Shown here in pieces: positions 1-59,473 of a DNA stretch of 59,473 bases. The stretch's first letter is position 1. The number at the start of each line of letters is the position of its first letter. The position numbers and the translations under genes are program-made. The DNA is from Sulfurimonas sp. GTDB taxonomy: Bacteria > Campylobacterota > Campylobacteria > Campylobacterales > Sulfurimonadaceae. The stretch is taken from assembly GCA_013791885.1 (NCBI GenBank), contig VMSZ01000012.1, forward strand, positions 1 to 59,473, written 5' to 3'. The notes below the pieces were generated by a model. It searched no databases, was not told where the DNA came from, and saw nothing but the letters and a program-made list of their open reading frames with translations.

Positions 1-31
1 AACAGATTATTCCATAATTAGGAGAAAATTC

Positions 32-60
32 TTGTAAATAATAAAAAGTTATATTATAAT
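32..60 (+). promoter_or_regulatory. Sigma-70-type promoter of the response regulator gene
   Basis: A TTGTAA hexamer at 32-37 and a perfect TATAAT at 55-60 are separated by 17 nt. The response regulator start codon lies about 54 nt downstream of the -10 box, which fits a short leader. Confidence 0.65.
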
Positions 61-113
61 TCAGGTAGAATTTATCACAAAGTAATTATTTTTTTTTGAT
101 AGTAGGAGTCAGT

Positions 114-863
114 GTGCAAAACAAGAGAATAACTATAGTTGAAGATGATGAGATAACAGCATTAAATTTAAAACTATCTCTCAAAAAGCAGGGGTACGAT
201 GTTATTTCTGTTTATGATAATGCCGCAACGGCTAAAAATAAAATGAATACTGATAATCCTGATATAGTTATTATTGATATTTCTCTTCAAGAGAGTAATG
301 ATGGCATTGAACTGGCAAAACATATACGAAAAAAACATAATATACCGTTTATTTTTTTAACTTCCTATAGTGATGATGAAATAATATCTCAGGCAAAACT
401 TACGGAACCTTATGGCTATATTGTAAAACCTTTTGACCCAAATTCCCTTCATGCTACTTTACAGATGGCTATGTTTAAGTACGACATGGAAAACAAAAGA
501 CAAGATGATATCAACTCTTTAAAAGTAGATAAACTTAATCTTGAAAAGTTACTTTATTCTAAAAGAACTTCAGACAAACCGATAGTTCCCTTTGGCAATG
601 ACTATCATTTGGATATCAGTGTCTGTGAAACTTTTTACAAAGGTAAAAAGATAAAACTTACAAAAAAAGAGAATGCTTTTTTGCGTTTACTTGTTGCACA
701 GCTTGGTCTTGTGGTAACGTTTGAACAGGCAATGAATTATGTTTGGGATGAACACGGTGCGACAGAAAACAGCGTAAGAACACTGGTCTGGCGTTTAAGA
801 AATAAACTTGAAACAGACATAATTAAAAATGCTTCAGGCATAGGATACTACATAGAAGAGTAG
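114..863 (+). CDS. OmpR-like response regulator (receiver + winged helix)
   Basis: The protein is a 249-residue DNA-binding response regulator. An N-terminal receiver domain (about 1-115) has the acidic pair EDD, the phospho-acceptor in IIDIS, the switch threonine in LTSY and the lysine in VKPF. A C-terminal winged helix (about 165-249) follows, with the recognition-helix pattern ENSVRTLVWRLRNKL. I start it at the GTG at 114 because TAGGAG sits 5 nt before it; a TTG at 96 gives a longer frame without a ribosome site. It converges with the hybrid kinase gene, leaving one base between the two stops. It could be that kinase's partner, but this is inferred from position only. Its target genes are unknown. 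Confidence 0.85.
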   Translation: MQNKRITIVEDDEITALNLKLSLKKQGYDVISVYDNAATAKNKMNTDNPDIVIIDISLQESNDGIELAKHIRKKHNIPFIFLTSYSDDEIISQAKLTEPYGYIVKPFDPNSLHATLQMAMFKYDMENKRQDDINSLKVDKLNLEKLLYSKRTSDKPIVPFGNDYHLDISVCETFYKGKKIKLTKKENAFLRLLVAQLGLVVTFEQAMNYVWDEHGATENSVRTLVWRLRNKLETDIIKNASGIGYYIEE

Positions 864-864
864 T

Positions 865-3150
865 TTAGAAAATTTTTATTTCATCTACTCTTTGTTTGAT
901 TATTTTATAGCTCGTGAAATAATCAAAATTTTCATCTTCATTTTTAGCCATGCTTTCCATCTCATTTGCACTCGCTTGCAATATTTCTATTCTAAAGTTA
1001 GCACTTGAACCCTTAATGCTATGTGCGTTTAGGGCAATTTTTTTATACTCTTTGTTATCTATAGCATTTTTTAAATCAGGGAGTAACTTATTCATTTTAT
1101 TTATAAAAAGAGTGAGTAGCATTATAAGCTCATCATTGTTTAACATCAACTCTTCAGTAAGCTTGTTAACATCTAAACCGGTCACCATATTAGAAGTACT
1201 TTCGCGTGTAAAAGTTTCAACTTTTTCAGTAGAATCAACTTTAAGATAGGTTAAAAATACTCTTTCGAGTTCTTTAAGGACTATGGGTTTACCCAAGAAT
1301 GCATCAAATCCACTAAGTAAACCTCTCTCTCTAGCTCCTTTTATGACATTAGCAGTAAGTGCTGAGATTGGTGTGTGTTTGAGAGATTTGAGTTTTTCAT
1401 ACTCTAAAATTTCTCTGATAGCTTCATTTCCATCCATTATAGGCATCTGCTCATCCATTAAAATAAGGTCATAATCATTCGTTTTATAGAGTTCTACTGC
1501 CTCAAGTCCGTTGGATGCGAGATCAAAACTAAGACCATATTTCACGAGTAAGATTTTGATAAGTTCCTGATTGGCTTCATTGTCTTCTGCAACTAAAATA
1601 TGCCCCAAAAATTTCTGTGAAACTTTTTTAGAATAAGGTATAAAAGTCTCAGGATATAAAAGTTCACTAAACACAACATGTATCTTTGAGCAATACAGAG
1701 GAAAACATATCGCATTAATATGTGAATATTTATCATATTCGTCATACTGTTTACTCATCATGGCGATGTAGTATTTATCAGAGTTTTTGATTTTATTTCG
1801 TAATTGTTGAGGTATTTCTTCATGTACAAAGATGGCTACGTCAAAATCAAGATCCAAAGTATCTACAACGGAGACGTTCATCTCAAATATTTTTGCATAC
1901 CTTATAAATGATTCATGCTGAAAACTTGTTTTCATATTCGGGGCGTACACCACCATTTTAAGTTGTTGAAACTGTTTAATATCGTCAAAAACCTGACACT
2001 GGTAAGATTCTATTTCGATTGGTATTTCAACCCAAAAGGTGCTTCCTTTGCGCAGTTCAGATTCAACACCGATATGTCCGGACATATGTTGGGTAAGTTG
2101 GTGACAAATGGAAAGGCCAAGACCTGTGCCGCCGGAATTTTTAAACTCGCTGTATTGTGCCTGGGCAAACGCAGTAAAGATATTTTTTATATCTTTTTCT
2201 TCTATTCCCATGCCGTTGTCATGAACGCTGATTTTGAGCATTTTATTGTGACAGGTTACAATGACGCTTATGAGTCCGTTGTTTGGTGTGAATTTAATAG
2301 CATTACTTAAAAAATTAGAGAGAATCTGCTTGATTCTGAGCGCATCTGCATAAAGTTCTTTGGGAATCATAGGGTCTATAAAAGAGGTAATGGTTATCTC
2401 TTTTAAGTTTGCACTTGCTACGAAAAGTTCCATCGTATGGCTTATCTCCTCGTGTAGAGAAAAGATTTGAGGTTCGATGGTAAACTCACCGCTGCGTAGT
2501 TTTGAGAAGTCTAGAATGTCATTAATAATGCTGAGAAGATTTTGCCCGCTGTTTAAAATTATTTCGAGATAATTCCTCTGTTTTTTAGATAAATCCTCAT
2601 CTAAAAGAAGGTTTACAAATCCAAGTATAGCGTTTAATGGAGTTCTGATCTCATGCGACATATTGGATAAAAAGTACTCTTTAGCCTGTCCCGCCTGTAC
2701 GGCTTCCTGTCTTGCATCTATTAGCTTTTGAAAAATAGTATCCGTGTAATATTTTAAAATTCCTCTGAAATTTTTGTCAAAAATATATGAAATTTCGTCT
2801 ACTATACACTTTGAACTTATGCCCGAGTCGTAGGTGTAATCGATCATCGATCTTCTGAAGTGGCTGCATATCTCAAAAAGCTCATCAGCACTAATTTCTC
2901 TATTTTTTAGATACGTCAGTAAATCTTGCATAATTGGGCAATTTCCAACCTCGCGTTCACCGGAAATAACACCCATAAAATAGTCAAATACTCCACTTGC
3001 ATATTCTCTTAAGAAATAATCAACATCAATATTGTGAATTTTTAAAATTTTTTTTGGTGAGCCGTAAGCCATCCATTGATTGAGAATAACATTTTTAGAA
3101 GATTTGAAACTCTCTTGCGCAGCAATAAGATTCGGTATCTTGTTTTCCAT
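865..3150 (-). CDS. Hybrid sensor histidine kinase (sensor-HisKA-HATPase-REC-HPt)
   Basis: This is a 761-residue soluble hybrid kinase. The N-terminal sensor region (about 1-140) has a GNCPIM motif near 69-74 and ICSHFRRSMI near 94-103; the same module opens the GGDEF protein at 17660-19708. HisKA follows with phospho-accepting His at about 166 (MSHEIRTPLN), then a HATPase with NAIKFT, DNGMGI and GGTGLGLS. A receiver (about 507-627) has VAEDN, LMDEQMP and GKP, and a C-terminal HPt has AHSIKG with His at about 710. The ATG at 3150 is chosen because the longer frame would overlap the upstream gene by about 100 nt; the real gap is 8 nt. It is probably co-transcribed with the deformylase-like gene and relays phosphate through its own REC and HPt to another regulator. 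Confidence 0.88.
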   Translation of the reverse strand: MENKIPNLIAAQESFKSSKNVILNQWMAYGSPKKILKIHNIDVDYFLREYASGVFDYFMGVISGEREVGNCPIMQDLLTYLKNREISADELFEICSHFRRSMIDYTYDSGISSKCIVDEISYIFDKNFRGILKYYTDTIFQKLIDARQEAVQAGQAKEYFLSNMSHEIRTPLNAILGFVNLLLDEDLSKKQRNYLEIILNSGQNLLSIINDILDFSKLRSGEFTIEPQIFSLHEEISHTMELFVASANLKEITITSFIDPMIPKELYADALRIKQILSNFLSNAIKFTPNNGLISVIVTCHNKMLKISVHDNGMGIEEKDIKNIFTAFAQAQYSEFKNSGGTGLGLSICHQLTQHMSGHIGVESELRKGSTFWVEIPIEIESYQCQVFDDIKQFQQLKMVVYAPNMKTSFQHESFIRYAKIFEMNVSVVDTLDLDFDVAIFVHEEIPQQLRNKIKNSDKYYIAMMSKQYDEYDKYSHINAICFPLYCSKIHVVFSELLYPETFIPYSKKVSQKFLGHILVAEDNEANQELIKILLVKYGLSFDLASNGLEAVELYKTNDYDLILMDEQMPIMDGNEAIREILEYEKLKSLKHTPISALTANVIKGARERGLLSGFDAFLGKPIVLKELERVFLTYLKVDSTEKVETFTRESTSNMVTGLDVNKLTEELMLNNDELIMLLTLFINKMNKLLPDLKNAIDNKEYKKIALNAHSIKGSSANFRIEILQASANEMESMAKNEDENFDYFTSYKIIKQRVDEIKIF

Positions 3151-3158
3151 AAATACTA

Positions 3159-3977
3159 CTATGCCGGATTTACTAAAAAGTATGAGAGAATCATGATAAG
3201 TGAGAGTTTTGTTAAAGATATCACAACTGTACCAATAATATTTCCTATTTGACAGCTTGAACACGAAGTGAATCCTCTTCCTTCATACTGGGCATAAAAA
3301 AAGTATATTACATTTGTCACTAAAGCTACATAAGAGATTGTGAGCTGAGAGTCCCACAAAGTTGCAAGTGTTTGCTCATTGCTTATAAATAAAGAAGCAA
3401 CAAGGATAAAGCCAAGAATTGTAAGTAGAATATTTGAGAGTTTCGTGAGATAGTCTCTCTTGAATCGGGTAGGGCAAACTTCAGAGATTGCTACATCGGC
3501 ACCAAACTCCAGTTTTTTCTCAAATTTTGCTTTTTCCTCTTTGGAGAGCTTATGTAAAAAACTTGAACCAAAGGTATAGTCAATTTTCCGCTGAAGCAGT
3601 ACACTTAGATCGCCCTCAGCCTTAAGAGAGTGTTGCTGGGCATTTCTGTCTTGATATATGACGCTTATTTTGTCATGTCTTTGAACCTCTGCACTTAATC
3701 CGGGGAAATAAGCCGTCGTTTCTACGGTAGTGATTTTTCCCTCAGTAGAGAGAAGTCTGGGATTAATCAGTTCTAAAAATGACCCATCTTCTTGTTTGAT
3801 AACGACAACATTATAATAACTTCCGATTTGAAACGCGGCAAGTCCTTTTAAAGCATTGGCTTGTATTGTCTCTTTTAAATCATCAATCAATGAAAAAATA
3901 TTTTCGTTAAATACTCTTACATCGGTTGCATACTGTACACTGGGTGGAGTCGGATACTTTATAATTTCTCGTACCAT
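3159..3977 (-). CDS. Membrane-anchored degenerate peptide-deformylase-like protein
   Basis: The 272-residue protein has a peptide-deformylase-like N-terminal domain (about 1-165) and a hydrophobic C-terminal part with two or three membrane segments (about 185-272). Motif 1 survives as GLAAFQIG. The EGCLS motif that supplies the metal-binding cysteine is replaced by FPGLS, and the HExxH helix is replaced by RKIDYTFG, so all metal ligands and the catalytic glutamate are missing. It therefore should not deformylate peptides. A sensory or binding role is possible because the next gene is a hybrid kinase 8 nt away in the same direction. A CSSC pair lies just before the last membrane segment. Deformylase ancestry is a judgement from motif order, not from a search. 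Confidence 0.7.
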   Translation of the reverse strand: MVREIIKYPTPPSVQYATDVRVFNENIFSLIDDLKETIQANALKGLAAFQIGSYYNVVVIKQEDGSFLELINPRLLSTEGKITTVETTAYFPGLSAEVQRHDKISVIYQDRNAQQHSLKAEGDLSVLLQRKIDYTFGSSFLHKLSKEEKAKFEKKLEFGADVAISEVCPTRFKRDYLTKLSNILLTILGFILVASLFISNEQTLATLWDSQLTISYVALVTNVIYFFYAQYEGRGFTSCSSCQIGNIIGTVVISLTKLSLIMILSYFLVNPA

Positions 3978-4011
3978 TGGATTAAGCCTTTAAAAATAGG
4001 GGAGTAGGGAG

Positions 4012-4042
4012 AAGCAACACTTTACTTGATAAAGTGTTGCTT
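4012..4042 (-). terminator. Stem-loop after the sqr operon
   Basis: A perfect 13-bp inverted repeat with a CTTGA loop lies between the 55-residue gene and the deformylase-like gene. No T-run follows on the minus strand, so it may be a weak terminator or an mRNA 3'-end stabiliser. Confidence 0.5.
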
Positions 4043-4049
4043 AGATTAG

Positions 4050-4217
4050 TTAGTGGCTTTTGCTTACCACTACAAGCATTTTTAGATTTATGATTATAAA
4101 TCTAATGATTTGAAAAAGAACACAAGTTCTCATTTTTTTAGCAAACGGACCAGGTGTCATAGTTGTAAAGTTTTGACTATACGCTTTGATGTTCGCTTCT
4201 TCTTTTTTTCCTGCCAT
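4050..4217 (-). CDS. Small protein (55 aa) downstream of sqr
   Basis: A short gene starts 26 nt after the sqr stop on the same strand. AAAGGATAACTC precedes the ATG, giving a clear ribosome site. The product begins MAGKKEEANIKAYSQNF, has a basic patch KKMR, and then a hydrophobic stretch (about residues 33-50) that could be a membrane or amphipathic helix, ending KSH. Its position suggests a partner or membrane anchor for sulfide:quinone oxidoreductase. That role is inferred; I do not recognise a family. Confidence 0.6.
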   Translation of the reverse strand: MAGKKEEANIKAYSQNFTTMTPGPFAKKMRTCVLFQIIRFIIINLKMLVVVSKSH

Positions 4218-4243
4218 GAGTTATCCTTTATAGTATATTTTAA

Positions 4244-5713
4244 TTATTCTGGGATTAATGTCCAGCCAGCTTTTAGCTTAGCTTTCCAAATAAACAAGTG
4301 GTGTAATATGTGTTTAATCCAGTGACCCGCAAGACCGATTTCACCAAAAGTGTAATCTGTATCACGGCCAGTTCCCGGGTACTTGTCAAAGTCAGGAACA
4401 ACAGGGTAAATTGTCATTGCCGCAGCTGTACCGTTAAATAGACCTTTACCTGCAGAAGCAACACAAGCTGCACCCATGTGAGCCATAGAAGCTTCATGTA
4501 ATGGAGCATTTTCACCTTTTAGGATTTTGTCACAAATACTATGTGCAACAGCCTTACCGATAATACCTGAAGGCATACCTGTACGAGGTGGTGTCGGGTT
4601 GATAGGAGTTCCATTTGGAGAACTCATTGGTTTAGAAATTGGATGCGGAGGAGCAAATGCGATACCGCAAGCAAACATATTTGAATATGTAGGATTTTGG
4701 TATGTTTTAGGCCAGTCAGTAGCTTTCCAGTTTTCATAAGCACCCGCTGCATAGTTTGCATCTACTTTCATAAATCCGTTTGGAGCAAATACAGTAGCTG
4801 TAATGTCAGAACCATCTTTAGCATAAGCTTTTAAGCCAACACCTGCGAATGGAGGGATAAGCATAGAAAAGTCAAACTCTTCTTCGCCGTATGAACCATC
4901 AAGAAGCTCATAATGTGCTTTGCCTTTTTCTACTTTATTAACGTGTGCACCGATAATCCAATCTACACCACGCTCTGTAAACAGAGACTCAGCAAAGATT
5001 TTTGAACTAACAGCATAGCCCATAGTTTTCATATGTAGTCCGCCAACGCCAAAGTCACCCAAGAAAGATTCGTTTGATATCCACTTGATGTCAGCCATAT
5101 CGCGAACACCAGCTTTGTTTAGTTCATGCTCAATGTTGAAGATGTACTCAAATGCAGCACCCTGACATGTACACATACCGTGACCAGTACCGATTAAGAA
5201 TTTTTGGCGTTCGCCTTTTTTCATTGTTTGAATACATTTTTCTAGCTCTTCAGCTGCATGAACTGCATGGTCTGCTGTACAAACCGAAACAGTAAACTCG
5301 CCTAAATTGCTACCTTCACCCAAACCTGGAGTTGCACCAAAATTTAATTTTGGTCCTGTAGCATTGATAATGTAATCGTATTCTATATTTTCAGTAGTCC
5401 CTGCTTTACCAGTTTCAGTAAATTCTACTGTAACAAAAGGTTTGTCACTCGTTTCATTTCCTTCTGGGTTTAATGAAAGAGCTTTTGCCTGCTTGTATGT
5501 AATTCCAGCTTTAGCGTATACAGGAGCTAAATCAAAAGTTACCTCTTCCTTGCTCATTTGACCTACACCAACCCAAATATTTGACGGAATCCAATTCCAT
5601 TTCGCATTTGGAGTTACTACTACAACTTCGTGAGCTGAACCTAACCATTTTGCCGCGAAAGTAGCAGCTGTGTGACCAGATACTCCCCCGCCTAAAACAA
5701 CTAATCTTGCCAT
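4244..5713 (-). CDS. sqr: Sulfide:quinone oxidoreductase
   Basis: The 489-residue flavoprotein oxidises sulfide and passes electrons to the quinone pool at the cytoplasmic membrane. The N-terminal dinucleotide fold VVLGGGVSG binds FAD. Three cysteine positions match the SQR redox pattern: VSVCTADHA, the GMCTC segment, and MFACGIAFA. The C-terminal amphipathic region (HWIKHILHHLF) fits membrane attachment. The protein is longer than the roughly 400-430 residues of classical type I enzymes, so it belongs to one of the longer SQR types, which I cannot assign from reading alone. AGAGGAA precedes the ATG. It is transcribed with the 55-residue gene and has its own promoter. Confidence 0.88.
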   Translation of the reverse strand: MARLVVLGGGVSGHTAATFAAKWLGSAHEVVVVTPNAKWNWIPSNIWVGVGQMSKEEVTFDLAPVYAKAGITYKQAKALSLNPEGNETSDKPFVTVEFTETGKAGTTENIEYDYIINATGPKLNFGATPGLGEGSNLGEFTVSVCTADHAVHAAEELEKCIQTMKKGERQKFLIGTGHGMCTCQGAAFEYIFNIEHELNKAGVRDMADIKWISNESFLGDFGVGGLHMKTMGYAVSSKIFAESLFTERGVDWIIGAHVNKVEKGKAHYELLDGSYGEEEFDFSMLIPPFAGVGLKAYAKDGSDITATVFAPNGFMKVDANYAAGAYENWKATDWPKTYQNPTYSNMFACGIAFAPPHPISKPMSSPNGTPINPTPPRTGMPSGIIGKAVAHSICDKILKGENAPLHEASMAHMGAACVASAGKGLFNGTAAAMTIYPVVPDFDKYPGTGRDTDYTFGEIGLAGHWIKHILHHLFIWKAKLKAGWTLIPE

Positions 5714-5743
5714 ATATAATTCCTCTTTTTCAAGTTCTGCACA

Positions 5744-5749
5744 ATTCTA
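5744..5749 (-). promoter_or_regulatory. -10 element of sqr
   Basis: Read on the minus strand, TGTGATAGAAT forms an extended -10-like element about 30 nt upstream of the sqr ATG. No strong -35 box is visible, which is usual for Campylobacterota promoters. Confidence 0.45.
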
Positions 5750-5829
5750 TCACATAGAAATCAAAAAGTTATCACAAAGAATTATTTTTTTATAAATAAT
5801 AATTATAAAAATAGATAATATTGTATTTC

Positions 5830-5849
5830 AAGCCCTATTTTTAGGGCTT
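5830..5849 (-). terminator. Stem-loop after pepN
   Basis: AAGCCCT and AGGGCTT pair around a six-base loop just past the pepN stop. The T-run is poor on the minus strand, so termination strength is uncertain. Confidence 0.5.
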
Positions 5850-5871
5850 AAAATAATGTTAAAATTATAAA

Positions 5872-8439
5872 CTACTTTATTTTTAAAATTTTACTGATGA
5901 TTTCGTAAACATTTTTTGAAAGCGAGTGTGTAGAAATGATACGTTCTAACTCTTTATGCATCAATTCTTTGTTGAGAGGATTCAGTTTTTCATAGATTTT
6001 AAAAGCCCCTGCAAGACCTGAGGCCATTTGTGCGTTTATTTTATCTATCTCAATAATTTTGTCTGCTACAAAAGCATAGCCATGGCCATTTTTTGCATGG
6101 AAATATTTGTAATTACGGGCAAAAACACCTATAAGTGAACGGACAAGGTTGGGTACTTTTTCATCATAAGCGTCATCATTTTGCAGTGCCATAACACGGT
6201 CAAGGGTTCCTTCTCTATGAGAAGCGGCGAGAATGGAAAAATATTTATTCATAACCAAAGTGTCATTTTTGTATTTTTTGTAAAAATCTTCAAGGGCACT
6301 CGGAGCAAATTCGGCACTTATATTTTCGAGTATGTCGAGAGCAACAATTCTATCTGTCATTGTAAGTGATTGCTCATACTGCATTTTGGCAAGCACTACG
6401 ATATCTTCACTCTCAAGAGCAGACAACACTCGTAAACATCTGTTCTTAAGTGCACGTTCACCCATGCTCTGTGCGTCAATATCGCTGTTTTTAGGCTTGT
6501 GATTTTTCATGTAAAGTGAAAGAAGTTTCTCTTTATGAATGAGAGCCAAATGACGTGAAAGTGTCTCTTTCGCCTCATATATCGGTTCAAAATCGACAAC
6601 TTCTTGTCTTTGCATAAGCGTAGAAACAGTTGGAAGCTCAAGGAGCAGTTCTTTATAAGACAAATCTGTATCCAAATCCAGAAGATATCCATAAGCATTT
6701 ACATACTCATCATTGATAGCTTCACCACGCATTATGCTCTCAAGAGTTTGTACTGCAAAAGACTGCGCAGATTCATACCGTAAAAAGCTGTTTGCGTCAT
6801 GCTTCATTAAAAAAGCGTAATTGACTTCTTCTTGAACTACAATTATAGGTGCACTGAAGTCACGATTTATAGAGAGAATTGGCTTGGCATTTAAATCCTG
6901 AAACAGAAATGTCTCATCCTCTTTTGAGATAATCAGAGTCTTGGCTTGAAGTTCTTCACCACTCGCTGCATCTAGAAGTGCCATTTTAAGCGGGTAAAAA
7001 TAGGCCTCTTGTTTTTTGCCATCGACTGCGTTTGGAACTTCCTGTGTTAAACGCAGCTTATAAACGCCATCTTCAAAACTCTCTTGAGCATGGAGTTTTG
7101 GTGTGCCGCTTTGGTGGTACCATTTCTCAAACGCCGACAAATCTACACCGCTTGCGGTGCTCATGGCCCATAAAAAATCTTTGGTCGTGACAGCTTGGCC
7201 GTCAAAACTCTCAAAGTATAAGTCTGTCGCTTTGCGGTAGTTCTCTTCGCCTAAAAGTGTATGTATCATGCGTATAACTTCGGCACCTTTTTCATAAACA
7301 GTTGCCGTATAGAAGTTGTTCATAGAGATGTATGATTCCGGTTGAATAGGGTGCGAAGTTGGAGAGGCATCCTCAACAAATTGTCTTTCTCTGAGGGAAA
7401 TAACATCTTCAATTCTTTGAACTTCTGCAGAGTTTAAATCGGCTGAGAAACATTGGTCACGAAAAACAGTGAGACCTTCTTTGAGTGTTAATTGAAACCA
7501 GTCACGGCAGGTAATACGGTTTCCTGTCCAGTTGTGAAAATATTCATGGGCAATAACGCTCTGAATACCCATAAAGTTGGCGTCTGTTGCAGTGTCTTCG
7601 TTCGCAAGAACATATGTAGAATTAAAGATGTTTAAACCTTTGTTTTCCATCGCTCCCATGTTAAAACTGTCAACCGCTACTATGTTGTAAATGTCTAAAT
7701 CATACTCACGGCCGTATTTTTCTTCGTCCCAACTCATAGACTCTTTGAGGGATTTCATGGCATGGAAACATTTAGACTCGTTGCCTTTGTCGCAGTAGAT
7801 GTTGAGTTCAACATCTGTGCCGCTCATGGTTTTGAAACTATCATTCACACAGCCCAAATCGCCGGCTACAAGAGCAAACAAATACGATGGTTTTGGATGC
7901 GGATCAAACCAAGTGACGGCATGTCTTTGGTCAAACGTGTCATGACATTGAGTTTTGTTTCCGTTGCTTAGAAGGATAGGGTATTTATCTTTGTCGCCAA
8001 TAACGGTTGTCGTAAAAATACTCATGACATCGGGACGGTCAAGATAAGGGGTAATGCTTCTAAAACCTTCCGGTTCGTTTTGCGTACAGAAAATCGGACC
8101 TGACTTGTAAAGACCTTCGAGTTCAGTGTTGTTTTGAGGATAGATTTTATTGATTATTTTTATGCTAAACGCAGAAGGAACATTAAAAATAATCAGTTTT
8201 TCATTTTTGTAAGAGTAACGTGTATCTTTGAGTTTTAAGTCATTAATCCAGAGTTCAAGAAGTTCTAAATTTGTACTATGAAGCTCCAAATCACTTGCAT
8301 TTTCATCTACTTTTTTTATTTGCATTACATTTGTAACAAGTGTATGATCTTCGTGCAAGTCAAAAACTAATGACACATTTTCAATACTAAATTCGGGTTT
8401 TTTATAATCTTTTAAATAGATTGCTTTCATTTCAGTCAT
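5872..8439 (-). CDS. pepN: Aminopeptidase N (M1 family)
   Basis: The 855-residue zinc metallopeptidase removes N-terminal residues from peptides in the cytoplasm. It has the exopeptidase motif GAMENKG and the gluzincin motif HEYFHNWTGNR, with the third zinc ligand in LKEGLTVFRDQ. Length and motif wording match E. coli PepN (870 residues), including the DUF3458-type C-terminal halves. The ATG at 8439 has a purine-rich AAAAGAGAAAA before it; a second in-frame ATG three codons later is also possible. The gene stands between the secreted-protein pair and sqr, with a stem-loop after it. Confidence 0.93.
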   Translation of the reverse strand: MTEMKAIYLKDYKKPEFSIENVSLVFDLHEDHTLVTNVMQIKKVDENASDLELHSTNLELLELWINDLKLKDTRYSYKNEKLIIFNVPSAFSIKIINKIYPQNNTELEGLYKSGPIFCTQNEPEGFRSITPYLDRPDVMSIFTTTVIGDKDKYPILLSNGNKTQCHDTFDQRHAVTWFDPHPKPSYLFALVAGDLGCVNDSFKTMSGTDVELNIYCDKGNESKCFHAMKSLKESMSWDEEKYGREYDLDIYNIVAVDSFNMGAMENKGLNIFNSTYVLANEDTATDANFMGIQSVIAHEYFHNWTGNRITCRDWFQLTLKEGLTVFRDQCFSADLNSAEVQRIEDVISLRERQFVEDASPTSHPIQPESYISMNNFYTATVYEKGAEVIRMIHTLLGEENYRKATDLYFESFDGQAVTTKDFLWAMSTASGVDLSAFEKWYHQSGTPKLHAQESFEDGVYKLRLTQEVPNAVDGKKQEAYFYPLKMALLDAASGEELQAKTLIISKEDETFLFQDLNAKPILSINRDFSAPIIVVQEEVNYAFLMKHDANSFLRYESAQSFAVQTLESIMRGEAINDEYVNAYGYLLDLDTDLSYKELLLELPTVSTLMQRQEVVDFEPIYEAKETLSRHLALIHKEKLLSLYMKNHKPKNSDIDAQSMGERALKNRCLRVLSALESEDIVVLAKMQYEQSLTMTDRIVALDILENISAEFAPSALEDFYKKYKNDTLVMNKYFSILAASHREGTLDRVMALQNDDAYDEKVPNLVRSLIGVFARNYKYFHAKNGHGYAFVADKIIEIDKINAQMASGLAGAFKIYEKLNPLNKELMHKELERIISTHSLSKNVYEIISKILKIK

Positions 8440-8481
8440 ATTTTTTCTCTTTTATTTTTTAGGAATTGTATCAAAAGAGAG

Positions 8482-8919
8482 TTACTCTTTGTCTTCATTG
8501 TAGAGGTCTATAAAGTCATCTACAAGGTAGTGAACAGATTCTAAAGTTTCTATGTACGGTTCTTTTGTATCTATAAAGTCGTTTGCATGGTAGGTAAACG
8601 CAAGTGTCTGCACTGCGTCTTTGCGTTTGGTAATAATCTCTTCACCGACGGCAATGCCAACGTTTACGACATAAGTTGTGTCAATATGTACGGATTCAAT
8701 TTTTATCATAAATGTAGAACTGTCTGTTGCGTTTAAAACAATTCCGGCCGCAGTAAGTTTTTTTGCTATGGCTTCTTTGAGTTCGGCCTCTTGTTGTTTG
8801 TTTATGAAATCACTTTTGTTGATAAAATAAATACGCAAATTTTTCAGGTTCTCAAGGGTAAATGGGAGCGCCGCAGAGAGTGAAACGCTAAGAAGCAAAA
8901 TGAAAAGTATTGTTCTCAT
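8482..8919 (-). CDS. Secreted hypothetical protein (145 aa)
   Basis: The protein begins with a typical signal peptide (MRTILFILLLSVSLSAA) and is otherwise soluble and mixed alpha/beta, so it is probably periplasmic. I do not recognise a domain. Its ATG overlaps the stop of the upstream thioredoxin-like gene by 4 nt (ATGA), which implies translational coupling and a shared role in the cell envelope. No catalytic motif is visible. Confidence 0.75.
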   Translation of the reverse strand: MRTILFILLLSVSLSAALPFTLENLKNLRIYFINKSDFINKQQEAELKEAIAKKLTAAGIVLNATDSSTFMIKIESVHIDTTYVVNVGIAVGEEIITKRKDAVQTLAFTYHANDFIDTKEPYIETLESVHYLVDDFIDLYNEDKE

Positions 8920-9350
8920 TTCTTTTCACTTTTAAATTCAGTCATAACTTCATTCAGCGTCTCTTGAAACTCATCTTTTTTGACATAACCTAAAGACTCA
9001 AAAATCGTACTTTGTGTTTTTGGCTCAATAAAGTAAACCGTAGGAATTCTTTTGGCGTACAAGCCCTCCGGATATTTTCCTTTGTCATGATTTCTGTCTA
9101 CTATAAGTGCTATAAAATTTTCATTGACATTCAAAGCAACAGCTTCTCTTTGCAGCGTTTTTCGCTCAAATTTACGACACCAAGGACAGTAGTCGCCAAC
9201 CATAACGAGCATAAGCGGTTTGTTCTCTTTTTGGGCAACTTTGAGCGCCTGATCGTAGTCTCGTAAATATCCCATATTTGTAGCGAATTCGTCTATTTGG
9301 GCACTAAAAAGTGTAAAGACCAAGGTGAATAATAAAACAAAAGTTTTCAT
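8916..9350 (-). CDS. Periplasmic thioredoxin-fold protein (CPWC)
   Basis: The 144-residue protein has a signal peptide (MKTFVLLFTLVFTLFSA) and a thioredoxin-like domain with the active site GDYCPWCRKF near residue 55 and the cis-proline in KRIPTVYF. It resembles the thioredoxin_7/DUF255-type periplasmic thiol proteins. It probably reduces or monitors disulfides in exported proteins. The ATG at 9350 is preferred because GGGAG lies 8 nt upstream; an in-frame TTG five codons earlier would disturb the signal peptide. It is the first gene of a two-gene unit with the 145-residue secreted protein. Confidence 0.82.
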   Translation of the reverse strand: MKTFVLLFTLVFTLFSAQIDEFATNMGYLRDYDQALKVAQKENKPLMLVMVGDYCPWCRKFERKTLQREAVALNVNENFIALIVDRNHDKGKYPEGLYAKRIPTVYFIEPKTQSTIFESLGYVKKDEFQETLNEVMTEFKSEKK

Positions 9351-9459
9351 AAAAAGAACTCCCAAGATTTGATTTTTCAGATTATAGCAATTTATTAAAT
9401 AATCCTATCATAAGTGATTTATTGTAAAATAACGGCGATAAATTAAAAAAGGTAATTCA

Positions 9460-10818
9460 GTGAGCATTTATAGAGAGTATGACATCCGCGGTATCTACGA
9501 ACAAGAGTTAAATGAGCAAAGCGTTGTTCGCATAGGTTACGTGCTTGCCTCGAAAATAGAGGGTGAGTATGTTGCGGTCGGTTATGATGCCAGAAGCCAC
9601 TCACCGATTCTTTTTGAGTATTTGGTTCACGGCTTAAACGCAGGCGGAAAAAAAGTTTTAGACATGGGACTTGTGCCTACTCCTGTAAACTACTTTGCAA
9701 ACTATCAGGAATGGGACGCAATTACACCTTCAGCTTCTGTAATGATTACCGGTTCTCATAATCCTAGTGAGTACAACGGTTTTAAAATCACTGTAGATAA
9801 AGCACCTTTTTTCAGTGAAGATATTTATGCACTTGGACGCGAATGTGAGACAATGGCGTTTCCTGCCAAAGTTGCGCGAGAGGTGACTAAGATAAACGCA
9901 GTGGAGCGTTACATAGACTTTTTGGTTGAAGAGTTTCAACATCTTAAAGGTATGGATACGAGAATTGTTTACGACTGTGGAAACGGTGTTGCAGGTATTG
10001 TAACGGAAGACATTTTTCATAATCTGCAACTCAATGCAAAAGGTTTGTACGTTGACCCTGACGGCACTTTTCCAAATCACCATCCAGACCCATCAGATGA
10101 ACACAACCTTGAAGACATTAAAAAACTGCTTGAAGCAGAAGGTGACATTGCGTTTGCCTATGACGGAGATGCAGACCGCATCGCAGTTTTGACGCATAAA
10201 AACAACATCAAAGGCGACATGATGGCGCTTTTGTACACTATGAACATGGACAAACCGACGGTTGTAGGTGAAGTAAAATGCTCACAAGTAATGTATGACG
10301 AACTTGCAAAACGCGGTTGCAAAGCTATCATGTATAAAACAGGACATTCAAATATCAAAGTAAAAATGAAAGAAGTCAAAGCAGACCTTGCCTGTGAAGT
10401 AAGCGGACATATCTTTTTCAAAAATCGTTATTTCGGGTATGATGATGCCATCTATGCCACACTTCGTATGCTCGAACTCATCTATGAAGGCATAGACTTA
10501 GACGCAGAACTTGCAAAACTGCCTCAGGTTTTCTCAACCGAAGAGATTAAAGTAGAGACAACAGAGCGCGAAAAATTTAAAATCATAGATAAAATCAAAG
10601 AACTTTTACAAACGCCGCCGGCTGGCTTTCCGCTCATTAAAGATATTATTGAAGTTGACGGCGTACGTATTAACTTTGAAAATGGCTGGGGACTTGTGCG
10701 TGCAAGTAACACGACTCCGGTTTTGGTGACGCGTTTTGAATCAAGCTCACTAGAAAACGCAAAGCTGTATGAGCGTAAAATAAACGATTTGATATTGCAG
10801 GCTAAAGAGCTTTTATAG
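9460..10818 (+). CDS. Phosphomannomutase/phosphoglucomutase
   Basis: The 452-residue alpha-D-phosphohexomutase interconverts hexose 1- and 6-phosphates for surface polysaccharide synthesis. The phosphoserine loop TGSHNPSEYNGFK, the metal loop DGDADRIAV and the phosphate-binding loop RASNTTPVLVTR are all present in the usual order. It starts at a GTG with AAAGGTAATTCA before it. Length and motifs fit the AlgC/ManB type rather than GlmM, but substrate preference cannot be told from the sequence. It is divergent from the thioredoxin-like gene. Confidence 0.88.
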   Translation: MSIYREYDIRGIYEQELNEQSVVRIGYVLASKIEGEYVAVGYDARSHSPILFEYLVHGLNAGGKKVLDMGLVPTPVNYFANYQEWDAITPSASVMITGSHNPSEYNGFKITVDKAPFFSEDIYALGRECETMAFPAKVAREVTKINAVERYIDFLVEEFQHLKGMDTRIVYDCGNGVAGIVTEDIFHNLQLNAKGLYVDPDGTFPNHHPDPSDEHNLEDIKKLLEAEGDIAFAYDGDADRIAVLTHKNNIKGDMMALLYTMNMDKPTVVGEVKCSQVMYDELAKRGCKAIMYKTGHSNIKVKMKEVKADLACEVSGHIFFKNRYFGYDDAIYATLRMLELIYEGIDLDAELAKLPQVFSTEEIKVETTEREKFKIIDKIKELLQTPPAGFPLIKDIIEVDGVRINFENGWGLVRASNTTPVLVTRFESSSLENAKLYERKINDLILQAKELL

Positions 10819-10820
10819 CG

Positions 10821-10826
10821 TATAAT
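10821..10826 (+). promoter_or_regulatory. -10 element of the binding-protein/GGDEF-EAL operon
   Basis: A perfect TATAAT lies two bases after the mutase stop codon and 21 nt before the next start codon. This gives the sensor operon its own short-leader promoter. Confidence 0.5.
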
Positions 10827-10847
10827 TTTTTTGGATAGGTGTTTGTA

Positions 10848-11759
10848 ATGGATAAACATGTTGTATTTTTAATTCTTTTTTTTATTTCTGCATTTTTGGA
10901 AGCTTATGAGGGTGTAAAAACCATAGCGTTTGCTCAGGACAACATGGCAAATGATTTTCGTAAAGCACAAGTGTATGAAACACGCGACGAGATAAAAAAA
11001 TATTCAAATCTTCATTTCGTTTATTCTGACGCAAAAGGAAAAACAGCAACTCTCATTTATCAAATAGATAAGTTTATAAAAGAGAAAGTAGATTTACTTA
11101 TTGTCGGTACAAATGATGCGGATGCGGTTGTTCCCGTCATAAGTAAAGCGTACGAAAATGGTATTCCTGTCATAATACTTGACCGCGGGATAAACACACA
11201 GAACTACACAACATTTATTAATTCAGACAACATAGAAATCGGGACTTTAGCAGCTAAACATATAGGAAAAAAGTTAAGTTATAAAGGTTCCGTACTCCTT
11301 TTTGAAGGTTTGCAAAACGCAGATGTAACGCAGCTCAGAACTAAAGGTTTTATGGACGAAATTTCTCAGTATAAAGATATTCAAGTTATAAAAAGAACAG
11401 GAAATTATTTGCGTAAAGATGCCATTTCGGAAATGGAAAAACTCGTTAAAGAGGGCATAAGAACAGATGCGATATTTTCGCAAAGCGACAGTATGTTAAG
11501 CGGTGTCCGCTTGGTTTTACAAAAATACGGGATTAAGGAATCTTCTATTGTAATGGTAGGTTGCGATTATACCGGCGAGGCAAAAATAGCGATAGACAAT
11601 GCTACTCAAGATTCAAGTATAAAGTTTCCTCTTGGAGGAAAAGAAGCTGTGCAAACTGCTGTAAAAATTCTCTCAAAAGAAAGCGTGCCAAAACATATAA
11701 GTATACCTGTAGCTCTTGTGACAAAAGAAAATCTACATAAAGTTGAACCGATTTTTTAA
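10848..11759 (+). CDS. Periplasmic sugar-type binding protein (sensor subunit)
   Basis: The 303-residue protein has a signal peptide (VVFLILFFISAFLEA) and a type I periplasmic binding fold like ribose-binding or LuxP proteins. Recognisable segments are VDLLIVGTNDADAV, GIPVIILDRGI and DAIFSQSDSMLSGVR. The ATG at 10848 is preferred over a GTG three codons earlier because TAGGTG is properly spaced. There is no transporter permease nearby. Instead its stop codon overlaps the start of a membrane GGDEF-EAL protein by one base (TAATG). The binding protein therefore most likely feeds ligand information to c-di-GMP turnover, as LuxP does for LuxQ. The ligand is unknown. Confidence 0.85.
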   Translation: MDKHVVFLILFFISAFLEAYEGVKTIAFAQDNMANDFRKAQVYETRDEIKKYSNLHFVYSDAKGKTATLIYQIDKFIKEKVDLLIVGTNDADAVVPVISKAYENGIPVIILDRGINTQNYTTFINSDNIEIGTLAAKHIGKKLSYKGSVLLFEGLQNADVTQLRTKGFMDEISQYKDIQVIKRTGNYLRKDAISEMEKLVKEGIRTDAIFSQSDSMLSGVRLVLQKYGIKESSIVMVGCDYTGEAKIAIDNATQDSSIKFPLGGKEAVQTAVKILSKESVPKHISIPVALVTKENLHKVEPIF

Positions 11760-14242
11760 TGAAAACAATAAAATTAAGTTATAAATTATCTTTTTTAGTC
11801 ATTTCTTTGCTTTTGGCTTCTGTAGTTTCCCTGTGGATTTATTTTGACAACTTTTTAAAAGATGCCGATTTTCAACAGACACAAAAGCAAATAGATCATG
11901 CGTATAAGCGCTTCGCGTCAGACATAAACACAATAAGTGTAAATCTTAAAGACGGAGTTGCTTTTATTGACAGTGATGAAGATTTTTTTGCCTCAGTAGA
12001 ACTTATAAATAATTATCAAAACAAAGAAAACTATAATGCTGCCCTGCTGGATGAAGAGAAAAAAATTATTGCAGATAAACTGCTTCAAAAAGTCAAGTTT
12101 TCCTTTAATGACAATATCGCCCTGTATGATGAAAATGAAGAGCTTCTTGTATTTGTAAACAAAGAAGATAAGGGCTATAAGCAATACTTTTACTCTTATG
12201 AAAAAACGCAAAAAAAACTTTATTCGAAATATGAAAATGAAGATACATACAGTTTGGACTCGCTCAGAGAAAGAGAATTGAATGCTTTTAAGCATATTGT
12301 TTATTATGAAAACAACAAGGTAAAAGACTTCGCAGTAATAACACGGCATATTTTCAATGGTGAACTTTATATTTTGTCACATCACAGCGTTTATGATTAT
12401 GAAAAAAAGAAAGTGTTGGCTCATTTGGAAATGTCCCATAAAGTAGGCAAAGATTATTTTGCCGCCTTTTCTGAAAATTTAAATATTAAGATGAAAACGA
12501 GTGAAAATAATTTTACTGATAAAGATTATGTAATGTTTAGTGATGATGGAGGCCCTCAGAGACTTCAAGTAAAACAAACGGAAACAGTTTATTATGCGCT
12601 TGTCAAACTCAAGACAAAAAGTGGTGATTTTAATCTAAAAATAGAGCTTAATAAAGATAAGCTGGAGAGTAATTTGGAGCAAAACAGAGAAGAAATTTTA
12701 GTTTTCATTATTTTTATACTGCTATTAATTCCTATCTTATTGAGTTATATTTTTAAAAGATGGCTTGCCAACCCAATTGATAAACTCTTACAGCAAATTT
12801 CCATGGTAGAAAAAATGGATTATTCAAAATCTATGGCAGTCTGTACCGGTGATGAACTTGAAATAATTTCAAAAAATATAAATACTCTTGCCATGACAAT
12901 CCAAGACAGAGAAAATGCACTTAAAAAATCGCAAGAAAACTTTGAGTATCTTTCAACCCATGATGCGCTTACGAATGTTCCAAACATCCGACTTTACATC
13001 ATAAATCTCGAAGCAGCGCTCAAGCGTGCAAAAAGAAACGGGACCAAAGTGGCAGTCATTTTTATCGACCTGGATGAGTTTAAAAATATAAATGACACTT
13101 TAGGCCACAATGTAGGTGATGAACTTCTCCAAGAAGTGGCAAAAAGATTACAAAATAACATAAGAGAGAGTGACTCCATCGCTAGAATAGGCGGAGATGA
13201 ATTTAACATATTTTTAGAAGATATTCACTCCGTTGAAGAGATACAAAGTGTTGCAGATAAAATTGTAGGTTCTTTTGGCGAAATATTTTATTGTGGGGAA
13301 AATGAGATTCGTACAACGGCAAGTATAGGAATTTCTATTTATCCCGATGACGGACAAGACTCAACTACTTTGATTAAGAATGCGGATTTGGCGATGTACA
13401 AATCAAAAGATGAGGGAAAAAACAGTTACAGCCTTTTCTCAAACAAACTTGCAGATGCCTTGTATGAAAGAACAAAACTTATTACAGCATTAAAAGAGGC
13501 GATAGAATTCAAAGAGCAGTTTTATCTGCTTTATCAGCCCAAAATTTCACTTCAAAGCAATAAAATAGTTGCTTTGGAAGCTCTTGTACGCTGGAATTCT
13601 CCTTCACTTGGATTTGTGATGCCTAATCAGTTTATTAAAATCGCCGAAGAGACAAATATGATTATTCCGATCGGTGAATGGGTTTTAGAGCAGGCTTGCA
13701 AGGATTTCGTTTTATTGAAGCAAGAAGGCTGTATGTTGGAACATATAAGTGTGAATGTCTCCGGTATTCAACTCAAAAACAGTGATATGGAAAAAACTAT
13801 CATTAGTGTTTTAAATGCGACTGGAATGAAGCCGGTAAACCTTGAGCTTGAAATTACTGAGAGCTATATTGCGACAAATGAAGAAAAGGCGATACAAACA
13901 CTTCAAAAATTTAGGGAAATCGGTGTAAATTTAGCAATTGATGATTTTGGTACAGGATACTCTTCTCTGAGTTATCTTCAAAAACTGCCGGTGACCAGAC
14001 TTAAAATTGACAAATCTTTTATAGATAATATTTCTTTTTCACAAGAGAGCAGCGCTATAGTAAAAGCAATCATAGTTTTGGCAAAAATTTTTAACCTGCA
14101 TATAACTGCCGAGGGTGTTGAAACGCAAGAGCAGGTAGACTTTTTACGAGAACAGGAATGTGATGAAATTCAGGGCTATTTTTATTTTAAGCCACTAGGC
14201 CTTGATGACGTCAAAAAGTTTTGTACAAGAAGCAGAAATTAG
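11759..14242 (+). CDS. Membrane GGDEF-EAL sensor protein
   Basis: The 827-residue inner-membrane protein makes and/or degrades c-di-GMP. It has a first membrane helix (about 12-28), a large periplasmic domain (about 30-310), a second helix (about 313-332), a HAMP-like linker, a GGDEF domain (about 395-560) with intact RIGGDEF and an RESD inhibitory site five residues before it, and an EAL domain (about 575-820) with EALVRWN and [13 protein letters not shown]. Both catalytic motifs look intact, so the net activity cannot be predicted. Its start overlaps the stop of the binding-protein gene by one base, so the two are probably made together as a ligand sensor. Confidence 0.9.
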
Positions 14243-14285
14243 AGTTTTAGGGCTTTGTGTTAGTAAACTTTTACACTACATTTGG

Positions 14286-14291
14286 TATAAT
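14286..14291 (+). promoter_or_regulatory. -10 element of pyrC
   Basis: TATAAT lies 37 nt before the pyrC ATG, inside the short intergenic region after the GGDEF-EAL gene. No convincing -35 box is seen. Confidence 0.5.
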
Positions 14292-14327
14292 TTTTTCTCA
14301 ATAGCACTATTAGCTAAAGGAATAAAA

Positions 14328-15335
14328 ATGAAAACTCATACTCTTTTAATGCCGCTCGATATGCACTTACATCTTCGAGACGGGGTCATGCTTGAAAATA
14401 TAGCGCCGCTTACTGCTTACAGTTTTAGCGGTGCTTTAGTTATGCCTAACCTTGTTCCCCCTGTATCAACTTTGGATGATATTAAAGCTTATAAACAGAG
14501 AATTATGGCAGCTGTTCCTAATGACTATTTTGAACCATATATGACGCTGTTTTACAAAAACTACGATAAAGCATTTCTTGAGAGTGTCGCAGACAGTATA
14601 ACTGCGATTAAACTTTATCCTGCAGGTATTACCACAAACTCAGAGGGCGGTGTTTCTTCTTTTGATATAGAAGAGATGCGTTTAACGCTTCAAACCATGA
14701 GTGATTTGAATATTCCTCTTTGTGTTCATGGAGAGACTGATGGTTTCGTTATGGACAGAGAAGCTGAGTTTATGACTATTTATGAACTTCTGGCGACTAA
14801 CTTTCCAAAACTTAAAATCATCATGGAGCATATCACGACAAAAGCAGCGGTGGATATGCTTGAAAAACATGAAAATCTCTATGCGACTATTACAGTGCAC
14901 CACTTACTCATTACACTTGATGATGTTGTCGGCGGCATGATGAAGCCACACCTATTTTGTAAGCCGATTGCAAAACGTCCAGAAGATATGCAAGCGCTTT
15001 TAAGCGTAGCGCTTGAAGCACATCCAAAAGTGATGTTTGGCTCAGATTCTGCTCCGCATCCACAGCATAAAAAAGAGTCTTGCGGCTGCGCGGCCGGTGT
15101 GTTTACGGCGCCTATCGCTTTACAGCTTTTGTGCGAGCTTTTTGAAGCACATGGAAAACTCGACAATCTTCAAGCTTTTGTCAGTGATAATGCACAGAAT
15201 ATCTATGGAATTTGTGCTGAATTTAAAGAGATTACTTTGGAGAAACGTCCTTTTATTGTACCTGAGAATTACTCAGGCGTTGTGCCGATGTATGCAGGAG
15301 AAACAATCAGTTGGGCCATAGAGAGTGTCGATTAA
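14328..15335 (+). CDS. pyrC: Dihydroorotase
   Basis: The 335-residue zinc amidohydrolase forms dihydroorotate from carbamoyl aspartate in pyrimidine synthesis. It has the metal-binding HxH in DMHLHLRD, a lysine in AIKLYPAG placed like the carboxylated metal-bridging lysine, ligands in CVHGE and MEHITT, and the catalytic aspartate in FGSDSAPH. This matches the class II (E. coli PyrC) form. The ATG at 14328 is selected because TAAAGGAATAA precedes it and class II enzymes begin near this point; the frame stays open further upstream. Its 3' end overlaps the next response regulator gene by 11 nt, so the two are probably co-transcribed. Confidence 0.92.
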
Positions 15336-15981
15336 GATTTTACTCTTAGAGGATGATCTGCTTTTTGCAGAGACTCTCACAGACCTGCTAGAAGAGAATG
15401 AATATGAAGTGGCTCATGCTCCAAACGGGCAGAAAGTGCTTGATTTAACTTACGAGACCAAGTTTGACATCTACTTGCTGGACATCAATGTACCTCTCAT
15501 CTCCGGGATGACTTTACTTAAAGAGTTACGGGATGCGGGGGATAATACTCCTGCTATCTTTTTAACTTCGCATAAAGACAAAGAGATGCTTAAAAAAGGT
15601 TTTTTGAGTGGCGCCGATGACTATGTCACAAAACCTTTTGATACAGATGAATTACTGCTGCGTTTACATTCTATTTTACGCCGAACTAAAAAAGATGTTA
15701 TAGAATGCATAGGCATGCTTTGTCATGATGCTATGCATAAAAGGATTCTCTATGACTCACAAGAGTTGGAGCTTTCGAAAAAAGAGTATCAGCTCCTCTT
15801 GCTTTTGATGCGACACGCAGATAACCTTGTGCCAAGAGAGCTGATTATGGAAGAGTTATGGACTCTAGGAGAGTCTGGAAGTGACGGTGCTATCCGCGTT
15901 TACATTAACCGTATCAAGCAGCTGCTTCCGCAAATGAAAATAGAAAATATACGCGGGATAGGGTATAAACTTGTTTCGTAA
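15325..15981 (+). CDS. OmpR-family response regulator
   Basis: The 218-residue regulator has a receiver domain with LEDD, the phospho-acceptor in [11 protein letters not shown] and the lysine in VTKPFD, followed by a winged helix (about 130-218) with [14 protein letters not shown]. It starts at a GTG inside the end of pyrC. Its own 3' end overlaps the histidine kinase gene by 11 nt. This tight arrangement makes it the cognate regulator of that kinase. The targets are not evident, but exbB-exbD follow directly and may belong to the same unit. Confidence 0.88.
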
Positions 15982-16801
15982 CCTGCGTTTAATTATTTTT
16001 ATTTATTACTTGTTAACTGTTACTGCGTTTTTAGGTGTTGTCTATTTTCTTTTGAGTGTGGCGCAGATTCAAAATGTTTTGTTATTGGCAGTTGTTATGA
16101 TTTGTATTGTCGCTTTGTCTGGAGTTTTTATCTCAAAGCTCTCTATTGACCCGCTTGAACAGTATGTAAAAAACCTTCAAAACCTCTCTAAAGAGACCCT
16201 TCATGAACTGAATCTTCCTATAAGCACCATTATGACAAACACGCACATGCTGAAAAAAAATCTCAGCGATGAAAAATCACTCAAACGCATTACACGCATA
16301 GAAAGTGCATGCACTATGCTTGAGCAAAGATATAACGAACTAGACTATATGATAAAAACGCAGTCACAAAAAAGTGTGCAAGAGCACTTTGATTTGCAAG
16401 AATTGGTAATGCAAAGAGTGGATTTTTTTCACACAATCTATCCTCAGACGGCTTTTGCCTTAGAGTTACAGTCACATCAAATTTTCAACGACAAAATCGG
16501 TTTGGCAAAAGTTATTGATAATATTATCGATAATGGTGTAAAATACGCACCAAATAGTAAAAAAATTGAGATTAAGATATATAATTCCACGCTTCATATA
16601 GAGGACTACGGTTGCGGTATGGATGAGGTTGAACTCTTACATATTTTTGACAGTTATTACCAAAGTAATGAAAATATGAAAGGCTTTGGAATAGGTCTGA
16701 GTATGGTGAAAAGATTTTGTGACAATAACAATATAGATTTATTATTTAAATCAAAACCAAACGAAGGTACGACCGTACTTTTGAACTTTAAGGAAAATTA
16801 A
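15971..16801 (+). CDS. Sensor histidine kinase (short, two TM)
   Basis: The 276-residue kinase has two N-terminal membrane helices (about 5-28 and 35-52) with almost no periplasmic loop, so it probably senses something in the membrane or cytoplasm. The H-box is ETLHELNLPIST, the N-box is NIIDNGVKYAPN, and DYGCGMD and GFGIGLSMV form the ATP lid. It starts at a TTG overlapping the regulator gene by 11 nt, and its stop shares one base with the exbB start (TAATG). Confidence 0.85.
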   Translation: MFRNLRLIIFIYYLLTVTAFLGVVYFLLSVAQIQNVLLLAVVMICIVALSGVFISKLSIDPLEQYVKNLQNLSKETLHELNLPISTIMTNTHMLKKNLSDEKSLKRITRIESACTMLEQRYNELDYMIKTQSQKSVQEHFDLQELVMQRVDFFHTIYPQTAFALELQSHQIFNDKIGLAKVIDNIIDNGVKYAPNSKKIEIKIYNSTLHIEDYGCGMDEVELLHIFDSYYQSNENMKGFGIGLSMVKRFCDNNNIDLLFKSKPNEGTTVLLNFKEN

Positions 16802-17247
16802 TGCAAACAGAAAATTTATTACAATATGCCGAACAAGTACTTGACTACGGTGTTATGGGACTTCTTGTTCTTATGAGTATCGTTACATTGTGGCTCTTTA
16901 TAGAGAGAATGATGTTTTATAAAAGTGTACGTATTGAAGATTATAGCCATAGAGATAATTTAGAGATGGATTTGACAGATAATATCAGCGTTATTAGTGC
17001 CATAGGCTCAAACGCACCTTATGTCGGACTTTTGGGTACAGTTATCGGAATCATGCTAACGTTTTACACGATGGGTGATGTTGGTGCAGTAGATGCAAAA
17101 AAAATTATGATTGGACTTGCACTTGCTCTTAAAGCAACTGCGATGGGACTTGTCGTAGCAATGCCGGCAATTGTGACATATACTATTTTGCTCAGAAAAG
17201 TAGAGAGAATATTGACACGTTTTGATGTTAAGTACGATACAAAGTAA
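16801..17247 (+). CDS. exbB: ExbB/TolQ-family proton channel protein
   Basis: The 148-residue inner-membrane protein has three membrane segments and the family core APYVGLLGTVIGIMLTF followed by GLALALKATAMGL. With ExbD it harvests the proton motive force for TonB-dependent outer-membrane transport. This is the short epsilon-type ExbB. It overlaps the kinase stop by one base and is followed 5 nt later by exbD. No tonB gene follows, so the energised partner must be encoded elsewhere or this pair drives another process. Confidence 0.88.
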   Translation: MQTENLLQYAEQVLDYGVMGLLVLMSIVTLWLFIERMMFYKSVRIEDYSHRDNLEMDLTDNISVISAIGSNAPYVGLLGTVIGIMLTFYTMGDVGAVDAKKIMIGLALALKATAMGLVVAMPAIVTYTILLRKVERILTRFDVKYDTK

Positions 17248-17252
17248 ATAAA

Positions 17253-17645
17253 ATGGCAAAATATAATAAACAGCGTAAAAGGTTTGACGAAATAAACGTC
17301 ATTCCTTTCATCGACATCATGCTTGTTCTTTTGGTAATGGTTTTAACGACTGCCACATTCATAAAGCAGGGCATTATTCCAGTTGATTTGCCTGAAGCTA
17401 AGACAGCGAATAAAGAAAAAGTAGAAAAAGAAGTGACAGTTTATGTAAACGCAAAGGGAGAGATGTTTTTTGAGAAAGAACAGGTAGACCTCAAGCAGCT
17501 TGAAGAAAAACTCGCCGGTATTTCCAAAGAGCAGACGGTTGTTCTTCGAAGTGACAAAGAGTCGAAGTTTCAAGACTTTGTAAGCGTTATGGATATCTTA
17601 AAACGTCTGAAGCACGAACAGCTTTACATTATTACTAAAGAGTAA
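17253..17645 (+). CDS. exbD: ExbD/TolR-family protein
   Basis: The 130-residue protein has a short cytoplasmic tail, one membrane helix containing the proton-relay aspartate (NVIPFIDIMLVLLVM), and a periplasmic domain ending in LKHEQLYIITKE. It partners the ExbB encoded immediately upstream. The stop codon lies inside a perfect inverted repeat shared with the convergent GGDEF gene. TonB is absent at this locus. Confidence 0.88.
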   Translation: MAKYNKQRKRFDEINVIPFIDIMLVLLVMVLTTATFIKQGIIPVDLPEAKTANKEKVEKEVTVYVNAKGEMFFEKEQVDLKQLEEKLAGISKEQTVVLRSDKESKFQDFVSVMDILKRLKHEQLYIITKE

Positions 17646-17653
17646 TAATGTAA
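17624..17653. terminator. Bidirectional stem-loop between exbD and the GGDEF gene
   Basis: A perfect 13-bp inverted repeat (TTACATTATTACT / AGTAATAATGTAA) with an AAAG loop spans the exbD stop and lies between convergent genes. It is AT-only in much of the stem, so it may be a weak bidirectional terminator. Confidence 0.5.
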
Positions 17654-17659
17654 CAATCT

Positions 17660-19708
17660 TTATGCATCTAATACATGGAGTTCTTGAACTATCTCTCTTT
17701 GTCTATGCGATACAAAAGATTGGAGAATCTCTTCTTGTTTATGAGTAGCCAAAAGTTTAAAGATTACATTAAAAACACCTGCAGATTCTCTTCCGACCTT
17801 TATAACCTCCACAGGAATAGATAAACTTTTTTTAACTCCATGCCACTCTAAGATTAGATCTAAAGTAATATCAAGATTTAAAGAGAATGAACATATTGTC
17901 GGCAGGACAAGCTTTGCCGTATCGACTGAAATGCTTTTAAGATACGCAACCTGATGCTTTTTATCATGTATGAGGGTGACAGGTATATGTTTCTCAACCT
18001 GAACATGAAGATTTTTTCGGTTTAATGGGGAAGATATCGGAAAGTCAAATTCTCCAATTTCAATCAAATTTTTTACTCTGTCCATATGAAGAACCTTGCC
18101 ACGGACATCTTTTTTTGGATTTTCACGTCTTATGTAAACTTCATTCCCAAGTTGTAAAGAGTGCACGGCTATAGAACGCAGAGAAAGCAGCACAGACTTT
18201 TTCTTAACTTCCATAATTTTTGCCTGAGACTCCATAGGAAGTTCTTTATAAAAGTTTGTTGTATTTAAAGCTTCTTTGGCAACATGTAATTTATGACATT
18301 CTTTTAAAAATAGCTCTTGTTCTTGGACTCTTTGTTCCTCATTTTTTAAAATTTCTGTATCATCTTTGATATGGTCACTTCCATGTTCATCGACATCTTT
18401 GATTACATTTCGTATACGCTCTTGTAGTGAAGATTTTGTGTCATCCTCAACAAAGGATACGATTGCAAATGAAAATTTTGGATGCAAGTCTATAGTTTCA
18501 TCAAAAACTATAGAACGGCCCAGGCCCAATAGGGAATTTGCGCAGAGATTTACTGAATTTTTACTGCTGTCTTTAGGAATGAGAGCAAATGTGTCTCCAT
18601 CTATTCTTGCAAAAAAACCAAGCTCCCCAGAAGATTTTACAACCTGATCTGCAAACTCTTGAAGGACAGCATCTCCCATTTCTCTACCGTAAATTTGGTT
18701 GATATGTTCTAAATCTTTTATTTTGGCGACTATGATAGAAACAGGCTCTTTGTCTGTCTGATGCTTGGAGAGAGAAGATTCTAAAACGAGATCGAATTTT
18801 AGTTTATTTGGAACATTTGTTAAATCATCAATATAGCTTTGAGATGTAATCTCTTCTGGTTGAATTATTGGATAAAAAGTCATAATATATTTAGTTGATT
18901 CTTCACAGATTTTACAAGGTGCTTCACTGACCAGAACTCTGTAAGTTATACTCTCTTTATTCGCACCTATAAAGATACAGACTTTGTTAGCGGACTTTTT
19001 GTTGCTCAAAGCTTTTTCAAGCCATTTGCTGTAGTTTTTATTTTTAAATTTTTGATCCACAAACTCAAAAGAGTCAAATATATCCCATGGATTTTTATAC
19101 TTTTCGTTATATTCTTCTATATTTTGTACATCAATTAAATCAAGAAACGCACTGTTTGCATGGATGAGATTTTGTTTACTCAAAGTTATGGCAGGATTTT
19201 CTTGCTGTTCTAAAAAAGATTTAAACTCTAATTCATATTCTGATACATCTGATGCATCGCATGTTGTCATGGAAGTATTTAAGCGTTTATTTTGATAGTA
19301 CTCCAAAACACCTGCTAAATTTTGATTGAAGATATAAGAAAGCATATCAATAGTCTCTAAATTTTCTGGGCTGATGAGCTTAACTCTCAGAAGTTCGGCA
19401 ATCATAGATCTTCGGAACTCCATGCATATTAAAAAAATCTCTTTTACACTCAGATTGCGTTCTATCATATAGTCTATAAACTTATTCATAACAGGACAGT
19501 GGCCGATTTTTTGCTTGTCTATAAGTACATCAGCAAAATAGGCAATAATCTTCTGCCCAAAATACTCATGAAATTTTTTACGGCTTACTTTATGCTGATC
19601 AAAAATTTCAAGCATCAACTCATTTTTCATCCAAGATGCTGAAATGTGCTCTTTCTTATTGTGCATAAAGGTACTGATTTTACTAATGATGATACTATTT
19701 TCACTCAT
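17660..19708 (-). CDS. Degenerate GGDEF protein with shared sensor module and PilZ-like tail
   Basis: The 682-residue soluble protein starts with the same sensor module as the hybrid kinase at 865-3150: GHCPVM at 69-74 and ICMEFRRSMI at 94-103. A PAS-like segment (about 155-270) precedes a GGDEF domain (about 290-450) whose signature is RIDGDTF, so the active-site glycine-glycine-acidic pattern is broken and cyclase activity is unlikely. The C-terminal region (about 545-665) resembles a PilZ fold but lacks a clear RxxxR motif, so c-di-GMP binding is uncertain. AGGATTAGAACT precedes the ATG. It is a monocistronic gene convergent with exbD. A role as signal receptor rather than enzyme is inferred. 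Confidence 0.78.
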   Translation of the reverse strand: MSENSIIISKISTFMHNKKEHISASWMKNELMLEIFDQHKVSRKKFHEYFGQKIIAYFADVLIDKQKIGHCPVMNKFIDYMIERNLSVKEIFLICMEFRRSMIAELLRVKLISPENLETIDMLSYIFNQNLAGVLEYYQNKRLNTSMTTCDASDVSEYELEFKSFLEQQENPAITLSKQNLIHANSAFLDLIDVQNIEEYNEKYKNPWDIFDSFEFVDQKFKNKNYSKWLEKALSNKKSANKVCIFIGANKESITYRVLVSEAPCKICEESTKYIMTFYPIIQPEEITSQSYIDDLTNVPNKLKFDLVLESSLSKHQTDKEPVSIIVAKIKDLEHINQIYGREMGDAVLQEFADQVVKSSGELGFFARIDGDTFALIPKDSSKNSVNLCANSLLGLGRSIVFDETIDLHPKFSFAIVSFVEDDTKSSLQERIRNVIKDVDEHGSDHIKDDTEILKNEEQRVQEQELFLKECHKLHVAKEALNTTNFYKELPMESQAKIMEVKKKSVLLSLRSIAVHSLQLGNEVYIRRENPKKDVRGKVLHMDRVKNLIEIGEFDFPISSPLNRKNLHVQVEKHIPVTLIHDKKHQVAYLKSISVDTAKLVLPTICSFSLNLDITLDLILEWHGVKKSLSIPVEVIKVGRESAGVFNVIFKLLATHKQEEILQSFVSHRQREIVQELHVLDA

Positions 19709-19819
19709 AGTTCTAATCCTATCTGAAATCTTCGACGTTTTGAATATAACAAATAAATGATAAACGTGCCATTAAACTTTTGCTTTATAACAGTAAGGAA
19801 AGATTAGAAGAGAGCTCCA

Positions 19820-20053
19820 TCAATATGCTTTATCCAGTAATCTGAATTTTGTACTATTCGTTTCATTTTTCAGCTCATTCTCTTTGTTTTGGAGGGAGTT
19901 TTGGCTTGTGTTAGTATCGAAAATCTTTTGTTCAATGTCTGGAACATCATGCAAAAGTGTAGAAGCTGCAAAAAAAAGAATCATTATTACTACAACACTT
20001 ACGTAAAGTAGAATGTAGTTTTTTATGTGGCCGCTTTCAAATGGATTTTGCAT
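19820..20053 (-). CDS. Small single-pass membrane protein (77 aa)
   Basis: The 77-residue protein has one membrane helix (about 12-33, ILLYVSVVVIMILFFAA) and a polar, Asn/Glu-rich coiled-coil-like tail. AAAGAGACAAAA precedes the ATG. It lies 41 nt after the stop of the two-TM protein gene on the same strand and may be in its operon. No family recognised. Confidence 0.65.
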   Translation of the reverse strand: MQNPFESGHIKNYILLYVSVVVIMILFFAASTLLHDVPDIEQKIFDTNTSQNSLQNKENELKNETNSTKFRLLDKAY

Positions 20054-20094
20054 TTTTGTCTCTTTATTTTTGAACTAATTATAGTTAAATAGAC

Positions 20095-20673
20095 TTACAC
20101 AAGCGTATGATTTTGAAAAAACAAGAATTCAATTTTTGCATTTTGAATCTTGTTATAGAGTGAAATTTTTCTTTTGTACGGCATCCATTTAATAAGGAAA
20201 GTGGCTAAGGCTTCCCAGAGAGAGACCCAAGCTGCAACCGTTAAACCTTCAGCAATAACAGCCCATGTGACACTGTTTGAAACAAGTTCACTTTTATTGA
20301 TGAGAATAGATAATGTAGCGACGATAAGGCCTATAAAAAGTAAAATCAAAGATGTACGAATCATCCCTTGCATTTTTTTAGTTTCGAGTTTTTGCATATA
20401 GAGAAAAAAGTTTTGTATGCTGTTTTTTACGCGTGAGAGATCTTCGTTGTGTGCATGCGTTTCAAGATTAAATTGTATGACGAACTTCTCATCTCCTATT
20501 TCACTTACACTGTCTGCAAGGTAATCAACCAAATCTTCATTTAAATCTTTTTTTAGAAAGTGTGAACGCTTGTCAAAGTCGTTATACAGATCTTCTACTT
20601 TTTGTGCAGATACGCCAACAATAATTTCCCCATCTTCGGTGTGCTCATAGCGCTCCAATATCTCTTTTTTCAT
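20095..20673 (-). CDS. Two-TM membrane protein downstream of patatin-like lipase
   Basis: The 192-residue protein has a soluble N-terminal half and two membrane helices (about 105-124 and 134-160), ending in a basic juxtamembrane segment (KWMPYKRKI). It starts within the last codons of the patatin-like gene (4-nt overlap), which indicates translational coupling. It may anchor or regulate the lipase. I do not recognise the family. Confidence 0.75.
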   Translation of the reverse strand: MKKEILERYEHTEDGEIIVGVSAQKVEDLYNDFDKRSHFLKKDLNEDLVDYLADSVSEIGDEKFVIQFNLETHAHNEDLSRVKNSIQNFFLYMQKLETKKMQGMIRTSLILLFIGLIVATLSILINKSELVSNSVTWAVIAEGLTVAAWVSLWEALATFLIKWMPYKRKISLYNKIQNAKIEFLFFQNHTLV

Positions 20674-21536
20674 GATTTGTTATTCTCAATTTCAGCAAAA
20701 ATTTTTTCACAAAAATTATACCCGTATTCTATAATTTCATTGGCTTTATTAAAGTCAAACATTCCACATAAATTTCTTGGTATTTCAAGTTCAATGTCAG
20801 GGGGATAAGCTGACAATTTCATTCTTGCAATGGCTCCTTGCATACTGTCAAAAGATTTATTTGCAATATTATACATTCCTGTTTCATTGACTACTGACTC
20901 AGGTATTGTAATTTTATTTATATGTTTTTTTATTTTTTCGGAAAAATCAAGTTCTTTTTTTATGTTTTTCAAGGCGCCGTCACTTGCCGGTGAACCACCT
21001 AGATTTACTGCGATAGTTAAGTCGGTGTTGTCGTTGAATGTGGGTGCTATCGGAACCGGATTCAATACACCTCCATCAACTAAATATCTTCCTTGATAGA
21101 GGTAGGGCGTAAAAAAAAGCGGTAAAGAGATAGATGCACGGATTGCGTTTAAAAGTGAACCTTTGTTAATCCATATCTCTTTTTCAGAATCTATGTCAGA
21201 TGCAACTGCCGTAAATTTAATAGACAAATCTTCGATTAAACAATCACCAACCAAGCTATGCATTTTTTCCATAAGTGTATCACCCGATATCAGACCGCCG
21301 GAGCCTTTGAAATCTAATAATTTAAGCATATCAAAAATATCAAGTTTTTGAATCCAATCCACATAAATATCAAGTTTTCCTGCAGCATAAAAACCGCCAA
21401 TCAAAGCACCGATGGAACAACCGGAAATAGACTCTATCTTATAATCATGTTCCTCGAGCCATTTAATTATTCCGACATGAGCCAAGCCTCTGGCACCACC
21501 GCTGCCCAATACTAAAGAAACTCTTTTTTGTTGCAT
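20670..21536 (-). CDS. Patatin-like phospholipase (RssA type)
   Basis: The 288-residue protein has the oxyanion loop GSGGARGLAHVG, the nucleophile elbow GCSIG (Ser about 43) and the catalytic aspartate in LVDGGVLNP, the Ser-Asp dyad of patatin lipases. It lacks a signal peptide and probably acts on membrane lipids from the cytoplasm. It is first in a unit with the two-TM protein and perhaps the 77-residue protein. Substrate is unknown. Confidence 0.86.
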   Translation of the reverse strand: MQQKRVSLVLGSGGARGLAHVGIIKWLEEHDYKIESISGCSIGALIGGFYAAGKLDIYVDWIQKLDIFDMLKLLDFKGSGGLISGDTLMEKMHSLVGDCLIEDLSIKFTAVASDIDSEKEIWINKGSLLNAIRASISLPLFFTPYLYQGRYLVDGGVLNPVPIAPTFNDNTDLTIAVNLGGSPASDGALKNIKKELDFSEKIKKHINKITIPESVVNETGMYNIANKSFDSMQGAIARMKLSAYPPDIELEIPRNLCGMFDFNKANEIIEYGYNFCEKIFAEIENNKS

Positions 21537-21703
21537 ATTTTTACTTTCTTTTTTATGTATGATACACCTTCAAGCGTTATATAATAATAAAGAGAATTGT
21601 GTTTTGTTGTTATGGCTTGAAGTTTATGATTTTTACAGAGGGGAGTTGTTTTAGGAAATGTCCTCGACGGTCACTTTGTGACAACGCTTGCGGTTCCGAT
21701 GCT

Positions 21704-21731
21704 AAAAACGACAATAAATTTGTCGTTTTTT
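21704..21731. terminator. Second hairpin of the repeat (bidirectional terminator form)
   Basis: AAAAACGACAA pairs with TTGTCGTTTTT, giving an A-run/stem/T-run structure that can terminate in either direction. It is the equivalent hairpin in the repeat unit nearer the patatin gene. Confidence 0.7.
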
Positions 21732-21781
21732 ACGGTTTAGTCCTCAGCGGTCTTTCAGACATCGCTTGCGGTTCCGAATCT

Positions 21782-21807
21782 AAAAATGACACGCAGGTGT
21801 CATTTTT
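21782..21807. terminator. groEL terminator
   Basis: AAAAATGACAC pairs with GTGTCATTTTT just 11 nt past the groEL stop. Read on the minus strand it ends in a T-run, so it is a strong intrinsic terminator for groES-groEL. Confidence 0.8.
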
Positions 21808-21817
21808 TTAACGGTTC

Positions 21818-23449
21818 TCACATCATGCCCGGCATGCCTTGCATTGCGTTGTTCATAGCGTCATTTGAAGAACTTGCTTCTGGAAGTTCAAAGATTGCAG
21901 CTTCAGTTGTAAGCAGTAAACTTGCAACTGATGTTGCGTTTGTAAGCGCTACACGGCCAACTTTAAGTGGGTCAATGATTCCTGCTTCAAACATATCTAC
22001 ATACTCACCGGTTGCAGCATTGAAACCTATATTTTCACTTGTAGCATTTTCTACTGCGTTTACTACAACACCCGTGTCATAGCCTGCGTTTTGTGCAATC
22101 TGTTTCATCGGTGCTTTTACAGCACGAAGAATAATCTCACAGCCGATTTTTTGATCACCTGTAAGTTCAAGTTTTACTTTTGCAGCAGCACGAACAAGAG
22201 CAGCTCCGCCACCGATTACAATTCCCTCTTCAACAGCAGCTTTTGTTGCTGAGAGTGCATCATCAACACGGTCTTTTCTCTCTTTCATTTCAGTTTCGCT
22301 TGCAGCACCAACTTTAATAACTGCAACACCGCCTGAAAGTTTTGCTAAACGCTCTTGAAGTTTTTCTTTGTCGTACTCACTTGAAGTAGCGTCAATTTGA
22401 ACTTTAATCTCGGCAATTCTTCCTTTTACAGATGCTTCATCACCCGCACCGTTTACAATGACTGTATTGTCTTTGTCGATAACAACGCGAGATGCTTGAC
22501 CTAAATGTTGGATAGTCGCGCCCTCAAGTGTGTGTCCTGTTTCATCTGAAATAACAACACCTCTTGTAAGGATTGCAATATCTTGAAGCATAGCTTTTCT
22601 TCTGTCACCAAAACCTGGAGCTTTAACGGCAGAGATGTTTAAAACACCACGAAGTTTGTTTACAACTAATGTTGAAAGAGCTTCACCTTCTACATCTTCA
22701 GCGATGATAAGCAATGGACGAGAAGTCTTTTGAACCTGCTCTAAAACAGGAAGCATATCTTTGAGTGAAGATATTTTGTGGTCACAAAGTAAAATCCATG
22801 GATTTTCAATCTCTGCTACCATTTTTTCTGGGTTTGTAATGAAATATGGGCTTAAAAAACCACGGTCAAACTGCATACCCTCAACAACATCAAGTTCATC
22901 AGAGATACCTTTAGCCTCTTCAACAGTAATAACACCGTCTTGACCAACTCTCTCCATTGCTTCTGCAATCATTTCGCCAATCTGCACATCAGAGTTTGCA
23001 GAGATAGTTGCAACTTGTGCAATCTCTTTTTTCCCGTTAACAGCTCTTGAAGATGCTTTTAAATGCTCTAAAATAGAAGCACATGCTTTGTCCATACCGC
23101 GTTTAACTTCAACAGGATTTGCCCCTGCTGTGATGTTTCTTAGACCTTCACTGAAGATTGCGTTTGCTAAAACTGTAGCAGTCGTAGTACCGTCACCAGC
23201 CTCATCAGCAGTTCTTGATGCTACTTCTTTTACAAGTTGTGCACCCATATCTTCAAGTTTGTCTTTGAGCTCAATTTCACGTGCAACAGTCACACCGTCT
23301 TTAGTGATGATAGGATTACCATAGCTTTTTTGGATTAAAACATTACGACCGCGAGGTCCCATTGTTACTTTAACCGCGTCTGTAAGTTTTGCAACACCAC
23401 GAGCCAACGCATTACGTGCGTTGTCTGAAAAAATTATCTCTTTAGCCAT
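21818..23449 (-). CDS. groEL: Chaperonin GroEL
   Basis: The 543-residue chaperonin subunit forms the double-ring folding chamber. It contains the ATP-binding [10 protein letters not shown], the [13 protein letters not shown] segment and the Gly/Met-rich tail MQGMPGMM. Length is normal for the family. AAGGAAG precedes the ATG, and groES lies 52 nt upstream on the same strand. A strong hairpin terminator follows. Confidence 0.98.
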
Positions 23450-23501
23450 TATTTTTCTTCCTTAATTTTATTGTTTGTTTATTTATGAATAGTTATTTTA
23501 A

Positions 23502-23762
23502 TTAACCAATGATTCCAAAAATATCATCAAGTTCAATTACCAAAAATTTCTCACCTTCGAATGAAACTTCATTTCCTGAATATTTGCCAAAAAGAACTTT
23601 GTTTCCACATGCAAGCTCTGTCACTTCTTTGCTTACAGCTACAACTTCCCCACGAGACGGTTTTTCTTTTGCGTTATCTGGAATGATAATTCCAGAAGCA
23701 GTAGTCGTTGCCTCTTCTACTCTTTTTACAAGTACTCTTTTACCTAATGGTTGAAAATTCAT
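23502..23762 (-). CDS. groES: Co-chaperonin GroES
   Basis: The 86-residue lid protein caps the GroEL ring. It begins [16 protein letters not shown] and contains the mobile loop ([16 protein letters not shown]), with the standard length. The ATG at 23762 is fixed by AAAGGAG 5 nt upstream; the frame is open for another 52 codons, but that part is not GroES-like. The two genes form the groE operon. No CIRCE or HspR-type inverted repeat was seen upstream. Confidence 0.97.
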
Positions 23763-23850
23763 AATACTCCTTTGTTTATTGATAATTTTATTGAAAAATG
23801 CAACTTTATCAAATGTTGGTAAACTTATATTTAATCGCGTGAAGTTTATC

Positions 23851-23856
23851 ATTATA
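23851..23856 (-). promoter_or_regulatory. -10 element of groES-groEL
   Basis: On the minus strand TATAAT lies about 90 nt before the groES ATG, leaving a leader of roughly 80 nt. A -35 box is not obvious. Confidence 0.45.
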
Positions 23857-23921
23857 GTTATTCGTTTGCACTTAAGGAAAATATTTATTAGCATAAAAGG
23901 AAAATAAAAGCTTTGCATAGA

Positions 23922-23927
23922 TATAAT
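23922..23927 (+). promoter_or_regulatory. -10 element of the tRNA-Met/tRNA-Asn unit
   Basis: A perfect TATAAT lies 18 nt before the first base of tRNA-Met. Confidence 0.55.
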
Positions 23928-23945
23928 TCCGACCTACAAATAGAT

Positions 23946-24022
23946 GTCAGGGTAGCTCAGCTGGTTAGAGCACTGGTCTCATAAGCCGGGGGTCGGGGGT
24001 TCGAGTCCCCCCTCTGACACCA
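23946..24022 (+). tRNA. tRNA-Met (anticodon CAT)
   Basis: A 77-nt cloverleaf has the acceptor pair GTCAGGG/CTCTGAC, discriminator A and encoded CCA. The anticodon loop is CTCATAA, reading CAT. The first base pair is G-C, so it is not an initiator. It could alternatively be the lysidine-modified isoleucine tRNA; the sequence alone does not decide this fully. Confidence 0.88.
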
Positions 24023-24042
24023 TCGATTTGTAGCTTTTTTAT

Positions 24043-24117
24043 TCCGGATTAGCTCAGCGGTAGAGTAGGTGACTGTTAATCACTTGGTCACTGGTTCGAA
24101 TCCAGTATCCGGAGCCA
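24043..24117 (+). tRNA. tRNA-Asn (anticodon GTT)
   Basis: A 75-nt cloverleaf has acceptor stem TCCGGAT/ATCCGGA, discriminator G, encoded CCA and anticodon loop CTGTTAA. Its last 17 bases are part of a 21-bp sequence repeated at 34345-34365, so this tRNA is the integration site of the following element. The 3' end now present was supplied by the element and keeps the gene intact. Confidence 0.95.
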
Positions 24118-24121
24118 CATT
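24101..24121 (+). repeat. Left attachment site (att core)
   Basis: This 21-bp stretch covers the T-arm/acceptor 3' end of tRNA-Asn plus four bases beyond CCA. It is identical to 34345-34365 in the same orientation, as expected for site-specific integration by a tyrosine recombinase. Confidence 0.88.
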
Positions 24122-24169
24122 AAATATAACCCCTAAAATACGGACTTCCAAAGCAATTTAATCACTCGG

Positions 24170-24190
24170 TGTGCCCAAAGTGTGCCCAAA
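24170..24190 (+). repeat. Left arm-type sites (TGTGCCCAAA twice)
   Basis: Two copies of TGTGCCCAAA spaced 11 nt apart lie 49 nt inside the left att. A matching pair lies inside the right att. Paired short repeats at both ends fit binding sites for the integrase arm-binding domain. Confidence 0.6.
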
Positions 24191-24198
24191 TAATCCCA

Positions 24199-25263
24199 TT
24201 AGATATTACCTAAAAAAGAAGCTCTTTTAATATCTTCCCTTTTTCTATACTTCGCATACATCTGTAATGTCATTGATGCATCACTGTGACCTAACATATT
24301 TGAAACCCATAAAATATCTTCATTGTTCTCAATCATGATAGTCGCAAACGTATGTCTCATCTGATAGATAGTTCTAAACTCTATACTGCACTCTTTGAGT
24401 AGATTCTTCCACTTCGTATTTCGTATGCGTTTGATGTCATAATAATGTTCATCTTTTTCATTTAAAAATACATAAGAATCTTTTGAGCCAGTACGTTCAT
24501 ATTGCTCTTTGAGATAAGGAAGAAGATTATCGAGTATGTCTATTACTCTTATTGAGTTCTTAGTTTTAGGAGTGGATATCGTACCCATTCGTATAGCTCT
24601 TTGAATAAAAATCTCTTTCTTCTCAAAATCTATATCACTCCATCTTAAACCTATTAACTCTCCGCTTCTCATACCGCTAAAAAATCCAAGTGCCGTAAAA
24701 GCTTTCATATCATCTTTTGCAGTTTCTATAATGAGTTTTACTTCATCAAGTGCAAAGGATTTTACTTCTACCTTATCGAGTTTAGGAACTTTGACTTTAG
24801 AGATAGGATTTTTATCTATTATTTCATCTCGTATAGCATCATCAAATATAGTGTTAAAGGTAGCTCTTACATTTCTAACTCTTCGAGGTTTTAATGTATC
24901 TAAGAGTTTGTTCTGCCAGAGCTGTATATCTGAGGGTTTTATCTTATCAAGGCGTTTTTTACCAAAGGTCGGTGAAATATGTAATCGTATAGATGTCTCA
25001 TAATCATAAGTAGTTGTAGCTTTTCTACTTTTTGAGTGTAAAGACAAACTTACTTTTGCATATTCATCAACAGTCGGTATTGTGTTTTTCTCTTTTTCAA
25101 AGAACGCTCCTGAGTTTAACTTATGGATAATCTCAGGAAGTATTTTTGTAGTGGCAAGTTTGCGGTTTGCTTTTGTATCATCAAGATTAAGAGTTCTTCT
25201 ATATCTGGTTGATTGATAGTAAAACGTTATCCACAATTTGCCGTTGTTGGTTATTAGTTTCAA
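24199..25263 (-). CDS. int: Tyrosine recombinase/integrase
   Basis: The 354-residue integrase catalyses insertion into and excision from tRNA-Asn. It opens with an arm-binding domain (NGKLWITFYYQSTRYRRTL), then a core-binding domain (about 65-165) and a catalytic domain with Arg in SGMRSGELIGLRW, YQMRHTFAT, LGHSDASMT and the nucleophile in MYAKY. Box II has Tyr where many integrases have His, a known variant. The start is a TTG with AAGGAC six bases before it, inside the end of the excisionase-like gene (65-nt overlap). The gene points at the tRNA, with its stop 81 nt past the end of tRNA-Asn. Confidence 0.93.
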   Translation of the reverse strand: MKLITNNGKLWITFYYQSTRYRRTLNLDDTKANRKLATTKILPEIIHKLNSGAFFEKEKNTIPTVDEYAKVSLSLHSKSRKATTTYDYETSIRLHISPTFGKKRLDKIKPSDIQLWQNKLLDTLKPRRVRNVRATFNTIFDDAIRDEIIDKNPISKVKVPKLDKVEVKSFALDEVKLIIETAKDDMKAFTALGFFSGMRSGELIGLRWSDIDFEKKEIFIQRAIRMGTISTPKTKNSIRVIDILDNLLPYLKEQYERTGSKDSYVFLNEKDEHYYDIKRIRNTKWKNLLKECSIEFRTIYQMRHTFATIMIENNEDILWVSNMLGHSDASMTLQMYAKYRKREDIKRASFLGNI

Positions 25264-25525
25264 GTGTGTCCTTTTCGACCACCCAAGAATCTATTGCAAC
25301 TCTATCAAAGAGTATTTTACCGCTTTTTTTAAAAAAGTGGATACCTTCTAGGAAGTGCTCATCTTTGATTTTATAGATTCTGTCAGATGAATAACTGAGA
25401 TATTCAGCAAGTTCTTTTACGCTTAACCATCTTTTTGTGTGGGCGTTTTGCAAGTTAGTGTTTAACTTTTCCATAAGTTCAAACATCTTTGGAAGAAGTT
25501 TTAAACTCTCAAATTCTATGTTCAT
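25199..25525 (-). CDS. Excisionase/AlpA-like helix-turn-helix protein
   Basis: The 108-residue protein contains the small MerR/AlpA-type DNA-binding fold (WLSVKELAEYLSYSSDRIYK then GKILFDRVAIDSWV). Such proteins direct integrases towards excision or regulate element genes. It overlaps the integrase start by 65 nt and lies 11 nt after the replication gene, so the three genes are probably one transcript. The exact role is inferred from fold and neighbours. Confidence 0.75.
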   Translation of the reverse strand: MNIEFESLKLLPKMFELMEKLNTNLQNAHTKRWLSVKELAEYLSYSSDRIYKIKDEHFLEGIHFFKKSGKILFDRVAIDSWVVEKDTLETNNQQRQIVDNVLLSINQI

Positions 25526-25536
25526 ATTGCACCATC

Positions 25537-26847
25537 CTAAAATAAATCATCATCAATACCACGACGACTTATCTCCTTTTCTACCGCCTGATGTAACTCA
25601 TTAAAATCTTTATAGGTTTGATTATCCATTGGCAATGTTTGTAAATCATTGTAAAGTCTTGCTTCATAGTTCAGCAAACCCTCATTTGAGTAGTTAATAA
25701 GCTCATCTGTAATGCTAGGCTCACGGTTGTTTTCTCTTTGTAAGACTTTATAATCATGTCGCTGCTCGAAATCATCTTTACTTTTTTGCAACAGTTCATA
25801 AAAGTAGAAGATTGTCGGAGAGTTACCGTGAAGAAGTAAACGGGTTATTTGTCTCTTTATTGGTTTACGAGCATCTTCAAGAGAGTATCTGTATGATATT
25901 TTCTCTATCTTTTCAAGAGGCGTCGTTATCTGCATAAAATCTTTGTTGTCGTAGTGTGTTGCAATAAATTCCCATATAGGCAAGAGAGGTGCTCTTCTTT
26001 TGTTTGGAGAGTTTAACTGTTCTGCTGTGAGACTTGAGATATCTATTATCTTGACTAAATCGCATCCAAGCTCAAATAAGCTCTGTGCGCGACTTAATGC
26101 ATCTTCAACAGTATCTATATCGTATTGCTTTAAAACTTCTCTGTGATACTCAAACTCAACGTTAAAGATATCTTTTTGAACATCTAATCCATTGATTCCA
26201 AAGTAGTTGTGCATCAACTCTCTTTTTATATCCGAAGCACCTTCTAGTTCTTTGAGCTTATTGTAGATTCTCAACAAGAACGGCTTTTTACCTACATAGT
26301 ATGTTTCAAGTTCATAGCCAGTTGAACGTTCACCAATGTTTGCACTATGGTTTTTCTTTTTAGAGAGAATCATCTCTTTACACAGATAGTTAAAATTATG
26401 TTGGATGAACATATTTACATCTATTCTTGTAACTGGAAAGTAATTTGCACTTGATAGTGAACCTTTGAGCAGTTGCGTGTTTATATATGCAACTAGTGAT
26501 TTTATTCCAAGCGTATATATTCCAACAGCATTGAGCTGTACTCTGATGTTATGAATGTTTGGAGATTTCTCAGAATCTTTAAATCCTACTCGAAAGAACT
26601 CATGGTTAAACCATAAGAAGCCATCTCTGCCCATACCGCTGTATTTAATATCTATATTGTTGAGTGTGATGATAATGTCATTATCGTTGTAGGCATAATT
26701 AAAAGCACGGAACTCTTGTTTCTTATCTTCAATTTGTTCCAAGATATTTTCAAAGAAATCATCATACAACCTACCGCTTTGAGCAAAGTAATAAAGTGCA
26801 TCTATACCGCTTACAAACGGAGTGTTTTTTATATTTATATTTTTCAT
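25537..26847 (-). CDS. Replication initiation protein, Rep_trans/RstA-like
   Basis: The 436-residue protein resembles the replication initiators of filamentous phages and rolling-circle plasmids of the Rep_trans type. The visible landmarks are FPVTRIDVNMFI, the segment KKPFLLRIYNKLKEL and FNVEFEYHREVL, which follow the order of that family. It should nick one strand at the element's origin to start rolling-circle copying. The ATG at 26847 is preferred over an upstream in-frame start because AAAGGAAAAACTACT precedes it. The promoter side contains several strong hairpins that could be its origin. Assignment is by motif reading and needs a profile search. Confidence 0.65.
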   Translation of the reverse strand: MKNINIKNTPFVSGIDALYYFAQSGRLYDDFFENILEQIEDKKQEFRAFNYAYNDNDIIITLNNIDIKYSGMGRDGFLWFNHEFFRVGFKDSEKSPNIHNIRVQLNAVGIYTLGIKSLVAYINTQLLKGSLSSANYFPVTRIDVNMFIQHNFNYLCKEMILSKKKNHSANIGERSTGYELETYYVGKKPFLLRIYNKLKELEGASDIKRELMHNYFGINGLDVQKDIFNVEFEYHREVLKQYDIDTVEDALSRAQSLFELGCDLVKIIDISSLTAEQLNSPNKRRAPLLPIWEFIATHYDNKDFMQITTPLEKIEKISYRYSLEDARKPIKRQITRLLLHGNSPTIFYFYELLQKSKDDFEQRHDYKVLQRENNREPSITDELINYSNEGLLNYEARLYNDLQTLPMDNQTYKDFNELHQAVEKEISRRGIDDDLF

Positions 26848-27160
26848 AGTAGTTTTTCCTTTCCAGTAGCTATGTACTGGTAGTTTCAAGAGGTTTATAT
26901 ATTTGCTCTCTTGATTTATGAGAGGGGGTGTTACTAAAACCCCCTAGTAATAATTAAATTGACAAATCTGAGATACTTCTCCATCTAAAAGACGGAGCCT
27001 CTTCATCTCAGTTGTATCAATAAACTTGTTTTTATGTTTGAATAATTAATGTGTGTGATTAGTAACGGCTTTTAATCTCTGTCTCTAGAGGCTCAGGCGC
27101 TTCTAGCCGACAGAGACTACAGCTCGTTACATCTCAGACACTCTGAAAGTGTCTAAGATT
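26848..27160. other. Hairpin-rich non-coding region, candidate rolling-circle origin
   Basis: This 313-nt stretch has no plausible gene but holds at least five stem-loops: CTCTC/GAGAG at 26906-26924; GGGGGT/ACCCCC at 26924-26944; CTGAGAT/ATCTCAG with an inner CTCCATC/GACGGAG at 26968-27011; a long three-tier stem at 27062-27130 (GTAACG/CGTTAC, TCTCTGTC/GACAGAGA, CTAGAGGC/GCTTCTAG); and CTCAGACACT/AGTGTCTAAG at 27133-27157. It lies directly upstream of the replication gene, like the intergenic region of filamentous phages. Confidence 0.6.
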
Positions 27161-27421
27161 TTAAATACCGAAGAAGGTTATATCTTTTGCAAAATATCCA
27201 ACATCTAACTCAATAAGCTTTCCTATAGAGTTTTGATGTTTACTGAATACTTCATCTTTAACAGTAATGTCAATTAGCTCTTTTTTAATTGAGCCGTTCT
27301 TCATTCTTTTATCAAACAATCCTTGAATACGTTTTTTAGAGGGTGTCTCTACTCCCGTATTTGGATTTGTGTAAGGGTCAGTTTCATATGTAGCAATAGC
27401 CACTAAACTAATTTTTAACAT
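27161..27421 (-). CDS. Small beta-rich protein, possible ssDNA-binding protein
   Basis: The 86-residue protein has no membrane segment and is predicted beta-rich (LKISLVAIATYE, LIELDVGYFAKDITFFGI). Its size and place beside the Rep-like gene match the gene-V-type single-strand binding proteins of filamentous phages (about 87 residues). AGGAGACACA precedes the ATG. Sequence similarity to gene V cannot be shown by eye, so the function is only a contextual guess. Confidence 0.55.
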   Translation of the reverse strand: MLKISLVAIATYETDPYTNPNTGVETPSKKRIQGLFDKRMKNGSIKKELIDITVKDEVFSKHQNSIGKLIELDVGYFAKDITFFGI

Positions 27422-27547
27422 TGTGTCTCCTTAAGACATGAAATTTATATATGGAGACTGGCCAATCTGATTAGCATATCTGCTAACCGTAACAGTTACT
27501 AAAAGAAATTATATGAGAATATGAGGAGAGAAAAATCGGAAGATTTG

Positions 27548-28588
27548 CTAGATTTTCTGCAAAAGTTCCGATGGAGTCATTTGTGAATATAATTGAAGTG
27601 GATTATTTAGTAATGGTTGTATCATTTGAGTTGGAAAATTATTACTTTTTGCTATTGTATGAGTGGTAAAAATATTTTCTAAATAACTTTTGTTATCTTT
27701 AGTAAGTTGTTCTTGCTTTGTGTCAAATGAATATATGATATGAGAGCCTATTACCTCTTTTATATATACATTTTTTAATATCTCACTACCTTTATATCCT
27801 CTATAGATACCAAAGACCTTATTAACTAACTCTTTGACAATTGATAAGGCATGATTTTTATTAATTCTCATTTTATAGACTAAATAATAGTAAAGAACAG
27901 ACAATAAACTTTTGGCACAATCGGCTTCATCAACTTGTCCAGATTGAAAAACCTTAAGAGTATTTTTCAGTATCTTAGACTCTAGATTATCATTGTTCAA
28001 CATCTTTATATCATCTACTCCAAATATAGCGAAGTAGCTTAGATAGTGTTTGGTGAAGCTTTTATGCAGATATAGACTTCTATAGAGAAAAGCATTAACT
28101 AAATTAACACCTTTATATGGATTATTAGGTTTACACAATTGCTCTCTATTATCTAAATATTCTGACAAGTAATATTCTTTTTCTCTGTCTCTATAATCAG
28201 CAATAGTTCCTTTAATAAATTGTTTATCATTAGACAGCATATAAGCACTTACAGAGCTACGTATAAAACCTAAAATCTTATATGTATGATATAAATAATT
28301 TTCTCCACTAAAATGAAATACTCTATCATATTTGGCTATAGAATTAAGTGATGTTTTTACTTTATTTATAAATGCAAATTCAAACTCATCTTCTTTTGAG
28401 TAACTATCAAACAGTTTTATAGTGTTTTGTGTATGAATTTTATCTGCTTTAATAGATGGATAAAATTTAAGTTCATCCTTTAATTCATATAATTGTACTT
28501 CTGATGATAATGCCTTATAACTATCAAGAACATAATCATTTTGTTCTTTTGAATACCAAGTTGTAACTTTAGTTTTTTTCTTACTCAT
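27548..28588 (-). CDS. Hypothetical element protein (346 aa)
   Basis: The protein is largely alpha-helical, rich in Lys, Tyr and Asn, and has no clear membrane segment or catalytic motif. The ATG at 28588 has AAAAGGGG seven bases upstream; an earlier in-frame start lacks one. It is the first leftward gene of the replication block and is divergent from the ribbon-helix-helix regulator, which may control it. I do not recognise the family. Confidence 0.65.
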   Translation of the reverse strand: MSKKKTKVTTWYSKEQNDYVLDSYKALSSEVQLYELKDELKFYPSIKADKIHTQNTIKLFDSYSKEDEFEFAFINKVKTSLNSIAKYDRVFHFSGENYLYHTYKILGFIRSSVSAYMLSNDKQFIKGTIADYRDREKEYYLSEYLDNREQLCKPNNPYKGVNLVNAFLYRSLYLHKSFTKHYLSYFAIFGVDDIKMLNNDNLESKILKNTLKVFQSGQVDEADCAKSLLSVLYYYLVYKMRINKNHALSIVKELVNKVFGIYRGYKGSEILKNVYIKEVIGSHIIYSFDTKQEQLTKDNKSYLENIFTTHTIAKSNNFPTQMIQPLLNNPLQLYSQMTPSELLQKI

Positions 28589-28695
28589 AATAAAACCCCT
28601 TTTATCTAGTAAATACCACTCTATTTTAATAAATAGCGCGACATAAATAGAATAGTAGCACTTTAAAATATTATTTGTCAACCTAAAATTAATTT

Positions 28696-28730
28696 ATAGT
28701 GTATAATTTCATAATTAGGAGTGACACTAT
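28696..28730. promoter_or_regulatory. Candidate operator of the ribbon-helix-helix regulator
   Basis: ATAGTGT at 28696-28702 and ACACTAT at 28724-28730 form a 7-bp inverted repeat bracketing a TATAAT at 28702-28707 and the ribosome site of the regulator gene. This placement suggests autoregulation. Confidence 0.45.
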
Positions 28731-29001
28731 GGCTAAAGTTGGAAGACCAAAAAAAGAAGATAAAAGAGATATAGAAATACGCTTTAGAGTCTCTAAAGAA
28801 GAAAATGAACGTATTGAAGAACTTGCTGAAAAAATGCAAATTAATAAATCAAGACTTATAAGAAATATAGTTCTTGGAGATATCGGTGAAATTGAAATGT
28901 TAAGTAATATTGGTGTTGTGCCAATAGTTCAAAATGCTATGGCTTTTTATGAGAAAAACTTTAAGGGTACTGATTATTGGGATAAAATCAAAGAAGAATA
29001 A
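28729..29001 (+). CDS. Ribbon-helix-helix (CopG-like) regulator
   Basis: The 90-residue protein has the CopG/MetJ-type fold: a basic AT-hook-like start (KVGRPKKEDKRD), a beta strand (IEIRFRVS) and two helices (ENERIEELAEKM, INKSRLIRNIVL). AGGAG lies 7 nt before the ATG at 28729. It is divergent from the leftward replication block, so it is a good candidate for the repressor that sets copy number or silences the integrated element. No toxin partner gene follows. Confidence 0.8.
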   Translation: MAKVGRPKKEDKRDIEIRFRVSKEENERIEELAEKMQINKSRLIRNIVLGDIGEIEMLSNIGVVPIVQNAMAFYEKNFKGTDYWDKIKEE

Positions 29002-29028
29002 CTTTTTTATAGCATTGTAACTATAATA

Positions 29029-29052
29029 GGGAGCGTTAGAAATTCTGTGTCA
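29029..29052 (+). repeat. Left terminal inverted repeat
   Basis: It begins GGGAGCGTT and ends TTCTGTGTCA, pairing with 31335-31358 except at positions 6, 10 and 11. Confidence 0.9.
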
Positions 29053-29087
29053 ATCCAGTAGAATTACAACTAGATAAGGAACGACAC

Positions 29088-30290
29088 ATGAATATAGAAG
29101 TAGACACACAGGCTATCCTCAAACAAATAAAAGATGGTAAAGCTCTTACTGGTAAAGATGGTGCATTAGCACCACTTATCAAACAACTCACTGAAGCTGC
29201 ACTCCAAGCAGAGATAGAATCACATCTTGCACAAGACTTAAGTAAAAACCGTAAAAATGGCAGTAGTTCAAAAACGATGAAGAGTGATGTAGGTAGTTTT
29301 GAATTGGATGTTCCTAGAGATAGAGCTGGAAGTTTTGAGCCTCAAATTGTTAAGAAAAATCAAACTCATATGTCTGAACAAATTGAAAGAAAAATATTAT
29401 CTTTATATGCACTTGGTAATAGTTATACTCAAATATCAGACCATATAGAAGAGATATATGGAGTAGGCTTCTCTAAAGCTACAATTAGCTCTGTAACTGA
29501 CAAAGTAATACCAATGCTTCAAGAGTGGAAAGTCCGTCCATTAGAAGAAGTGTATCCATTTATATTTTTAGATGCAATTCACTATAAGGTAAAAGAGGAT
29601 GGTCGTTATATTTCAAAAGCCTTTTATACAGTTCTTGGTGTAAGAGTTGATGGTAAAAAAGAGATACTTGGTTTATATCTAAATGAAAGTGAAGGTGCCA
29701 AGTTCTGGCTACAAGTTTTAACTGACCTACAGCAGCGAGGAGTGAAAGATATACTTATAGCTTCAGTTGATGGACTTAAAGGTTTTCCTGAGGCTATAAC
29801 TTCAGTATTCCCAAATACAGAGGTTCAACTCTGCGTAGTGCATCAGATACGAAATAGTCTTAGGTTTATCGGTTCTGCTAATCAAAAACAATTTGCAAAA
29901 GAGCTCAAAGCAGTCTATCAAGCCTTCACAAAAGAAGAAGCTGAAATTGAGCTTGATAAGCTAGAAGAAAAATGGGGTAAAAAATATCCTATAGTATTTC
30001 AATCATGGAGAAACAAGTGGGAAAACTTATCCGTATATTTTCAGTATCCAGAAGATATTAGAAGAGTTATATATACAACTAATATTATTGAGTCTGTCCA
30101 TCGTCAATTTAGAACACTAACTAAAACTAAAGGTGCTTTCCCTAACGACAACAGCCTACTAAAACTACTTTATATGGGTATTAAAAACGCCGAAAAAAAA
30201 TGGACTATGCCAGTGAGACATTGGAGTTTAACAGTCTCTCAGCTTGCTATCTATTTCGAGGGTAGACTTAATAAATCTTTAAATTTTTAA
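29088..30290 (+). CDS. IS256-family (Mutator-type) transposase
   Basis: The 400-residue DDE transposase has the first aspartate in FLDAIHYKV, the second in SVDGLKGFPEAI, the family CVVHQIRNSLRF segment, and the glutamate in NIIESVHRQFRTLTK. The length is complete and there is no frameshift, so it should be active. AAGGAACGACAC precedes the ATG. It moves the element by cut-and-paste or a copy-out route and must act on the terminal repeats, one of which is unusually far from its stop codon (1.04 kb). Confidence 0.95.
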   Translation: MNIEVDTQAILKQIKDGKALTGKDGALAPLIKQLTEAALQAEIESHLAQDLSKNRKNGSSSKTMKSDVGSFELDVPRDRAGSFEPQIVKKNQTHMSEQIERKILSLYALGNSYTQISDHIEEIYGVGFSKATISSVTDKVIPMLQEWKVRPLEEVYPFIFLDAIHYKVKEDGRYISKAFYTVLGVRVDGKKEILGLYLNESEGAKFWLQVLTDLQQRGVKDILIASVDGLKGFPEAITSVFPNTEVQLCVVHQIRNSLRFIGSANQKQFAKELKAVYQAFTKEEAEIELDKLEEKWGKKYPIVFQSWRNKWENLSVYFQYPEDIRRVIYTTNIIESVHRQFRTLTKTKGAFPNDNSLLKLLYMGIKNAEKKWTMPVRHWSLTVSQLAIYFEGRLNKSLNF

Positions 30291-30347
30291 ATCAATGCCA
30301 AGATAAATCCTTAGTCGATTATACATGGCTATTTCTTGCAAAATAAG

Positions 30348-31229
30348 CTAAATGATTTTTACTACATCATTACGTTTTTCTTTTGCAAGATACAAAGCCT
30401 TATCTACGCGTTGTAAACATCCCTTTATAGTGTCAGCTTTATTCATCTCAGTAACTCCTATACTCACTGTAATTAAAGGAAGCTCTTTATCTACATGAGC
30501 TTCAATAATTGCACGTATCTCTTGAGCTTTAGTATATGCAGCTTCTATATCTGTCCTTGGTAGCAATATGATAAACTCCTCTCCACCCCAACGAGCGAAA
30601 ATATCGTTAATACGAAGTGATTTACTGATAAGTCCAGCAAGTGCAACAAGTGTTAAATCCCCAATAATATGTCCGTAATTATCATTGACCATTTTAAAAT
30701 GATCAATATCTATTAAAAGAATTGAAAGATTATCTTTGTATCGCTTTTTATCTTCAAAAGCCCTCAAAAACAATTCATCAAATTTTTGTCTATTATATAT
30801 TTTGGTTAGATGGTCATGATAAGCAAAGTACTGATATTCTTTTTTTTCAGCAATATGCGTAGTTATGTCATTAAAAACTATAATATAGTCAGAATAATTT
30901 TCTATTTTTTTTAAGATGAGTTCAAAATTTATTACTTCATTATCGTCTTTTATCATAGATACAATGCGACTTACTTCAGGATGTGAGAATAAATAATCAG
31001 TCCAGTATTCATTGCCTACGATGTCTGAAGGTGAAAAGTAACCATTATCTTTTGCAAAAAGCTTATCAATACATGCATGAGTTTTTTTAAATTCTTCAAG
31101 AGATTGAAAACCAAAAAATTCTAAAAAAGCACTGTTAACACTCTGTAATTCGTCATTACTTACCACAATGACTGGATTTGGAATAACATTGATAACGGAA
31201 AGTATTTTGTCATCTATTTTGTATTTCAT
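30348..31229 (-). CDS. PAS-GGDEF diguanylate cyclase (transposon passenger)
   Basis: The 293-residue soluble protein has an N-terminal PAS domain (about 1-120) and a GGDEF domain (about 130-290) with an intact signature FARWGGEEF and an RIND inhibitory site five residues before it. It should make c-di-GMP in response to a signal sensed by the PAS domain. It lies inside the transposon, on the strand opposite to the transposase and 57 nt past its stop. The ribosome site before the ATG is weak. Carriage on a transposon would let the cyclase spread between replicons. Confidence 0.9.
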   Translation of the reverse strand: MKYKIDDKILSVINVIPNPVIVVSNDELQSVNSAFLEFFGFQSLEEFKKTHACIDKLFAKDNGYFSPSDIVGNEYWTDYLFSHPEVSRIVSMIKDDNEVINFELILKKIENYSDYIIVFNDITTHIAEKKEYQYFAYHDHLTKIYNRQKFDELFLRAFEDKKRYKDNLSILLIDIDHFKMVNDNYGHIIGDLTLVALAGLISKSLRINDIFARWGGEEFIILLPRTDIEAAYTKAQEIRAIIEAHVDKELPLITVSIGVTEMNKADTIKGCLQRVDKALYLAKEKRNDVVKII

Positions 31230-31334
31230 TGTTATAGTATATCTTTTTTTTTAATTTATTGATACGGATTTTAATCATTAGCTAATTATTCTAAAATTTA
31301 AATTTATGATACAATTCTAAGAACTACTAGATGC

Positions 31335-31358
31335 TGACACAGAATTTTGAACACTCCC
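31335..31358 (-). repeat. Right terminal inverted repeat
   Basis: It begins TGACACAGAA and ends ACACTCCC on the plus strand. It is the imperfect complement of the left repeat and lies 105 bp beyond the cyclase start codon. Confidence 0.9.
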
Positions 31359-31383
31359 CTATAATAACCCATATTTCTTCATT

Positions 31384-31770
31384 CTAATTATTATTAATGA
31401 TTTGTTGTATAGCAGATGACACTTCTGTCATATCCATTGGTTTTTTTAACACAGGAATATCATTAAACCCTTTATTATCTAAACTATCTTTAACAAGAGA
31501 AGAACCAGTAAGTACAATCACTTTTTTTAGAAAATCTTTATTATAGTTTGAAATATCTGTTATTATTCCGATACCATCTTTTTTACTGTTTACAGACAAA
31601 TCTATGTCAATAATAATTACTGCATATTTTATAAAAGAGTGTACTTTACCAGCTTCCTGAGAAGTAGGAGCATAAATGAATTCTAAATTACTGTCAAATT
31701 CAAGTAGATTAATTTCATTTAGTTTGTTTTTAATTAACTCTGCTTGGTCTTCAATTATTAGTATTTTCAT
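31384..31770 (-). CDS. Stand-alone receiver domain protein
   Basis: The 128-residue protein is a lone receiver: acidic pair IIED, phospho-acceptor in IIIDIDLS, switch threonine in VLTGSS and lysine in VLKKPM. It has no output domain. Its ATG lies inside the 3' end of the kinase gene (20-nt overlap), so it is the kinase's partner and probably works by protein contact. The code here is very AT-rich compared with the chromosomal genes. Confidence 0.82.
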   Translation of the reverse strand: MKILIIEDQAELIKNKLNEINLLEFDSNLEFIYAPTSQEAGKVHSFIKYAVIIIDIDLSVNSKKDGIGIITDISNYNKDFLKKVIVLTGSSLVKDSLDNKGFNDIPVLKKPMDMTEVSSAIQQIINNN

Positions 31771-33433
31771 TTTGTTTATCCATAAATTTCATTTTTATTA
31801 TGAAATATTTTTCATCTTCATTAATATCAATTGTAGTTTTAATGTTTAATATACTAGCTCTTTCTTTTAAATGAGTCAAACCAAAACTAGAACTTCTACT
31901 AATTTCGAGCTTATTATCATTATTAAAGTTTTTAACTATTGTTCTTAATGACTGAACTTTGTCTTTAAAATCTTTAATATCATTTGTAACAATAATTGTA
32001 AGCTGATTCTTGAAGTCAAATTCAACTTTTTTAAAATTCATAGAATATTTTCTTACATTTTCATAGACATCTGTAAACATAAACTCCAAAGTATTCATGT
32101 CAGTATAGCAAACTTTATCTATATTGTCATCGAAGTTTTTTACTATAAAATTTGTATTAGTTTCATTTAGTCTATTAATCCAAATTTTTTGCATTAACAT
32201 GAAAATTTGTTTATACTTAGTCTTTTTAAGCTCCTTTGTCGTAAATGGATTTAAGCCTTTATCTAAAACATTCAGAGTTCTATTCACTACATTATCCAAG
32301 CAAGTTATTGCTAGTGTTTCTTCTTTCTGTAGTAATAAAAACAATGGTTTTTTCAAGTTATCATTATCTAGATTATCGTATTTTTTTTTCAAGTCAAAAT
32401 AACCTTTTATAGGTGACATTTCATTGGATAGATAATGTATTGCTTCCATTATATTATTGACATAATGATATTTTTTATTTAGACTTGAATTGACTTTATT
32501 TCTTTGTATATCTAAAGAATTTTCAAGTTGAATAATATTAGCAACTCTCTTTAATATAGGAATAATAACCTCATGAGTAGTAATATATTGCTTTATATTT
32601 GCCTCTAAAATTTTATCCTTTGTCAATAAAACAAATATATCATTTTCTATTTTAATACAAATATTTGTCGAATTTTCTTTGTTATTTAGACTGATTGAAG
32701 CATTAAGTAAAACTGAGGTTTTATTGATTTCTTTTATGACATTGTCTATATTATGTGTATGAACAAATTGAGATGAACTCTTAACTATTGTTTTTTTTCT
32801 AACTTGCCTAAAAGCTGTTATTTGAACTATTTCTAAATTCAATTTATCTTTAATTGTGTTTTGAATTTTTTCATACACTTTTGGTAGTTGTGAAGTTCTA
32901 TCTGCCCTAATAGTGACTTTATCTATAGCAGTATAGATGCTCTCAAGTTTCAATCTATATGAATTTCTATAATATTCAAAGAATGTAATTAATGAAATAA
33001 TATACAAACTAATAACTGTATATATTTGATAGTTTACATTTGTGTCAATATTATTTGTATAGTTTAATAAAATAAACACTATAGCTGCTATATTAATTAA
33101 GACAAACGGTCTTCGATTATTTTGAGTATGATTTGGTGAGTTCATAATAGGAAATAAAAGGAATAAAACATTGTAAAACATTCCCATGTCTTTATAAAAT
33201 AAAATTATAAATATAAATAAATAATCATTTAGCATGCGTAAAATTGAGTATTCTCTTACAACTAGATTTATGTGAATTATAAAATAGGCAATTGCTAATA
33301 TAAAATAAACCCAACTATCAAAAAAGTTATGTTGAACTATTAATAAAAATACTGCATATCCAATAACAAGTAACCTAAAAAGGAGCGATGTTATTCTTTT
33401 AAAGATTAGCTCTGTTAAAAAAGTTGAAGTCAT
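31751..33433 (-). CDS. Membrane sensor kinase with GHKL ATPase domain
   Basis: The 560-residue protein has five or six N-terminal membrane helices (about 10-165), a GAF-like or coiled middle region, and a C-terminal GHKL ATPase (about 430-550) with the N-box DVYENVRKYS and an ATP lid SSFGLTHLKERA. A classical H-box is not clear; the candidate region is the helix near EAIHYLSNEMSPIKGYF. It overlaps the upstream membrane gene by 4 nt (ATGA) and the receiver gene by 20 nt. It is cargo of the integrative element, and its ligand is unknown. Confidence 0.72.
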   Translation of the reverse strand: MTSTFLTELIFKRITSLLFRLLVIGYAVFLLIVQHNFFDSWVYFILAIAYFIIHINLVVREYSILRMLNDYLFIFIILFYKDMGMFYNVLFLLFPIMNSPNHTQNNRRPFVLINIAAIVFILLNYTNNIDTNVNYQIYTVISLYIISLITFFEYYRNSYRLKLESIYTAIDKVTIRADRTSQLPKVYEKIQNTIKDKLNLEIVQITAFRQVRKKTIVKSSSQFVHTHNIDNVIKEINKTSVLLNASISLNNKENSTNICIKIENDIFVLLTKDKILEANIKQYITTHEVIIPILKRVANIIQLENSLDIQRNKVNSSLNKKYHYVNNIMEAIHYLSNEMSPIKGYFDLKKKYDNLDNDNLKKPLFLLLQKEETLAITCLDNVVNRTLNVLDKGLNPFTTKELKKTKYKQIFMLMQKIWINRLNETNTNFIVKNFDDNIDKVCYTDMNTLEFMFTDVYENVRKYSMNFKKVEFDFKNQLTIIVTNDIKDFKDKVQSLRTIVKNFNNDNKLEISRSSSFGLTHLKERASILNIKTTIDINEDEKYFIIKMKFMDKQNENTNN

Positions 33434-34146
33434 TTTTTATCCATTTTGTTAGAAATTTCTTTAATTACAAAGTATGTTAAATAAATATAAAAAACAAACT
33501 TTACAGTAATAAAGAGTATTAACTCAAAAATATTATACAGTTTAAGTTTACTTGTAATTCCAAATATATAGGAAGACATGTTTAAAAAATAATTCATATA
33601 GTTATTCGAGGTAAATTCTAATAAGCAAATATTCATTAAACTAGTATACTCTTGAAGTAGGTACCAGAATAAACTGAATAATAGCAACATAATAAATAAT
33701 GTTATTAACATAGATAATAAGTTACTAGTAGATAGTTTAAGTAAGTAATTAAAATAGCTATTATTATCTAACAGACATTTCAATTCTAATTCTTTTATTA
33801 GTTTTTGATATTGTGAAATCTTTTCTTCATGATAATATCTTTTTAAAATACGTATAAAATAATTTAAAATACTTATTTTCTCAGTTATTGAAAGATAATT
33901 TATTTTTTCTATAACTTTCTCGTATAATATTTCGTCATATGAAAAATTTTTACTTTCTATTGATTTTATATATAAAATAAACCATTGTTTAATATGTTTA
34001 TATAATAATTGTTTAGATATATCCAAATCACTTTCAATTTGAATAATTGAATCTAAAGTATGAAATTTTACTTCTATGTCATTTTTATCAAGTTTGTTAT
34101 AATCTTTTATCCATTGTTGTAATATAATTATTTTTTGTTGTGACAA
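33430..34146 (-). CDS. Membrane protein of the element's signalling operon (238 aa)
   Basis: The protein has a helical cytoplasmic N-terminal half and three hydrophobic segments in the C-terminal half (about 145-168, 180-198, 208-230). It starts at a TTG with AAGG upstream and is translationally coupled to the sensor kinase. No family is recognised. Order and overlap suggest it is an accessory or co-sensor of the kinase. Confidence 0.65.
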   Translation of the reverse strand: MSQQKIIILQQWIKDYNKLDKNDIEVKFHTLDSIIQIESDLDISKQLLYKHIKQWFILYIKSIESKNFSYDEILYEKVIEKINYLSITEKISILNYFIRILKRYYHEEKISQYQKLIKELELKCLLDNNSYFNYLLKLSTSNLLSMLITLFIMLLLFSLFWYLLQEYTSLMNICLLEFTSNNYMNYFLNMSSYIFGITSKLKLYNIFELILFITVKFVFYIYLTYFVIKEISNKMDKK

Positions 34147-34229
34147 ACTTCTTAACCTTTTTTTTTGAATTATAACAGAATATACAAGAAAGTTTATTAT
34201 AACCTGTTTTAAAGTTTTTACTAAATGGT

Positions 34230-34250
34230 TGTGCCCAAACTGTGCCTAAA
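34230..34250 (+). repeat. Right arm-type sites
   Basis: TGTGCCCAAA at 34230-34239 and TGTGCCTAAA at 34241-34250 repeat the left arm-site pair with the same 11-nt spacing and orientation, 95 nt inside the right att. Confidence 0.6.
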
Positions 34251-34344
34251 AATGATTAATTATGAAGAAGTTGAAAGAATTTGATAGAGCTACAAAGTCC
34301 TTGTTAACGGTCTTTTGTAGTTTTTTATATGTTATTTAAGAATT

Positions 34345-34365
34345 TCCAGTATCCGGAGCCACATT
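34345..34365 (+). repeat. Right attachment site with tRNA-Asn 3' remnant
   Basis: This is the second copy of the 21-bp att core, including the tRNA acceptor 3' end and CCA, without the rest of the tRNA. It marks the right end of the integrative element. Confidence 0.88.
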
Positions 34366-34370
34366 TAAAT

Positions 34371-34390
34371 CCCTATAAGTAGGGTTTTTT
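34371..34390 (+). terminator. Displaced terminator of tRNA-Asn
   Basis: CCCTA and TAGGG pair around TAAG and are followed by six T. It stands directly after the right att, so before integration it would have terminated the tRNA transcript. Confidence 0.75.
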
Positions 34391-34669
34391 AGACAATATA
34401 CTTTTAGAACTCCAATCTTCAAACCACAGAAAAATCATTACAACATATAATAGACAAAACATTACTTATACTTGTTTTTGAAATAGTTCAGTTTTCATTA
34501 TTCTCTTTAAGCTTTCGTTAGGTGACACTTTAACTCCTGCTTTGATTTTAGCAAAAATTATCAACTTATTAATGGTCTAGTTTTTGGGGGGAGGTACAGG
34601 TTTTTAGAGGTGCCCCTTATCTGTTATACTACAAAATCATAAAGTATATTTTAGTATTTATAATATAAG
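34391..34669. other. Intergenic stretch without a gene
   Basis: I see no coding frame, tRNA or clear terminator here. It is AT-rich and separates the integrative element from the end of the VWA gene. Confidence 0.6.
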
Positions 34670-36124
34670 TTACCGAATCAAGTGAAAAATTTTATTCGTT
34701 AAATCTACGACATTTGCCTCACAAACAACATGGTCGAACGACAACTGCATTTTGTGTTTATAACTGACATCTCCTATGTAAAACGCATGCGTTTTTATTT
34801 TGTACTGATGATAAAACTCTTTATTTAATTGCCCTTCACTTATAAAACCATCCGTCAGTATCCAGACATAATCACTTGATATTAATAAATCTAGATTTTT
34901 GGACATTGTGTTGTTTAGGCCTTCTGCCCGGTAGCGTGGTACTATTCTCTCGATTACGCCATTAGCCAAAGGCATTTTCAGTTTGTCATATATTGGTCTA
35001 TAAAAATCAACGCCACTTAGTAACATAGTTGCGTTTATCACTCTCTTTTGAGCCATTTTGTCCAATACATCGATGATTAAGCGCATGCTTTGCATAGTAG
35101 TGTTCATTGAGGATGAAAGGTCTAGAATAATAGTTATATTTTTTTTCGTATTGCTATTTCTATCTTTTCTTTTAAATATTTTTTCACTTCCTGAGACTAT
35201 GTTTTTTATATGTAATTTTTTAGATGCAATAATAGTAGAAGAGGCTCTTTTTGGTTCTAAGAAGAGCGTTTTCATTTTAGCCAGTAGCTTATCTCTGAGT
35301 TTTGTATCAAAGGGAACTTGTAGAGGTTCTTTACTGAGCAAGGTTTCTTTGTATCTCGTACTTACAAAAAGAGGCTGACGTTTGTTCTCTCTTTTAGATT
35401 GGACAGCATCATCTATACTAAGCATATTCGGAAGTCCCTCTATAAGTTCATTAAATTTTTCTTCATTTATTGCTAAGTCACTCTCATCGGCAAATAAATA
35501 GCCTTTATCTTTTATGTCGTTGATGTATCCAGGAGTTTGGGGAAATCTTTTATACCAGGCATACATAATGTTAATAATATCCATATATGTCTCACAGGCA
35601 AGAACTTCTAGATAAAAATTATAAACACTCTCAAACAGGGGTGTCTTTAGAACTTTATTTCTATTTTCTGATTGAATGATGGAGAAAAATATCTCTATTG
35701 GGTTAGTAGCTTCTGCTTTGTCTTCATACATATTCCAATTGAACCATTTTTTTGTGTGGTGACGCATCTTTTCTTCTATGCGGGCATCTTCAAAGAGGTT
35801 AAAAAGTTTAAATGAGTAGTCTCTCATGTGGAGTTCTTCATTGACATTTGCAATGTTTTTTTCTGTCCAGATACTGTGTGCGAGCTCATGGTATAAAAAA
35901 GAACGCAGGTAGAGCGCTTTATCTTTCTCAGATGCATCAATAACAAGATTATTGAAGATATCTGCTCCTATAACTATTTGATGTTTCCCCTCATAAAAGC
36001 GCCAAGAAGCAGTTGCAAAATCTGCTTTGATGAATATCTCGTAGGCTTCTATCGGGAGCATTTCATCTATTTGCATAGACAGATAGAATCTGCGGGCGAG
36101 TTTTCCCATATTTAATTTATCCAT
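34670..36124 (-). CDS. CobT-like VWA protein with HELAH metalloprotease-like motif
   Basis: The 484-residue protein has an N-terminal region with HELAH at 79-83 and a following acidic helix (FNLFEDARIEEKM), a pattern seen in CobT-like and related VWA proteins. The C-terminal VWA domain has the MIDAS residues DLSSS at 335-339 and LTDGF with Asp near 425. Such proteins use a metal-bound VWA domain to dock a client to an AAA+ partner. Its start overlaps the stop of the AAA+ gene by 8 nt. Whether the HELAH site is a working peptidase is open. It is the last gene of the leftward half of the island. Confidence 0.8.
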   Translation of the reverse strand: MDKLNMGKLARRFYLSMQIDEMLPIEAYEIFIKADFATASWRFYEGKHQIVIGADIFNNLVIDASEKDKALYLRSFLYHELAHSIWTEKNIANVNEELHMRDYSFKLFNLFEDARIEEKMRHHTKKWFNWNMYEDKAEATNPIEIFFSIIQSENRNKVLKTPLFESVYNFYLEVLACETYMDIINIMYAWYKRFPQTPGYINDIKDKGYLFADESDLAINEEKFNELIEGLPNMLSIDDAVQSKRENKRQPLFVSTRYKETLLSKEPLQVPFDTKLRDKLLAKMKTLFLEPKRASSTIIASKKLHIKNIVSGSEKIFKRKDRNSNTKKNITIILDLSSSMNTTMQSMRLIIDVLDKMAQKRVINATMLLSGVDFYRPIYDKLKMPLANGVIERIVPRYRAEGLNNTMSKNLDLLISSDYVWILTDGFISEGQLNKEFYHQYKIKTHAFYIGDVSYKHKMQLSFDHVVCEANVVDLTNKIFHLIR

Positions 36125-37475
36125 ATACTTTACTCATGACTGCGTTTATGGCATTTATCTGTTCTGCGTTTGGATGTCCGTTGTATTCTCTCTCAACCCA
36201 TAAAAGCATAGAATCTTCAAGGATTGTTCTAATCTCATTTTCATCGTGTGCTAATTCTAAAGCCTCATTGAGATGGCGAATATTGACTAGTTTACTTAGG
36301 ATACTTGTGCTTCTGAGTCTTTGCATCTTAATGTAAAAAGTCATAAGTTTGTTCACTGACTCAAGAGAAAAATCTCTTTTGACAGAAGTTTTAATTAGAA
36401 TATTATGCAGTTCCTGTTCTGTTGTCTCTTTTCTTATAGGTTTAAAACGGTCTATAAGAGCTTCATCGATAGACTCAACTTCATAGCCGTCTCCAATATT
36501 TGTTGTGCCAATAACCCAAAGATTTTGAGTAGGTGCTTTTATAACTTCTTCAACAGCGATGCCATTCTCTGCGTTTAAGGCGCGTCCAGTTCTAAGAACA
36601 TACTCTCCATTAATAGGTGAAAGCGCCGAGATGAGTATGTTGAGTTCGCGTTTAGGTATACGAAGAATTTCATCTAAAATGAGTACTGTTTTTTCTCCGT
36701 CTTTAGCTTTTCGAAAAACTTCGCTGAGAGCTCCGTCTTTCCAAATGAGTTCTGCGTTTTTTTGCTGGATGTAATGCCCTAAAAAATCTATGGATTCAAA
36801 CTGCTCATGTCCACCGATGAAAACCTGAGTGAGATTCTGTTCTTTCGCCCATGTTGTAGCTGCATACGTTTTTCCACTCCCTTTGTCTCCTTCGAGCAAA
36901 ATGTGCTTTTTAAAAGCATATCTGTCGAACTTTATTTGTAAGTCGCTGCTGATACCAGAAGATTGAAGGTTATTGAGCGTGTCATAGTATTCGTAGTAAA
37001 GTTTGTCCAATACATCTTTTGGCAAATCACTTAAAAAATTGGCAATATGTGCGCATAGTTTATCTGCAAGCGTGTAGTTTTTTTGATTGAAGACACAAGA
37101 TTGACTTTTTGGAGTTTGATTGTAGCCGCTTTGCAACAGTGATAAAAATTTTTGATTTTTCTCTTTATGTGCTTTTGTGACTGCGTTTTGAATAAGAGAT
37201 TCAAGAGTATTTTGTGTCAAAGCTCCCTCAAGATAAGGATCTCCACATTTTAGTATGTACTCGTTATTGTAAAACGCAAGAAGCGTTACATAAGTAACTT
37301 TAGGATTGGCAGTCGCTGTATAAACACTGTAGTAGACAGTGTTAAATTCATGCTTATTCACCGCGGCAAATTTAGATATAAACGCAGAACAAACATATCC
37401 GCTGCGTTGCCATGTAAGACTTGGACTTTTGTCTGCTTGAGTTTCTATTAATGTTGTTAATTCTGCTCTTGTCAT
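36117..37475 (-). CDS. MoxR/CobS-like AAA+ ATPase
   Basis: The 452-residue ATPase has an island-specific N-terminal domain (about 1-180) and an AAA+ core with Walker A GDKGSGKT at 196-203, Walker B VLILDEI near 264-270, sensor 1 GTTN and the arginine in DEALIDRF. With the VWA protein encoded next it forms an AAA-VWA pair, known in chelatases, gas-vesicle and conflict systems for remodelling proteins. ATP-driven substrate remodelling is inferred. The promoter carries the island's shared box (37499-37530). Confidence 0.85.
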   Translation of the reverse strand: MTRAELTTLIETQADKSPSLTWQRSGYVCSAFISKFAAVNKHEFNTVYYSVYTATANPKVTYVTLLAFYNNEYILKCGDPYLEGALTQNTLESLIQNAVTKAHKEKNQKFLSLLQSGYNQTPKSQSCVFNQKNYTLADKLCAHIANFLSDLPKDVLDKLYYEYYDTLNNLQSSGISSDLQIKFDRYAFKKHILLEGDKGSGKTYAATTWAKEQNLTQVFIGGHEQFESIDFLGHYIQQKNAELIWKDGALSEVFRKAKDGEKTVLILDEILRIPKRELNILISALSPINGEYVLRTGRALNAENGIAVEEVIKAPTQNLWVIGTTNIGDGYEVESIDEALIDRFKPIRKETTEQELHNILIKTSVKRDFSLESVNKLMTFYIKMQRLRSTSILSKLVNIRHLNEALELAHDENEIRTILEDSMLLWVEREYNGHPNAEQINAINAVMSKVYG

Positions 37476-37498
37476 CTTCTACTCCTTATACTTTTGTA

Positions 37499-37530
37499 AG
37501 TCTAAGATGAAGAAGTGACAAGTTGTGTCA
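37499..37530 (-). promoter_or_regulatory. Island box A + -10 (AAA-VWA operon)
   Basis: On the minus strand TGACACAACTTGTCA (37516-37530) is followed after 11 nt by TAGACT (37499-37504). The start codon of the AAA+ gene is 24 nt further. Spacing equals that of the four other island boxes. Confidence 0.78.
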
Positions 37531-37633
37531 TTAGTGAATATAGTTATTGGTGAGAGATCATTTTTGTTCTAAGAACTAATTGTGCTACGTCAAAAGCTTA
37601 ATATTGAACTTTCGGCATAGCGGTGTTATGAGT

Positions 37634-40600
37634 TTATTTCAGTTTTTCAATATTAGTGTCCTGCCCAACATTTCGAATGATAGGAAACTGATGTTGCACA
37701 TTGTTCTCTGGTTCTTGCAGTTTTTGTGAGAGTTCCACCACTGAAATCCAACCATCTCTGTCTTTATCTGTACTTTTATTGTCAAGTGCTTTTAAAATGT
37801 TGTTTGTAAAAACACCATGTTTTATTTTTGGATCCGCACTCTCAAACGCGAATGTACCTTTAGTCGTTGCCATAAGTACATGTACTCCTGATTGTTTAGC
37901 TAGTACAGAAGCTTTTGCATCATAAACAGATGACATAACATCACTTGCTTTTCCTGACTCACAAGCATCTATAATGAAGATTTGATCTAGCGCTGCAATA
38001 GACTGAATCTCTTGAAATAATTTTTCAAAGTTCAACCAGTTTTTTGCACTACTATTGTTCTGCGGGACGAGGTAGAGATTTCCTCGTATTGCTTTGCCAT
38101 GTGTTGAGATATAAAAAATAATCTTATCTTCCAGATGTGCTTTTTTCTTTATATCAGCTATAGCTTTTTGAATGTTTTGCTTCGTAACTTCTTTGCCTGT
38201 CAGAAGAGTAACTTCTGTTTTATACTCAGTGGCATTTTGTATTTTTTCTGCCATTGTTTTAGCGTCATTTTCTGAGAATCTTAGTGTCGATGCATTGGGA
38301 TGTTCAAACTCATTTACTCCAAGAACAAGTGCATAAATTTTTGGTGTATGTTTTTTTATTTTAGCATTGATTGTAATACTTTCTCTGATGCTTAAAACTG
38401 TATTTGTTTTATTGAATGCCTCGATTTCTATTGAATTCTTTCCAGCTTTAAGAGGCAGTATTACACTAAAAGAACCAGAATCATTGTTTGTACTTTGAGG
38501 CAATACATCACTCACAAGTTCTGAGTCATCAAGAGGTTTAGAAAGTGATTTCGAAAGACTTGTATCAAGATTTGCTAAGTACTCTTTTTGCCTTGATTTA
38601 GAAAGCGCATCAAGTTTGTTTTGTTGCAACTCCTCTTGCACATTACTTCCTTTACGTTTTACTTCACCTTCGCCGATTGTTTGAACAAGTTTACCTTCTT
38701 GATAGACTCTAATAAGTCCTACTCCACCATTATCAACCTGTGCTACATTAAATCCAATAGAAGCACTCTCCTTGTTCGTTTCAAGGGTATCTGACTTCAT
38801 TCCTATAAAACTTACTTTTGGAGGTGGATCTTTGAGAACATCTTGATATGTCATCCCGTTTGTATACTTGGAGATATCATTGCCTTGAAGTTTTAATTTC
38901 ACTAAGTCTGGTCTGAAAAAATGATCGTAGAGTTTTTCTATACCTATTTCCGTTGCTTCTTTAAAAGGACCATTGTTAAGGTGAAAATAGATACTATTTA
39001 GCGCATTAGTACTCTGAGTAAAATACCCCTCTTCAGTCCACATAGTCCAACTCTTATCCTCCGCGATAAAAAGATTGACTAAAGGGTAAATCACTTTATC
39101 TTTGCCAACTTTAGTTAAGTCCCAAATTTTTATAGTTTGATCGGCACTTCCACTTATAAGTCTATCCTCATCTACATCTATAGAAAATATATCAGATTTA
39201 TGACCATGAAGAGTTGTTACAATTTTTCCATTTTTATCATAAGCATAAAGTGTCCCAGAGCCACCACCGCTCACAACATAATCTTTATACCAACCATATG
39301 TTTTATGAAAAACTCCAGAAGCATTACCTCTATGAATCTCTGATATTTTTTTGCCATTTTGTTTAATATCAAGTCTACTATGATACTTACCTTTATCGGC
39401 ATCATCACTAACTGTGTATTCACCATTTACTTTAGAAAGAACTTTAAACTTTTCTATATCTTTAGAAAATGTATATGATTGAAGATTCATAGAGTATTCA
39501 AGTGAAGTTAGAATTCCATTTTTATCATTATGAGGAATGTTCCCCCAAGCGATATTGTTGCCTTGTATTGCAACTCTTGAGATAGTATTACCAACTCCTT
39601 TGATGAGTCTTTGTACTTTAGCAGTTTTTGCATTCCAAAGATAAATCTCATTGTTAGTTCCACCAACACTAACAGCCGTGTCATTATTTAGAAAATTAAC
39701 AGCTTTTGTAATTTCTGTATGTTTTTTAAAGCTTGTAGTTTTTGTGTAGTGTTTATCTACTTTAAATATTGAAACATAATATGGAAAATTACTCCCACCG
39801 GCTATTAAAAATTTTCCATCTTCAGAATACTTTAGTGCTACAGGTTCAGATTCAGTCTCTATTGTTTGTAAAAGATTTAAATCAAAATCTAAAATACGTA
39901 TCTTTCCAGCTTTCTGTTTACTATAAACACGAAGATCAGAAAGTGCGATATTACCACCATTTACTTCAGTTGTCGCTAAATAGGCTAAATCACCACCTAA
40001 ATATTTTTTTTGAACGAGCTTTTTCTTTTCTATATCGTAGAGTATTATTTTTCCATCAAATCCAGCTGTTACTGCAAAGTATTGATTTCCTTTTTTAATG
40101 ATTTTTGCTGCATACACTGTTTGAAATGACAGATGTTCCTTAATTGTATCAACTAAAGTGAAATTATTTTCTACATCCCATATATAGGAAGTTCCAGCAC
40201 TATTAGCAGATATAAGATATTTAGAATCTTTAGAAAATGATAAATCATTTACAATACTATTTATAGCAGCTAGGTTTAAAGTTTGAATTATTTTACCACT
40301 TTTGTAGTTGTATATTCTCACTTTTCCATTTTCACCAGGAAAAAATCCTCCAACAGCAAGATACTTATCATTTGTACTAAGTGCTATTGCAAAAATTTCA
40401 CCAAAAGAGCCATTGCCAATCTCTCCAAGAATTTTGCGTTTTTCTTCGCCGGTATTTATATCCCATACTCTTATAGTTTTATCGTTGCTTGCAGTTACAA
40501 GTTCAGATTGATCCTGTGTTACTAAAATATCTAATACTCCAGCAGTATGTCCTTTTGTATCAAGTTCCAGTGTTATATCAGGCGTTTTAGCTTTCATAAG

Positions 40601-40693
40601 CATTTTTACATGCTCAGAAATCTGTGGGCTGCCACAGCCAGCTAAAAAGACTATGACGGTCAAAAGTAAAAAATTAAGTTTTAAAAATTTCAA
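37634..40693 (-). CDS. Lipoprotein WD40-caspase (C14 peptidase)
   Basis: The 1019-residue protein begins with a lipoprotein signal (FLLLTVIVFLAGC, lipobox cysteine at 20), so it should be exported and lipid-anchored. WD40-type blades fill about 45-570 (VWDINTGEEK, IWDVENN, LWNAKTAK, GSADQTIKIWDL). A spacer follows, then a caspase-like domain (about 785-1000) with the catalytic pair His865 (YISTHGKA) and Cys911 (IIDACESGKA). A periplasmic caspase would be activated by envelope signals read by the propeller. The gene is preceded 20 nt upstream by a duplicated fragment of its own 3' end. It is oriented with the CHASE2 and AAA-VWA genes. Confidence 0.88.
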   Translation of the reverse strand: MKFLKLNFLLLTVIVFLAGCGSPQISEHVKMLMKAKTPDITLELDTKGHTAGVLDILVTQDQSELVTASNDKTIRVWDINTGEEKRKILGEIGNGSFGEIFAIALSTNDKYLAVGGFFPGENGKVRIYNYKSGKIIQTLNLAAINSIVNDLSFSKDSKYLISANSAGTSYIWDVENNFTLVDTIKEHLSFQTVYAAKIIKKGNQYFAVTAGFDGKIILYDIEKKKLVQKKYLGGDLAYLATTEVNGGNIALSDLRVYSKQKAGKIRILDFDLNLLQTIETESEPVALKYSEDGKFLIAGGSNFPYYVSIFKVDKHYTKTTSFKKHTEITKAVNFLNNDTAVSVGGTNNEIYLWNAKTAKVQRLIKGVGNTISRVAIQGNNIAWGNIPHNDKNGILTSLEYSMNLQSYTFSKDIEKFKVLSKVNGEYTVSDDADKGKYHSRLDIKQNGKKISEIHRGNASGVFHKTYGWYKDYVVSGGGSGTLYAYDKNGKIVTTLHGHKSDIFSIDVDEDRLISGSADQTIKIWDLTKVGKDKVIYPLVNLFIAEDKSWTMWTEEGYFTQSTNALNSIYFHLNNGPFKEATEIGIEKLYDHFFRPDLVKLKLQGNDISKYTNGMTYQDVLKDPPPKVSFIGMKSDTLETNKESASIGFNVAQVDNGGVGLIRVYQEGKLVQTIGEGEVKRKGSNVQEELQQNKLDALSKSRQKEYLANLDTSLSKSLSKPLDDSELVSDVLPQSTNNDSGSFSVILPLKAGKNSIEIEAFNKTNTVLSIRESITINAKIKKHTPKIYALVLGVNEFEHPNASTLRFSENDAKTMAEKIQNATEYKTEVTLLTGKEVTKQNIQKAIADIKKKAHLEDKIIFYISTHGKAIRGNLYLVPQNNSSAKNWLNFEKLFQEIQSIAALDQIFIIDACESGKASDVMSSVYDAKASVLAKQSGVHVLMATTKGTFAFESADPKIKHGVFTNNILKALDNKSTDKDRDGWISVVELSQKLQEPENNVQHQFPIIRNVGQDTNIEKLK

Positions 40694-40713
40694 TAGAATA
40701 ACTCCAGTTTGTT

Positions 40714-40965
40714 TTATTTTAATTTATGGATATTCCTATCCTGTTCAACATTTTTAATGATAGGAAACTGATGTTGCGCACTGTTCTCTGGTTCTTGCAG
40801 TTTTTGTGAGAGTTCTACAACAGAAACCCAGCCATTGTTGGCTATATCTGTACTTTTATTGTCAAGTGCTTTTAAAATGTTGTTTGTAAAAATACTATGT
40901 TGTACTTTTGGATCCGCACTCTTAAGCGCGAATGTACCTTTAGTCGTTACCATAAGTATATGCAC
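40714..40965 (-). pseudogene. Duplicated 3' fragment of the caspase gene
   Basis: An 83-residue frame repeats the last part of the caspase protein with most residues identical (KGTFA, NNILKALDNKSTD, VVELSQKLQEPEN). It lacks the catalytic His and Cys. Further upstream (to about 41030) the DNA still resembles the intact gene for a short way, with deletions, and then diverges. It is most simply a remnant of a tandem duplication, although AGGAG upstream means the small-subunit-like fragment could be translated. Confidence 0.75.
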
Positions 40966-41053
40966 TCCTAATTATTTACTAAAACAGATGGCTTCACATC
41001 ACAGCAAGCAAAGAAGAAGATTCTTGCTGTAATTATTAATAAAAATCGAATCA

Positions 41054-41665
41054 TCATTCTGCTTCTAAAATAATTTTTTGACTTAAGAGTAGCTTATCAA
41101 AACCGTCATATATTTCTAATCTTGCACTCTTGTTTAAAAAGTATCTGCTTATTCGAAAAAATGTTGTATCACTTTCTTCATTTTCAAACTTTGCAATCTC
41201 ATTGCCTTCTTTGTCTTTTAGTAATGCTACTACTGGTAATGGGCCAAACTCTTTGCCATTGATGATAAGTTCTGCTTGCCCTTTTGCGATGTGAAGTTCT
41301 TTGCTCTCGTATTCTAGTTCGCCTTTTGTCCCGGCTCCATGACGAACATTTTCAGAAGGATCCCAATAAGCAATAGTAGTCATATCTTTTATAGATTTGA
41401 TGTACTGATCGGCAGTGCTTTGAGAAATAGGTATCATCAAACATTGTCCTGTTTTTTTGAGCTGGCGTTTTAATGCAGGTATGTTAATTTTTCCTTCTCC
41501 GCTTAGATAGCAAATGGTGCTACCTTCTTCAACATTTCTTGTTGCGTTTTCCTGTAGAGTCAATTCTTGTGTATTAAGACTCAGCGTTACATCAGATTTT
41601 TTTATCTCGACAGATACAGCGAAAAGTGAGCTGGCAAGGGCCAGAGAGAGTAGTGATTTGTACAT
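41054..41665 (-). CDS. Secreted hypothetical protein of the caspase locus (203 aa)
   Basis: The protein has a signal peptide (MYKSLLSLALASSLFA) and a soluble beta-rich body with two cysteines (TICYLSGEG and TGQCLMIPI) that could form a disulfide in the periplasm. I do not recognise a domain. It lies between the CHASE2 gene and the caspase genes in the same direction, so a role in the same envelope-sensing pathway is likely. GGAG is well placed before the ATG. Confidence 0.75.
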   Translation of the reverse strand: MYKSLLSLALASSLFAVSVEIKKSDVTLSLNTQELTLQENATRNVEEGSTICYLSGEGKINIPALKRQLKKTGQCLMIPISQSTADQYIKSIKDMTTIAYWDPSENVRHGAGTKGELEYESKELHIAKGQAELIINGKEFGPLPVVALLKDKEGNEIAKFENEESDTTFFRISRYFLNKSARLEIYDGFDKLLLSQKIILEAE

Positions 41666-41708
41666 ATAAACTCCAAGTTATGTTAAATTGGGTTTATTAT
41701 ACTGAGCG

Positions 41709-43136
41709 TTATCGTTTTTTATTATTAAATTTTTTAAATAAAAAAACAATAGCTACATATGGTAACGACATAAGAGTAGGTATCATCCAATTAAACCATT
41801 CTTTGTAAAAAATAAATATACAATAAGAGATTCCCATAAGTATAATCATAGAGAAAGGTACAAACCATTTATCTTGGAAGTCATTTTTTTCTTGATCGGC
41901 ATTATCTTTAGCACACTTGGGACACTTTTTAGACTCTTTTTTTAAGTCAAAAAACATTATTTTTTTGACTATATTTTTTGAAAGTATAGAGGTGACAATT
42001 GCTTTTTTGACAGGGTAGAACATTCCTAAAAATATGTCTACTAAACTCACAACTATAAAAACAATGAAAATACTTAACCAAAGTGAAAAGCGCTTTAGCT
42101 TTCCATCTAAATAATAAAGAGTCATTAGTGCATTCGCATGCATCTCTACTCCACTGAGCCCATTACCAAACTTATCTATTCCAAAATTGTCAGAGCTAAG
42201 TTGGTGGGAGGGACCAACCATTATGACTGAATTTGCAAGTATCTCTTCATATATCATATCTAGAGGATAGTTAGCAGAAACACCGGATAAATTTTGCCAG
42301 TTACTCTGCCATGAAGTAAACTCTTTGTCTTCTTCGATATGTTTATTTTTAAAAATAATCCTATTTTCTATAAGACTTGCACGTTTTTGATGAAATGTTG
42401 TATTGATTTCCATATTTGTCTGCATTGTCTCGCTCCAAAGGGCAATGGATATATTAGGAAAAATTGTTGGCGTATTATTAACATCGTTATACGTTTCGTA
42501 TGGATAATATCTTCGGCTTATATTGTCACCTGCACTTGCTAACCCAACAGAGACGAATTTAATTTTTCCATTTTTTATGAGTTCCTGCAATCTTTCATCT
42601 TTATCATGGTAAATGTAGTTATAGTTAGAAGTCATAGGAAGGTATATGGTGTAAGAACGCTCTTTTTTTAATACATCTATAAGTACTTGATCACCATGAC
42701 TTTTCGTTATATTTAATGGATCACTGTAATAAGAAAGGTCATAATCTAAAAAAAGTGCTTTTGGTCTGTTTTGAGTGTCTACATCATCAGTCAAAGTGTC
42801 TACAGATGCAATAATTTCTGCCAGATATTCTCTTGGAAAGATATAGCCATAGCGTGTTTCATTATTTTCATCAAGTAGATTTTTAGATTTTAAATAGCTG
42901 TCATCTACCATGAGTAACAATATATTAGAAGAATCAGTTTGTGTTTGTTCTCTGGAAAGTATAATCCAACTCATGGTATCAAACGCACTGTCTTCAACGT
43001 TTGAACGGATAAACTCGATATAGTAAAACTGATAGACTAAAACGGTAAGTAAAGAGGCGAGAATACCCTTGAAGAGTGATTGTTTTAATTTCAAGATAAA
43101 CTGTTTCCCTATAATAAGTTGAGATAATAATAGCAT
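41709..43136 (-). CDS. CHASE2-domain membrane protein without output domain
   Basis: The 475-residue protein has an N-terminal membrane helix (about 22-40), a large extracytoplasmic CHASE2-type sensor domain (about 45-345), a helix near 350-370, a cytoplasmic segment with a CPKC zinc-ribbon half, and two more helices near the end. CHASE2 normally senses external cues for kinases or cyclases, but here no kinase, cyclase or GGDEF domain follows. It may signal to the caspase or secreted protein of the same operon. The ribosome site before the ATG at 43136 is weak; a TTG 14 codons later is an alternative. Confidence 0.78.
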   Translation of the reverse strand: MLLLSQLIIGKQFILKLKQSLFKGILASLLTVLVYQFYYIEFIRSNVEDSAFDTMSWIILSREQTQTDSSNILLLMVDDSYLKSKNLLDENNETRYGYIFPREYLAEIIASVDTLTDDVDTQNRPKALFLDYDLSYYSDPLNITKSHGDQVLIDVLKKERSYTIYLPMTSNYNYIYHDKDERLQELIKNGKIKFVSVGLASAGDNISRRYYPYETYNDVNNTPTIFPNISIALWSETMQTNMEINTTFHQKRASLIENRIIFKNKHIEEDKEFTSWQSNWQNLSGVSANYPLDMIYEEILANSVIMVGPSHQLSSDNFGIDKFGNGLSGVEMHANALMTLYYLDGKLKRFSLWLSIFIVFIVVSLVDIFLGMFYPVKKAIVTSILSKNIVKKIMFFDLKKESKKCPKCAKDNADQEKNDFQDKWFVPFSMIILMGISYCIFIFYKEWFNWMIPTLMSLPYVAIVFLFKKFNNKKR

Positions 43137-43184
43137 AACTTAAATGTATATCCATAAAGGCGGTTAATATATATTTAGTAGAAA

Positions 43185-43216
43185 TGTCACAACCTGTCAC
43201 AGTTAATTTATATACT
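43185..43216 (+). promoter_or_regulatory. Island box B + -10 (HerA-like operon; also CHASE2 side)
   Basis: TGTCACAACCTGTCA (43185-43199) is followed after 11 nt by TATACT (43211-43216), 30 nt before the HerA-like ATG. Read on the other strand the same near-palindrome is followed after 11 nt by TATATA (43168-43173), so one site may serve both divergent operons. Confidence 0.8.
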
Positions 43217-43246
43217 TTTTACAATTAAACGCGAAAAGGATGCTTT

Positions 43247-44866
43247 ATGGCAACTATGGGTTTTATACAGTCGGCTTCAGTAAATACAAAAATATCTTCC
43301 ATAATTGTTCCAGAAACTTTTACTCATTCTATTGCGTTTGGACAGACTGGATGCGGGAAGACAACGAGTTTTATCTATCCAAACCTTCAAGAAAGAATCA
43401 AAAACGGGCACGGTATTTTAGTGTATGATTATAAAGGAAAAGAGCACAGCAGTGTAAAATTTTTGGCTCAAGAAGCAGGGCGGCTCATAGATGTGATCGA
43501 GGTTGGCAAACCGTGGGGTGAGAGTATAAATCTTCTTGAAAATATGAACGAAGAGGAGCTGGATCTTTTTTTTGATAATGTTTTAAGTCATAATGATGAC
43601 AACAAATATTGGCACAACAGCGCAAAGTCGATGGGGCAGAGCGTTTTAAAAGTTTTAAAAGCCATTGAAGGATTTGCCAACTCAATGCAGATGGTGGATA
43701 AAAACTTTTATACTACTACGAAAGTACTAAACGCAGGGTACCCATATCCGCTCAAGAGAACATTTGCTTCTCTGGTAAAAGTGTGCAATACTTTTGAGAG
43801 CATTAGTAAGTTTGTTGAAAATCTGGATGCACTTCTTTTATATTCGCAGCAGTTGATTGTAAAAAGCCTAAAGAAAAAAGCCTCTGAAAATCCAGATATA
43901 AAGAGAGCTAGAGCAAGTTACACAAAACTTGTTAAGTCAAAAGAGAGACTTGGCGAATGTATCAATGGGACGCGAGACTCGTTGGAGAGTTTTGGAAAAG
44001 ATTCCAATGAAAACCTTACGCAAAACATTTTAGGTTCATTGATAGCTCCACTTTTGAGCCTCTCACAAAACCCATTTTTCAATACAAACAGTTTTGACAT
44101 CGTAAAGGCATTAAATGAAGGAAAAATTGTTGTAATTAACACTCAAGCTCTCTCAAACGCAGCTTTAGAGAGTTTAAACAATGTTGTGTTGAATGAACTC
44201 TCTCAAAGAACGAGAAGTTTAAGTATCAATCCTGTTTCTGTTTTTATAGATGAGGCGCAAAGAGTATTAAGCAAATCGACCGACTTGCCTGTGGATGTTC
44301 TGCGTGAAGCAAAGGTAGATATATTTTTGGCCACGCAAAACAGCGCTCTTTTAAAAAGCAGGTTAGGTGAGGAAAAGTTTGATGCACTCATGGGAAATCT
44401 TACTGCGAAGTTTTATTTTAAAAACTCCAAAGAAGAAGAGTCTCCTTCTGCATGTCTGCTGAACTCTTTTGCCACTTTTGAATACATCACGCATGAAGAT
44501 AACTATGAAAACTCACAAAGTAGCGAACCTGTGTATATCAGCATGTCCCAAAAGTTAGCAGTGGAGAAAATCTACCAAAAAAGACTCAATGTGTTAAGTG
44601 ATTTTGCCTATACAAATCGCAGAAAATCTATTGTTTTAGAGTATGTACCGCGTTTGTATAAAGAGAAAAAACTTTTGGCTATACATACACAAACACTCAA
44701 AGAGACTACTATCGAGTCGCAAAATAGAGAGTCTGTAAAACGTTTAGAGCGAAAGATAGATCTGCTTTTTGACACAGTATTAGCAGAGTTATATGAGGAC
44801 CAAGATCATGACTTAGAAGACGATTATGAGTTGGATAATGATTTTGAGATAGATATAGCTTCTTGA
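43247..44866 (+). CDS. HerA/VirD4-like P-loop ATPase
   Basis: The 539-residue protein has Walker A GQTGCGKTTS near residue 33-42 and Walker B VSVFIDEAQRVL with a following FLATQNSALL sensor segment, the layout of HerA/FtsK and VirD4/TraD ATPases. It lacks membrane helices, so it is not a typical coupling protein. The C-terminal tail is highly acidic. AAAGGATGCTTT precedes the ATG. It is first gene of the rightward half of the island and probably a hexameric DNA or protein motor. No relaxase or type IV secretion genes are nearby, which favours a defence-type role. Confidence 0.82.
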   Translation: MATMGFIQSASVNTKISSIIVPETFTHSIAFGQTGCGKTTSFIYPNLQERIKNGHGILVYDYKGKEHSSVKFLAQEAGRLIDVIEVGKPWGESINLLENMNEEELDLFFDNVLSHNDDNKYWHNSAKSMGQSVLKVLKAIEGFANSMQMVDKNFYTTTKVLNAGYPYPLKRTFASLVKVCNTFESISKFVENLDALLLYSQQLIVKSLKKKASENPDIKRARASYTKLVKSKERLGECINGTRDSLESFGKDSNENLTQNILGSLIAPLLSLSQNPFFNTNSFDIVKALNEGKIVVINTQALSNAALESLNNVVLNELSQRTRSLSINPVSVFIDEAQRVLSKSTDLPVDVLREAKVDIFLATQNSALLKSRLGEEKFDALMGNLTAKFYFKNSKEEESPSACLLNSFATFEYITHEDNYENSQSSEPVYISMSQKLAVEKIYQKRLNVLSDFAYTNRRKSIVLEYVPRLYKEKKLLAIHTQTLKETTIESQNRESVKRLERKIDLLFDTVLAELYEDQDHDLEDDYELDNDFEIDIAS

Positions 44867-44913
44867 TTTAAGCAAAATTTCACTATTCTAAACAGATTAA
44901 TTTAGGAGCTATA

Positions 44914-45843
44914 ATGGTAGAAAGTAAACACGATAAATATTTTTCAAGAAATATGTTAATGATACAAAAGCTCTCACAAGAGGGTTCTGTAAGTGTCGCA
45001 GAATTAGCTGAAGAGTTTAACTGTGCTGTCAGAACAATTTATCGCGACATAGAAAAGCTTCACTTTTTTCCTTTAGAGCTAAACGCAGGAGTTGTCAGCA
45101 TAGCTGAAGGCTTTAGCCTAGGACAGTCTAATTTGCAAGAAAATGAGCTGCTTATTGCAGAGCTTGCGTTTAGTGCTATTGAAGATATAGATACAAGAAC
45201 ACATAAGCATATACAGGCTATTCGTTCTAAACTCTCTTATCCTCTTTTTTTTACGCCCTACACCATAAAAGCAGAAAACTTTGAACCCATCAAAATGGAC
45301 TCGGAACTTCTCAATAAAATGGAAGATGCCATCACTAAAAATAATGTCTCAAAAATCACAAGCCATACTATTACTTCTAGAGTAGAACCCTATAAAATCG
45401 TTGCGTTTGACGGTTTTTGGTACCTGCTCGCCAAAGATTTAAAAGACCAAAAAATAAAAACGTATCTGATTGCTCATGTAAGCGAGTTTCGTGCGACAAC
45501 TGAAGTTTTTGCAAAAACGAACATTGACAAAATCTTGGAAAATGTACACACTGCATGGTTTGCAGACGGTAATAGTTTTGAGGTAAAAATAAAAGTAAAA
45601 CCACAAATAGCACATTATTTTAAACTCAAAAAACATCTCACTTCTCAAAACATACTCAAAGAAAACAACGATGGTTCCCTCATTGTCAGTTTTGAGGTGA
45701 GTAGCGATGAAGATGTAGACAACCTTATAAAATCCTGGCTTCCACATATAGAAGTCATTAAACCAGCGAGATTTAGAAAAAAAATGATTTTAGAATTAGA
45801 GGAGTATGTGAAAGAGTTAAAGCAGTTACATTATGAGTTCTAG
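44914..45843 (+). CDS. WYL-domain transcription regulator
   Basis: The 309-residue regulator has an N-terminal winged helix (SVAELAEEFNCAVRTIYRDIEKL), a WYL domain with FDGFWYLLAKDL, and a C-terminal WCX-like dimer region (about 215-305). WYL proteins sense nucleotides or DNA damage and often control phage-defence islands (for example BrxR and CapW families). It lies 47 nt after the HerA-like gene, in the operon read from box B. It is the only DNA-binding regulator in the island and so the best candidate to bind the repeated 15-mer. Confidence 0.9.
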   Translation: MVESKHDKYFSRNMLMIQKLSQEGSVSVAELAEEFNCAVRTIYRDIEKLHFFPLELNAGVVSIAEGFSLGQSNLQENELLIAELAFSAIEDIDTRTHKHIQAIRSKLSYPLFFTPYTIKAENFEPIKMDSELLNKMEDAITKNNVSKITSHTITSRVEPYKIVAFDGFWYLLAKDLKDQKIKTYLIAHVSEFRATTEVFAKTNIDKILENVHTAWFADGNSFEVKIKVKPQIAHYFKLKKHLTSQNILKENNDGSLIVSFEVSSDEDVDNLIKSWLPHIEVIKPARFRKKMILELEEYVKELKQLHYEF

Positions 45844-45897
45844 GGTTGTTGGTAAAATTCTGTTATAGAACGAGATGTTGAATAGAGAGTATTAATG

Positions 45898-45918
45898 AAC
45901 TCATATTTTTTGTGAGTT
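45898..45918 (+). terminator. Terminator after the WYL gene
   Basis: AACTCA and TGAGTT pair around a nine-base loop and are followed by a T-rich run. The stem is short, so read-through into the next gene is likely. Confidence 0.5.
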
Positions 45919-45956
45919 TAATTTTTATATTTTAAATTATTTGGAAAAGGAATTAA

Positions 45957-46658
45957 ATGGCTGGCGGGTTTGCACTTTTTGGTGGTTTTTTTACGATGCT
46001 TTTAGCATACGGTGTTAGTGACAAAGGAATAATACATACATTAGTAATAATGCTTATTGGATTAATGGGCGGTGCTAGTTTCTTCTTTTTATTGGGTTCT
46101 AAAATTGAACACAAGGGCAAGTCTATACCTACTAGTGACTTAAAGATGAATCTTGCATTCTTGGGAACAGCAGGAACAACATATCTTGGTTATACATATT
46201 ATGGAGAAGGATTTGTTGATACATTAATTGGAACACTTATCGGCTTTATAGGGGGATTTATTATTATATTTATTATCTCGCAGATTGTTATTGGAAAAGA
46301 TTCTTCAGAGAAAGCAGAAGACGAACTACGTGCATATAAAGAAACTCCTGAATATAAAGCAAACCAAGAAAAAAAGCGTAAAGAAGAGAAGCGTAAAGAA
46401 AAAGCACAATATGATGCTGAATGTTTACGTATCAATGAAGTATATCAAGAGATGTATGATAGTGTAGATCGTAGAAATATGAGTGAATATGAAATAAAAG
46501 AACTCCGTGAAAAAATTAAAAGTCGAGCAGACGACCATGTGTCGTATCGTGAAAAAGATATTGTTAAACAATATACTGAAGATATTTTGGCAGGTCGCAT
46601 GACAGTTATACGTGATGTACTTAACAACAGGATTGGTGCCAGACGACATGATGAGTAG
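45957..46658 (+). CDS. Membrane protein with charged coiled-coil tail (233 aa)
   Basis: The protein has four hydrophobic segments in its first half (about 3-20, 24-45, 62-82, 86-110) and then a Lys/Glu-rich helical tail (about 120-233) facing the cytoplasm. AAAAGGAATTAA precedes the ATG. No family recognised. In defence systems such membrane-helix proteins can act as effectors or anchors, but nothing in the sequence proves this. Confidence 0.72.
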   Translation: MAGGFALFGGFFTMLLAYGVSDKGIIHTLVIMLIGLMGGASFFFLLGSKIEHKGKSIPTSDLKMNLAFLGTAGTTYLGYTYYGEGFVDTLIGTLIGFIGGFIIIFIISQIVIGKDSSEKAEDELRAYKETPEYKANQEKKRKEEKRKEKAQYDAECLRINEVYQEMYDSVDRRNMSEYEIKELREKIKSRADDHVSYREKDIVKQYTEDILAGRMTVIRDVLNNRIGARRHDE

Positions 46659-46764
46659 CAATAAATCTTTTATATTTTCGCTTATCTAGTGGTAAAATCG
46701 GAAATAATTGTATTTGTTACTTTTTGTAAAAAAACAGCTTTTTGCTACAAAAAAAAAATATTCG

Positions 46765-46796
46765 CGACACAACATGTCATTGATAAAAGTTATACT
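46765..46796 (+). promoter_or_regulatory. Island box C + -10 (YbjN-protease operon)
   Basis: CGACACAACATGTCA (46765-46779) is followed after 11 nt by TATACT (46791-46796), 25 nt before the YbjN-like ATG. It differs from the consensus at one or two positions and keeps the exact spacing. Confidence 0.75.
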
Positions 46797-46821
46797 CAAA
46801 CATCAAAAAAAAGGATTATAT

Positions 46822-47340
46822 ATGGCAATGACATTACAAGAGATAGCTAGCATCTTCGAAGAGTTAGAATTTGGACATCACTTAAAAGAAGAAGATTCTG
46901 TGATTATTTCTGCTGGCGGCTCTGCTGAGAACAGATTAGCATATTTTGTTAGAGCGAGAGAAGACGGAGAGCTTTTTGAGATGTCTGGGAGACTTCTTGA
47001 TGAAGAAACAAATGTAATAAGTGCAAAAAATCATAAATATGTAAATATTTTGATGGCATATCTCTTGCAGAGAAATAATGATACAAAGTTTGGCACATGG
47101 GAGTTTGATTCTTCAGATGGAACTATATCTATAAATATAGAGATACCATTAGAAGATAATCAATTAACAAAAGCGCAATTAAAACGTATTACTGGCTATA
47201 TGATAAGTTGTGGGACAGAAGCAGGAGAAATAAAACATATATTAGAACATGGAAAACTTCCTCTTGGTGGAGATGAAGCAGCAAAAAAAATTGCAGAACT
47301 AGAAGCAATGTTAGCACAACTTCAAGGAAATGGTATCTAA
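46822..47340 (+). CDS. YbjN-like (type III chaperone-fold) protein
   Basis: The 172-residue protein has a YbjN/type III secretion chaperone-like fold: an N-terminal helix, central strands, the helix VNILMAYLLQRNND, then FGTWEFDSSDGTISINIEIP and an amphipathic C-terminal helix. Such proteins bind clients or partner proteins. The ATG at 46822 is chosen because AAGGATTATAT precedes it and box C lies upstream. A perfect hairpin overlaps its stop codon and should reduce read-through to the protease gene. Confidence 0.7.
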   Translation: MAMTLQEIASIFEELEFGHHLKEEDSVIISAGGSAENRLAYFVRAREDGELFEMSGRLLDEETNVISAKNHKYVNILMAYLLQRNNDTKFGTWEFDSSDGTISINIEIPLEDNQLTKAQLKRITGYMISCGTEAGEIKHILEHGKLPLGGDEAAKKIAELEAMLAQLQGNGI

Positions 47341-47363
47341 GAGATTTTCTCTTAGATACTTTT
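47333..47363 (+). terminator. Hairpin after the YbjN-like gene
   Basis: GTATCTAAGAGA and TCTCTTAGATAC form a perfect 12-bp stem with a TTT loop, followed by TTTT. It lies in the 56-nt gap before the protease gene and is probably a partial terminator that lowers expression of the protease. Confidence 0.7.
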
Positions 47364-47396
47364 AGCCATTTGAAATATTGTTATAAGGATTAATTA

Positions 47397-50141
47397 TTGA
47401 GAACACTATTTTTAACGGCTAAAAGATTTGCTATAGATGCAAATGCAGAGCAGATTACACTTGAACACTTTAAAAAAGCTCTTAATACACTTGAGTTTGT
47501 AGACAATGACGCACAGAAATTGATATGTGAATATTTGGATGTAAAGCAAACATTACATCAGGGCTACTCAAAAGAAAACATTGAAAATGCAAGCAAGTAC
47601 GCAACAGTTGCGTTTGATGACAAGGTAAAAGAGTTTAAAACATTTTTAGAGTCTAACGGCTATGCACTGAATACAGTAGCAACAAGATTGTTTATAGAGA
47701 AGAAAAATTCACTTGCTGCGTTTAAAGAGAGCATTCGAAAGCTTGAAGAGTCTTTGGCATCACAAGTATTTGGTCAAGAGAGTGCTATAGAAGCAGTATG
47801 TGACAAGATGGTTGAAGCTAGTTACAACCTTGCATCAAACACTCCAAAAGCTATTTTCTTTTTTCTTGGGCCACCGGCTACAGGTAAAACAATGCTTGCA
47901 GAACTTATGGGCAAAGAGATTGAAGGTTATGATGGCTTTAAAATCTTCGACATGACACAGTTTACAGACGAAGAGTCCGGTCTTGGATTATTTGGTTCAG
48001 AAGCGGTTTATAAGGGTTCAGGTGAGGGGAAACTTACTAAGTATGTCAAAGAAAACCCAAAGTCGGTAATTGTTTTTGATGAGATAGAAAAAACACATCC
48101 AGGTGTCATGTCAAATTTTTTAATGATGCTCTCATCTGGAAAAGCTGAAGATACGCATACGGGCGAGACCATAGATTTCAAAGAGACTATCCTTGTATTT
48201 ACATCAAATTTAGGTTCAGAACTTTACAATAACCAAAGCTTTATAGACTTGATGAAGCAAAATCCATTGGAGGCGAACTCTACTATCATAGAAGCGATAG
48301 GCAGAGAAGAAAAACTTGTAAATGGCAGGATGGTAAAAGCGCTCTCGCCGGAGATGCTATCGCGTTTGTCGCAGGGTCAGATTGTACTTTTTAATAAACT
48401 TCCATATGAAGCACTTTTAAATATAGCCAAAAAACAAATCACCAAAATGCAAGACGGCTTTGTCAAAGAGTTTGGCATAAATATAGAGTATCAAGATTTT
48501 ACAAAGCTCGTCTCTTTGCTTATTTTGTCTTTGGCTCCGCAAATAGATGTACGAAAGATGAAAGCAAAACTGCCGGTGGCTCTATTTGACCTTGTGACAG
48601 ACCATATTCGAAGAAGTGATGACATCATAGAAAAAATAGTGTTCACACTTGATGAGGCCTCATCTCGAACAGTGCAGGAAGATTTGTTAAGTCTCGAGGC
48701 ACAAAAACAGACGAGTATGCTGCATACACTCTTTAGAAAAAATGAAACTTATTCTCATAAGGTGAGTACGAAGTTTGAGCATGGCGTTTTAAGCTTTGAA
48801 TTTTCAGCTTTAGCGAGAAAAAAACTCGCACGCTCTTCTGACTTTAGTGGAGAAGATGGTCTTGTCTTTGAAGTGCCAAACATCAGTTTCTCAAATGTGG
48901 CTGGACATGCCATGGCAAAAAAAAGACTCAGCGAGGTCATCAACATACTCAAAGACCCAAGTAAGCTTGATGCTTTTGATGTGAGTTTACCAAAAGGAAT
49001 GTTGCTTTTTGGAGTGCCTGGAACTGGAAAAACGATGCTTGCAAAAGCCTTTGCTAATGAAGCAGACCTTCCTTTCATACAAACTACGGGAAGCGAAATT
49101 TTAAGTCTTGAGCTTATGAAAAAAATCTTCAAAAAAGCAAGAGAATATGCGCCATCCATCATCTTCATAGATGAGATAGACGCCATCGGGTCAAGAAATG
49201 GAAGTGGACTCGACATTCTCATCAACCAGTTTTTAACAGAGCTCAATGGCTTCTCGGACAACTCCGAAGAACAAGTTTTCGTCATAGCCGCGACAAACCT
49301 CAAAGAAAAAATCGATCCGGCGATTTTACGTTCTGGTCGTATAGACCTGCATGTGGAGATAGACTCGCTAGACCGAGAAGCTCGCGAGTTTTTCATAAAC
49401 CAGATACTCAAAAAACCGACTTCAGGCGAGTTTGACAAAGAAAAACTCCTCACTTACACAGCCGGCATGACGGGAGCAGATTTACAAAAAGTATCTCGAG
49501 AAAGCGCTCTTTTCGTTTTTAGAAACAATTTGGAGTTTATTACCCAAGAGATACTCATAGAGCAGATAAATACTATCAAATACGGTGAGAGAATCACGCA
49601 TAAATCGATAGAAAAACTGATGGAGTCAACCGCTATTCATGAAGCTGGACACGCAGTAATTTCGAGAATATTGATGCCTGAAGTGAGAATAGAACAAATC
49701 ACAGTTGTTCCAAGAAATAATGCACTCGGATTTGTCTCTTATGATCAAGACGCAGATTTAAGTAATCTGACAAGACAAGAGATAAAAAATAAACTCTGCG
49801 TTGCGTTTGCAGGGCGTGAAGCACAGCTTAAAGAGTATGGAGAAGAGGGTTTTGACAGTGGAGCTTCAAGTGATTTAAACATGGCAACAAAGTATGCTCA
49901 CTACGCCATCGCAACACTTGGCATGGGTGAGAGTACAGGCTACATCAATGTATCTAATTTCAAAGAAGATTCTCTATTTGAAAAAGAGATAGAAGCAGAG
50001 CTTAAACTATGGCTGGGCGAAGCGCAGCAGAAGACAAAAGAGCTGGTAAAAAACAACTGGAACAAAATCTCCACACTCGCAAAGTTGCTACAGGAAAAAG
50101 AGATAGTCAATGAAGCTGAGCTTATAAATCTGATGCAATAA
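47397..50141 (+). CDS. Clp-type/FtsH-type double AAA+ metalloprotease fusion
   Basis: The 914-residue protein joins two unrelated unfoldases and a peptidase. After a Clp-N-like helical region (1-115) comes a ClpA/B-type AAA+ module with Walker A GPPATGKT (158-165) and Walker B VIVFDEIEK. It is followed by an FtsH-type AAA+ module with Walker A GVPGTGKT (539-546), IIFIDEIDAIGSR and the second region DPAILRSGRID. An M41 peptidase ends it with zinc site HEAGH (748-752) and the third ligand Asp826 in GASSDLNMATKYA. There are no membrane helices, unlike FtsH. It should be a soluble ATP-driven protease. It starts at a TTG with TAAGGA upstream. Confidence 0.88.
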   Translation: MRTLFLTAKRFAIDANAEQITLEHFKKALNTLEFVDNDAQKLICEYLDVKQTLHQGYSKENIENASKYATVAFDDKVKEFKTFLESNGYALNTVATRLFIEKKNSLAAFKESIRKLEESLASQVFGQESAIEAVCDKMVEASYNLASNTPKAIFFFLGPPATGKTMLAELMGKEIEGYDGFKIFDMTQFTDEESGLGLFGSEAVYKGSGEGKLTKYVKENPKSVIVFDEIEKTHPGVMSNFLMMLSSGKAEDTHTGETIDFKETILVFTSNLGSELYNNQSFIDLMKQNPLEANSTIIEAIGREEKLVNGRMVKALSPEMLSRLSQGQIVLFNKLPYEALLNIAKKQITKMQDGFVKEFGINIEYQDFTKLVSLLILSLAPQIDVRKMKAKLPVALFDLVTDHIRRSDDIIEKIVFTLDEASSRTVQEDLLSLEAQKQTSMLHTLFRKNETYSHKVSTKFEHGVLSFEFSALARKKLARSSDFSGEDGLVFEVPNISFSNVAGHAMAKKRLSEVINILKDPSKLDAFDVSLPKGMLLFGVPGTGKTMLAKAFANEADLPFIQTTGSEILSLELMKKIFKKAREYAPSIIFIDEIDAIGSRNGSGLDILINQFLTELNGFSDNSEEQVFVIAATNLKEKIDPAILRSGRIDLHVEIDSLDREAREFFINQILKKPTSGEFDKEKLLTYTAGMTGADLQKVSRESALFVFRNNLEFITQEILIEQINTIKYGERITHKSIEKLMESTAIHEAGHAVISRILMPEVRIEQITVVPRNNALGFVSYDQDADLSNLTRQEIKNKLCVAFAGREAQLKEYGEEGFDSGASSDLNMATKYAHYAIATLGMGESTGYINVSNFKEDSLFEKEIEAELKLWLGEAQQKTKELVKNNWNKISTLAKLLQEKEIVNEAELINLMQ

Positions 50142-50166
50142 GATAGATGTATAAAAGGGGAAATTC

Positions 50167-51678
50167 ATGGCGATAAATAATAGCGGAGAAGGCAATAGTG
50201 AAGAAGATACTTATTTTATAACGAGCAATCCAAATAAATGGGTTTCGGAAGAAGCAGCTGAGGCAGATTACGAAGAATCAAAAGTGAAATTAGACGAAAT
50301 ACATTCTATATTGCATAAATATAAAAATATCAATGAATCATTAATTCGTGCAGTGCACAAAGGCGATTTACAAGAGACTCAACTCCTTCTAGGAATGGGA
50401 GCGAATCCAAAGATAAGTGATAGTGATGGAGTGACAGCATTAATGTATGCAGCGAGGCGAGGTAGTGTTGAAATCATTAAACTATTGGTGGATAGCGGAT
50501 CAAATATAAACGCACAGGACAAGAAAGGATTAACGGCATTAATGCATGCCATTGTAAAGGGATTTGTTGAATCGATAAAAGTGCTACTCAAGAGCGGTGC
50601 TGATGTACAAGTGCTCGACAAAGATGGCTATACGGCTTTAACGCATGCATTAAAGCTCCAAAACGGCTCTGAAATAATAAAGTTTTTTCCAGGCAATGAG
50701 GTTGATATTGACAAGAGGGATGCAAATGGTCACACAGCTTTGATGATTGCTGGATGGAATGGAAATCTTGAAGAGATAAGACGATTGTTAAGCTTGGGCG
50801 CTGATATAAATGCGAGGGAAACTTTTTCAAAAGATTGTCCCGAGCGCAACTCGTTGATGCTTGCAATACAAAACGGGAAAACCGAAGCGGTAAAACTTTT
50901 GTTGGAGAGTGGAGCTGACATAAAAGCTATTGATTACGAGGGCAGAAGCGTCTTGGAGTACGCGTTAGATAATGAAGACTTTTCAATAGTGGAAATATTG
51001 GTAAATAGAGGGATAGATATAAATCAGAAAGACAAACATGGAACTACATGGTTAATCAATGCGGCAGTATTGGGAAATGTGGATATGGCCAGAATATTAT
51101 TGGACTATGGCGTCGATGTAAATGAAAAATGTTTGGAAGGGTGGTCGGCGTTAATGTTCTCTTCTTCCAAAGGCGATAAAAATCTTCTGCAACTTTTGAT
51201 AGACAGAGGTGCAGATGTTGAAGTAAGTAGCGATGATGGCGAAAAAGCTTTATTGCTGGCCTCTTCTGAAGGCCATGAAGAAGTAGTCGAGCTTCTACTA
51301 GCCAATGGAGCGGATATAAAGGCTAGAAATTATCTTAGAATGTCCGCGTTTACGAAAGCTGTAATGAACGAAAAATTCATTGTCGCAAAATTGCTACTGG
51401 AATATGGCGCGGATGTAAATGAAAAACTCATTGATGGACAGAGTATACTGAGCTGGGCAATAAATCAGAATAGAGTTGAGATGGTGGAGTTTTTTCTTGA
51501 AAATGACGCCAGAATGGAAGACAAAGACAAGAGCGGAAAAACGCCGCTTTTGTTGGCTTCGGAATTAGGACATAAAAGCATAGTTGACATGTTGATACTC
51601 AAAGGGGCAAATACTTCAGCGAGAGATGGAGACGGCAATGGGATGGATCAATACCTGTTTGACAACGACATGATATAG
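50167..51678 (+). CDS. Ankyrin-repeat protein
   Basis: The 503-residue protein has a short N-terminal region and about twelve ankyrin repeats from residue 60 to the end (for example DGVTALMYAARRGSVEIIKL, NGHTALMIAGWNGNLEEI). It has no signal peptide or enzymatic domain. Ankyrin arrays bind proteins, so it could be the adaptor or a decoy target of the protease encoded 25 nt upstream. AAAAGGGG precedes the ATG. The repeats are regular, which suggests recent selection for binding. Confidence 0.9.
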   Translation: MAINNSGEGNSEEDTYFITSNPNKWVSEEAAEADYEESKVKLDEIHSILHKYKNINESLIRAVHKGDLQETQLLLGMGANPKISDSDGVTALMYAARRGSVEIIKLLVDSGSNINAQDKKGLTALMHAIVKGFVESIKVLLKSGADVQVLDKDGYTALTHALKLQNGSEIIKFFPGNEVDIDKRDANGHTALMIAGWNGNLEEIRRLLSLGADINARETFSKDCPERNSLMLAIQNGKTEAVKLLLESGADIKAIDYEGRSVLEYALDNEDFSIVEILVNRGIDINQKDKHGTTWLINAAVLGNVDMARILLDYGVDVNEKCLEGWSALMFSSSKGDKNLLQLLIDRGADVEVSSDDGEKALLLASSEGHEEVVELLLANGADIKARNYLRMSAFTKAVMNEKFIVAKLLLEYGADVNEKLIDGQSILSWAINQNRVEMVEFFLENDARMEDKDKSGKTPLLLASELGHKSIVDMLILKGANTSARDGDGNGMDQYLFDNDMI

Positions 51679-51740
51679 CACGCTCTACTCGCCTGTCATA
51701 TTCATACAGAAAAATAATAAACAAAATAAAAGGAATCCCC

Positions 51741-51917
51741 TTGACCAACTCAAAAACATTCAGACTATTTATAAGTTCAACATTCAACGACTTCCGTAGA
51801 GAGCGTGAAGTTTTACAAACAAAAGTATTTCCACATGCCAAAGAGTACGCTTCAAGCAAAGGATACACCTTCCAACCCAAGTTACTTGAATTTATAAGGC
51901 CTAATGTTTCTTTATAA
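51741..51917 (+). pseudogene. DUF4062 N-terminal stub
   Basis: A 58-codon frame from a TTG (AAAAGGAATCCCC upstream) reads MTNSKTFRLFISSTFNDFRR and then EREVLQTKVFPHAKEY, the characteristic start of DUF4062 domains that front STAND/NACHT NTPases. After GYTFQP the sequence leaves the family and stops. It is therefore a truncated remnant of a larger conflict protein. The flanks 51679-51740 and 51918-52063 hold no other gene. Confidence 0.75.
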
Positions 51918-51928
51918 ATGTTGAAATA

Positions 51929-51952
51929 CTAAAGCCTAAAAGCTCGCTTTAG
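51929..51952. terminator. Possible terminator between convergent units
   Basis: CTAAAGC and GCTTTAG pair around a ten-base loop between the DUF4062 stub and the transporter gene. The loop is long and no clear T-run follows, so this is weak. Confidence 0.35.
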
Positions 51953-52063
51953 AGATATCAAAAAAATAAGTATTTATCGTTAAAGATATAAATAATCTAT
52001 TGTATGATTTTTATAATGGTTGTGAATCTAAGTCACTATATTGTTCTGCGCAAACAAAATACT

Positions 52064-54151
52064 TTAATGATTTTTGACTGCCCTAGATTTATCTTTCAAA
52101 AGTTTAGGAATCAGATAAATATCACTCAAAGTACTCAAAAACAGGATAAGTCCGAGGTATAGAGCACTGATGGCAACGGAACCGGAAGTGGCTAGAGAGA
52201 TGCAAAGCAGCACAAAGACCATGATAGAGTGTATAAACGCATTGGCGGAGTAGTTATGAAACTCTGAATTTTGTTTGCACATGACATCATCTGCGCTACA
52301 TGAGCCATCGGCTAGCTTAGTGTAAGCCTGATAGATTTCCGCATCACTTGCTATGGCTATAGAGAGTATTATGGCGATTAACAGTTCTATGGAAAGCGTT
52401 ATGTTGAGCAGCTCAATCAAACCTAAAAAAATGATGATTGGAAAAGCATTTAAGAAAATTGTTTTGACAATGAATTTCTTATCTTGAGTAAACAATGTTA
52501 CTATAATCGCGACAAGTACAAGTAAAAGAATTATGGAAGCAAACACATTTGAAAATGCTTCAGTTTTTGCAGAAGAGACCAGTGTTTGAGCATCAAGAAT
52601 GAGTAGCTCGTCATAAAAACTCATAGATTCAAGGAGCTCTACAAGTTTATTTATATCTGCGTTTTCATTCAAATAGATACTCACGACAAGATGCTCATTT
52701 TTTAAAACATCATTATATTTATTAAACAGGTCAAGATAGAAGAGGGTGCCTTTAATGCTTGCTTTTTCAAGTGTAAAATCTTCACCTGGATTGGCATTTG
52801 CAAATTGTTCTTTGAGGTATGTATTAAAAGAGACAACCGACTCAACATCTTCATGAGCGAGTAGATTTGTCTCTAAAAGTTCTAATTTTTTCATGGAGTC
52901 TACAGAGAGAGTACTGTCCATAAACGCAAGAGTAACGACATTTTGAGAAGCATCTGAGTGCTGCGTTTGTGTCTGTTTTGAGAAGGATAAAACGCCATAG
53001 ATTGCGAAAGTCGCCAGTAGTAAAATTGCAAATGAGTATTTGTTGGAATCCATTTTTTCACTAAAGCGTTTAAAAACATCTACTCCCAAGAGTTCAGAAT
53101 CGCTTACTTTGAAAAAACTGAGGAGACTTACAGAAAAAAGAGGTGTTAAGATTATGCTTAGAGCAACAGTGATGAGAATCATGCTAATAAGTGAATAAAG
53201 AAGGCTGACATCGGTAATGAGAAACAGCATGGTGGAGGCAAAGATTATCACTATAGCGCCGCTTAATTGCGGAACAAAAGTTCTGTCAAGTGTATATTTT
53301 AATGCTTTTGTTGCGTTTATATATTTTTGAGATACATGCCATTTATAGTAAAAATAGAGATAATTTGACAATCCAAGAGTAGCAGATATTAAAATCATAG
53401 AGTAGGTGAGTAGTCGGTCGGGACTCATTAGTGAATAAAACGAGAGAGATAAAATTGTAAGTACCACAACAAATGCCACAGAACTTAAAGGCGCTATCCA
53501 TGTTTTGAAAACAACTCTCATGAGCAGCATAAGAAGAAAAATAGCTACTGCGCTTACCAAGAGATTGATTTTAAAAGAGCTCTCTGTAAATGGCTGAGAG
53601 AGTGTGTAGTCAAGCTCTAGTTCGATGTCTTCAAAAGATATCTGAGACTTTGAAGAGACAAAAAAATCTATTCTTTTTTCCTCCTCATTAAAAAAGGGAT
53701 TGAAAAATTTCTCGTTTGAGTTTGTAATTATCTTGACATACTCAGCGAGCGGTTCTTCGTTTAGAGATGTGTAGGCCAACAGAGTTGAATTGTCAGTATC
53801 TTGTATTTGTTTGGTGTAGGGTGTATTAAATATAGATTTTACATAGGAAAAATCTGGATTGTTACCGAGTTGAAGGTCGATTTTTTTGAGACTTTCTAAA
53901 AACGCACTATCGATGGTATCAGATTGAAATGAGAGTCTATAGATATACTCCTCGCCCATGTTTTGATGCAGCAGTTTTGCGTGATCCTTGCTTCCATCGA
54001 GCCAAAAACTCTCATTTAGTGAAGTGAACTCAGGTTTTATGAAAAAGGCCAAAGCTAAAGTAAGCGTGAGTAAAAATGTGAGAACAAAGACTCTCCATTT
54101 GTAAATCAGCTTGTATGTATGTATCGGAATTTTATTGGCACTAAAAATCAT
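52064..54151 (-). CDS. RND/MMPL-family membrane transporter
   Basis: The 695-residue protein has the RND layout twice: a first helix (about 20-38), an extracytoplasmic loop (about 40-195), five further helices (195-350), then helix, loop (about 390-535) and a second five-helix bundle to 680. It resembles MMPL-type exporters and the HAE3 group. The usual Asp pair for proton relay is only partly visible (SIAIASDAEIYQ in the second half). Its start overlaps the thioredoxin-fold gene by 4 nt. Substrate is unknown; lipids or peptides are possible. Confidence 0.82.
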   Translation of the reverse strand: MIFSANKIPIHTYKLIYKWRVFVLTFLLTLTLALAFFIKPEFTSLNESFWLDGSKDHAKLLHQNMGEEYIYRLSFQSDTIDSAFLESLKKIDLQLGNNPDFSYVKSIFNTPYTKQIQDTDNSTLLAYTSLNEEPLAEYVKIITNSNEKFFNPFFNEEEKRIDFFVSSKSQISFEDIELELDYTLSQPFTESSFKINLLVSAVAIFLLMLLMRVVFKTWIAPLSSVAFVVVLTILSLSFYSLMSPDRLLTYSMILISATLGLSNYLYFYYKWHVSQKYINATKALKYTLDRTFVPQLSGAIVIIFASTMLFLITDVSLLYSLISMILITVALSIILTPLFSVSLLSFFKVSDSELLGVDVFKRFSEKMDSNKYSFAILLLATFAIYGVLSFSKQTQTQHSDASQNVVTLAFMDSTLSVDSMKKLELLETNLLAHEDVESVVSFNTYLKEQFANANPGEDFTLEKASIKGTLFYLDLFNKYNDVLKNEHLVVSIYLNENADINKLVELLESMSFYDELLILDAQTLVSSAKTEAFSNVFASIILLLVLVAIIVTLFTQDKKFIVKTIFLNAFPIIIFLGLIELLNITLSIELLIAIILSIAIASDAEIYQAYTKLADGSCSADDVMCKQNSEFHNYSANAFIHSIMVFVLLCISLATSGSVAISALYLGLILFLSTLSDIYLIPKLLKDKSRAVKNH

Positions 54152-54633
54152 GTAATCACCTTTCCTTCCATGATGATGTATGGGCGCTTATAAACACCTA
54201 TCTTCTTTGCTATTTCTTCAATAATTTCTATTTTTTCTAAGATAGCATCATCTGCTGCCTCATATATGAGCGCTTGATTTTGCAGCATGATAACTTTGAG
54301 ACTCAGTTCGGGCATATCGGTCGCTAAAAGAGTTTCTATCTCTTGCTCCGAGTGTTTACCATCTAGATGCAGTAAAAAGAGATAAACGGTGTATTTTTTG
54401 AGCATACGGCCGTCTTGAGCGTATAGCATTTTGAGATACATTTGAGACATGGAACATTTGGGGTCTATGAAGGCGAAAACTTTCGTCTCTCCATCACCTA
54501 TGCCGATTGCATATTCTTGATGTTCTTCTAATAGTTTGATTGTTTCTAAAGGCTCAAGGAGCTGAACCTTTTGTGGTATCTCTTTGGCATAAAGATTCAG
54601 GCAAAATAAGAAAAATAGAAAAAATTTAATCAT
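54148..54633 (-). CDS. Periplasmic thioredoxin-fold protein with a single active-site Cys (CSMS)
   Basis: The 161-residue protein has a signal peptide (MIKFFLFFLFCLNLYA) and a DsbC/G-like thioredoxin fold with FAFIDPKCSMS where CxxC is expected, and a cis-proline in KRPYIIM. Only one active-site cysteine remains, so it cannot run a normal dithiol exchange; it may bind thiols or protect cysteine residues. It is coupled to the transporter gene by a 4-nt overlap and follows the SPFH gene in the same operon. Confidence 0.78.
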   Translation of the reverse strand: MIKFFLFFLFCLNLYAKEIPQKVQLLEPLETIKLLEEHQEYAIGIGDGETKVFAFIDPKCSMSQMYLKMLYAQDGRMLKKYTVYLFLLHLDGKHSEQEIETLLATDMPELSLKVIMLQNQALIYEAADDAILEKIEIIEEIAKKIGVYKRPYIIMEGKVIT

Positions 54634-54701
54634 TACACAACTTTTTTATAGAATTAGGACATCTCTCAAACAACTATTTTAGTAGTTTAAGTTTACCTGA
54701 T

Positions 54702-55718
54702 TTATTTTTTATTCTCAAGATTTGTATCAACATTATCTCGATTTAAAGACCGTGTTACCATATCTATCATCGGTGCTATTCCTGAGAGTAACTGTGATGA
54801 ATCATTATAAAAACTTAGATTGGCTCCGTTAAACATACGAGAAACAGAATCAGCAATCTTAGGTAGTTGCTCTAGCGGTAACATTTCTTTACGTACTTTA
54901 TTTTGTTCAATCTCTTCAGCAAGGTTCGCTTTTGCTTTTATGAGATTCATTTTAGCTTTTAACTCATATAGCTCTAACATTTTTTGCATAATCAGCATAT
55001 CTTGTTCAGCTTCAAATATCTTCAGCGGTGTTAATAACGCAGTCTCTTTTTGCTTATTTTCATGCTCAAGTTTTTTACGTTCGAGCTCAATTTTCATATG
55101 TTCTTTTTGATGCTCAAATTCTTCTTTTTTGAGTCGCAAATCTGAAGCTGCGTTTTCTCGGGTAATTGCTTCTTCTGTTTTGATATCAGAGAGTTCGCTA
55201 GTGGCTCTTAAGTGATTTCGAACTTCTGATTCAAGTTGTTTTCTAATTTCATCTTCAACAATAAATACTTGGGCAACCTGGACTACGTTAATAACGATTC
55301 CCCAAGTTTGTGCGATTGTTTCGAGTTCTTTCACTATTGCATTTGTAAGTGTTGTTTTACGCTCGTTAATACACGCATCCATGTCCATGTGAGATACTTT
55401 ATCACGAAGTTCACCGAGTGATACATTTTCTATCAGATGGTTGATTTCTTTAGGACCTTTATCATCAGAAAAATCAAATCGTTGTGCAGCTATTTCAGGT
55501 TTTTCTATATGGTAGACAACTATGCCTTTAAAACGCAGAGGAATACCATCTCTTGATTCCTGGGTCATCGCAAATTCTGCTTCTATCTGTGTGCTAGGCA
55601 CCATTATAAATGATTGCCCTGGCCATATAAATGTACTTCTGGCAACACCAAGATTTTCAATTTGACCTGATTTAGCAACTACAAGATACTCATTTGCTTT
55701 AGCTTTTACGAATTCCAT
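54702..55718 (-). CDS. SPFH/band-7 family protein with coiled coil
   Basis: The 338-residue protein has an SPFH domain (about 1-170) and a long charged coiled coil (about 175-290). It lacks an N-terminal membrane helix, so it is a soluble or peripherally bound band-7 protein. Such proteins form rings or cages that organise membranes and proteases, and FtsH partners (HflK/C) belong to this family; an M41 protease is encoded in the same island. GGAGG precedes the ATG. Transcription is expected from box D. Confidence 0.88.
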   Translation of the reverse strand: MEFVKAKANEYLVVAKSGQIENLGVARSTFIWPGQSFIMVPSTQIEAEFAMTQESRDGIPLRFKGIVVYHIEKPEIAAQRFDFSDDKGPKEINHLIENVSLGELRDKVSHMDMDACINERKTTLTNAIVKELETIAQTWGIVINVVQVAQVFIVEDEIRKQLESEVRNHLRATSELSDIKTEEAITRENAASDLRLKKEEFEHQKEHMKIELERKKLEHENKQKETALLTPLKIFEAEQDMLIMQKMLELYELKAKMNLIKAKANLAEEIEQNKVRKEMLPLEQLPKIADSVSRMFNGANLSFYNDSSQLLSGIAPMIDMVTRSLNRDNVDTNLENKK

Positions 55719-55747
55719 TTGGAACCTCCATATTTTGTTGTTTAATA

Positions 55748-55779
55748 AGTATAGATAGGTTTAGTGACAGGTTATGTCG
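55748..55779 (-). promoter_or_regulatory. Island box D + -10 (SPFH-transporter operon)
   Basis: On the minus strand CGACATAACCTGTCA (55765-55779) is followed after 11 nt by TATACT (55748-55753), 29 nt before the SPFH start codon. It overlaps the end of a doubtful 43-codon frame. Confidence 0.8.
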
Positions 55780-55892
55780 TAGAAGTCTAATTTAAATTCA
55801 AAACTAAAAGTATTCGTTTCTCTAGCCTCTCTAATGATGCGGCCAGCTTCTTCTACGATTTGTTTGGCGATAATTAAATATATATTTCTCAT
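55761..55892 (-). CDS. Doubtful small frame (43 aa)
   Basis: An ATG-to-TAA frame of 43 codons (MRNIYLIIAKQIVEEAGRII start) lies 14 nt after the unknown 124-residue gene. It has amphipathic helix character but a poor ribosome site, and its last codons coincide with box D. It may be a real small protein or chance. Confidence 0.3.
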   Translation of the reverse strand: MRNIYLIIAKQIVEEAGRIIREARETNTFSFEFKLDFYDITCH

Positions 55893-55906
55893 TTATATTT
55901 CTTTTT

Positions 55907-56281
55907 TTAGCACAACTCTATAATACAAAGCGTGACTTCTTTTATAGAATTTTTTTGTAGCTCTGTGTAAAATGTTCTTACATCAAATGCGTCGAGTTTT
56001 GTAAACCTATTTGCAGTAGGAAATCTTTCATCTAGTTTTGCTTGTGCTGTCTCATGGGTAGCACCAACAAGTTCTAAAAACTCTTCACCACTTATGGTGC
56101 ATCTTGCATTCATCAAAAGAGGTTCTGTATCTACAAAATTATATTGCTGTTTAAAACTACTCCATTGTCCTAGATGAAAAGCAAAGAGATCCACTACAAT
56201 CACATTACGCTTTCTTTGCGTTTCATTAATATAAGCTTGAATTGGTTTGTCAAATAGTATGTTAGCTCTCATTTCTACCAT
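55907..56281 (-). CDS. Hypothetical protein (124 aa) after the amidohydrolase gene
   Basis: The 124-residue soluble protein has no motif I recognise. AAGGAGCTAAA gives a clear ribosome site, and it lies 15 nt after the amidohydrolase stop on the same strand, so the two are co-transcribed. The sequence is mixed alpha/beta, with cysteines at ARCTIS and at the very end (IIELC). Confidence 0.68.
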   Translation of the reverse strand: MVEMRANILFDKPIQAYINETQRKRNVIVVDLFAFHLGQWSSFKQQYNFVDTEPLLMNARCTISGEEFLELVGATHETAQAKLDERFPTANRFTKLDAFDVRTFYTELQKNSIKEVTLCIIELC

Positions 56282-56296
56282 TTTAGCTCCTTTTTT

Positions 56297-57004
56297 TCAT
56301 ACAAGTGTGGCTAACAACTCAGTCAACTCCTCTTTTAAAATGTCATAGTGTTCAGTTTTATAGCCACATTCATCCATATAGAGTTTACGGTTGAGTTCAA
56401 TCATAATGGAGTGAACATTTACATCTTTTTTGTAATGCTTGAGCGGAACCATTGTGCCAGAGTAGGGCGCATCAACTCTTGTGTCATATCCTTTTGAGAG
56501 GAAAAAAACTTTTACTCTTTCCATAAGTGCCTTTGGTGTATGAAAACTATCGGTACCTATGCAAATATCCGGTCGTTTTTGCCCAAAGTCGGAGTTAAAA
56601 TGGTATGCCTCATCCGGAAAACTGTGACAATCTACAATCAAAGCCGAACTTTTGGCTTGAAGCTCAGCATCTACCGCATCACTGAGTTTTTTATGGTGAG
56701 GTTTATAATAGTTTTCAATAATTTCTTTTTTCTGTGTCAGCGTAACATCGCGAAGTTTACCGCCCTCTGTATCTTTTGTGTAACAAACTCCCATACCTAC
56801 AAGGCTCATAGCTTCCTGTTCATCATCTTCAAATCTCTCAACATCACAAATAAGACGAGAGAGCTTAAATACAATTTTCGATGCGTTTTCATTGACAAAA
56901 AGTTCATCTGTGAAATGGTCTGTCATGCGAAGCAGTTCTCGACATGCATTGTTAATCTCATAATCTTGTGTATTTGTAGATGAATGTGGAATGTGTAAAA
57001 TCAT
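56297..57004 (-). CDS. N-formylglutamate amidohydrolase family protein
   Basis: The 235-residue protein carries the family pattern: HIPHSS near the start, DHFTDELF, SRLICDVERFED, and the metal-site motif VDCHSFPDE followed by PDICIGTDSFH. HutG-type enzymes release formate from N-formylglutamate, but no histidine-utilisation genes are near, so the substrate here may be another N-acyl or amide compound. It is the first gene of an operon under box E, and a member of the island regulon. Confidence 0.85.
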   Translation of the reverse strand: MILHIPHSSTNTQDYEINNACRELLRMTDHFTDELFVNENASKIVFKLSRLICDVERFEDDEQEAMSLVGMGVCYTKDTEGGKLRDVTLTQKKEIIENYYKPHHKKLSDAVDAELQAKSSALIVDCHSFPDEAYHFNSDFGQKRPDICIGTDSFHTPKALMERVKVFFLSKGYDTRVDAPYSGTMVPLKHYKKDVNVHSIMIELNRKLYMDECGYKTEHYDILKEELTELLATLV

Positions 57005-57032
57005 ACTATCTCCATTTTTGTTTTGATGGAGT

Positions 57033-57064
57033 ATTTTAAAATATTACTGTGACAAGTTATGTCA
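57033..57064 (-). promoter_or_regulatory. Island box E + -10 (amidohydrolase operon)
   Basis: On the minus strand TGACATAACTTGTCA (57050-57064) is followed after 11 nt by TAAAAT (57033-57038), 28 nt before the amidohydrolase ATG. Confidence 0.78.
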
Positions 57065-57076
57065 TGATTTTACAGT

Positions 57077-57244
57077 TTAAAGCTCTTCATACCACGAAAC
57101 TTCAAAATTTCCCTGAGATCCGCTTTTTATGACTAGCGTAACTTGTATTGACCTGCTTGTTTTTTTCAGCTAACAGACCCAGTTTAGCTTTAGATATTCT
57201 TGTTCGTTTATCCCATATAGCATACCTGTCACAGTCAATCCCAT
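57077..57244 (-). pseudogene. Small interrupted frame upstream of the amidohydrolase
   Basis: Reading leftward from an ATG at 57244 gives 24 protein-like residues (MGLTVTGMLYGINEQEYLKL...), then a TAG at 57170-57172, then a further open stretch in the same frame ending QGNFEVSWYEEL before a TAA. A GGAGGGG lies further upstream. It looks like a small gene broken by one nonsense codon. The evidence is only coding appearance. Confidence 0.35.
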
Positions 57245-57540
57245 ATTGAGCGCTATTGGGATCAGTCTATTATCTATTATTCCCCTCCTATTTTCAGTTT
57301 TTAATAATTCTATAGAATATGAATGTATAAGTATCACCTTTTTGGGTGATAGCTTCCATCGAGTTTATTAGTTACAATTCTCAAAACTTGGATAAAGTGT
57401 CAATGGCGGAGCAGAAATTTACATAAATTATTATTCAAAAAGACCAAAAAGCATGGAGTGAGTGGTACATTATATTGCTTAAATAAGCTTCGTCCATGAT
57501 AATAAGCAAACTTTGATTTCAATATATATATAATCGTAGG
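57245..57540. other. Intergenic stretch before the PAS-GGDEF gene
   Basis: No gene is seen. There is a hairpin TATCACC/GGTGATA at 57332-57351 and a perfect TATAAT at 57529-57534 only 6 nt before the cyclase ATG, which leaves no room for a ribosome site and hints at a leaderless message. Confidence 0.5.
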
Positions 57541-58563
57541 ATGGAAATAATTTATAAACATACATCACAAGAGGAAGCTGACTTCACTCTCAATAGTATT
57601 TTAGATATATCTTCAGATGGCTTCTGGGACTGGGATGCAATCACTGGATATGTGGCACGTAGTCATGGCTGGTTTCGCATGCTTGGTTATGATGTGGACA
57701 TATTTAAAAACGATGTATTCACTTGGGAAGATATTATCCATGTTGATGATTACGATAGGGTCATGCAACATTTTGAGTCTTATATAAATGCAGAGATATC
57801 GAAATATCAAATTGAATATCGATGTAAAAAATTTGATGATTCTTATTTATGGATAGAAGACTCTGGAAAGATTGTTAGAAAATCTGATGATGGAAAAGTT
57901 CTTAGAATGATTGGAGTACATAAAAATATTGATGAAATTAAAAAAACAAAAGATATGTTACTTCAGCAAAATAAATTGCTCTCAACAGATAAAGCAACTC
58001 TTGAAAACTTGGTTAAAGAGAGAACTGAAGAACTAAATCAAATAAACAAAAAACTTTATGAGCAGATCAAAAAAGCTGAACATACTGCATCTCATGATTC
58101 TCTTACTGGCTTGTATAATAGGCGAATGTTTGAAAGCCTTCTTGAAAGAGAGATGCATCGCGCAAAGCGTTATACATACCCTCTAAGTATTATATTTTTT
58201 GATATAGATGATTTTAAAAAAATAAATGATGTTCACGGTCATAAAGTTGGTGATGAGGTTCTTATTGACATAGCAGTTTTAGTACAAAACTGTATACGTA
58301 ACAGTGACATTATTGCAAGATGGGGCGGAGAAGAATTTATACTTATTCTACCTGAAACAAATCTTCAAGATGCAAAAGACAAAGCAGAAACAATAAGAGA
58401 AACAATTGCAAACGAAATTTTTCCTAATTCAATTCATCTTACATGTAGTTTTGGGGCTTCATTGCTTTTAAAAACTGACACTATTGATACTCTTTTCAAA
58501 AGATGTGATGACTTACTCTATAAAGCCAAAGAGCTTGGAAAAAATAATGTTCAGGAAGGATAA
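57541..58563 (+). CDS. PAS-GGDEF diguanylate cyclase
   Basis: The 340-residue soluble protein has a PAS_3-type domain (about 18-135, with GFWDWDAITG and HKNIDEIK), a coiled coil (about 138-178) and a GGDEF domain (about 180-338). The signature is intact (ARWGGEEFI) and an RNSD inhibitory site precedes it. It should synthesise c-di-GMP on PAS signalling. The ATG at 57541 follows the -10 box by 6 nt. Domain order resembles the transposon-borne cyclase, but the sequences differ clearly. A hairpin terminator follows. Confidence 0.9.
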   Translation: MEIIYKHTSQEEADFTLNSILDISSDGFWDWDAITGYVARSHGWFRMLGYDVDIFKNDVFTWEDIIHVDDYDRVMQHFESYINAEISKYQIEYRCKKFDDSYLWIEDSGKIVRKSDDGKVLRMIGVHKNIDEIKKTKDMLLQQNKLLSTDKATLENLVKERTEELNQINKKLYEQIKKAEHTASHDSLTGLYNRRMFESLLEREMHRAKRYTYPLSIIFFDIDDFKKINDVHGHKVGDEVLIDIAVLVQNCIRNSDIIARWGGEEFILILPETNLQDAKDKAETIRETIANEIFPNSIHLTCSFGASLLLKTDTIDTLFKRCDDLLYKAKELGKNNVQEG

Positions 58564-58607
58564 AAGTTTTTTCTTAAACTATATGGTGTCATTTATTAGC
58601 AATAAAT

Positions 58608-58634
58608 CTAATTAATGTAATTAGCTTATTTTTT
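58608..58634 (+). terminator. Terminator of the PAS-GGDEF gene
   Basis: CTAATTA and TAATTAG pair around ATG and are followed by CTTATTTTTT. The stem is AT-rich but the T-run is good. Between here and 58802 I see no gene. Confidence 0.6.
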
Positions 58635-58802
58635 GAGCGAGCGTTGTCAGACGGATTGTGAAGTTTGGCACTTTTTCGGGTGAATTCTCCTAAAATAGGC
58701 TCAAAATTGTGTGTCTGCAATAAGAGTTCTTTTGACAACTGAAAGTACACAAATACATTGTCCCATTTTTCTCAATAAACAGCTACACATCCCCACTTTT
58801 TG

Positions 58803-58931
58803 TTAATATAGTTTAATACTTCTTTCACGCGGATGTCTATAATCACTAGGATTATTAGCTTTATAAATGAGTCCAAAAATTACGCCAATGAGTATTAATG
58901 CCAGCAGTAAATACTTGGAAAGTTTATTCAA
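58803..58931 (-). CDS. Small membrane peptide (42 aa), possibly frameshifted start
   Basis: A 42-codon frame from a TTG at 58931 encodes a lysine-rich start (MNKLSKY), a membrane helix (LLLALILIGVIFGLIY) and a polar tail ending RSIKLY. The only good ribosome site (GAGGAG) precedes an ATG at 58944 that is out of frame by one base; removing one A from the AAAAA run between them would join the two. It is either a real TTG-started gene or a gene with a recent one-base insertion. Confidence 0.45.
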   Translation of the reverse strand: MNKLSKYLLLALILIGVIFGLIYKANNPSDYRHPRERSIKLY

Positions 58932-59061
58932 TTTTTAAATCCATAACAAAACTCCTCGTATATCCTATACATTTACTTTGTGTTGGCTGTGAATTAATAT
59001 GTGTTAGTAGCTGTATTATGAGCAGTTTCAGCTTATAATACAGCACAAATTGCAGGCGGTT

Positions 59062-59400
59062 TTAAATATTTACGACTGTTCGTGCTACCGGATTAGCGAG
59101 AAGTCTCTCTTTTGGGATAGGTTTACCAGTTTTTTCACAAATCCCATAACTCCCAGATTTAATACGACCAAGTGCGGCATCTATTTCCAAGAGTTCAGCT
59201 CTAAGCTGACTGAGTATCACACGGTCGGTCATACTGTCAATCTGAAGTTCCGTTGCGTCGGCTAAATCACCAATTTGATCATCCCCTGCCAGAGTGTCTG
59301 CTTCAATTGCGAGCATTTCAGCATTTTGATTTATTTTCTCTTTTTCTGCCTCAAGGAGTGTTTTAAAATCCTCCAAGTTCAAATCTTTGCGAGTAAGCAT
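59062..59400 (-). CDS. DksA/TraR-like protein with degenerate zinc finger
   Basis: The 112-residue protein has the DksA coiled-coil hairpin (about 10-75) with an acidic DQIGDLAD-type turn, and the C-terminal YGICEKTGKPIPKERL segment. In zinc-type DksA there are four cysteines; here only the first is present, the second is Thr, and the last CxxC pair is replaced by TVVN. It probably still enters the RNA polymerase channel, as zinc-free DksA2-type proteins do. AAAAGGAGTTAAG precedes the ATG. Confidence 0.85.
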   Translation of the reverse strand: MLTRKDLNLEDFKTLLEAEKEKINQNAEMLAIEADTLAGDDQIGDLADATELQIDSMTDRVILSQLRAELLEIDAALGRIKSGSYGICEKTGKPIPKERLLANPVARTVVNI

Positions 59401-59419
59401 CTTAACTCCTTTTAACGAA

Positions 59420-59473
59420 TTATTTTTTTGAAAAGTGCTCCAAAAGCTGATTGTTTGGAATATTGGTTAAATC
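59420..59473 (-). CDS. C-terminal end of a gene cut by the window edge
   Basis: The last 17 codons before a TAA read DLTNIPNNQLLEHFSKK, open to the window edge. It lies 19 nt upstream of the DksA-like gene on the same strand, so they may be one operon. The product cannot be identified from this tail. Confidence 0.5.
   Translation of the reverse strand, partial: DLTNIPNNQLLEHFSKK

Follow-up and report, generated by a model that had tools for sequence, protein, structure and literature searches.

AAA+ proteases are grouped by the way in which a motor is paired with a peptidase, and a soluble chain that combines a Clp motor, an FtsH motor and an M41 metallopeptidase falls outside the usual classes. 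A Clp ATPase and an FtsH do occur together in the transmissible stress-tolerance locus of ClpK and FtsH, with their genes side by side on mobile DNA; there, however, they are separate proteins, the FtsH being a membrane protein and the Clp a full double-AAA enzyme. In the IetAS system, the partner of the antiphage ATPase IetA is IetS, a subtilase. The nearest published relative that we found is the FtsH component of the MoxR-vWA ternary conflict systems, which has two FtsH-type AAA domains, the first of them inactive (Kaur et al. 2020, PMC7159879). The Swarozyc preprint (PMC13174449) describes DUF4062 as a TIR-like NADase that is activated by phage and acts in abortive phage defence.

The window analysed here, 59,473 nucleotides of a Sulfurimonas sp. 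contig (VMSZ01000012.1), encodes at 47397..50141 on the forward strand a soluble AAA+, AAA+, M41 metalloprotease of 914 residues with all catalytic sites intact. The literature that we searched, in which few subscription papers were covered, holds no description of the domain order Clp-type AAA+, FtsH-type AAA+, M41. With the MoxR-vWA ternary systems (PMC7159879) the locus shares a conflict-system setting and an FtsH-related protein with two AAA domains, whereas no M41 domain is mentioned there and here the first AAA domain is ClpB-type, has intact motifs and shares its chain with an M41 domain. No MoxR or vWA genes were found among the scanned neighbours of the protease loci. The second AAA module is similar to IetA (3.1e-30; 107 bits), but this score lies far below the family cut-off of 510 and the metalloprotease is present in cis rather than encoded by a separate partner gene. 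The likeness to Swarozyc lies in the neighbourhood, as DUF4062 proteins are recurrent neighbours of the protease and a DUF4062 stub is present in the window; the description of that system, in its available part, nevertheless names no AAA+ protease, and the proteins next to the present protease are of the DUF4062-NACHT-repeat type, with no more than the stub left in the window.

The original prediction, made from the DNA letters, held that two motors of different clades and a metalloprotease are fused in a single soluble chain. The gene is one unbroken frame, with a TTG start and an AAGGA Shine-Dalgarno sequence about 7 nt upstream. Its first 103 residues (47397..47705, +) form a small domain of predicted helices that can be aligned only in clade A (defined below) and loci L017 and L047; Pfam gives no Clp_N match in this region, and a single hhalign comparison with Clp_N, covering half a Clp_N repeat, returned a probability of 4.6 (E 0.009). 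Residues 104–463 (47706..48785, +) make up a ClpA/B NBD2-type AAA+ module (AAA_2/PF07724 at 150–325, 1.2e-31), so the first module is indeed AAA+, with Walker A at the predicted position of 158–165 (GPPATGKT) and, with roles assigned by homology, pore-loop Tyr205, Walker B D228/E229, sensor-1 N271, arginine finger R323 and sensor-2 R386. The FtsH-type AAA+ module follows at residues 489–731 or thereabouts (48861..49590, +; AAA/PF00004 at 535–656, 4.9e-43), as judged also from alignment with the organism's own FtsH and the family, and carries its Walker A where predicted, at 539–546 (GVPGTGKT), together with DE 592–593, sensor-1 N634 and arginine fingers R645/R648. The M41 metallopeptidase domain (residues 743–910; 49623..50126, +; Peptidase_M41/PF01434, 5.4e-27) has the intact zinc site foreseen from the sequence, HEAGH at 748–752 with D826 as third ligand.

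Rather than two separate genes, independent genomes and metagenome bins contain orthologues of the same architecture and of about 914 residues at 71–74% identity (L004, L005, L006 and L046), and these full-length proteins rule out an assembly or frameshift artefact. The single-chain fusion is real and neither chance nor sequencing error. The pN/pS of the protein against its orthologues is 0.24–0.26, and we therefore consider the whole fusion to have been under purifying selection. As a separate observation, both pN and pS of the M41 region (49614–50138) against L004 are clearly below those of the rest of the gene (pN 0.054 versus 0.18 overall), a pattern that suggests recombination inside the gene.

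A comparison with the parent families shows how far the protein departs from each. With FtsH it shares an AAA module with the second region of homology (SRH), including Walker A and B and the two SRH arginines, an HExxH...D zinc site and a C-terminal M41 domain. It differs in having no transmembrane or periplasmic part, a deletion of pore loop 1 and an additional Clp-type motor in front. The highest Kyte-Doolittle mean over any 19 residues is 1.19, compared with 2.94 in the FtsH of the same genome, in agreement with the predicted absence of a membrane anchor; besides that normal FtsH, the host genome encodes a degenerate FtsH-like protein. Against the NCBIfam FtsH model TIGR01241 the protein scores 311 bits, below the curated cut-off of 600. 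We class it as an AAA+ protease variant and not as an FtsH because it lacks both the membrane part and the pore loop. With ClpA, ClpB and ClpC (Hsp100) it shares the NBD2-type motor of residues 104–463, with its pore tyrosine, arginine finger and sensor 2; however, NBD1 and the M-domain are missing, only one Clp-type module is present, and the peptidase, which belongs to another class, is part of the same chain. A ClpP-docking IGF/IGL loop was not found in the lid region of the Clp-type module. Identification as an ordinary FtsH or ClpB was rejected on family cut-offs and architecture.

An AlphaFold2 model of the monomer, built with 18 family members as input, has a mean pLDDT of 82.6 and a pTM of 0.52, the latter leaving the relative placement of its two halves unsure. 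With VIA-align, residues 109–463 match ClpB NBD2 (4fd2; Z 26.5, 3.0 Å over 300 residues) and residues 486–914 match A. aeolicus FtsH (Z 23.7); further matches of the FtsH half are Ycf2-FtsHi (Z 24) and, by Foldseek, AFG3L2. These fold matches lead us to conclude that both motors are of the types originally named. The earlier interpretation is upheld as regards the two motor clades, the M41 site and the missing anchor, while its suggestion of stacked rings enclosing an internal peptidase is a plausible candidate assembly.

Our analysis goes beyond the original prediction in showing that the architecture belongs to a family, several clades of which have lost a motor or the protease site. In the one pattern scan for close relatives that we ran (84,980 species), proteins with all or nearly all of the architecture came from Campylobacterota only. 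Within a sample of that phylum, the wider family is present in 39 of 397 genomes (about 10%) and 12 of 68 genera at E <= 1e-100, eight of the 39 genomes having the AAA-M41 half only. In a tree of the FtsH half, the family stands apart from canonical FtsH (support 100/100) and contains a clade A, comprising the window protein with L004, L005, L006 and L046, a clade B with a dead protease, and a clade C together with shortened relatives of it, each likewise at 100/100. L017, L047, L055 and L163/L164 fall near clade A, with the placement of L047 unsure. One candidate from the genome of another phylum (L010) was rejected as a normal membrane FtsH.

The clades differ in what they keep. Both Walker A/B sets, the arginine fingers and the zinc site with its third ligand are retained in clade A, L047, L055, L163 and L164, with GPPSTGKT as the second-motor Walker A of one L163 protein. 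In clade B the first Walker B reads DA or DS instead of DE, and HEAGH has become YEAGR, YESGR or REASH (YEAGH in L058). This clade (L007, L008, L011 and L056–L061) is a natural pseudoprotease group of unchanged architecture, and many small ORFs surround its genes. Clade C has lost the Walker motifs of the first motor and, in many members, part of those of the second, but has kept HEAGH or HEAAH; its neighbours are core genes such as those for lipoate ligase, hisS and flgA. Five loci of one Campylobacterota family (L152–L156) contain the AAA-M41 half only, about 450 residues long in four of the five; in these the first motor is absent and the Walker motifs are degenerate, with HEAAH intact. A stand-alone M41-domain ORF of 210 residues was also seen at L009:4909-7464, directly 3' of a VirD4-like ATPase gene, with 54% identity to residues 697–909.

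Every member except L047 lacks pore loop 1 in the FtsH-type ring (FVG in FtsH itself), the gap being some 6–7 residues relative to L047 and to the organism's own FtsH. The pore aromatic of the Clp-type ring, Tyr205 in the window protein, is Tyr or Trp in clades A and B and in the other intact members, and has been lost in clade C, which therefore has neither pore loop. The absence of an aromatic pore loop 1 from the FtsH-type ring means that the two motors are not equivalent, and it follows that the Clp-type ring probably does the pulling. Judging from these motif columns, the first ring is probably the gripping ring throughout the intact group.

No full-length homologue was found among phage records, and all plasmid matches listed with more than 80% coverage are separate clpK and ftsH genes, adjacent in the best of them; on these grounds a phage or plasmid origin was rejected. 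Several large phages (Microcystis and Pseudomonas jumbo phages among records H21–H28) do encode an FtsH-type AAA-M41 protein with 32–33% identity to the FtsH half.

The neighbourhood of the protease is conserved as well, with a YbjN-fold partner and DUF4062-NACHT and TIR genes. A gene for a 172-residue protein with a YbjN or type III secretion chaperone fold (46822..47340, +) ends 56 bp upstream of the protease gene, and a YbjN-fold gene occupies the same position at six loci, namely all of clade A (the window, L004, L005, L006 and L046) and L047. Of the 151 genomes in the host's family, three have it, and each of these carries a clade A protease; no YbjN-like gene was found in viral contigs. 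The model of the 172-residue protein (pLDDT 77) matches DR_1245 (3.0e-4), ExsC, SchA, CesT and E. coli YbjN, and its PF10722 hit (E 0.0067) is below the cut-off. Type III secretion chaperones bind unfolded segments of their client proteins. Because of this property of the fold, it seems likely from the modelled structure that the YbjN-fold protein is a substrate adaptor of the protease.

DUF4062-NACHT genes lie near the intact protease at L004 (genome G105, two copies), L046 (G055), L047 (G009), L055 (G190), L163 (G221) and L164 (G246). At L004 two DUF4062-NACHT-TPR genes stand directly 3' of the protease; L046 has TIR, DUF4062-NACHT-ankyrin and two TrkA-N/RyR-type genes; L047 has DUF4062-NACHT-TPR, TIR and protein kinase genes; L055 has DUF4062 and TrkA-N genes in overlapping order with the protease; and L163 and L164 have DUF4062, TIR and TrkA-N-type genes. 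Four genomes (G009, G055, G221 and G246) have TIR genes a short way from the intact protease. Among the 50 family-carrying genomes, which share ancestry and are not phylogenetically independent, DUF4062 is present in 7 of 8 with an intact member, compared with 2 of the 42 whose members are degenerate or divergent (Fisher 2.8e-6), and within 5 kb of the protease in 6 of 8 versus 0 of 42. Counted by lineage, with the lineages drawn by hand, the association is about 4/4 versus 0/6 (p 0.005). The protease nevertheless appears to be an optional module of DUF4062-NACHT systems, since, of the 11 sampled genomes of the phylum that carry a long DUF4062-NACHT-type gene, 7 do without it. At six further loci (L180, L183, L186, L187, L188 and L190) DUF4062-NACHT is repeatedly paired with a TrkA-N-type gene, some with RyR, with no such protease alongside, and the pair looks like an immune core of two genes. 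Because defence genes gather in islands, neighbourhood alone is no proof of joint action.

In the window, a gene for a 503-residue ankyrin-repeat protein (50167..51678, +) begins 25 bp downstream of the protease and likely shares its operon. Beyond it, 1.6 kb from the protease, lies the remnant of a DUF4062-NACHT gene, a TIR-like NADase sensor/effector of which the first 46 codons are left (51741..51878, +). These are 93% identical to the second L004 gene (L004 14351-) and 91% identical to that of L047, after which similarity stops, the remnant is fused to unrelated sequence and the reading ends soon after codon 46. The remainder of the gene was not found elsewhere in the host genome, and a profile search of the whole genome, which missed the 46-codon stub, returned no DUF4062; an intact DUF4062 gene is absent from the host genome, the intact copies being those in the cassettes of its relatives. 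We therefore regard the window locus as the same cassette with a truncated NADase partner.

On the other side of the protease, a VirD4/TraG-like ATPase of 539 residues (43247..44866, +) has homologues adjoining the same cassette in L047 and L009, a loose association, and a WYL-domain transcriptional regulator (44914..45843, +) stands between it and the cassette; in L187 and L191, homologues grouped with the regulator by clustering adjoin DUF4062 genes or lie near them. Further away, positions 37634–40693 encode a 1019-residue protein that has a caspase-like domain towards the C-terminal end (PADLOC caspase, 1.7e-15) and repeat-like similarity (HEAT-ARM, 5e-9), possibly another defence gene of the same island. 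An AAA_5 ATPase and a 484-residue protein of no assigned family (34670–37475) form a conserved pair that also lies near the protease in L005 and L047, and whose arrangement may be McrBC-like. A CHASE2-domain protein with no second recognised domain is encoded at 41709–43136.

Taken together, we favour, with moderate confidence, a model in which the protein is a soluble, adaptor-fed, two-motor protease that serves as the proteolytic module of NLR-like DUF4062-NACHT NADase immune cassettes, its NADase partner having been lost here. In this model, the YbjN-fold partner would bind client proteins and hand them to the protease, and the upper, Clp-type ring would grip and unfold them through its pore tyrosine. 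The lower, FtsH-type ring would hydrolyse ATP but, having no gripping loop of its own, may serve as a conduit, passive or allosteric in nature, through which the chain would reach the M41 chamber and be cut at its zinc site. The clients would probably be proteins of the cassettes, in which DUF4062-NACHT NADases stand with TIR and TrkA-N/RyR partners. In the host genome, truncation of the DUF4062 partner would have left the protease, the adaptor and the ankyrin protein behind. It is most likely that the protease controls the lethal NADase and sensor proteins or their inhibitors, an effector role being less likely; we prefer a regulator to an executioner because the cassettes already hold lethal NADases, although our data do not separate the two.

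The executioner alternative, in which a cassette sensor activates the protease on infection so that host or phage proteins are destroyed and growth stops, is in our view unlikely. The DUF4062/TIR neighbourhood fits it equally well, and proteases are known in bacterial immunity, as in nuclease-protease pairs (PMC12799240); on the other hand, a lethal NADase (DUF4062), often with TIR, is already at hand in these cassettes, and an adaptor-fed unfoldase would be an unusual executioner. We hold equally doubtful a role in general protein quality control, with a ClpB/FtsH hybrid unfolding and degrading aggregated or damaged cytosolic protein in the manner of ClpK and FtsH. Its ClpB and FtsH domain parentage, the adjacent clpK and ftsH genes that are the best of the plasmid matches listed, and the position of the divergent clade C beside core genes (lipoate ligase, hisS and flgA) all point that way, but the intact clade is sporadic and comes with its own adaptor-like gene and immune neighbours, and clade C, the very one found in core neighbourhoods, retains neither the motor motifs of AAA1 nor a pore loop in either ring.

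That the rings instead take oligomers apart, with M41 as a structural ring of a non-proteolytic remodelling machine, seems improbable. Clade B retains the architecture without a zinc site, and the plant Ycf2-FtsHi motors, also among our structural matches, offer a parallel; HEAGH and the third ligand are, however, kept in all of clade A and in L047, L055, L163 and L164. A somewhat less unlikely reading concerns the window gene itself, which could be an orphan, decaying or neutral since the loss of its DUF4062 partner. The reduction of that gene to 46 codons, with the remainder gone from the genome, speaks for this reading, yet the frames of the protease, the adaptor and the ankyrin protein are intact and the catalytic residues are all present.

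Returning to the cassette-bound protease, we judge the chances evenly balanced that it represents an undescribed branch of AAA+ proteases, recruited in Campylobacterota, along with a YbjN-fold adaptor of its own, as the arm that controls NLR-like DUF4062-NACHT/TIR/RyR NADase immunity by proteolysis. The 914-residue protein offers a compact test of how labour is divided between two motors when only one has a gripping loop, and the family, with members that have a dead protease, a dead first motor or no first motor at all, provides a natural loss series with which to dissect the parts. The protease family and its neighbours suggest a new kind of protease module for bacterial immunity, and if its role in DUF4062-NACHT immunity is true, adaptor-fed, ATP-driven proteolysis would join the controls that bacteria place on lethal NADase sensors.
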